This document shows positions 1 through 32,584 of a DNA stretch of 32,584 bases, piece after piece (the first letter of the stretch is position 1; every line of letters begins with the position of its first letter). The notes under the pieces are model-generated. The model worked only from the letters and a program-made list of their open reading frames with translations. It did no database searches and was not told the origin of the DNA. Origin of the DNA: Planctomycetota bacterium (GTDB taxonomy: Bacteria; Planctomycetota; MHYJ01; WSZJ01); NCBI GenBank assembly GCA_021413805.1, contig JAIOPR010000042.1, positions 1 through 32,584 on the forward strand, read 5' to 3'. The position numbers were made by a program, and so were the translations under genes.

Positions 1-939
1 GGCATCAATCTCCAGACGGGTTTTTCCCACGGCGAGGCCTGGCGGCCGCTGACGTCGATGTTCCTGCACGGCAGCCTGCTGCACATCGCCCTGAACATGT
101 TCGCGTTGTGGCAGCTCTGCCCGGCGCTGGAGCGCACGCTCGGCTCGGCGCGTTTCGCGACGATCTACTTCGGTGCCGGGCTCGCGGGGTCGCTGGCGAG
201 CATGGCGTTCGAGCCGGCCAGCCTCGGGGCGAGCGGGGCGATCTGCGGGATCATGGCCACGTTCATCCGGCTCGAGCGGGTGTCGCTGGGGTCTTTCCGG
301 GCGGTGTGGCGCGACCCGGTCGGGCAGCAGTTCCTCGTGTGGCTGGGGATCAACCTCGTCCTCGGGTTCTCAATGCCCCGCATCTCGAACGCCGCCCACA
401 TCGGCGGGGTCCTCGGCGGATGGGCGGTGGGCGCCGCCGTCATGCCCGCCCTTCGCGGCATGGATCGCGGAAAGCTCTCGTCGCGCCCCTCCTGGATCAA
501 GCTCGCCGTCTGCGCGGTCGCCCTCGTCGCCTTCGGGATCGCCGACGCCCGCCCCGTCTGGTCCTCCTGGTACGTGGCCAGCCAGGCGGCCGCCGCTTCC
601 GCCAAAGGCGACACCCGGACCGCGCTCACCCTCGTCGAAAAAGCCCGCCACATGTCCATCGGCCGCCACGCCCAGACTTTCTTCGAGCTCGGGCTCGCCG
701 AACAGGAGGCTGATCGCGACGAGGTTGCCGAAGCGATGTACGCGGCCGCCGACGATCTCGGATTTCACGAAGAGCCCCTCGGCCACAACCAGGCGATCCT
801 GATCCACAAGCACGGCAACGAACGGGCGCTTCTCAATCACCTCCGCAAATGGCGGGATCGCGGGATCGAGCTCGAGAAATGGCAGGACAAGCTCACCGAA
901 CTGGAGGCCAGGGAGGCGCGCGGTGAGCTCGGACGCTGA
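1..939 (+). CDS. Rhomboid-family intramembrane serine protease with C-terminal helical/TPR-like extension (5' truncated by window)
   Basis: Open frame from base 1: GINLQTGFSHGEAWRPLTSMFLHGSLLHIALNM..., rhomboid motifs HGSLLHIALNM, GASGAICG (Ser) and NAAHIGGVLGGW (His). Confidence 0.9.
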   Translation, partial: GINLQTGFSHGEAWRPLTSMFLHGSLLHIALNMFALWQLCPALERTLGSARFATIYFGAGLAGSLASMAFEPASLGASGAICGIMATFIRLERVSLGSFRAVWRDPVGQQFLVWLGINLVLGFSMPRISNAAHIGGVLGGWAVGAAVMPALRGMDRGKLSSRPSWIKLAVCAVALVAFGIADARPVWSSWYVASQAAAASAKGDTRTALTLVEKARHMSIGRHAQTFFELGLAEQEADRDEVAEAMYAAADDLGFHEEPLGHNQAILIHKHGNERALLNHLRKWRDRGIELEKWQDKLTELEAREARGELGR

Positions 940-1882
940 CGTTGCACGGCAGCTGAAGCGATACCGGCGGATGACCACGCTGGTCGGCTGGTGGCCGCGC
1001 TGGCTGGCTCGTGTTTTTTCGGTTTTCCGCACGCGCTGGGTGCTGGCGACGGGGGATTTCGACAAGGTGCGCAAGATCGTCTCGGACAACCTGGACCCGA
1101 TCCTGCCGCCCGGGGTCGATCGCGCCGCGGCGACGGAACGCCTTCTCCGGAATTACGGGATGTTCCTGACCGACTATTTCCGCATCCCCGCGATGAAACC
1201 CTCGTGGATGAAATCGATGTTCTGGCCGCTTCAGGGAATGGAACACATCGACGCGGCACTGGCGGCGGGGAAGGGCGCGATCCTGGCGACGGCGCACCTG
1301 GGGAACTGGGAGTTGGGAGGGATTGCGATGCGGATGCGCGGGCTGGGCGTGACGGCGGTCGCCGTGCCCGATTCGCTGAACGTGGCGGTGACGCAGTGGC
1401 GCGACGAAGCGCGCCGGGGCCACGGGATCGAGGTCGTGAACGTCGCGACGGGCCTCATGGCGCCGCTCGAGCTGGCCCGCGCCCTGGAGGCCAACCGCGT
1501 CGTCGCCATGCTCGTGGACCGGAATTTCGTCGAGAGCGACCCCGTCGAGCTCGATTTCTTCGGCCGGAAGGCGAAATTCCCCCGCGGCCCGGCGCTTCTC
1601 TCCCAAGCCACCGGCGCGCCGATCCTGCCGGCGTTCGTGATCATGGGGGCGAAAGGAAAGTACGTCGCGGAGGTCGGGACGCCGATCCGGTGTCCGGAAG
1701 AGGGCACGAAGCGGGAGCGGACCGCGGTCACGACGCGCAAGCTGGTGGACGTCCTTGAGCGCAAGATCCGCGAGAACGCCGAGCAGTGGTACATCTTCGA
1801 CCCCTACTGGGGCGGCGAGCCGCAGAGCAACACGGCCCGCGCCGTCGCGGGGTTGAAGGACATGACCAGCCCTCTCCAGTAA
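923..1882 (+). CDS. LpxL/HtrB-like lysophospholipid/lipid A acyltransferase
   Basis: ATAHLGNWELGG (H-x4-E motif), DRNFVESDPVELDFFGRKAKFPRGPALLSQATGAPILPAF; GTG start preceded by GGGAGG, overlaps rhomboid stop by 17 nt. Confidence 0.85.
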   Translation: MSSDADVARQLKRYRRMTTLVGWWPRWLARVFSVFRTRWVLATGDFDKVRKIVSDNLDPILPPGVDRAAATERLLRNYGMFLTDYFRIPAMKPSWMKSMFWPLQGMEHIDAALAAGKGAILATAHLGNWELGGIAMRMRGLGVTAVAVPDSLNVAVTQWRDEARRGHGIEVVNVATGLMAPLELARALEANRVVAMLVDRNFVESDPVELDFFGRKAKFPRGPALLSQATGAPILPAFVIMGAKGKYVAEVGTPIRCPEEGTKRERTAVTTRKLVDVLERKIRENAEQWYIFDPYWGGEPQSNTARAVAGLKDMTSPLQ

Positions 1883-1954
1883 CTGCATTTTCCCGGCGAA
1901 ACCCGGCGTTTCAGCCCGCTGAAAGTTCAATCTTTCTGCCCTCCCGCCGTCCGG

Positions 1955-1960
1955 TATAGT
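1955..1960 (+). promoter_or_regulatory. Putative -10 element (TATAGT) for the large lipoprotein gene
   Basis: TATAGT in the intergenic region 46 nt upstream of the ATG; -35 not convincing. Confidence 0.35.
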
Positions 1961-2005
1961 GGCCCACCCCGCAAGGCGGGCGTTCCCTCATTTCCGGAGA
2001 ATCTC

Positions 2006-5000
2006 ATGCTGCCCCGTTTCCGCCTCCTGCCTCTCTTCCTCGCAGCCCTCATCGCCGGATGCTCCGGCGATTCCGACAAGAAGCCCGCGGACTCGGGCGG
2101 CGGCGGGAAGGCGGCGTCTTCGGACAAGCCGGCGGACAAGCCTGCGGACAAACCCGTCGATGCTCCCGCGGCGCCCCGGAAGACGGTGGCGCTGGGCGAC
2201 GAAGAAGCCGCCCTGAAATCGATGCTCTCCGGCGACTTCGACGCGGAAATGAAGGCCTACGAGGGCCTCATGGCCTCGAACGCGTCTTCCCCGATGTGCG
2301 ACTACTACTGGTCGCGCTACATGGAAGCGGGGGATTTCGCGGACGACGACGTGACCGAGGAAATCGTCCGGGCGACGGACCGGCTGCTCGCGAAGGGAAT
2401 TCACCCGCTGGCCGAAGCGCAGGCCCGGAATTACCGGATGCTCGTGAACCGCGGGAAATCGAAGTTCGCGGAGGCGGAGAAGGAAGCGGTCGCGCTGGGG
2501 CTGGTGCGCGACTGGTTCCTGTGCGGGCCGTTCGATAACGAATCCGAGACCGGGTACAAGACCGCTTACGGCCCCGAGAAGGACTTCGGGCTCGACAAGA
2601 CCTACGAGGGAAAACACGGCAACAACGCCTGGTTCCGCTCCGCCGCCCGTGCCCGCTACGGCGCCGTGGACATGGCGCAGCTCTTCCGCCTCAACGCCGA
2701 CGTCTGTGCCTACGCCGTCGCCTACGTCCGAAGCGACTCGACCCGTCCCGTGGCGCTTCGCCTCGCCGCCGACGGCGCGACGAAAATCTGGGTGAACGGC
2801 AAGCTGTCGCTGGAGACGGACTGCTACCGGCCGATGGGGTTCGACCAGGATGTGGCAGCGGCGGTGCTGGAGAAGGGCTGGAACGTGGTGCTGGTGAAGG
2901 TGTGCCAGAAAGGCGGGGGCGAGGACACGAAGGACCTGCAGGACCTGTCCTGGGAATTTGCGCTTCGGCTGACGGAGCTGGACGGCAAGGCGCTGGCGGG
3001 ATGGGAGAGCGAAGGCGATCTCGCGAAGGCGAAGGGGCTGAAGGTTTCGGAGGTTTCGGGTGCGGTGCCCGGCAAGGTGGAGCGCGGGGCCGAGGGAGTG
3101 CTGATCGAGAACGTGAAGGCCGATGCGAACGATGCGTTGTCCCGGGCGCGGCTGGCGTTCCTGAAGCTGCGCCGGAACGAGCTGGACGAGAACGACCGCG
3201 GGGCGCGGGACCTGCTGCGCGAAGCGACGAAGATCGCGGACGGCGAGCCGGTTTTCTGGACGTGGCTGGCGGACGCGGAGGATGCGAAGAACCGCCGCCG
3301 TGCGGCGCTGGACAAGGCCTTTGAACTCGCTCCCGAATCGCCGCTTCTGATGTGCAAAGACGGCGATCTTCACGCGGGCCAGATCGACGACAAGGCGAAG
3401 GAGCGGTACGAGCAGGCGCTGTCGAAGCGCAAGGGTCTCGTGATGGCGCGGACGAACCTGGCGGAGGTGTACATCCGGCGGGGCGGCGTGTGGGTGAACG
3501 AGGCGAAGAAGATCTACCAGGGGATCATCAAGGACTTCCCGAACCACGGGATTGCGAAGGCGTACCTGGCGCGGCTTTCGGACCAGGCGCCGGTGGAGCA
3601 GACGAAGTACCTGGAGGACCGGCTGGCGTCGTGGGGGATCGACTTCCAGGTGCGCGGCCAGCTCATCGCGATTTACCGCCGGACGGGGGAGTTTGACAAG
3701 GCGGTGGCGCTGACGGACGCGCGGCTGGAGATGGAGCCGTTCGATGTGAATGCGCACCTGCAGGCTGCGGCGATCTACGAGTCGCGCGGGATGTGGGACA
3801 AGGCGATGGAGCGCTACCGGGCGGCGCTGGCGATCTCGCCGGAGAACGTCAACGCGATGCTCGCCGCCGCGAACTGCTCGATTGCGGCGGAGAAGAACGA
3901 CGAAGCGATCCGCTGGCTCGGGGATGCGCTCGCGGTCCGGCCGAACATGCCCGACGTGACCAAGCGGCTGCGTTCGCTGAAGCCGAAGGAAAAGGAGTTC
4001 TGGCGCGGCTACGAGGTGGACCTGAAGGCCTACATCGAGCAGGCCAAGACGGCCAAGCGCGTTACCGACGAGACCGCGACGTACGTCTTCAAGCACGACG
4101 TGATCTTCGTCAGCGAAAACGGCACCTGTAATTACTTCACCCAGCAGGTCATCAAGATCCACGACGAAACCGCCGCGCGCGGCTTCCAGTTCGCATCCGC
4201 CATCGGCGGCCATTTCGACACGTTCACCGGTGGCCGCGCGGAGTTCAAGACCGCCCGCCTCTTTCACCCGGACGGCACCGAAGTCGAGGGCGAGCGGCGC
4301 GAAGGCCAGTGGGGCGTCCACTTTCCCAACCCCGCCGCCGGCGACGTCATCGTCATGGAGTTCCAGATGGAAGAGAGCGGCGAGCCCCGCTACAAGGGCT
4401 ATTGGGGCCTCCTCCTGCCGCTTCAGCCCGAATTCCAGCCCGTCGCCAACGCCCGGATCACCCTCGTGCACCCGGAGTCGAAGCCGATTTACTACGAGGC
4501 CGTGCGGTTCGCTTCCAAGCCCCAGATCACCCAGAAAGACGGCAAGCTGGTGACGACGTGGGAAGTGCAGAACGTGGGGACGATCCACAACGAGCCGAGG
4601 ATGCCGGCGTTCTACGAGACGGTTCCGTACCTGCATTTCTCGACGTTCCGGACGTGGCAGGACGTGGGCGAGTGGTTCAGCGGGCTGGTGAAGGACCGGT
4701 TTGAAGCGTCGGTCGAGATGAAGGACGAGGTGAAGAAGGCGGTAGCGGGAGCGAAGAACCGGCAGGAGAAGATCGAGGCGCTGTACCAGCTGCTCGTGAG
4801 CCGGACGCGCTACGAGGCGCTCGGCCTGGAGAACCACGCGTACCTGCCGTTCAAGGCGAGCGAGACGTTCGAGCGGCATTACGGCGACTGCAAGGACACC
4901 GCGACGCTCTTCGTGACGATGATGCGCGAGGCCGGCGAGGAGGCGAACCTGGTGCTGGTCCGCACGAACGACCAGGGCGCGCTGGCGACGGGACTTCCCT

Positions 5001-5827
5001 CGATGAAAGTTTTCAACCACTGCATCGCGTGGGTGCCGGACTCGGGGAACGGGAAAGCGATGTTCATCGACGGGACGGCGCGCTACTACTCGGCGAAGGA
5101 CATGCCCTCGATGGACCAGGGCGCACTCGTGTTCGTCATCAGGAGCGACGACAAAGCCGCCGCTCAGGTCACCGAGTGGCTCCCGCCCGAGATGAATTCC
5201 CGGTCGCGCGTCATCACGGTCACGATCGGCACCGACGGAAGCGCGAAGGTCGTGGAAAAGGGGACGATCACCGGGATGGACGCCGGCCAGATCCGCAGCC
5301 GCTTCCAGGAAGGTTCCAAGCGCGAGAAGGAATGGGAGCAGTGGTACAACCGGATCTTCGACTCGGTGAAGGTGGACAAGCTCTCGTTCAACGACCTCGC
5401 GAACTACAACCTGCCGGTCGAGTACACGGCGGAATACACGGTGCCGCATTTCGCCCGCAAGGACGGCCGCGGCGTCGTCTTCCACCCGTCGCTCTTCCCC
5501 GCGAAAATGATGGAGCAGTACGGCCAGCTCGCCGAGCGCGAGCACGACCTGCTCCTCGAGTTCCCGAGGATGCGCGAGGACAAGGTGACGTTCGAGCTGC
5601 CGGCGGGGTGGAAGGCGAAGAGCCTGCCGCAGGGTGTCGATCGCGACTCACCGCTCGGGTCGTTCTACCTGAAGGCGAAGGCCGACGGGAACCGCATCCA
5701 GGTGGACAGCGGGATGAAGATCAAGACCGCGCGGATCCCGAAGGGCGACTACAAGATCTGGCGCGATTTCGCCGGCGAAATTGACGGCGCGCAGGACGAC
5801 GAGATCGTGATCGAGCCTGAGAAGTAA
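2006..5827 (+). CDS. Large lipoprotein: TPR repeats + DUF3857 + transglutaminase-like domain (intact Cys/His/Asp)
   Basis: Lipobox LAALIAGC; TPR-like helices; YGDCKDTATLFVTMMREAG, GLPSMKVFNHCIAWV, AMFIDGTARYY = transglutaminase-like triad. Confidence 0.85.
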   Translation: MLPRFRLLPLFLAALIAGCSGDSDKKPADSGGGGKAASSDKPADKPADKPVDAPAAPRKTVALGDEEAALKSMLSGDFDAEMKAYEGLMASNASSPMCDYYWSRYMEAGDFADDDVTEEIVRATDRLLAKGIHPLAEAQARNYRMLVNRGKSKFAEAEKEAVALGLVRDWFLCGPFDNESETGYKTAYGPEKDFGLDKTYEGKHGNNAWFRSAARARYGAVDMAQLFRLNADVCAYAVAYVRSDSTRPVALRLAADGATKIWVNGKLSLETDCYRPMGFDQDVAAAVLEKGWNVVLVKVCQKGGGEDTKDLQDLSWEFALRLTELDGKALAGWESEGDLAKAKGLKVSEVSGAVPGKVERGAEGVLIENVKADANDALSRARLAFLKLRRNELDENDRGARDLLREATKIADGEPVFWTWLADAEDAKNRRRAALDKAFELAPESPLLMCKDGDLHAGQIDDKAKERYEQALSKRKGLVMARTNLAEVYIRRGGVWVNEAKKIYQGIIKDFPNHGIAKAYLARLSDQAPVEQTKYLEDRLASWGIDFQVRGQLIAIYRRTGEFDKAVALTDARLEMEPFDVNAHLQAAAIYESRGMWDKAMERYRAALAISPENVNAMLAAANCSIAAEKNDEAIRWLGDALAVRPNMPDVTKRLRSLKPKEKEFWRGYEVDLKAYIEQAKTAKRVTDETATYVFKHDVIFVSENGTCNYFTQQVIKIHDETAARGFQFASAIGGHFDTFTGGRAEFKTARLFHPDGTEVEGERREGQWGVHFPNPAAGDVIVMEFQMEESGEPRYKGYWGLLLPLQPEFQPVANARITLVHPESKPIYYEAVRFASKPQITQKDGKLVTTWEVQNVGTIHNEPRMPAFYETVPYLHFSTFRTWQDVGEWFSGLVKDRFEASVEMKDEVKKAVAGAKNRQEKIEALYQLLVSRTRYEALGLENHAYLPFKASETFERHYGDCKDTATLFVTMMREAGEEANLVLVRTNDQGALATGLPSMKVFNHCIAWVPDSGNGKAMFIDGTARYYSAKDMPSMDQGALVFVIRSDDKAAAQVTEWLPPEMNSRSRVITVTIGTDGSAKVVEKGTITGMDAGQIRSRFQEGSKREKEWEQWYNRIFDSVKVDKLSFNDLANYNLPVEYTAEYTVPHFARKDGRGVVFHPSLFPAKMMEQYGQLAEREHDLLLEFPRMREDKVTFELPAGWKAKSLPQGVDRDSPLGSFYLKAKADGNRIQVDSGMKIKTARIPKGDYKIWRDFAGEIDGAQDDEIVIEPEK

Positions 5828-5891
5828 GCGGCCGTCCCCCTGGGCCCGATCCTGTGACACTTAAAAAATCAGCGCGGAGACCAATAACCTC

Positions 5892-8800
5892 ATGAAGCGG
5901 CTCCTTTTCCTCGGATCGTTCCTTCTCGCCCTTGCCCTGCGCGTTTCGGCCGACGATTCGGTCTTCTGGCTCGACAAGGAATCGGCGGAGGCGGCGACGG
6001 CGAAACTGACGAGCATCCCGGACGCGAAGCGCTCGGCGGCGGACGAGGTGCGGCTCGGCTGGGCGCTGTTCCTCTACCAGAACGACGCCGACCAGGCGCT
6101 GGAGGAATTCAAGAAGGCGGCGGCGCTCGACCCGAAGTCCGGCGACGCGTGGGAGGGGATCCACACCGCTTCGCTGGCCCGCATGCGGAACGACATCGGC
6201 GCCGACGCCGTGAAGAACCTCGTGATGTCCGAGCCGGACTCGACGCGCACCGAGGCGCTTTTCCGTGTCGGCCGCATCCAGCAGAGCCTGTTCAACCAGT
6301 GGACCGTGCCGCAGCGCATCGAGTTCGCGAAGGAGCTTCTCGCGAAGACGAAGAACGCCTTCACGCAGTCGGCGCTTCATGAGTGGCTCGAAAACCTCTA
6401 CGAAACGCAGGTGAAGACGGACCTGGCGTTCGGGGAGTGGCAGGCGGAAGGGCACGTGAAGCGCTGGCAGACGATCGGGCTTTTCGGGCAGGGCGGCGCG
6501 GCGTGCTACGACGACGTGCTGGCGCCGGAGACGGAATTCAAGCCGGCGGCCGAGTATTCCGTGGGGCTCGCGAAGGCGAAATGGGGAGCGGCGGAGTACG
6601 AAGCGGGGGACACGGACGGTTCGGTCGAGACGCGGGCGTTCGTGAGCCGCGGGACGTGTTTCTTCGCCCACGCCGTGCTGACGGTCCCGGAGCAGCGCGA
6701 CGGTTTCATCCGGATCCGCACGACCATGAGCTCGAAGGTCTGGCTGAACGGCGTCCTCGTCGGCGAGAACGACCTGGTCCGGAACGAATCGGGAAGCGAC
6801 CGGTGGTTCGGGGTGACGTTCTCGAAGGGTGCGAACGTGCTGCTCGTGAAGTACGTGGCGCCGGGAATGATGTTCGCGCACGACGTGACGCTTCTGCACG
6901 CCGACGGCCGGGCGATGACCGACGTGGAGAGCGCGATCGTCGAGAAGGATCCCGACGTGACGCGGAACGGCAAGGAAGCGCGGCCCGCGAAGGTCGCGGG
7001 CGATGCCTATGACACGCTGGTGGCCAAGGCGAAAGACATCAAGGCGTGCACGCTTCGTGAAGCTGTGCTCGCGAGCCAGCTTCTCCAGATCGCCGGGTTT
7101 CCCGAGGACGCGGAGAGCGTCTGCAGCCGCACGTTCGAGCTCGGCTCCGGTTCGGCCTACGTGCAGTTCTTCCGCGGCGCGTTCATCGCCGACTACGAGT
7201 TCCTGCCGCCGTCGCGCCGCGCCAACATTTCGCGGACGCACCACGAGAGGGCCATCGCGCTCGACGCCCGGTTTGTGCCGTCGCTTCTGCAACTCGCCCG
7301 CGAGAACGCCGAGAAGGAGACCGAGAAGGCCGTGGACCTCCTCCAGCAGGTGCTCGCCGCGAATCCTTCGTGCGCCGAGGCGTGGAGCCAGCTCTCCGCG
7401 GTGCAGGGCTCGCTCGGGTGGCACGCGGAGCAGGTGAAATCGATGCGCAAGGCCGCGGAATGCTGCGGCGGCGAGTACTCGTACGCCGCGCAGATGGTCC
7501 GCGAGAATGCCATGCAGCAGAACTTCCCCGCCGCCTTCGAACAGATCGCGGCCATCAAGAAGGCGCAGGGGATGGAAGCCTACTGGGAGGAAATCGGCCT
7601 CCTCGCCCAGTCCGGACGCGTGGACGACCAGCTCGCCGCCCTCGAGAACTACCGCCGCCATTACCCGCGCAACGCCGAGGTCGTCCTCCAGATCGCGGCG
7701 CTTCGCGAACGCCAGGGCAAGCTCGACGATGCAGAAGCGCTGATCAAGCAGGCCAGCGCGCTGAATCCGCGGAACGGCCAGATCCAGCAGAGGCTGCTCC
7801 AGTTCTACATCGACAACAACCGGGTCGACCAGGCCCGTGCGCTGATGACCGAGGTCATGCAGGCGCCGGCTCGGCTCGGCGCTTACGACGAATCTTCGCG
7901 GCGTTACCTGTCGTTCCTCGCCGGCGAAGGCGACGACTGGACGAAGCCGTGGGAAGTGGACGTCGCGGCCCTCGTCAAGAACGCGCCCAAGCCGGATTCG
8001 TTCGGCAAGGCCAGCCACACCGCCGTCCTCCTCGAGCAGCGCCTCGTCCGCGTCATCGGCGCCGACTTCAAGTGGATCGAGGAAGACGAGCACCGCGTCA
8101 TCATGATCCTCTCCAAGGAAGGCGGAGAGCAGCTGGGCCAGCTCAACCTCGGCCGCGGCGCCTGGGAGAACTTCCGCCTCCGCGAACTCCGCGTCTTCAC
8201 CCCCGACGGCCGCATCCTCGAGGCCGACGACGCGCAGGACCGCGGCGGCATCCGGATGCCCGAACTGGAGAAGGGCGCCATCCTGGAGTATCGCGTCAGC
8301 CGCTGCCGCGGGCCGATCGGCGTGGACCAGCCCGTGTTCGCCATCGACGACCCGGGACCTTTCAGGCACTTCAATGAGCCCGTCCTCTGGACACGCTACG
8401 CCGTCATCGTCCCCAAGGGCGCGCCGTGCCGGCTCGTCACGACGGGCGGCGCCGCGGCGACGGTGACCGAGAGCGACTCGACGACGACGTGGGCGTGGGA
8501 ATCGCGTGATCTCACGGAGATCGAGGCGGAAGCGTCCGTCCCGCCGCCGGAGGAGTTCCTGCCTTCGGTGCGTTTCATGAGCGGCAAGCCCACGATGGAC
8601 CAGACGATCGAGGCGTTCCGGTCGCAGGGGATGGGGCTGGCGCTCACGAGGGACGTCGTGGCGAAGGCGGAGGAGCTGACCAAGGGCTGCGCGGATCGGG
8701 AAGCCAAGGTCCGCGCGCTGTACAAGTTCGTGGTGAGCGAGATCAAGGCCGGGAACAACCGGATCCCCAGCCACACGCTGGCCGAGAAGGAAGGCCAGGC

Positions 8801-9755
8801 CGACGACCTGTTCATGTCTCTCCTCCGCGCCGCCGACATCCCCTTCGGCGTGGCATTCGTCCGCGCGCCGAAGCCGATGTGGCGCGAGTACGATCCCGAA
8901 ATCGGCCTTCCGCCGTACCAGACGCCGATGTTCCTCGTGCACCTCGACAAGCGCGACATCTGGCTCTGGCCGGTGCGCTGGAACCCGTGGGGTGGCCTCC
9001 CGAACAACCTCTACGGCGGCGACGCGATCGTCGTCGAGGGCCGAAGCGTCTACTTCCGCGACGTGCCGTCGCTGCCGCTCGCGGAGCGCGTCGTCTCCGT
9101 GCGCCTCCACGCCAAGGTGGACGACCAGGCGGTCGCCGATGTCAGCGGGGCGCTCATCTTCTCCGAGGGCGTTGCCGGAATCGTCCGCAACCAGCTCGAG
9201 CAGGTCGTCGATCCCGCGCAGCTCAAGACCATCGTCCAGCAGCGCGCCAACATGTTCTTCCGCGGCGTCACCGTGACGGCCACCAAGGTCAGCGATTTCG
9301 ACCTCGACGACCCCGAGCTCGCGATCTCGTTCGAAGGAACCTGCACCCAGTTCGCGCAGCGCAAGAAGGACAGCGACAGGATCACCTTCAAGCCCGTCTC
9401 CCCGCCCCTCAACCTCTCGGCACAGCTCGTCCGCGAAAGCGAACGCAAGCTCCCGATGCGGACCTACTGGGCCCAGCAGGTCACTTCATGCCTCACCATG
9501 ACCGTCGAGCTCCCCGAGTTCGCCGACATCCGCATCCCCGAAAACGTCGCCCTCGCGACCGAATTCGGCAACTACCACCTCACCTGCGTCCTCGACGGCC
9601 ACACCCTCAAGATCGAGCGCCGCGCCGAGTTCAACCAGATGGACATCGCCCCCGAACGCTGGTCCGCCTTCGCCGATTTCTGCAAGGGGATCGACGACGC
9701 GGAGAAGCGGTCGGTGGTGCTGAGGGTGAAGGGGAAGGCGACGGGGGAGAAGTAG
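5892..9755 (+). CDS. Large secreted TPR + DUF3857/transglutaminase-fold protein, paralogue of the preceding gene, catalytic residues absent
   Basis: Signal peptide MKRLLFLGSFLLALALRVSA; KVWLNGVLVGEN matches KIWVNGKLSLET of neighbour; LFMSLLRAADIPFGVAFVR aligns with LFVTMMREAGEEANLVLVR. Confidence 0.8.
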   Translation: MKRLLFLGSFLLALALRVSADDSVFWLDKESAEAATAKLTSIPDAKRSAADEVRLGWALFLYQNDADQALEEFKKAAALDPKSGDAWEGIHTASLARMRNDIGADAVKNLVMSEPDSTRTEALFRVGRIQQSLFNQWTVPQRIEFAKELLAKTKNAFTQSALHEWLENLYETQVKTDLAFGEWQAEGHVKRWQTIGLFGQGGAACYDDVLAPETEFKPAAEYSVGLAKAKWGAAEYEAGDTDGSVETRAFVSRGTCFFAHAVLTVPEQRDGFIRIRTTMSSKVWLNGVLVGENDLVRNESGSDRWFGVTFSKGANVLLVKYVAPGMMFAHDVTLLHADGRAMTDVESAIVEKDPDVTRNGKEARPAKVAGDAYDTLVAKAKDIKACTLREAVLASQLLQIAGFPEDAESVCSRTFELGSGSAYVQFFRGAFIADYEFLPPSRRANISRTHHERAIALDARFVPSLLQLARENAEKETEKAVDLLQQVLAANPSCAEAWSQLSAVQGSLGWHAEQVKSMRKAAECCGGEYSYAAQMVRENAMQQNFPAAFEQIAAIKKAQGMEAYWEEIGLLAQSGRVDDQLAALENYRRHYPRNAEVVLQIAALRERQGKLDDAEALIKQASALNPRNGQIQQRLLQFYIDNNRVDQARALMTEVMQAPARLGAYDESSRRYLSFLAGEGDDWTKPWEVDVAALVKNAPKPDSFGKASHTAVLLEQRLVRVIGADFKWIEEDEHRVIMILSKEGGEQLGQLNLGRGAWENFRLRELRVFTPDGRILEADDAQDRGGIRMPELEKGAILEYRVSRCRGPIGVDQPVFAIDDPGPFRHFNEPVLWTRYAVIVPKGAPCRLVTTGGAAATVTESDSTTTWAWESRDLTEIEAEASVPPPEEFLPSVRFMSGKPTMDQTIEAFRSQGMGLALTRDVVAKAEELTKGCADREAKVRALYKFVVSEIKAGNNRIPSHTLAEKEGQADDLFMSLLRAADIPFGVAFVRAPKPMWREYDPEIGLPPYQTPMFLVHLDKRDIWLWPVRWNPWGGLPNNLYGGDAIVVEGRSVYFRDVPSLPLAERVVSVRLHAKVDDQAVADVSGALIFSEGVAGIVRNQLEQVVDPAQLKTIVQQRANMFFRGVTVTATKVSDFDLDDPELAISFEGTCTQFAQRKKDSDRITFKPVSPPLNLSAQLVRESERKLPMRTYWAQQVTSCLTMTVELPEFADIRIPENVALATEFGNYHLTCVLDGHTLKIERRAEFNQMDIAPERWSAFADFCKGIDDAEKRSVVLRVKGKATGEK

Positions 9756-9807
9756 CGGAGGCCGAGCGTCGCGGGGTGGGGGGAAGTGCGTTTCACCCCG
9801 CGACGGC

Positions 9808-9813
9808 TACACT
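9808..9813 (+). promoter_or_regulatory. Putative -10 (TACACT) 6 nt before ATG; candidate leaderless promoter
   Basis: TACACT-gccctt-ATG. Confidence 0.4.
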
Positions 9814-9819
9814 GCCCTT

Positions 9820-10095
9820 ATGGCAACCATCCAGGTGACCGTCCCTGACAGCGCTTTCTCCGCCCTGCGCCGCTCCCCGCATGACTTCGCAGCCGAATTG
9901 CGCCTCGCGGGGTCCATCCATTGGTACCAGCAGGGGCAGATCAGCATGGAGCGCGCCGCCGAGATCGCGGGGATGGACCGGCGGGGGTACCTGGAAGAGC
10001 TGGCGCGGAGAAGGGTCGATGTGTTTCAGGTGGATATTGAGGACTTGAAGCGCGAGATATCTGGCGGTCGCGCCGCGCCGATAATCATTCAATAG
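9820..10095 (+). CDS. UPF0175 family protein (antitoxin-like)
   Basis: AAELRLAGSIHWYQQGQISMERAAEIAGMDRRGYLEELARRRVDVFQVDIEDLKREI resembles the UPF0175 core. Confidence 0.75.
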   Translation: MATIQVTVPDSAFSALRRSPHDFAAELRLAGSIHWYQQGQISMERAAEIAGMDRRGYLEELARRRVDVFQVDIEDLKREISGGRAAPIIIQ

Positions 10096-10113
10096 GTGGA
10101 AGGAGGAACCGCC

Positions 10114-10386
10114 GTGCAGGAGAGTTCCCTTGGCCACTTGGCAGACTCCGACTTCTGGCTGAACTACATTCAGACTCGGGAAGCACGTGATCCGAATGTC
10201 TGGGCCGTCGCCTTGCGTGAGGCGAGGCGGTTTTGGGCTTTGGTGCGGGATCCCGCGGTAACGAGAGACCAGGCGGTCGAGTTGTTAAATTTCATGGAAG
10301 AAAGGAATCGATCACAAGTCACGGCCTACTACGAGATGTTCTTGGCCGTTCAGCGCTGGTTCAACATTCGCTTCCAAGAAGGATGA
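10114..10386 (+). CDS. Small hypothetical protein downstream of UPF0175
   Basis: GTG at 10114 preceded by AGGAGG (10101-10106); the track ORF starts at an upstream in-frame GTG 10096; immediately follows the UPF0175 stop. Confidence 0.6.
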   Translation: MQESSLGHLADSDFWLNYIQTREARDPNVWAVALREARRFWALVRDPAVTRDQAVELLNFMEERNRSQVTAYYEMFLAVQRWFNIRFQEG

Positions 10387-10423
10387 TCCTCGACGGAGGC
10401 CGTCACTCGCCACTCGCCGCTGG

Positions 10424-11317
10424 TCACTCGCACTCAGCCTTTCCAATCTGCATCCACTCCGCGCTCTTCGCCGCACCCAATCTTCCACGCGCATCCACGC
10501 CAATAATCCCGCACTCGACCCCGTGGGACTTCGCATGCTTCGCCGTTTCATCGAGAGCGGCTTGGCAAGGCAGCTTCTTCATAAGGTCCACCGCGTACCT
10601 TCCGAGGCAATACCGCATCACCGCTTCCCCATGCCCGGTCATGGAGATGCCGCCGAAGCGGTTGGCGCAGGTCCCGGCGCCGGGGATCGGGGAGTCGCCG
10701 ACGCGTCCCGGGAGTTTCATCCAGATGCCGCCTGTGGATGTCGCGGCCGCGAAATGGCCCTTCGCATCGATCGCGCAGGCGCCCACCGTGTCGAACAAGC
10801 CGTACGCCTTGCGCCATTTGGCCATGCGTTTCCAGAAGCGAAAATCGGGGCCGGTGCGGCCGCAGCGGAGGTCTTCCTTGAGCTTGTTCCACCAAGCGAT
10901 GCGTTCGGGGGTGCGGGGGTCGTGGTCGGGGTGGCCGGTGAGGCGGGCGAAGCGGGTGGCGCCTTTGCCGACGAGGAGGTGGTGGTCGGTCTGTTCCATG
11001 ACGGCGCGGGCGACGGAGATCGGGTGTTGCGTGCGGCGGAGGCCGGCGACGGCGCCGATCTTGCCGTCGTGGGTCATGAGGCAGGCGTCGAGCTCGCACT
11101 CGCCGTCGAGCGTGAGGACGGCGCCGGTGGCGGCGTCGAAAATCGGGTGGTCCTCGAGGACGTGGATCGCGCGCTCGACCATGTCCACGGCGGAGCGGCC
11201 GCGCATCCCGGCGACCGCGGCGCGGTCGAGGACCTGCTGGCGTTCGCCGGTGGGGCCGTGGGGACCCCGGCCGGCGCCGCCGTGGGCGATGAGGGATTTG
11301 GTGAAGCGCCTGGTCAT
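10424..11317 (-). CDS. Isoaspartyl peptidase/L-asparaginase family (type 2, Ntn hydrolase)
   Basis: MTRRFTKSLIAHGGAG..., YGLFDTVGACAIDAKGHFAAATSTGGIWMKLPGRVGDSPIPGAGTCAN (catalytic Thr in DTVGA); start overlaps stop of upstream copy (ATGA). Confidence 0.85.
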   Translation of the reverse strand: MTRRFTKSLIAHGGAGRGPHGPTGERQQVLDRAAVAGMRGRSAVDMVERAIHVLEDHPIFDAATGAVLTLDGECELDACLMTHDGKIGAVAGLRRTQHPISVARAVMEQTDHHLLVGKGATRFARLTGHPDHDPRTPERIAWWNKLKEDLRCGRTGPDFRFWKRMAKWRKAYGLFDTVGACAIDAKGHFAAATSTGGIWMKLPGRVGDSPIPGAGTCANRFGGISMTGHGEAVMRYCLGRYAVDLMKKLPCQAALDETAKHAKSHGVECGIIGVDARGRLGAAKSAEWMQIGKAECE

Positions 11318-12022
11318 GCGGAGTCCCGCGCGGTGGGCATCCACTCGGCGTTGAACGCCACCGCGACGCGGCCCCGGGCGTCCACGCCGATCAGCCCGGC
11401 TTCGACGCCCTCCCGCCGCGCGAAGGCCACCGCGCGGTTGAGGGCGGCGGGGCAGGGAAGCGTCTTCATGAGGTCGCACGCCACCTTCGCCAGCCCGAGG
11501 CGCAGGATTCCCTCGCCGTGCCCGGTCGCCGAGACCGCGCCGTGTTCGCAGGCGTAGGTCCCGCCGGTCCGCCCGGAGCTCGGCCACCAGCTGTTTCCAG
11601 CGCTTCCGCCTCGCCGGCGTCCGGGGGTCATAGGCGGGGAATTTCGCGAGCCTCGCGAACCGGGTCGCGCCTTCGCCGACGAGGAAATGGTGGTCGGTCT
11701 GCTCCATCACGGCGCGCGCCACCGAAACCGGGTGCTGCACGCCCTCGACGCCGCCGACCGCGCCGGCCTGGAAGTCGCCGGTCATCACCGCCGCGTCCAT
11801 CTCCACCCGCCCGTCGATCGTGAGGACGCTTCCCGTCCCCGCGTTGAAGAAGTGCGAGTCCTCGAGGTATCGCACGGCGCGCTCGACGATGTCGAGGGCG
11901 GAGCGGCCTTTCAGCCCCGCTTCGACCGCCCGCGCCAGCGCCTCGTCTCTCCCCTCGGGGAGGACTTTGGGTTTGCGGCCGCAGCCGCCGTGGACGAGGA
12001 GTGTTTTCCGGGGTGTGGGCAT
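11314..12022 (-). pseudogene. Second isoaspartyl peptidase-like copy with internal deletion and frame change removing the catalytic Thr segment
   Basis: N-terminal half MPTPRKTLLVHGGCG...LVAELRADRR in one frame; C-terminal half GTYACEHGAVSATGHGEGILRLGLAK...IGVDARGRVAVAFNAEW in another; junction near 11559-11570. Confidence 0.75.
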
Positions 12023-12194
12023 GGAGTTTCCCTGCGGGGTCTCTCATCGACCAGAGGGGGGCGCCAGCTTGACCGCGGTGAGGTCGATTTCCGGGCCGGG
12101 ATCGACATAACACTCTTCCACCACGCATCTTGTGTCCGCGACCGACCGGCCGCTTCACCCCAGTTTCTCCTCCACCACTTCCCATGCCCTGTGC

Positions 12195-12200
12195 TACACT
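12195..12200 (+). promoter_or_regulatory. Putative -10 element TACACT upstream of coiled-coil gene
   Basis: gcTACACTcg followed by a leader with GGAGG before ATG 12226. Confidence 0.35.
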
Positions 12201-12225
12201 CGCCCCCTCACCCTACGGAGGCTCC

Positions 12226-13953
12226 ATGGCCGAACCGAACCATCTAGAGAACATTGCGCGGGCCATCGAAAAGGGCACGCGCGTCGCCACGCTGGACGAG
12301 CTCAAGGCCAAGGGCCAGAGTTCGTTCAAGGTCATTAACGCCGCCAAGATCATGGAGTTGATCCGGGACGCGGTGGAAATGGCCGTCACGAGCATGACGG
12401 GGCAGAAGCTGACAGGCGAAAAGGAGAAACTGCAGGCGCTGGCGAAGAAGGAATTCGACGACCTTCTCCGGAAGTACCAGGACACGCAGAAATCGAAGGG
12501 CGACATCGAGGGACAGGCCGCCAAAATGCAGGCGGAAATCGACGCGGTTGCGGCGCTTCTGGCCGGCGGCGGCGGCGGGGACGCGGCGAAGATGGGGCTG
12601 GCGGGCATTTCGGGTCAGATTGCGCAGCTGGTGCAGAAGCTGCAGGCGTCGGAGAAGGCGCGCATTGACGGCGCGATGGCGCAGAAGAAGGCGGAAGAAG
12701 CCGCCGACGAGCTGAGGAAGCAGTACGCGGCGATGGAAGCCGAGAAGTCGGCCGCGATGGAGACCGGGCAGGGCGTGGCGCGTGCGGTGAACGACGCGTA
12801 CTCGAAGATCGACGCCAGCCTGGGTATGAAGGCGCGGGAGATGGGCCTGAACCTGGGCCCTGAGCCGCGGACGCCCGAGGAAAAGATGCAGCGGCTGGCG
12901 CAGATCGCCGAGGCCGCCGTGCAGGGGATCGAGAAGGAAAAGGGCGAAAAGGCCGAGGTCAAGCGGCAACTCGCCGAGACCACCGCAAAGAAGGAAGCCG
13001 TCGATCGCGAACTCGCGATGGCGAAGGACTCGAAGCAGTCGCTTGAAAAACGCCTCGACGAGCAGGGCCAGCAGCTCAACCAGGTCGTCCAGGAGAAGGT
13101 CAAGGGCGCGGCCGAGGCCGAACGCCTCCGCGAGCAGATCGCTTCGCTCGAATCGAAGAAAGCCAGCCTCGAGCGCGAGCAGTCGATGCTTCAGGAGTTC
13201 AAGAAGACGCTCGAAGGAAAGACGGGCGACCAGGCCAGCCAGCTCGCGCAGGTCCAGCAGGAGCTGGCCAAGACGAAGCAGGATCTGGCGCAGACCAAGG
13301 CCGCGCGCGACCAGTTCGAGGAGAAGCTTTCCGAGACGTCGGCGAGGAAGTCGGTCCTCGAGGCCGAGCTGACCGCGACCTCGGGCAACAAGTCGAGCGT
13401 CGAGCGCGAGCTCTCCCAGGCCCGGCAGGACCTGGCACAGACGAAACAGGGCAAGGAACAGGCCGAGCAGAAGCTGGCGCAGACGGAGAGCGCCAAACAG
13501 AAGGTCGAGCAGACGCTGGCCCAGACGCAGGCGAAAAAGTCGGTTGCCGAAAAGGAACTCGGCGAGCTCCAGGACTTCAAGAAGAAGCTCGAGGAAAAGG
13601 TCGACGAGGCGGGCTCGCAGTACGAGGAAGTCCACCAGATGATGGCCCGCATCGGCCAGCGCGCGGACGACCTGATCCGCGAGGTCGAGTCCGGCCGCCT
13701 CAAGCACCTGAAGCCCGAGGAAAAGAAGATCATTATCGACGCGATGACGTCGATCAACGCGGACCTCAAGAAGCTCCAGGACGAGCGCGCCTTCCTCGAG
13801 AAGAAGCTCTTCTACATGTCCATGACGATCGACAGCCTCGAGGCGGAACTCCTGGCGGCCAAGGGCCTGACGCCCTCGGTCGGCGGAAGCGCCCACCTCA
13901 AGGACGACGGGCTTGTCGTGACGTTCGACGAGGCCGGGGTCGCGGCGTTGTAG
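12226..13953 (+). CDS. Long coiled-coil protein
   Basis: MAEPNHLENIARAIEKGTRVATLDELKAKG... followed by extended K/E/Q/A-rich heptads (LAQTKQDLAQTKAARDQFEEKLSETSARKSVLEAEL...); RBS ACGGAGG before ATG 12226. Confidence 0.8.
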   Translation: MAEPNHLENIARAIEKGTRVATLDELKAKGQSSFKVINAAKIMELIRDAVEMAVTSMTGQKLTGEKEKLQALAKKEFDDLLRKYQDTQKSKGDIEGQAAKMQAEIDAVAALLAGGGGGDAAKMGLAGISGQIAQLVQKLQASEKARIDGAMAQKKAEEAADELRKQYAAMEAEKSAAMETGQGVARAVNDAYSKIDASLGMKAREMGLNLGPEPRTPEEKMQRLAQIAEAAVQGIEKEKGEKAEVKRQLAETTAKKEAVDRELAMAKDSKQSLEKRLDEQGQQLNQVVQEKVKGAAEAERLREQIASLESKKASLEREQSMLQEFKKTLEGKTGDQASQLAQVQQELAKTKQDLAQTKAARDQFEEKLSETSARKSVLEAELTATSGNKSSVERELSQARQDLAQTKQGKEQAEQKLAQTESAKQKVEQTLAQTQAKKSVAEKELGELQDFKKKLEEKVDEAGSQYEEVHQMMARIGQRADDLIREVESGRLKHLKPEEKKIIIDAMTSINADLKKLQDERAFLEKKLFYMSMTIDSLEAELLAAKGLTPSVGGSAHLKDDGLVVTFDEAGVAAL

Positions 13954-13977
13954 TTCCGGGCGGGGATCCAGAACAAG

Positions 13978-14011
13978 CCGCCCGGCGCCGCAAGGCCGGG
14001 CGGTTTTTTTT
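13978..14011 (+). terminator. Intrinsic terminator
   Basis: CCGCCCGGC-gccgcaag-GCCGGGCGG followed by TTTTTTTT. Confidence 0.9.
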
Positions 14012-14034
14012 CGCACAGCGCGGGAGAGGGACGC

Positions 14035-14358
14035 ATGCCGGAATTTTCCGTCGTCCTGATGACCGCCCCCGACGCGGCCTGCGCCGACCGCATCGCCCGC
14101 GTCCTCGTGGACGAGCGGCTCGCCGCCTGTGTCAACATCCTCCCGGAGGCCCGCAGCGTCTACCGCTGGGAAGGAAAGGTCGAAGAGGCCCGCGAACTCC
14201 TCCTCGTCGCGAAGACCCGCGCCGGCCTTTTTCCAGCTCTCGAGGCCCGCGTCCGCGCCCTTCATCCCCACAAGGTCCCTGAAATCATCGCGATCCCTCT
14301 CACCGACGGCTCCCGTCCGTATCTCTCGTGGGTGGACGCTTCTGTCCTCCAATCATGA
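14035..14358 (+). CDS. cutA: Divalent-cation tolerance protein CutA
   Basis: VVLMTAPDAACADRIARVLVDERLAACVNILPEARSVYRWEGKVEEARELLLVAKTR...HPHKVPEIIAIPLTDGSRPYLSWV. Confidence 0.93.
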   Translation: MPEFSVVLMTAPDAACADRIARVLVDERLAACVNILPEARSVYRWEGKVEEARELLLVAKTRAGLFPALEARVRALHPHKVPEIIAIPLTDGSRPYLSWVDASVLQS

Positions 14359-16532
14359 AAAACATCGCTGCCCTCCTCTTCTGCCTCCTGCTCCCGGCGT
14401 TCGCCGCGGCGCAGTCCGAGTCGGACTCCGTGTACTTCGACGAAGAAAGCGACGCCACGACGCTGGTGGAGAAAGGCGACGCGGCGCTCAAGAAAGGCGA
14501 CCTGCCGGGCGCGATCGCGGCGTGGCAGAAGGTGCTGGACGACCATCCGCGGGCGGTCATGCCGGCGGGGGACGGGATCTGGCTCTCGGCGTCCGTCGCC
14601 GTGTCGCGCCGCATCGCCGCGCTTCCGCCGGAAGGAATCGACGAGTACGTCTCGCTTTACGAAAGCGTGGCGTCGCAGCGCGCGGCCAAGGGCACGTTTG
14701 AGGACCTGCGGTCGGCCGCGGAGCAGTTCTTCTGCACCCCGTCCGGTGGCGAAGCGATGGAGCGGCTGGGTGCGATGTACGCGGACACCGGGGCGATCGA
14801 GATGGCGATGCGCTGCTGGGAAGAGGTCGCGGAGCGGCACCCGGCGAAGAAAGAACGGCCCGCGATGCTGGCGCGGCTCGGGCTGGCGTACCAGCGCCTC
14901 GGTTTTGAAGAGAAGGCGAAGGCGCTGACCGCCGCGCACGGCGGATTGGCCGTCATGGCCCGCGGTACCCTCACGACGATCGCGGACCTCATGGCGAAGG
15001 CTTCTTCCGCGCCGATTGCCGCCGGGCGCACCGCGGCGATCCTGCCCGACCTGACCTTCGCGCCGATTCCCGACTCGGCCCCCATTCCCCGTTCCGTGAA
15101 ATGGCGTCTCGAACTCGGGCAGAAGAACCAGGTCGAGGCCCGCCGCGGGGTCGTCATCCGCCGCGGCGGCGTCGGCCAGGCCCTCCAGACCTACCCCTCC
15201 GCCGCCGACGGCAAGCTCTTCGTCAACCTCGGCCGCTGCCTCATCGCCCTCGACAGCGCCACCGGCGAATTCCAGTGGCGGATCGGCGAGCCGATCGGGG
15301 AAGTCGCTTCCGGGAAGCCGTTCGTGCTGCCGAGCACGTTCTTCGCCTACCTCGACCAGCGCTTCTGGGGCCACCGGTTCTACGCCGTGATCTCCGAAGG
15401 GATCCTCTACGCGAACCTGACGACCTCGGGGGAGTGGTGCCAGTTGCGGGCGATCCGCGTGAAGGATGCGCGTTCGATCGGGTGGGGGCCGGAAGCGGGG
15501 CTGGCGCCGGGGTACGACCTGACGGGGCCGCCGTTGCCGTGGCGCGACCGGGTGTACGTCGGCGGGGTGGACCGGAACAAGCCTTCGGAAGTCTGGCTGT
15601 TCGCGTTCGACAAGGCGACCGGCGCGCTGGTCTGGAAGACGTTCGTGGCGGCGTACCAGCCGCCGGGTGGCGGGGCCTGGGGCGGGAACGCCGCGATGCC
15701 GGTCTTCGCGCCGGTTGTCGCCGCTTCCGGGAGCTACGTCTACGTCTGCACCAACAACGGCGCGCTGGCCTGCGTCAGCCACACCGGCGAGATCCTGTGG
15801 GCGACGAAGTATCCCAAGCCGAAGAACCAGAACCCGTGGATGTGGATGCAGCAGGCGGCGGAAGACACGTGGGACCTGAGCCCGATCTTCGCGACCGGCC
15901 GCGACATCATTTTTTTCCCGAGCGACGGCACGCACTGCTGCCGGCTGGACGGCATCACGGGGCGCGGGTTTCTCGCGCCTTCGGACCCGTCGAAACCTGT
16001 TGAGAACCCCCTCCGCGCCATGAGCGTCGTCGCCCGCGAGCGCTGCCGGCACCTCATCGCCATCGACGGCGACCTCGCCACCCTCGTCGGCGACGAGTGC
16101 AAACTCTACGACTTGCGGAAGGGCTCGATGGTGTCCGGCGCGTGGGACGAAACGAAGCCGTGGCCCTACTGCGGCCGAGGCCTGGTCACGCGCGATTCGA
16201 TTTTCGTGCCCGTACGTTCCACCAAGCCGCGCATCCTGATTTTTAATCGCAAGATGAAGGAAAAGAAGGACGTCCCCTGGCCCACCGATGGCGCGCCCGG
16301 CACGCTCATGCTCGCCGGCAAGCTCCTCCTCTCGGTTTCGCCGCACGAGATCGTGGCGCTTTCCGACGAAGCGCCGCCCGCGCCGCCGGATGACCCGGAG
16401 GACGGCGAAGTGAAGCCCGGGGACGGGACGAAGACCCCGCCCGACGGCGAGATGCCGAAACCGCCGGGGGGAGACGAGAAGCCCGACCCTGACGGCAGCA
16501 GTACTCCCGAGGAATCCGCCCCGCCGAAATAA
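14355..16532 (+). CDS. Secreted TPR + PQQ-type beta-propeller repeat protein
   Basis: Signal peptide MKNIAALLFCLLLPAFAAAQ; propeller motifs LIALDSATGEFQWRIGEP, LFAFDKATGALVWKTF, VCTNNGALACVSHTGEILWATKY; Pro/Asp-rich tail; ATGA overlap with cutA. Confidence 0.8.
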   Translation: MKNIAALLFCLLLPAFAAAQSESDSVYFDEESDATTLVEKGDAALKKGDLPGAIAAWQKVLDDHPRAVMPAGDGIWLSASVAVSRRIAALPPEGIDEYVSLYESVASQRAAKGTFEDLRSAAEQFFCTPSGGEAMERLGAMYADTGAIEMAMRCWEEVAERHPAKKERPAMLARLGLAYQRLGFEEKAKALTAAHGGLAVMARGTLTTIADLMAKASSAPIAAGRTAAILPDLTFAPIPDSAPIPRSVKWRLELGQKNQVEARRGVVIRRGGVGQALQTYPSAADGKLFVNLGRCLIALDSATGEFQWRIGEPIGEVASGKPFVLPSTFFAYLDQRFWGHRFYAVISEGILYANLTTSGEWCQLRAIRVKDARSIGWGPEAGLAPGYDLTGPPLPWRDRVYVGGVDRNKPSEVWLFAFDKATGALVWKTFVAAYQPPGGGAWGGNAAMPVFAPVVAASGSYVYVCTNNGALACVSHTGEILWATKYPKPKNQNPWMWMQQAAEDTWDLSPIFATGRDIIFFPSDGTHCCRLDGITGRGFLAPSDPSKPVENPLRAMSVVARERCRHLIAIDGDLATLVGDECKLYDLRKGSMVSGAWDETKPWPYCGRGLVTRDSIFVPVRSTKPRILIFNRKMKEKKDVPWPTDGAPGTLMLAGKLLLSVSPHEIVALSDEAPPAPPDDPEDGEVKPGDGTKTPPDGEMPKPPGGDEKPDPDGSSTPEESAPPK

Positions 16533-16590
16533 ACCCACGCCGGGCCCCGCGCCCGGCCGAATCTCGCCCACACTTTCGAGGCTTCACGAC

Positions 16591-17409
16591 ATGCGCCGTT
16601 TCATCGCCATCACCGCCCTCCTGGCCGTCGCCGCCGTTTCGGCCGGCGCTGAGGACCGCAATACGATCACCGTGCGCGGAAAAGGCACCGTCCGCGTCCG
16701 TCCCGACCGCCTGGTCCTCGTCCTCGGCGCCAGCGGCAAGGCCGAGAAGGCCACCGATGCCGTCGAGAAGCTGAACAAGAAGAAGGACGAGATCCGCGAC
16801 GCCGTGGACAAGGTGCTCCAGGGCAAGCAGGGGCTGAACGTGACCGTGAAGGACTCCGGGCTGACGTTCGGCGCGCCCGCCGACGAGATGATGCAGATCC
16901 GGATGATGGGCGGACAGCAGCCCGAAGGCGCGGGCGAGATGGCCGTGACGACCGAAGTCCAGGTCACCGTCGGCGGCATCGACAAGATGCAGGACGCGGA
17001 CCTCGCTTCCCTCATCAGCTCCCTCGTGGACAAGGCCAACGAGGCCGGCGCGGAAATGAAACCCGTCGCGAACCGCTATAACCCCTACCTCCCGTCCGCC
17101 GGTGGCTCCAACGGCGTCTTCTTCGGGTTCTCCGATTACGACAAGCAGGCGGAGAGGGCGTGGGACGAAGCGGCGAAGAAGGCGCGGGAGCGCGCCGAAT
17201 CGATCGCAAACCGGCTGGGGCTGATCGTCGGCGACGCCGTGCGCGTGAAGGACACTTCCAACGAGGGCTCGGCCGTGGCGAAAGCGTCCAACCCTTATGC
17301 CGCGATGCTCGGGATGGCGTCGGACGACGACGGGCCGAAGATCAAGTCGAGCGGCGAGATGGAGCTTTCCGTGGAGATGGAAGTCGAGTTCGAGCTGAAG
17401 AAGAAGTAG
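16591..17409 (+). CDS. SIMPL domain (DUF541) secreted protein
   Basis: Signal peptide MRRFIAITALLAVAAVSAGA; NTITVRGKGTVRVRPDRLVLVLGASGKAEKATDAVEKLNKKKDEIRDAV; AKKARERAESIANRLGLIVGDAVRV. Confidence 0.85.
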   Translation: MRRFIAITALLAVAAVSAGAEDRNTITVRGKGTVRVRPDRLVLVLGASGKAEKATDAVEKLNKKKDEIRDAVDKVLQGKQGLNVTVKDSGLTFGAPADEMMQIRMMGGQQPEGAGEMAVTTEVQVTVGGIDKMQDADLASLISSLVDKANEAGAEMKPVANRYNPYLPSAGGSNGVFFGFSDYDKQAERAWDEAAKKARERAESIANRLGLIVGDAVRVKDTSNEGSAVAKASNPYAAMLGMASDDDGPKIKSSGEMELSVEMEVEFELKKK

Positions 17410-17431
17410 CCGCAGCGAAGAGTCGAAAACG

Positions 17432-17461
17432 GGCCCGGTGCGAAAGCGCCGGGCCTTTTTT
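17432..17461 (+). terminator. Intrinsic terminator, probably bidirectional between convergent genes
   Basis: GGCCCGGTGC-GAAA-GCGCCGGGCC followed by T6 on +; minus strand has GTTTTC after the stem. Confidence 0.88.
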
Positions 17462-17467
17462 GTTGAA

Positions 17468-17890
17468 CTACCGCAGCACAGAAATGCTCCGCACGACCCA
17501 GGTGTCGCCCTTCTTCACGAGCGAAATCGACAGCCTGCCTTTCTGCTTCTTGTCGTTCGCGTCGGTGTACTCGTAGACGTACGTGGCCGAGGGGTTGCTG
17601 CCTCCCTCGTACCCATCTTTTTCGATCTTGAGCGTCACCGTCGTGTTGGATTCGAAGAATTTCTTGAGCCGCGAGATCGCCTGGTCGCGCGAGTACTGGG
17701 CGGAGTCGTCGGGAAGTGACAGCGTGACCTTGGAGTCCTTGTCGAAGCTCGCCCCGACGCCCTTGGCATTCCCGGCGTACCACGATCCCGACACGCTCTC
17801 AAACACGGCCATCGCGGCGTCCTCGGGTTTGTCGTCCGCGAGGGCGGGCAGCGAAAGGACGGCGAGCAGGAAGGTGAAGAGCCTTTTCAT
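17468..17890 (-). CDS. Small secreted NTF2-like protein, DUF4783-like
   Basis: Signal peptide MKRLFTFLLAVLSLPALA; SGSWYAGNAKGVGASFDKDSKVTLSLPDDSAQYSRDQAISRLKKFFESN... Confidence 0.7.
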   Translation of the reverse strand: MKRLFTFLLAVLSLPALADDKPEDAAMAVFESVSGSWYAGNAKGVGASFDKDSKVTLSLPDDSAQYSRDQAISRLKKFFESNTTVTLKIEKDGYEGGSNPSATYVYEYTDANDKKQKGRLSISLVKKGDTWVVRSISVLR

Positions 17891-17949
17891 GGTGGGCCTC
17901 GTCTCGGGCGGCGGTCGCGTGTGGAGCGGCGTCGCAGTGCCTCTCTTGA

Positions 17950-17966
17950 TTGCAAAAGCAGTGCCC
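17950..17966 (-). promoter_or_regulatory. Putative sigma-54 (-24/-12) promoter for the DUF4783-like gene
   Basis: Minus strand GGGCAC-TGCTT-TTGCAA; GG-N10-GC spacing matches consensus TGGCAC-N5-TTGC with one mismatch. Confidence 0.65.
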
Positions 17967-18009
17967 CGGGTCGATTCTATAACACCTTGGCGCCGCGGGA
18001 GTTGCGAAT

Positions 18010-18026
18010 GTGCCTCCGCGGGGCAC
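18010..18026. promoter_or_regulatory. Candidate enhancer-binding-protein site (17-bp inverted repeat)
   Basis: GTGCCTC-CGC-GGGGCAC, 7-bp arms with one mismatch, about 44 bp upstream of the -24 element. Confidence 0.4.
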
Positions 18027-18049
18027 CGTCCCTTTCCGGGGACACCTGG

Positions 18050-19432
<1,383 letters not shown>

Positions 19433-19474
19433 GCGCGCATTGTGCCGCGGGGCGGCCTCCGTGCGAATTCCTTC

Positions 19475-20182
19475 TTACACCCGCGCCGCTTCCACCACCA
19501 TCCCCGGGCCGCGCTCCTGGAAGCGGCTTTCCCGCCAGTCGCCGAAGATCGCGAAAAGCTCAAAGCCCGCGGCGCGCAGTTCCTCCTCGAGGGTCCGACG
19601 GTCGAGGAGCGCGAGGCGGCGCGTCGTTTCGGCGACCGGGCGCCCTTCTTCGAAATACTCCGACCGGATCGCGATCTGGCCGTCCGCGCGCTGCGCCGTC
19701 TCAAACCGCGCGACCCGTTTTCCCTCGCAGGCCATTTCTGCCGCGAGCCGGCGGGGAGAAGTGCCTTTCGCGCGGGGGGAAGCGGCCTGGAGGTCGAGCA
19801 CGAGCTGGCCATCCGGGTTGAGCGCTTCGCGGACACACGCGAGGCAGCGGGCTCGGTCGTCGCGCGTGAGGAGTTCCTGGAATGCGGCGTGAATGGAGAA
19901 GACGCAGCTGATGCGGCGGGCGGCGAACCGGCGCAGGTCTGCGCGGAAGACAGGGACGCCGGGGGCGTTGCGCCGGGCTCGGTCGAGCAGGGATGGCGAC
20001 GGTTCGAGGCCGACGACCTGCACCGCCGCCCTCCGGAGATACGAGAGGAGCCTCCCGGTCGCGCACCCGAGCTCGAGCACCCGGCCGCGCGAGCGCGAGT
20101 CCCAGTAGCGCAGCGTGTCGTCCTGAAGCGCGTGTTCGGCGTCGAGGAACCCGGCGAGGAGCGCTTCACGTTCCCCGCTCAT
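19475..20182 (-). CDS. Class I SAM-dependent methyltransferase
   Basis: GRVLELGCATGRLLSYLRRAAVQVVGLEPSPSLLDRAR; LNPDGQLVLDL; start overlaps previous stop (ATGA). Confidence 0.8.
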   Translation of the reverse strand: MSGEREALLAGFLDAEHALQDDTLRYWDSRSRGRVLELGCATGRLLSYLRRAAVQVVGLEPSPSLLDRARRNAPGVPVFRADLRRFAARRISCVFSIHAAFQELLTRDDRARCLACVREALNPDGQLVLDLQAASPRAKGTSPRRLAAEMACEGKRVARFETAQRADGQIAIRSEYFEEGRPVAETTRRLALLDRRTLEEELRAAGFELFAIFGDWRESRFQERGPGMVVEAARV

Positions 20183-20571
20183 GAATTTCCGACGCGGAGC
20201 GTGTCCCACGCCCGGACAGCCCAGTCGAGGTCGGCCTCTTCCTCGAAGTAGAACGAAACAAGCGCGAGCCGCCGGGCGGAGGCCGTGAGGGTGGTCAGGG
20301 TCCAGGAACGTTTCCCGGCGCCGTCCTCACGCATGAAATAGGCGCGGCCGAAGCGACCGGGTTGGCTGCGCTCCCATTCTTCGTCGGGCTTGCGGCTGGG
20401 GGAGTAGAGCTCGTTGACGGAGCGGTGGGGCTCGCGGAATTTCGATTCGTAGAGGGCGACCCAGACGGTGCGCTTGTCGCCGGAGAAACAGAGGTCCCCG
20501 TCCTCGACGCGGCGTTCGAAGCCGGGTCCGATATTGATGGAGCAGGTGCGGGTGATGCGCTCGGCGCTCAC
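20179..20571 (-). CDS. Hypothetical protein, translationally coupled to methyltransferase
   Basis: 130-aa ORF ending in ATGA overlap with the methyltransferase start; no recognised family. Confidence 0.55.
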   Translation of the reverse strand: MSAERITRTCSINIGPGFERRVEDGDLCFSGDKRTVWVALYESKFREPHRSVNELYSPSRKPDEEWERSQPGRFGRAYFMREDGAGKRSWTLTTLTASARRLALVSFYFEEEADLDWAVRAWDTLRVGNS

Positions 20572-20607
20572 GCCGCCAGAATAACGCGGCGGTCGCGAGC
20601 GGAAAAG

Positions 20608-20682
20608 AGGGCGCCCCCCGGTTGACCGGAGGGGGAAGTCTCCGGAGGGGAAGGTCCCGAGGGGCGCCCCGCGAAATCGCGG
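20608..20682 (-). terminator. GC-rich hairpin cluster downstream of porin, terminator-like
   Basis: Minus strand: CCGCG-attt-CGCGG hairpin, then GGGGCGCCCC ... GGGGCGCCC pairing arms followed by TCTTTTCC. Confidence 0.4.
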
Positions 20683-20692
20683 TCCTGCCAGT

Positions 20693-22060
20693 CTAGAAAT
20701 CGACCTGAACGCGGATCACGAGCACGTCTTCGTGATCGAACCGGCGGTTGCCCACGACCAGCGGACGGATCGAGGAGCCGGTGTACTCGATGAACGCGTA
20801 CATCGCCGAGACGCGGACGTTCGGGTTCGGGTACCAGTTGACCCCGGCCGCGAACTCGTCCACCTTCTGCGCCGAATCCTGCTTCGAGATGATCCCGTCG
20901 CGGATCAGGTCGCCCGGGACATTGAAGCGGCTGTAGCGTGCCAGGACCTCGACCGCGCCGATGCCGCCAGCAGAGCCGAACAGCGGCTTGTTGACCGTCG
21001 GCCGATCCCAGGTCTTCGCTTCACCCGTGATGATCCACGACGCCGTCACCAGCCACGCCGAGTGGTTCGCATTCGCGCCGCGGCCGGTCTTGGTCGTGGA
21101 GCCCGGGAAGCGGTACGAATCGCGCGTCCACAGGAACTGGGCCTTCACGCCGATCGGCCCGAGGAGCCAGGCCAGCTCGGTGTTCACCCGGTAGCGGCTG
21201 CCGTCGAACCGCGCGAAATTCGCATTGGGGCCCTTCGCCACGAACGTCGTCTGCGAGGCGGGATCCGAGTACGTGTAGGGAAGCACGCCGGTCGCCAGGC
21301 CGCGCTTGCCGTAGTTCGCGTCCACGGCGATGTGGATGCCCTTGAGGAAATCGGATTCCATCGTCGCGAACGGCCGGAGCTGTGCGCGGAGGAAGATGTC
21401 CTTGTCGCTGTTGTTGTCCACACCGGCGCGGCCGGTGCCGTTCGAAACCATCACGTTGTAAGCGAAGATCTTTTCGACGATTTCCCCGTACACCATCGCG
21501 CCCAGCTCGTACCCGGGGACGAGCCTGTCGAGAAGGCCGCGCTCCGGCATGTCGATGAACAGCGTCGACTGCGTCTGGTCGATCGACATCGGCGCCTTGT
21601 ACTGCCCGACCTTGATCTTGAGGCAGCTGAAGCGCTCGAAGGACACGTAGGCATCGTCGATGGAGAAATTCGGCCCGGTCGAGGCGGCCTCAACGCGGAA
21701 CCCCCAGTCCTTGAAGATCTTTCCCTGCAGGTCGATCTTCACTTCGCGGAACGAGAAACTGTTGATCGAGATGCGCTCCGGGTTCATGAAGTACGCCCGG
21801 TAGTGGACGAGCACGCGTCCGCCGACATGCATCTCAAAGTTGCCGTCCTGGCTCTTCACCTGCAACCCGTTCTTGAAATACGCATCGATCTTGTTGCTTC
21901 CCGCGGCGGCCGGCGAACCCGGCTCCGGGGCCGCTCCCTCCGAGTCCTCCTTCACCTTCATCTTCGTCTCCAGCGACTTAACGCGATCTTCCAGCGTTTC
22001 GGCGCCTGCCAATCCCGCGAGGAAAAGGCACATCCCCAGCGTCGTCGAGATCCGGCTCAT
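20693..22060 (-). CDS. Phosphate-selective porin O/P-like outer-membrane protein
   Basis: Signal peptide; short coiled coil LEDRVKSLETKMKV; HVGGRVLVHYRAYFMNPE...REVKIDLQGKIFKDWGFRVEA...SIDDAYVSFERFSCLKIKVGQYKAPMSIDQTQS; C-terminal ...VDF. Confidence 0.85.
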   Translation of the reverse strand: MSRISTTLGMCLFLAGLAGAETLEDRVKSLETKMKVKEDSEGAAPEPGSPAAAGSNKIDAYFKNGLQVKSQDGNFEMHVGGRVLVHYRAYFMNPERISINSFSFREVKIDLQGKIFKDWGFRVEAASTGPNFSIDDAYVSFERFSCLKIKVGQYKAPMSIDQTQSTLFIDMPERGLLDRLVPGYELGAMVYGEIVEKIFAYNVMVSNGTGRAGVDNNSDKDIFLRAQLRPFATMESDFLKGIHIAVDANYGKRGLATGVLPYTYSDPASQTTFVAKGPNANFARFDGSRYRVNTELAWLLGPIGVKAQFLWTRDSYRFPGSTTKTGRGANANHSAWLVTASWIITGEAKTWDRPTVNKPLFGSAGGIGAVEVLARYSRFNVPGDLIRDGIISKQDSAQKVDEFAAGVNWYPNPNVRVSAMYAFIEYTGSSIRPLVVGNRRFDHEDVLVIRVQVDF

Positions 22061-22103
22061 CTGTCCTCCTTGAAAAGGGAAACCGTGTGTTTGACGAAGG
22101 CGA

Positions 22104-22157
22104 AGGGTAGGAGGCGCGTGTTCAGGGGGGACGAGGCGAATGTTAAGAACGGGATAA
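22104..22157 (-). promoter_or_regulatory. Pho-box-like promoter of the porin gene
   Basis: Minus strand TTATCC-N5-TTAACA-N5-CTCGTC-N5-TGAACA-N9-TACCCT (third position degenerate). Confidence 0.6.
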
Positions 22158-22180
22158 ATCGAACCGCCGGGGACCGCGAA

Positions 22181-22234
22181 TTAACGGGGAATTCACGGGC
22201 GCTTTGCCGCCGTCGAACCCGTGGGACCGATGAT
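22181..22234 (+). promoter_or_regulatory. Pho-box-like promoter of the STAS gene
   Basis: TTAACG-N5-TTCACG-N5-TTTGCC-N5-CGAACC-N9-GATGAT. Confidence 0.5.
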
Positions 22235-22272
22235 TCCGCAGGGAAAAAGAAGCGGGCAATCGGAGAGAAGCC

Positions 22273-22656
22273 ATGATCGACCTCGTGATCCGGACGGTGG
22301 TGTTCGGCGACGGGCAGGCGTGCGTCGAGCTGGAGGGCGTGCTGGACGGGAGGACGTCGGTCGAGCTGGAACAGGAGGTCGTGGAACTCCTCGAGCGGGG
22401 CCCGTGCCGGCTCGCCTTCGACCTCTCGAGGCTCTCGGTCATCACGAGCGCCGGCGCCGGGGTATTCGTCGGGACCGTCGTGATGACCCAGGAGCGGGGT
22501 GGCGCCATGGCGCTGGTCCGCCCGCAGCCGGCGGTGCGGCAGGTCCTCGAGATCCTCGGGCTCGGCGGCGTCTTCCCGATCGTGGACGACATGGAGGACG
22601 CGGTCCTCTCGATCGAACACCTCTGCCGCGTCAACCGCGGGTCCGCAGCCGGGTAG
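22273..22656 (+). CDS. STAS-domain protein (anti-sigma-factor antagonist-like)
   Basis: ACVELEGVLDGRTSVELEQEVVELLERGPCRLAFDLSRLSVITSAGAGVFVGTVVMTQERGGAMALVRPQPAVRQVLEILGLGGVFPIVDD. Confidence 0.88.
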   Translation: MIDLVIRTVVFGDGQACVELEGVLDGRTSVELEQEVVELLERGPCRLAFDLSRLSVITSAGAGVFVGTVVMTQERGGAMALVRPQPAVRQVLEILGLGGVFPIVDDMEDAVLSIEHLCRVNRGSAAG

Positions 22657-22660
22657 GCCT

Positions 22661-23344
22661 TCACGCCCCGGCCCGCGTCCCTTCGCGAAGCGATCGCGAG
22701 TGCCGCACGATCTCCCCCGTCACGAGGTAGATCGTGTCCTCCGCGATGTTCGTCACGAGGTCCGCAATCCGTTCCATCTCGCGCCCGATCCGGTACACCG
22801 TCAGCGCGGCGTCGATGTGCGCGGGAGATTCGCGAAGCGTCCTCCGTGCGGTGTCGGTGATCTCGCTGTCCAGCCGGTCGATCGCCTCGTCCGCCTGCAG
22901 CACCGCCCGCGCTTCTTCCACATCCTGGCGGCGAAGCGCCCGGATTCCGCGCGAGATGGCCTCGACGACGCGCGCCGCCATCTCGCCGGCCTGGGGCGGA
23001 AGAGAGAACGCGCGGTCCTCGAGGACAGCGTGGGTGAGACGCGCAACGTTGGTCGCGTGGTCGGCGATGCGCTCGAGGTCGTTGTTCACCTTGAGGACGG
23101 TCGCGAGGTAACGCAGGTCGCGGGCGACCGGTGCGTAGAGCGCGATGAGCTTGAGGCACTCTTCCTCGATCCGCACTTCCTCGCGATCAACATCCTCGTC
23201 CATCATCATCGCCCGCTGGGCCCGCGCTGCGTCGCCGGTGACGAGCGCGTGGACCGCATCCTCAACGCAGCGGTGCACGCGGTCCTCCTGCCTGAGGAGG
23301 AGTTCGTTCAGGGACTCGAGGGCCTGTGCGAAGTGCTTCGACAT
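22661..23344 (-). CDS. phoU: Phosphate transport system regulator PhoU
   Basis: VARDLRYLATVLKVNNDLERIADHATNVAR and YRIGREMERIADLVTNIAEDTIYLVTGE; two PhoU repeats. Confidence 0.95.
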   Translation of the reverse strand: MSKHFAQALESLNELLLRQEDRVHRCVEDAVHALVTGDAARAQRAMMMDEDVDREEVRIEEECLKLIALYAPVARDLRYLATVLKVNNDLERIADHATNVARLTHAVLEDRAFSLPPQAGEMAARVVEAISRGIRALRRQDVEEARAVLQADEAIDRLDSEITDTARRTLRESPAHIDAALTVYRIGREMERIADLVTNIAEDTIYLVTGEIVRHSRSLREGTRAGA

Positions 23345-23367
23345 GGTTTCTCCGTGGCTGAGCCTGC

Positions 23368-24138
23368 TTAGCCGAATTTTCCGGACACGTAGTCTTCGGT
23401 TTCGCGCTTCTTCGGCCGCTGGAAGATCTCGCCCGTCGGGCCCTCTTCGACAATCTTCCCCATGAGGAAAAACGCGGTCCGGTCGCTGCAGCGCGCGGCC
23501 TGCTGCAGGTTGTGGGTGACGATGACGATGGTGTACTGCTTGCGGAGGTCGCGGACGGTTTCCTCGATTTTTGCGGTCGAGATCGGGTCGAGCGCGCTGG
23601 CGGGCTCGTCCATGAGGATGATCTCGGGGTCGTTCGCGAGCGTGCGCGCGATGCAGAGCCGCTGCTGCTGCCCGCCGGACATGTCGATCGCCGAGCGGTC
23701 CAGGCGGTTCTTCGCTTCTTCCCACATGTCCGCCTGCCGCAGCGCCCGCTCCAGGATGCGTTCCAGCGCCGCCTTGTCCCGCACGCCGGCCATGCGCGGC
23801 CCGAAGGTCACGTTCTCGCGGATCGTCATCGGGAACGGGTTGGATTTCTGGAAGACCATGCCGACTTTCTTGCGAAGCGCTTCCAGCGAAGTGCGGGGAT
23901 CGGCGATGTCTTCGCCGTCAACGAGGACGCGGCCGGACATACGGAAGCCGGGGATGACGTCGTTCATGCGGTTGAGGCAGCGGAGGAACGTGGACTTGCC
24001 GCAGCCGGAGGGGCCGATGAAGGCGGTGACCTGGCGGGCCGGGATGTCGAGGGAGACGTCCTTGAGTGCGTGATGATCGCCGTACGAGGCGTCGAGGTTG
24101 CGGATCGAGAGGGCGATGGTGTCGGTGCTCGTGGTCAC
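23368..24138 (-). CDS. pstB: Phosphate ABC transporter ATP-binding protein PstB
   Basis: [66 protein letters not shown]. Confidence 0.97.
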
Positions 24139-25733
24139 AGGGCGGACCCCCGGAAGCGTTTCTTGAGGCGGTTACGGAGGATGATCGCGACGAGGTTGAG
24201 GGCGAGGACGAGGAGGAGCAGCGCGAGGGTGCTGGCGTAGGTCATGGGTTTCGCGGCCTCGACGTTGGGCGACTGCATCGAGACGTCGTAGATGTGGAAG
24301 CCGAGGTGCGTGAACTTGCGGTCGAGGTGGAAGAACGGGAACGCGGAATCGACGAGGGGCTGGGGCGCGAGTTTCACGGCGGCGCCGAGCACCATGAGCG
24401 GCGCGACTTCGCCCGCGCCTCTTCCGATGGCGAGGATCATGCCGGTGAGGATCCCGGGCATGGCCTGCGGGAGCACGACGTGGCGGATCGTCTGCCAGCG
24501 TGTCGCCCCGAGCGCCATGGCGCCGTCGCGGCTCGCCTGCGAAACCGAACGGAGGCCTTCGGTCGCGGCGACGATGACGACGGGGACGGTGAGAAGCGCG
24601 AGGGTCAGGGCGCCCCAGAGGATCCCGCCTGTCCCGAACGTCGGGTGCCCGCGGTCCGCGAAGAACGCGCGGTCGATTCCCGCGCCGATCGTGTAGACAA
24701 AGAGGCCAAGGCCGAAGATGCCGAAGACGATGGAAGGGACGCCGGCGAGGTTCGCGATCGCGAGGCGGACGAGCTGGAGGAGGCGGCCTTCGCGGGCGTA
24801 CTCGTTCAGGTAGATCGCGGCGACTACGCCGAGCGGGACGGCCGCCAGCGTCATGACGACGACGAGAAAGAGGGTCCCCATGATGATGGGGAGGATTCCC
24901 CCCTCGGTGTTCGACTCGCGCGGCCGGGTGGACACGAACTGCCACGCCTGGGTGAGGTAGTGTCCCAGCTTCGCGAAGACTCCCATCGAGTTGGGCGCCC
25001 ACGCGCCGATTACGTTCACCGCGGGTGTCAGGACCACCGAGCCGTCGGACTGCCGCCACTCGATCGTGATCGCGCTCCCTTCGGCTTCAAGCTCCTTCCT
25101 GCGCTTCTCCAGCGACGCCAGCTGCGACCGGTCGCGGGCGATGTTCATCTCGTCCCGCACGGCTTCCAGCCTCGAACGCAGGTCGGCCCCGCGCGAGAGC
25201 GCTTCGGAAATTGAAACCGCGCCCTTGACGGCCCCCAGGGTGCCGTAGAGGCGACCGTATTCGGAACGGTCCACGACCCAGGCGTCGCGGGGGAAGGATT
25301 CGGCGGCGACATCGAGGTCGTCGACCCAGAGGAAGTCATTGGAGCCTGTGACTTCGCGGTGGCCGACGCGGAGGAGGCGGCGGCCGATGTGGGTGTTGCG
25401 GCCGGGAAGCTGCTTTTCGCCGCGGTCGCGGACTTCGCCGAGAAGGATCGAGCCGTCCTGGCGACGAAGCTCCACGATGCGGGAGGGCCAGAACTGCCCG
25501 AGTCCTTCGACGAAAGTGATGGAGAGGATGCCGACGAGCATGGCGGCGACGACGACGAGCCCGGCGGCGGTGGACCAGATCCAGGGGCGGCCGTGATTGC
25601 GGCTGGCGGGCTGGAAGACGGAGCCGGGTGCCGGAGTCGAATCGGAAGGCGCGGGAGGCGGCAGGGGCGGCGGCATTTCCGGCGCGCCGCGCTTCGTGGC
25701 CGCCGATCCTTCGAGGAGCTCAATTCCGTCCAT
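24135..25733 (-). CDS. pstA: Phosphate ABC transporter permease PstA with enlarged extracytoplasmic loop
   Basis: Start MDGIELLEG; permease motif [29 protein letters not shown]; about 200-aa non-TM insert after TM1; ATGA overlap with pstB. Confidence 0.92.
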
Positions 25734-27972
25734 ATTTCCTCCGGAGGCGCGTCCCGACGATTTCAGCCACGGTGTTGAGCGCGGCGGTGAACCCGAACAG
25801 GAGAAGGCCGGTGAGGAAGAGCACGCGGTAGAGTGAGCCGCCGACGGGCGCTTCGGGGATTTCGATCGCCATCGCGGCGGACATCGTGCGCATTCCATTC
25901 CACGGCGCAGGATCGAGGATCGGGGTGTTTCCCGCGGCCATGACGACGATCATGGTTTCACCGGCGGCTCGCCCGAGGCCGAGCACGGAAGCGGCGAACA
26001 GCCCGGAAGCGGCGGCGGGGAGGATGACGTGGCGGACGGTCTGCCACCGCGTGGCACCGAGGGCCAGCGAGGCGGTGGTCATGGAAGCGGGGACGTTGGC
26101 GAGAGCGTCCTCGGCGATCGTGAACACGACGGGGATGACCGCAAATCCCAGCGCGACGCCGACCATGAACCCGTTGCGCAGGTCGTAGTGAATATGGAGC
26201 TTCTCGAACAGCCACTGCCGGAAATCGCCGTGGAACAATCCGCGCTCGACAGGGCCGGAAAGCGCTGTGGCGAGCGCGACGGTCGCCAGCAGGGTGACGA
26301 GGGCGCCGGCGAGCTCGAGGCCGGGGACCGGCCGCGCGCCCGGTTTTTCGGTGAGGCGCCCGCCAAGGGCGACGATTCCCGCGAACACGAACGGGAACAG
26401 CGTCCCCCCGACGAAAATCCCGCAGAGCGCCCGCTCGGCGAGCGGAGCGAGCCACAGCGCCGCCACCATGCCGACCACCACGCTCGGGATCCCCGCCATC
26501 AGCTCGATCGCCGGCTTGACCCACGACCTCAGGCTCGCCGGGGCGAAGCGCGAAACGTAAATCGCCGCGGCGAAGGCCACGGGGATCGAGAACAGAAGCG
26601 CGTACAGCGTTCCCTTCAGCGTCCCGAAAATCAGCGGCCACAGCGAATACTTGGGCTCCGATTCCTGCGTCCCCGAGCTCGACTGCCAGACCAGCTCCGG
26701 TTCCGGGTAGCTCTCGTACCAGAGCGGGGCGAAGAGAGCCCGCGCCGTGACGTCGGGGTAGGGATTCTGGATCGTCCAGGTCCGCAAGCCGTCGTGCCAC
26801 GCCCCCAGCTCGCTTCCTGTGCCCCCGAACGCCACCCGCTTCGCCGGAAGCGGCACGGGCGGCTCGATCGCGATGTTCCGCTGCTCCGTGGTCCCGTGGT
26901 AGACCGCGACGCCGCCCGAAGCGTCCCCGGCCGCGAAGCACTTGTTTCGCGGGCTCGCAGCGACCGAGGTCGCCGCGGCGTGGAGGGCGGGGAACGTGCG
27001 GGCCTTGAGGAAGAGCAGTCCTCCGGGGGTCACGCGGACAGGTCCGTCCTTGGTCACGTGCTTCGAGTGGTCCTGGTCGCGGACGACCACCGATTTCCCC
27101 GCCGGCACCCGGTCGCCCAGGACCTGCGCTTCTGTGCTGCCCGAATTCGTGAGCGTCACATGCCGCACACGCATCCAGCCGAGCACGGCGCCGCGGTCGT
27201 CCGCGGTGACGAGGGTTTCGTCGCCGAGGAGGAACGCGAGGGCCGTGATGCGGCTGCTGGCCGCGGGAAGCGTCTGGGTCCTGCGAGTCTCGGTCAGGTC
27301 CTCGACGTTCCAGATTTCGACTTCGCCGGAGTTGCGCGCGACTGCCAGGGTTTTTGCGTCGTTGGAGAGTGTGATGGCGATCGCGTCGCTGATTTCGAGC
27401 GGTGTCTCCACCGCGTCGCCGAGCCCGGCCGGGCCGCACACCGTGACGATCCCGCCGGCGAGCCGCGCCAGCTTTCCGTGCCCTTCACCGTCCCGGGCCG
27501 CGCAGATCGAGTCCGGCCGTACGGCCGAAAACGTCTGTTCGTCCAGGGCCAGCGCCGCCACCGCGCCGTCGACGCGCTTCTCCACCCGGACCAGCGCAAA
27601 CCGGCCGTCGTCGAACACGATTCCCGTCGTCCGCGAAATGCCGGCGTTCGCCGCGGCCACCGGGCGCGCCTTTGCGTATCCCGGGATTTCGACCTTCACC
27701 GGGCTTCCGTTTTCGAGCCGCCATACCCCTTCACCCGTCACCCACCACGGCTCGGCGGTCCCTTCAACGAAATCCATCGCGAGGCAGGCCGCCTTGTCCC
27801 CCCGGACGACAGCGACCGAAGCGCGCGCCGGGAGAAAGAGGGGGATGGCCACGTAGGCGAGAAAGACGAGGATGCCGAGCACGCAGCACACCACCAGCAA
27901 TCCAGCGCCGGGGATCACTTTCGCGGCGATGCGATCCAGGACGATCGCCTTCAGGTTGGGTTGGTGGGCCAT
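25720..27972 (-). CDS. pstC: Phosphate ABC transporter permease PstC with beta-propeller/WD40-like extracytoplasmic insert
   Basis: TM1 then about 350-aa insert with ITLSNDAKTLAVARNSGEVEIWNVEDL, ITALAFLLGDETLVTADDRGAVLGW; permease motif [24 protein letters not shown]. Confidence 0.9.
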   Translation of the reverse strand: MAHQPNLKAIVLDRIAAKVIPGAGLLVVCCVLGILVFLAYVAIPLFLPARASVAVVRGDKAACLAMDFVEGTAEPWWVTGEGVWRLENGSPVKVEIPGYAKARPVAAANAGISRTTGIVFDDGRFALVRVEKRVDGAVAALALDEQTFSAVRPDSICAARDGEGHGKLARLAGGIVTVCGPAGLGDAVETPLEISDAIAITLSNDAKTLAVARNSGEVEIWNVEDLTETRRTQTLPAASSRITALAFLLGDETLVTADDRGAVLGWMRVRHVTLTNSGSTEAQVLGDRVPAGKSVVVRDQDHSKHVTKDGPVRVTPGGLLFLKARTFPALHAAATSVAASPRNKCFAAGDASGGVAVYHGTTEQRNIAIEPPVPLPAKRVAFGGTGSELGAWHDGLRTWTIQNPYPDVTARALFAPLWYESYPEPELVWQSSSGTQESEPKYSLWPLIFGTLKGTLYALLFSIPVAFAAAIYVSRFAPASLRSWVKPAIELMAGIPSVVVGMVAALWLAPLAERALCGIFVGGTLFPFVFAGIVALGGRLTEKPGARPVPGLELAGALVTLLATVALATALSGPVERGLFHGDFRQWLFEKLHIHYDLRNGFMVGVALGFAVIPVVFTIAEDALANVPASMTTASLALGATRWQTVRHVILPAAASGLFAASVLGLGRAAGETMIVVMAAGNTPILDPAPWNGMRTMSAAMAIEIPEAPVGGSLYRVLFLTGLLLFGFTAALNTVAEIVGTRLRRKYGRN

Positions 27973-27983
27973 GGCTGGAGGAA

Positions 27984-28014
27984 GCAGGGGCCGGGATCTT
28001 CTCCCGGCCCCTGC
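27984..28014 (-). promoter_or_regulatory. Intercistronic stem-loop between pstS and pstC
   Basis: Perfect 13-bp inverted repeat GCAGGGGCCGGGA-tcttc-TCCCGGCCCCTGC, no U-tract. Confidence 0.75.
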
Positions 28015-28020
28015 GTTGCC

Positions 28021-29010
28021 CTACTTGTTCAGCTTCTCCAGCTCTTTCGCCACGATGGCGGGCGGAAGAGGCATGTAGCCGTCCTTGACGGCGATCTCCT
28101 GTCCTTCGTGCGACAGGATGAATTTCACGTACTCGCGGACGACCGCGTCCGGGCCTTTGCCGGGCGGGTTGTCGATGTACACGAGGAGGTAACGGGCGAG
28201 GGGGTACTTGCCGGACAGCGCGTTCTCGTAGGTCGGCTTGAAGACCTTGTCCGAGAATGTCTTGGCCAGCGGGATGGCGCGGACGCCCGGCGTGATGTAG
28301 CCGATGCCGCCGTAACCGATCCCGTAGAGGTCCTCAGCGACGCCCTGCACCACCGCGGCGGTGCCGGGCTGCTCCTTGACGGACGACTTGAAATCTCCCT
28401 TGGCGAGGGCGTGCTCCTTGAAATAACCGTAGGTCCCGCTGGCGCTGTTGCGGCCGTACAGGCTGATCGGCTTGTTCGCCCAGTCGCCCGTCAGTCCCAG
28501 CTGGCCCCACGTCGTGATGTCTTCCGTGTACCCGGCCTTGCGCGTCTTCGAGAAGATCGCGTCCACAAGTTCCAGCGTCAGGTTCGCGAGCGGGTTGTCC
28601 TTGTGCACGACGACCGCGAGCGCATCGATCGACGTCTTGATCTCCAGCGGCTTCGCGCCCTTCTTCGACGTGTACGTGTCCAGTTCCTCCGGCTTCATCG
28701 GCCGGCTCATCGGGCCGATGTTCGACGTCCCCGCGGCCAGCGCGGGCGGCGCCGTCGCCGAGCCCTTGCCCTCGACGCTGACGTTCACCTCGGGGTAGAT
28801 CTTCTTGAACTCTTCCCCCCACAGCGTGGACATGTTCACCATCGTGTCCGACCCGACGACGTTCACGTTCCCGCGCACGCCGTCCACCTTGGCGTACTTG
28901 GCGATCGAGTCGTCCACCTTCACCGCATCCGTGCTGTCGGCCAGGACTGCCACCGTGGCCACCGAGCTTCCAAGAAGCGCGGAAAGCCAGAAACGACCGT
29001 TGAGCTTCAT
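28021..29010 (-). CDS. pstS: Phosphate-binding protein PstS
   Basis: VNVVGSDTMVNMSTLWGEEFKKIYPEVNVSVEGKGSATAPPAL...ISLYGRNSASGTYGYFKEHAL; GGAGGA before ATG at 29010. Confidence 0.95.
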   Translation of the reverse strand: MKLNGRFWLSALLGSSVATVAVLADSTDAVKVDDSIAKYAKVDGVRGNVNVVGSDTMVNMSTLWGEEFKKIYPEVNVSVEGKGSATAPPALAAGTSNIGPMSRPMKPEELDTYTSKKGAKPLEIKTSIDALAVVVHKDNPLANLTLELVDAIFSKTRKAGYTEDITTWGQLGLTGDWANKPISLYGRNSASGTYGYFKEHALAKGDFKSSVKEQPGTAAVVQGVAEDLYGIGYGGIGYITPGVRAIPLAKTFSDKVFKPTYENALSGKYPLARYLLVYIDNPPGKGPDAVVREYVKFILSHEGQEIAVKDGYMPLPPAIVAKELEKLNK

Positions 29011-29044
29011 CTTTCTTCCTCCAATCAATGGGTTGTTGGAGGGG

Positions 29045-29098
29045 ACGGTAGGCGCCGAGGGTGAAGCGCGTGTGTAGCGATGGTTAAGGTCGGGTAAA
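29045..29098 (-). promoter_or_regulatory. Pho-box-like promoter of pstS
   Basis: Minus strand TTTACC-N5-TTAACC-N5-TACACA-N5-TTCACC-N9-TACCGT; hexamers exactly 11 bp apart. Confidence 0.75.
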
Positions 29099-29731
29099 TT
29101 CCGGCGCCTTGACGGGGGCGGGGGCGAGATTCGCCAGCTGGGCGTCGTGGACGCGCGACAGCGCCACCTGCGCCGTCATCGCGCCGATGAACGCCGTGAA
29201 CATGTCCCATTGCGTGTCCCAGGGGTCTCCCTGGGTCCCGAGGAATGCCTCCGCGGCCGTGCCGCTCGCGACGGCCGTCCACCACTCGATGAACTCATAG
29301 ACGGCGCTGAACGCCAGGCAGACGCTGGTGACGAGGACAAAGAGCCATTTGCCGCGGCGAAGCGGCGAGGTGCGGAGGAGCAGTTCGCGGACGAGGATGG
29401 CGGGGACGAAGCCCTGGGCGAAATGACCGAGGCGGTCATAGGGGTTGCGGGAGAGGTGCAGGAGGTCTCGCACCCAGTACCCCGGCGGGACCTCTGCGTA
29501 GGTATACCGTCCCCCGACCATCAGGATCATCCCGTGGATCGTGAGCAGGACGCACACCAGCGGCGTCAGCGGGAATCGTTTCCGCGTCGCGATCAGGATC
29601 GGGGCCCCGATCAGCGCCGGCGCGACCTCGAGGAACCACGTGAAACGGTCCTTCGGGTGGATCCCGGACCACACCAGCACCGCGGCGGCAAGCGCCAGGA
29701 GGACCGGCAGGAGGCGGGGACTCTGCTTCAC
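29084..29731 (-). CDS. DUF2238 / YjdF-like inner-membrane protein
   Basis: RNPYDRLGHFAQGFVPAILVRELLLR, VYEFIEWWTAVASGTAAEAFLGTQGDPWDTQWDM; GTG start chosen (alternative ATG at 29764). Confidence 0.85.
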   Translation of the reverse strand: MKQSPRLLPVLLALAAAVLVWSGIHPKDRFTWFLEVAPALIGAPILIATRKRFPLTPLVCVLLTIHGMILMVGGRYTYAEVPPGYWVRDLLHLSRNPYDRLGHFAQGFVPAILVRELLLRTSPLRRGKWLFVLVTSVCLAFSAVYEFIEWWTAVASGTAAEAFLGTQGDPWDTQWDMFTAFIGAMTAQVALSRVHDAQLANLAPAPVKAPEFTRP

Positions 29732-29762
29732 TCGCGCGGATCCTACCCGTAGACTTCCCCGC

Positions 29763-31646
29763 ATGAGCGCAAAATGGACCGGACACTTCGAAGCACGGAC
29801 GGTGACGCCGGAAAATGCGGTGGCCTGCGTGAAGCGCGGTTCGCGCGTGTTTGTCGGCTCGGGGTGCGCGGAGCCGGTGCTCCTGGTGGCGGCGCTCGCG
29901 GAGCGGCCGGACGTCGAGGACGTCGAGGTCCTGCACATCATGACGGTCGGCCAGGCGCCGTACGCCAAGGCGACCCAGACGCGCCGCTTCAGGGCCAACG
30001 CATTCTTCATCGGCTCGAATGTCCGGGAAGCGGTGGCGCACGGTGCGGCGGACTACACGCCGATGTTCCTCTCGGAAATCCCGGGGCTGTTCCGGACGCG
30101 GCGCGCTCGGCTCGACGTCGCGCTGGTCTCGACGACGCTTCCCGACGCGCACGGGTTCGTGTCGCTGGGGGTGAGCGTGGACGTCGTGAAGGCCGCGGTC
30201 GAGTCGGCGGACATCGTGGTCGCGGAGGTCAACCCGACGATGCCGCGGACGCACGGGGCAAGCTTCGTGCACGTTTCGGACATCGATTTCTTCGTGCGCA
30301 ACGACGCCCCGATCCTCGAGTCGGCGCCCGACCCGGTCAATGAGGTCACGATGAAGATCGGGCAGTTCTGCGCGAGCCTCATCGATCACGGCGCGACGCT
30401 CCAGATGGGCATCGGCGGCATCCCGAACGCCGTCCTCGCGAACCTCGGCGACAAGCAGGACCTCGGCATCCACAGCGAAATGTTCTCCGACGGGATCATC
30501 GAGCTCATCGAAAACGGTGTCATCACCGGCCGCCGCAAGACCCTCCATCCGCGCAAAGTAGTCACTTCATTCTGCAAAGGCTCGCGCCGCCTCTACGACT
30601 ACGTCCACGACAACCCGCTCTTCGAGTTTCTCCCGACGGAGTTCGTCAACGACCCGTTCGTGATCGCGAAGAACAACGCCATGATTTCCATCAACTCCGC
30701 GCTCCAGGTGGACCTGACCGGGCAGGTCTGCGCCGATTCCATCGGCACCCGTTTCTATTCCGGCATCGGCGGCCAGGTCGATTTCATCCGCGGCGCCGCG
30801 CGTTCGCCCGGCGGGCGCAGCATCATCGCGATTGAATCCACGGCAAAGGGCGGCACCCTGTCGCGCATCGTCCCCGTCCTCGCCGAGGGCGCCGGCGTCG
30901 TGACGACCCGCGGCGACGTCCACACCGTCGTGACGGAATACGGGATTGCCGAGCTGAAGGGCCGCACCGTCCGCGAACGGACGCTCTCCCTGATCAGCAT
31001 CGCGCACCCGGATTTCCGCACCGACCTTCTCGCGGTCGCCAGGAACCGGAATCTCGTGGCTGCGGACCAGGTGCCGTGGCCGGCGAAAGGCCGGCCGTAC
31101 CCGGTCGAGCTCGAGGCACGTGAGATGGTCGGCGGCACCGAGGTCTTCCTGCGGCCGCTTCGCCCTGCCGACGAAAAGCTCCTGCGCGAGTTTTTCTACT
31201 CGCACTCGCCCGAGACCATTTACCAGCGCTACGGCGCGCCCCTGAAGTCGTTGACGCCGCGCCAGATCCAGGAGCAGTGTGCCCTCGACTACGACACCGA
31301 GATGGCGATCGCGGGGTTTGTGCACGACGGCGAAGGCGAACGCATCGTCGCCCTCGGCCGTTACGAATTCGACCGCGCCTCGGGCCTCGCCGACATCACC
31401 TTCACCGTCGCGGAGAATTTCCAGGGGCGCGGCCTGGGCACCTGGCTTTTCCAGCGGCTCGTCAAGGTCGCCCGCGAACGCGGCATCAAGGGCTTCACCG
31501 GCACCGTCCTCGCCGGCAACGTCCGCATGATGGGCATCTTCCACAAGAGCGGCGAGCCCGTGGAGTCGCGCCTCGAGGACGGACGGTATCGCGTGACGGT
31601 GATCTTCGAGAAAAACCGGGGTGAGACCGAGCCCGTGAGCCGTTAG
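29763..31646 (+). CDS. Acetyl-CoA hydrolase/CoA-transferase family protein fused to C-terminal GNAT acetyltransferase domain
   Basis: LQMGIGGIPNAVLANLGDKQDLGIHSEMFSDGIIELIENGVITG; GGQVDFIRGAARSPGGRSIIAIESTAKGG; C-terminal FTVAENFQGRGLGTWLFQRLVKVARERGIKGFTGTVLAGNVRMMGIFHKSG. Confidence 0.92.
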   Translation: MSAKWTGHFEARTVTPENAVACVKRGSRVFVGSGCAEPVLLVAALAERPDVEDVEVLHIMTVGQAPYAKATQTRRFRANAFFIGSNVREAVAHGAADYTPMFLSEIPGLFRTRRARLDVALVSTTLPDAHGFVSLGVSVDVVKAAVESADIVVAEVNPTMPRTHGASFVHVSDIDFFVRNDAPILESAPDPVNEVTMKIGQFCASLIDHGATLQMGIGGIPNAVLANLGDKQDLGIHSEMFSDGIIELIENGVITGRRKTLHPRKVVTSFCKGSRRLYDYVHDNPLFEFLPTEFVNDPFVIAKNNAMISINSALQVDLTGQVCADSIGTRFYSGIGGQVDFIRGAARSPGGRSIIAIESTAKGGTLSRIVPVLAEGAGVVTTRGDVHTVVTEYGIAELKGRTVRERTLSLISIAHPDFRTDLLAVARNRNLVAADQVPWPAKGRPYPVELEAREMVGGTEVFLRPLRPADEKLLREFFYSHSPETIYQRYGAPLKSLTPRQIQEQCALDYDTEMAIAGFVHDGEGERIVALGRYEFDRASGLADITFTVAENFQGRGLGTWLFQRLVKVARERGIKGFTGTVLAGNVRMMGIFHKSGEPVESRLEDGRYRVTVIFEKNRGETEPVSR

Positions 31647-31656
31647 AGTTGGAGCG

Positions 31657-32511
31657 ATGAAGCGATTCTTTCCCGGTCTCGCCGCCACGCTCCTGCTGTT
31701 TCTCGCCGGCACCGCCTCCGCACAGCTCGTCGCGCACAACGCGGGCACGACGTCGCCCGAAACGCCGGTTCTGCGGCTGCAGGTCCGCGGAAGCGAATGG
31801 AAGTATTACTCGGAATACGAGGCAAGGGCGGAATTCACCTACGGCATCCACCCGCGGCTCGAGGCCTCGCTGAGCGTCCCGATCGCCTACAAGGACTTCG
31901 AGATCGGGAATGACGTGGTCTCGCTGGCCGGCCCGGGCGACGCTTCCGTCGATATGAAACTCAACGTCCTCAAGGAAGACGGCGTGATGACGTCCACGCG
32001 CGTCGCCGTGTTCGGGGGCGTGGAACTCCCGACCGGCCGCTGGAAGGAAACGCTCAACGGCGAACGGCTTCCGCGAAAACTCCAGCTCGGAAGCGGGACG
32101 TTCGATTTCTCCCTGGGCACTGCGTTCACCTACATCCAGGACCGGCACCGCGTCGCCATCGATGTATCGGGCCGTTACAGCTCCCAGAAGGGCGGCGTCC
32201 GCCCCGGGGCGCAGGTGCAGCTCAACGCCGCTTACTGGTTCCGGCTATTTCCGGCCTCGTTCGAGCCGGGACAGGCGGGCACCGAGCTGCGGCTCGTCCT
32301 CGACGCGTCCGCCGTCTACCGGGAACGCACCCGCGGCGAACCGGGCAACGATTCCGGCGTCCGCGTCTGGGTTTCTCCAGGGATCCAGTTCTACGCCACC
32401 ACCGCGCTTCTCTTCGAAGCCAACGGCTCCCTCCCCGCCTACGACGGCGTTGACGACCAGTTCGGTCACGCCCGAGTCGAATGGATGGCCGCCGTCAAAT
32501 TCCTCTTCTGA
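31657..32511 (+). CDS. Secreted outer-membrane beta-barrel-like protein (transporter/MetA-pathway-like)
   Basis: Signal peptide MKRFFPGLAATLLLFLAGTASAQ; alternating beta-strand pattern (EARAEFTYGIHPRLEASLSVPIAYKDFE...), C-terminal VKFLF. Confidence 0.6.
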   Translation: MKRFFPGLAATLLLFLAGTASAQLVAHNAGTTSPETPVLRLQVRGSEWKYYSEYEARAEFTYGIHPRLEASLSVPIAYKDFEIGNDVVSLAGPGDASVDMKLNVLKEDGVMTSTRVAVFGGVELPTGRWKETLNGERLPRKLQLGSGTFDFSLGTAFTYIQDRHRVAIDVSGRYSSQKGGVRPGAQVQLNAAYWFRLFPASFEPGQAGTELRLVLDASAVYRERTRGEPGNDSGVRVWVSPGIQFYATTALLFEANGSLPAYDGVDDQFGHARVEWMAAVKFLF

Positions 32512-32531
32512 ACTTCCCTGAAGGAGCACCG

Positions 32532-32584
32532 ATGCGCCCCTCGATCGCCCTCGCCCTCCTCCTCGCCGGGTGCGCTTCAGCCCC
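32532..32584 (+). CDS. Lipoprotein N-terminus (3' truncated by window)
   Basis: AAGGAG RBS then MRPSIALALLLAGCASA (lipobox LLAGC). Confidence 0.6.
   Translation, partial: MRPSIALALLLAGCASA

Follow-up and report, generated by a model that had tools for sequence, protein, structure and literature searches.

Genes and features of the locus

We analyzed a window of 32,584 nucleotides (positions 1 to 32,584 of contig JAIOPR010000042.1) of a Planctomycetota genome (GCA_021413805.1), focusing on the gap between a response regulator gene and a DUF4783 gene. Matches to DUF1559, considered as evidence on the phylum, were weak and partial only. The features discussed here are the following:

17468..17890 (- strand), DUF4783 protein (PF16022; Pfam score of 40.1 bits versus a cut-off of 24.1) with a signal peptide-like N-terminus, the predicted target
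17951..17966 (- strand), predicted sigma-54 promoter GGGCACTGCTTTTGCA, with GG at 17965-17964, GC at 17953-17952 and a predicted start near 17940
17978..18006 (- strand), middle inverted repeat CGCAACTC-N13-GTGTTATA, a degenerate copy of CRYAASTC-N13-AASTTRYG, defined from alignment A1 and by recurrence
18010..18026 (no strand), originally predicted palindrome GTGCCTCCGCGGGGCAC, unsupported as a functional site
18027..18044 (- strand), putative conserved enhancer TGTCCCCGGAAAGGGACG (TGTCC-N8-GGACR), 79 bp upstream of the -24 GG, identified by its fixed spacing and recurrence
18050..19432 (- strand), orphan sigma-54 response regulator of an NtrX-like clade (REC, AAA+ with GAFTGA, Fis-type HTH), assigned with Pfam and a tree

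The next gene upstream of the promoter had been described as a GAFTGA response regulator in a window without a histidine kinase, and both statements hold: the protein has a REC-AAA(GAFTGA)-HTH_8 architecture in Pfam (Sigma54_activat, 2.7e-71; Response_reg, 1e-29; HTH_8, 1.1e-7), and no histidine kinase was found within the window by a Pfam scan, with the Pst genes read by eye. The AlphaFold2 model of the DUF4783 protein (pLDDT of 90) matches solved DUF4783 structures, with a TM score of 0.85 to 4q53; a literature search returned no paper mentioning the family.

The two genes are adjacent and codirectional also in four other members of the genus and in two order-mates. Gene order around the pair is largely kept within the genus, while only the pair itself is kept in the order-mates (G006, locus L157; G005, locus L158), where it adjoins genes that read as ParA/ParB.

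A -24/-12 promoter is conserved upstream of the DUF4783 gene

The original prediction placed a near-consensus sigma-54 promoter with a single mismatch in this gap, and it is present as described: the minus strand reads GGGCACTGCTTTTGCAA at 17966..17950, with one mismatch to TGGCACN5TTGCW, and the predicted promoter lies 61 nt from the DUF4783 ATG. Taken alone, this match is weak evidence, because a whole-genome scan for the consensus with up to one mismatch returned 78 matches versus 123 for the reversed control, that is, chance frequency. Its significance comes from conservation in relatives with a linked pair. We compared seven gaps, from five genus members (host included) and the two order-mates, and found GG-N7-TTTGCW (GGN7TTTGCW) in every one (7/7), with shuffle probabilities of 0.001 to 0.03 per genome; the product of these probabilities overstates the significance, since the genomes are related and thus not independent, and all of them are incomplete. 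The -24 box past the GG varies in G003 to G006 (GGTCC, GGCCC, GGCCG and GGACA), and in G001 the predicted start gives a near-leaderless transcript with a leader of ~6 nt. Conservation extends to G008, a class-mate from another family, whose unlinked DUF4783 gene has GGCACGAACTTTGC upstream; the middle element there resembles GTTATGATT, and TGACC-N8-GGACA lies 96 bp before the GG. The genome also encodes RpoN (PF00309 match over the cut-off). At the level of sequence comparison, these data confirm the predicted -24/-12 promoter as a real and conserved element, which is probably sigma-54 dependent.

The conserved enhancer adjoins the originally predicted palindrome

All seven gaps (7/7) also contain an 18-bp palindrome, TGTCC-N8-GGACA, with 8 to 10 of the 10 arm positions matching; the G005 copy is weak (8/10; P = 0.056). 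The distance from the start of the palindrome to the -24 GG is exactly 79 bp in 5/5 genus members and 94 bp in 2/2 order-mates, unlike the stop-to-palindrome and promoter-to-ATG distances, which vary among the seven gaps. The palindrome fits the QseF/GlrR operator consensus TGT-N12-ACA. We therefore take 18027-18044 as the likely conserved control site.

The activator site had initially been assigned to the adjoining 17-bp palindrome GTGCCTC-CGC-GGGGCAC, which is present at 18010-18026 but occurs at chance level: the window contains 83 inverted repeats of this kind (P = 0.28 for one per 159-bp gap), and no counterpart was found in the gaps of the relatives. Its position between the regulator and the promoter, ~19 bp from the conserved palindrome, would be compatible with a role, and G001 and G002 carry a second TGTCC half-site or site 19 to 20 bp from the main one, so that tandem sites are possible. 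However, its arms and spacing differ from those of the recurrent site and, being unconserved and expected by chance, it is most improbably the activator site.

We also considered that the TGTCC palindrome acts as an RNA hairpin or belongs to a dispersed repeat rather than being a protein site, given that it follows the stop codon of the regulator and could pair with itself. This explanation is close to negligible in probability: no copies with 1 or 2 mismatches were found elsewhere in the genome, which rules out a dispersed REP-like repeat, the N8 center varies, and the distance from the -24/-12 element is also fixed at loci away from the regulator.

The same fixed spacing bears on whether the DUF4783 gene has a promoter of its own. 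The codirectional genes, the 159-bp gap, the lack of a detectable T-run terminator on this strand and the chance frequency of the consensus matches alone would all agree with read-through from the regulator operon and a coincidental -24/-12 match. Against this, the elements are conserved at fixed spacing in 7/7 gaps while other parts drift, G008 retains the promoter although its two genes are unlinked, and no sigma-70-like site was found, which makes read-through very unlikely. No enhancer site was found in front of the regulator gene, nor in front of the methyltransferase, hypothetical or porin genes; autoregulation was rejected on the basis of the missing site at the regulator gene.

The enhancer-promoter layout recurs within the genus

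We scanned the seven genomes for the enhancer followed by a variable gap and the -24/-12 pattern. This retrieved the DUF4783 loci and one extra site per genus member, plus one probable chance match in G004, versus a single match in all for the reversed control. Four of the extra sites lie ~75 to 80 nt before the ATG of small proteins with signal-like N-termini, and the extra site of G004 precedes a structured RNA (see below). A sequence model, R1, built on ten sites (alignment A1), found 44 matches at E<0.03, about half of them with an enhancer at -79 to -83; these matches are partly circular, because R1 includes the enhancer. A less circular scan, for the QseF consensus as published plus a simple -24/-12 element, yielded 9 matches in the genus versus 0 in the controls; in seven genomes from other genera the counts were 4 versus 3, which is control level. 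The regulon is thus supported in the genus only, and its extension to order- and class-mates was rejected, as both model and pattern searches stayed at control level there. The predicted targets of the layout are DUF4783, the AENFFKKVG...HERHVDMM family, the ...AYFAGILTG... family, further short proteins and one RNA; among five small target proteins scanned, none passed a Pfam cut-off.

The locus had been proposed to form a compact regulator-promoter-target circuit. An enhancer-type circuit beside an NtrC-family regulator is indeed supported by conservation across the order; it is not closed or compact, however, since the layout appears at several other loci per genus member, including a small RNA.

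As a separate observation, near-identical sigma-54-like promoters precede a short secreted family (MKASFLAIAGALTL...) at L215, L221 (G000:C179 and C287), L220 and L217; the MKASFLAIAGALTL family has two copies in G000, with different upstream sequence (tttacaaag).

One predicted target is a structured small RNA

All five genus members have one enhancer-promoter with a ~114-nt stretch, nearly invariant in sequence, that begins ~70 to 90 nt past its -12 element:

G000:C294:6162-6275 (+ strand), structured RNA of ~114 nt (L200), with orthologues on G001:C53, G002:C127, G003:C152 and G004:C397

Besides two hairpins, it has a long terminator hairpin with a T run at the end, and it folds much better than shuffled sequences (z of -6.4 and -5.2). 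Six pairs show compensatory changes and none is broken, in an alignment of only five sequences. The covariance model matches every genus genome exactly once (five of five) and none of 289 other phylum genomes. An Rfam search gave no family matches, GlmY included, and a known RNA was rejected accordingly. By these searches, the RNA appears to be previously unlisted, single copy and genus specific among the genomes searched. Candidate regions for pairing are its invariant loops, for example GUCAACCCCCUGCG. The lipoprotein gene downstream is conserved in G000 and G002 (in G001 as judged by eye) and is not kept in G003 and G004, which favors an independent RNA; a leader or attenuator was rejected on the same grounds.

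A middle inverted repeat is shared with other sigma-54-like promoters

Between the enhancer and the promoter sits a 29-bp inverted repeat, CRYAASTC-N13-AASTTRYG. The same element is found at enhancer-less sigma-54-like promoters of flgB, FHA proteins, chaperonin genes and an AAA ATPase (names assigned by reading translations). Among 30 sites picked by the -24/-12 consensus alone, 11 match it at ≥12/16 positions, most with a spacer of 13, versus 8.5% of random positions. Examples genus-wide are L128 (G000:C255:10356) and L211 (G000:C68, flgB), promoters of unrelated function. The element could be a genus-wide accessory-factor or bending site. The IHF core is YAANNNNTTR. Given that box A of the element resembles this core and that two proteins of the HU/IHF family are encoded in the genome, a bending site is a fair conjecture, but no more than that.

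The adjacent NtrX-like regulator is the probable activator

Matches to the regulator at E≤1e-60, paralogues included, occur in all 59 genomes searched, while true orthologues are found in the genus and the order. The protein shares 37% identity with GlrR, and GlrR orthology was rejected because the tree places it in a separate supported clade (with GlrR as a long branch). It resembles PDB 5m7n ("Nitrogen assimilation regulatory protein") over the full REC-AAA-HTH length (1.6e-94) and has an HTH of the RSNLYKK/RSNLHRK type, as in NtrX-type regulators; the tree contained no reference NtrX.

The palindrome could instead be bound by another of the ~17 sigma-54 activators encoded in the genome, with the promoter and enhancer being real and the adjacent regulator having other targets. 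The G008 DUF4783 gene has its sigma-54 promoter away from the regulator, and the regulator is widespread in phylum genomes where DUF4783 is absent, both of which speak for such an activator. We nevertheless regard it as rather unlikely, given that the regulator-DUF4783 pair is the only neighborhood retained in the order-mates and that the enhancer lies inside the gap between these genes in 7/7 genomes. The adjacent regulator is thus the probable activator at the palindrome.

Our preferred reading, to which we assign a probability of about 65%, is that the locus carries a sigma-54 enhancer-promoter unit through which an orphan NtrX-like activator, possibly aided by a protein that bends DNA, controls an envelope regulon with a small RNA among its members. 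The promoter, the enhancer, their constrained spacing and the recurrence of the layout are supported by the genome comparisons. An unlinked kinase would phosphorylate the regulator, which would then bind the TGTCC-N8-GGACR palindrome as a dimer and oligomerize. A protein, perhaps of the HU/IHF family, may bend the DNA at the middle element and so bring the AAA+ ring to RNAP-sigma54 for promoter opening. In this way the DUF4783 protein would be made alongside further small envelope proteins and a single structured small RNA with the same enhancer-promoter layout; a role in the envelope is presumed.

Relation to known sigma-54 circuits

LuxO of vibrios is a sigma-54 response regulator that drives the Qrr small RNAs. 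The proposed circuit likewise has a sigma-54 response regulator driving a small RNA, but here the RNA is unrelated and single copy, and several small envelope proteins share the promoter layout. LuxO is treated in PMC11407668.

The circuit also resembles QseF/GlrR-glmY (and rpoE), a sigma-54 circuit of Enterobacteriaceae in which QseF, assisted by IHF, drives a small RNA (PMC6075780, PMC8745638) from an operator described as TGTN12ACA (PMC6075780) or TGTCN10GACA (PMC8745638). The two have in common the operator consensus, the sigma-54 promoter, a possible bending site in between, a small RNA among the (here predicted) targets and, presumably, functions in the envelope. In contrast, the regulator described here is not a GlrR orthologue, no GlrK kinase or QseG lipoprotein was found linked to it in the window or in the neighborhoods of relatives, an Rfam search shows no relation between the RNA and GlmY, and one enhancer copy lies at ~80 bp, whereas the E. 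coli glmY upstream region has three exact operator copies further upstream. By this comparison, the circuit would work like QseF-GlmY without being a member or orthologue of it.

In Rhodobacter, the envelope is under the control of NtrYX (PMC7240162). The regulator is similar to NtrX-type regulators over its full length and in its HTH type, but, unlike in NtrX systems, no NtrY-like kinase was found next to its gene, either in this window or in the inspected relatives. That sigma-54 controls the bacterial exterior is known as a general theme (PMC3162934).

Tentatively, an NtrX-like activator may have arrived independently at the QseF/GlrR operator, with an envelope regulon composed of a genus-specific RNA and several small secreted families, and a genus-wide factor may read the 29-bp repeat at many sigma-54 promoters. 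If true, the combination of a sigma-54 activator, TGTC-N10-GACA, a possible bending site, a small RNA and envelope genes would exist outside Enterobacteriaceae with a nonorthologous regulator, bearing on the repeated evolution of such wiring. For an orphan response regulator of an uncultured lineage, the analysis offers a regulon, an operator and a spacing rule that can be tested; it also links DUF4783 to predicted control by sigma-54 in several families within one class and uncovers a structured RNA outside Rfam.

Other genes in the window

At 10424-12022 (- strand), two asparaginase_2 domains share one long frame, apparently owing to a fusion or tandem duplication in which one of the copies has partly decayed. 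The region 20693-29028 (- strand) holds a PhoU-PstBACS cluster and a Porin_O_P protein, with no PhoR/PhoB in the window. At 29541-31646 (+ strand), an acetyl-CoA hydrolase/transferase is fused to a GNAT acetyltransferase domain.

Follow-up and report, generated by a model that had tools for sequence, protein, structure and literature searches.

Genes and promoter arrays of the locus

The window, that is, the whole stretch of 32,584 nucleotides analysed here, is contig C281 of the assembly of an uncultured planctomycete (G000; 4.57 Mb in 377 contigs, 82% complete). A second genome of the same genus, G001, is a Planctomycetia MAG. The part of the window considered here holds a porin gene, a gene for a STAS-domain protein, phoU and a pst operon, together with three predicted promoters:

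20693 to 22060, minus strand: porin, outer-membrane protein of the Porin_O_P family (Pfam PF07396, 7.9e-30)
22104 to 22157, minus strand: predicted Pho-type promoter of the porin, TTATCC-N5-TTAACA-N5-CTCGTC-N5-TGAACA-N9-TACCCT (same arrangement at the orthologous porins of G001, G002, G003 and G004)
22181 to 22234, plus strand: predicted Pho-type promoter of the STAS gene, TTAACG-N5-TTCACG-N5-TTTGCC-N5-CGAACC-N9-GATGAT (matrix score; kept in G001, L068)
22273 to 22656, plus strand: STAS-domain protein, anti-sigma-factor-antagonist-like, 127 aa (Pfam PF01740, 4.2e-16; NCBIfam TIGR00377)
22661 to 23344, minus strand: phoU (Pfam PF01895)
23368 to 24138, minus strand: pstB (ABC_tran match and tblastn synteny)
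24135 to 25898, minus strand: pstA, permease (Pfam)
25720 to 27972, minus strand: pstC, permease with a WD40-like insertion (Pfam)
28021 to 29028, minus strand: pstS (PBP_like_2)
29045 to 29098, minus strand: predicted Pho-type promoter of pstS, TTTACC-N5-TTAACC-N5-TACACA-N5-TTCACC-N9-TACCGT (kept in G001, L098)

The porin, whose family match is to the phosphate-selective Porin_O_P type and whose selectivity is putative, and the STAS gene diverge from a gap of 212 bp. On its other side the STAS gene is convergent with phoU, the two facing stop codons (22656/22661) being separated by 4 bp, and the same spacing is found in G001. Two minor features of the region are also recorded. The WD40- or beta-propeller-like stretch of PstC covers residues ~194-267, N-terminal to the permease domain. 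Beyond pstS, two reading frames on opposite strands share sequence, namely a DUF2238 frame (29084-30010, minus strand) and the first part of a frame that resembles acetyl-CoA hydrolase/acetyltransferase (29541-31646, plus strand); this overlap region is kept in sister genomes.

Each of the three arrays consists of four hexamers at an exact 11-bp pitch, followed by 9 nt and a −10-like hexamer, and each is directed into its own gene. The first-pass annotation had proposed that the porin, STAS and pstS genes share one promoter architecture; all three arrays are present exactly as it described them, and the shared Pho-type design is also backed by a matrix built without the STAS site, by conservation and by the same box before pst-phoU-phoB-phoR operons (see below). 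The units are not all of equal quality: the third unit of the porin (CTCGTC) is poor, and the third and fourth units of the STAS array (TTTGCC, CGAACC), together with its −10-like GATGAT, depart from the other promoters, whose hexamer is TAC(C/T)NT. The porin and STAS arrays lie on opposite strands, and a distance of just 23 bp separates them (22157 to 22181). The segment 22104-22234 is best explained as a divergent pair of predicted Pho-regulated promoters, which forms part of an overall reading that we regard as probable.

The Pho box in this lineage

Alignment of upstream regions gives a common layout, in which four 11-bp-phased TT(A/T/C)AC-like units are followed by 9 nt and TANNNT, before pstS in G000 and G001 and before the orthologous porins of G000 to G004. 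Four sister genomes contain a second pst operon, arranged pst-phoU-phoB-phoR, whose terminal genes are PhoB-like and PhoR-like; in all four, the operon is preceded by an array, the 9-nt gap and then TAACTT, TAATCT or TACGCT, and in the three sister genomes in which it was tested, the best match of the operon's regulator is PhoB. The window's own assembly yielded no such PhoB/PhoR pair, most simply because it is incomplete. It does contain Pho-box-like arrays upstream of ppk2 (C245, L146:3407-3460) and of a Ppx/GppA-CHAD operon (C243, L143:4117-4170), which suggests that polyphosphate metabolism is a candidate part of the regulon. Since the array recurs at pstS, pst-phoU-phoB-phoR, porins, ppk2 and ppx, it is the Pho box of this lineage, as established by comparative sequence evidence; binding of PhoB and induction at low phosphate are what we infer for these boxes. 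Two paralogous porins located elsewhere were inspected (G002 L069 and G004 L073), and neither has the full box.

The earlier description of the locus as part of a small Pho regulon was right about the boxes and too modest about the size, given that similar boxes stand before ppk2, ppx-CHAD and a CBS-domain gene. The last of these belongs to contig C22, where a second divergent pair of Pho-box-like arrays (L142:8798-8889; genes 7545-9477) lies between a 106-aa reading frame with no Pfam match and the CBS-domain gene, with CHAD- and PhoX-family genes nearby. One of the two arrays served as a training site for the matrix, and the CBS-domain gene opposite it has the weaker one.

The matrix was trained on 12 sites, none of them the STAS site, which include pstS (G000, G001), the porins (G000-G004), the pst-phoBR operons of the four sister genomes and the C22 site. 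Over 367,082 positions of own-genome sequence, the STAS site ranks fourth with a score of 22.1, while the top score in 60 Markov-simulated windows is 16.9. Without its −10 hexamer, in which the initial TA of the other promoters is missing, the STAS site has a score of 27.1. Matches outside the training set are found upstream of pstS in G012 and G010 and upstream of porins in G013 and G009, all members of the class, and the new boxes reach other families.

These results bear on the notion that a loose TTNAC pattern has simply been matched by chance. A bare three-unit pattern allowing at most one mismatch gives six matches genome-wide and six for its reversed control, that is, no excess, and a naive scan would thus fail the test by motif scan that the first-pass annotation had itself put forward, a test that the full matrix and the conservation do pass. 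Yet five of the six matches fall at pstS (two, overlapping), at the STAS gene and at one divergent gene pair near PhoX-/CHAD-family genes, and the full matrix, with conservation, goes far past the controls and finds boxes it had never seen at pstS and porin genes in other families of the class. Matrix score, conservation in G001 and the Markov controls together disfavour chance, which we consider very improbable. The specificity of the array comes from its location, the four-unit matrix and conservation, and not from a count of the bare pattern.

The STAS promoter and other readings of the intergenic region

In G001, the sequence upstream of the STAS gene is TTCGTT-N5-TTCACG-N5-TTCACA-N5-CCAACC-N9-GATGAT, in which the phase, the 9-nt gap and the GATGAT hexamer are all kept. 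Between the two genomes, 22 of 30 positions are identical in the units and −10, against 9 of 24 in the spacers (Fisher p = 0.009). Taken alone, the G001 site has a matrix score of only 9.5, a value reached somewhere in ~17% of window-sized random sequences (~65,000 positions, both strands). The STAS promoter is the weaker one: its −10 and later units depart from the pattern, and the corresponding site in G001 scores low. As a promoter prediction, Pho control of the STAS antagonist is nonetheless well supported.

Regarding the distribution of the arrangement, conservation of the STAS gene beside phoU and the porin, which the first-pass annotation had proposed to test in relatives, is seen in one of them, G001, where the porin/STAS/phoU order is kept. 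In G002 to G004 the interval from the porin to the acetyl-CoA hydrolase locus lacks the whole STAS-to-pstS block; the porin there adjoins genes that in G000 are neighbours of pstS, and it retains its own Pho box. No STAS gene was found beside phoU outside G000 and G001 among the best 30 phoU loci of 296 phylum genomes (1.5-kb flanks) and 11 further pst loci. A contig search with the porin as query gave no match, and one with phoU gave G001 only. The STAS gene thus travels with this pst operon within one genus, with two known cases.

The proximity of the two arrays, the atypical −10 of the STAS promoter and its lower scores could also be accounted for if the STAS-directed units were the outer extension of one long PhoB array serving the porin, with a separate, constitutive promoter for the STAS gene. 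We find this unlikely, given that these units face the STAS gene on the strand opposite to the porin units, that their 9-nt distance to the hexamer is kept in G001, and that the porins of G002-G004 have a box of their own where there is no STAS gene at all. Slightly less likely still is that the chief effect of the STAS transcript is to lower phoU expression at low phosphate, as a convergent antisense RNA, with the protein in a secondary role. PhoU is a negative regulator of the Pho response, which would suit such an effect, and the 4-bp tail-to-tail gap in both species leaves no terminator space between the stop codons; this spacing points to antisense transcription into phoU as an alternative or additional effect, and mutual antisense transcription of the two genes is possible. 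However, the STAS reading frame is about 50-52% identical between G000 and G001 and its functional serine is kept, which indicates selection on the protein. The preferred reading is still that of two divergent Pho promoters, one of which would drive the STAS gene.

The STAS protein and a proposed link to partner switching

The protein consists of a single STAS domain, with a match to PF01740 and a score over the TIGR00377 cut-off; it is SpoIIAA/RsbV-like and matches the SpoIIAA structures 1auz and 1th8. Its Ser59 aligns with the phosphorylated serine of SpoIIAA, Ser58 in that family, and the serine is also present in G001. By its sequence, it is an antagonist-type protein. The single domain and the serine at the phosphorylation site are shared with SpoIIAA and RsbV; unlike theirs, the planctomycete gene has no adjacent SpoIIAB/RsbW kinase or phosphatase, lies between a porin and phoU, and has a Pho box upstream. 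An adjacent cognate kinase is usual for such antagonists, not obligatory.

The partner anti-sigma kinase that the earlier annotation had suggested might be sought elsewhere has candidates in the genome, which encodes HATPase kinases and SpoIIE phosphatases at other loci. RsbU-RsbW-RsbV-type modules are located on C155, with a STAS paralogue, and on C324, and more HATPase genes on C59 and C41; on the last two contigs a protein search gave no STAS match, and the HATPase flanks examined contain no matrix match above 9. A partner is therefore possible in principle, and the binding of an anti-sigma kinase by the STAS protein, with its output, is put forward here as a prediction.

Earlier work has described Pho boxes built of 11-nt repeats whose core is GTTCACC-like (PMC4415409, PMC7244524), and the planctomycete TTNAC core resembles the GTTCACC unit of Streptomyces (PMC4415409, PMC7244524). 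As in the PhoB/PhoP promoters of E. coli, Bacillus subtilis and Streptomyces, 11-nt direct repeats stand upstream of the −10 with no separate −35; unlike in these bacteria, the planctomycete box has usually three to four TT(A/T/C)AC units and a fixed 9-nt gap to TAC(C/T)NT or TAANNT. Similarly, the pst operon of the window has the transporter genes and the box of pstSCAB-phoU-phoBR operons, but it lacks phoBR, and a STAS gene faces phoU instead. What is unusual here is the predicted regulon member and not the Pho box, which is ordinary: in line with the impression that a STAS protein is not a standard part of the Pho regulon, no report of a STAS antagonist as a member appears in the portion of the open-licence literature that was searched.

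The mechanism proposed is as follows. At low phosphate, phosphorylated PhoB would bind the four head-to-tail 11-bp units, which stand in for the −35, and would recruit RNA polymerase to the −10 hexamer that follows after 9 nt. One promoter would drive the porin, for uptake across the outer membrane, and the other the anti-sigma-antagonist-like STAS protein. The additional STAS protein would most likely bind a HATPase anti-sigma kinase from another locus of the genome, its activity being controlled through phosphorylation of Ser59, and phosphate starvation could in this way become an added input to partner switching. Since the STAS gene sits beside uptake genes and has the same type of promoter, phosphate shortage probably feeds a second control circuit through this switch protein. 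Taken as a whole, divergent Pho promoters with a STAS feed into partner switching are the explanation we judge likely; the stronger proposal, that an orphan STAS antagonist made under PhoB control feeds phosphate starvation into a partner-switching sigma or kinase circuit of a planctomycete, is more tentative, and we place it somewhat below even chances. A partner-switching regulator would then be wired directly to phosphate starvation, which would join two kinds of control that tend to be investigated separately, and, if true, such wiring is undescribed in the part of the literature that was searched. Apart from this proposal, the comparison defines, at the level of sequence, the Pho box of a planctomycete lineage that has received little study, and this box can serve to predict the regulon.
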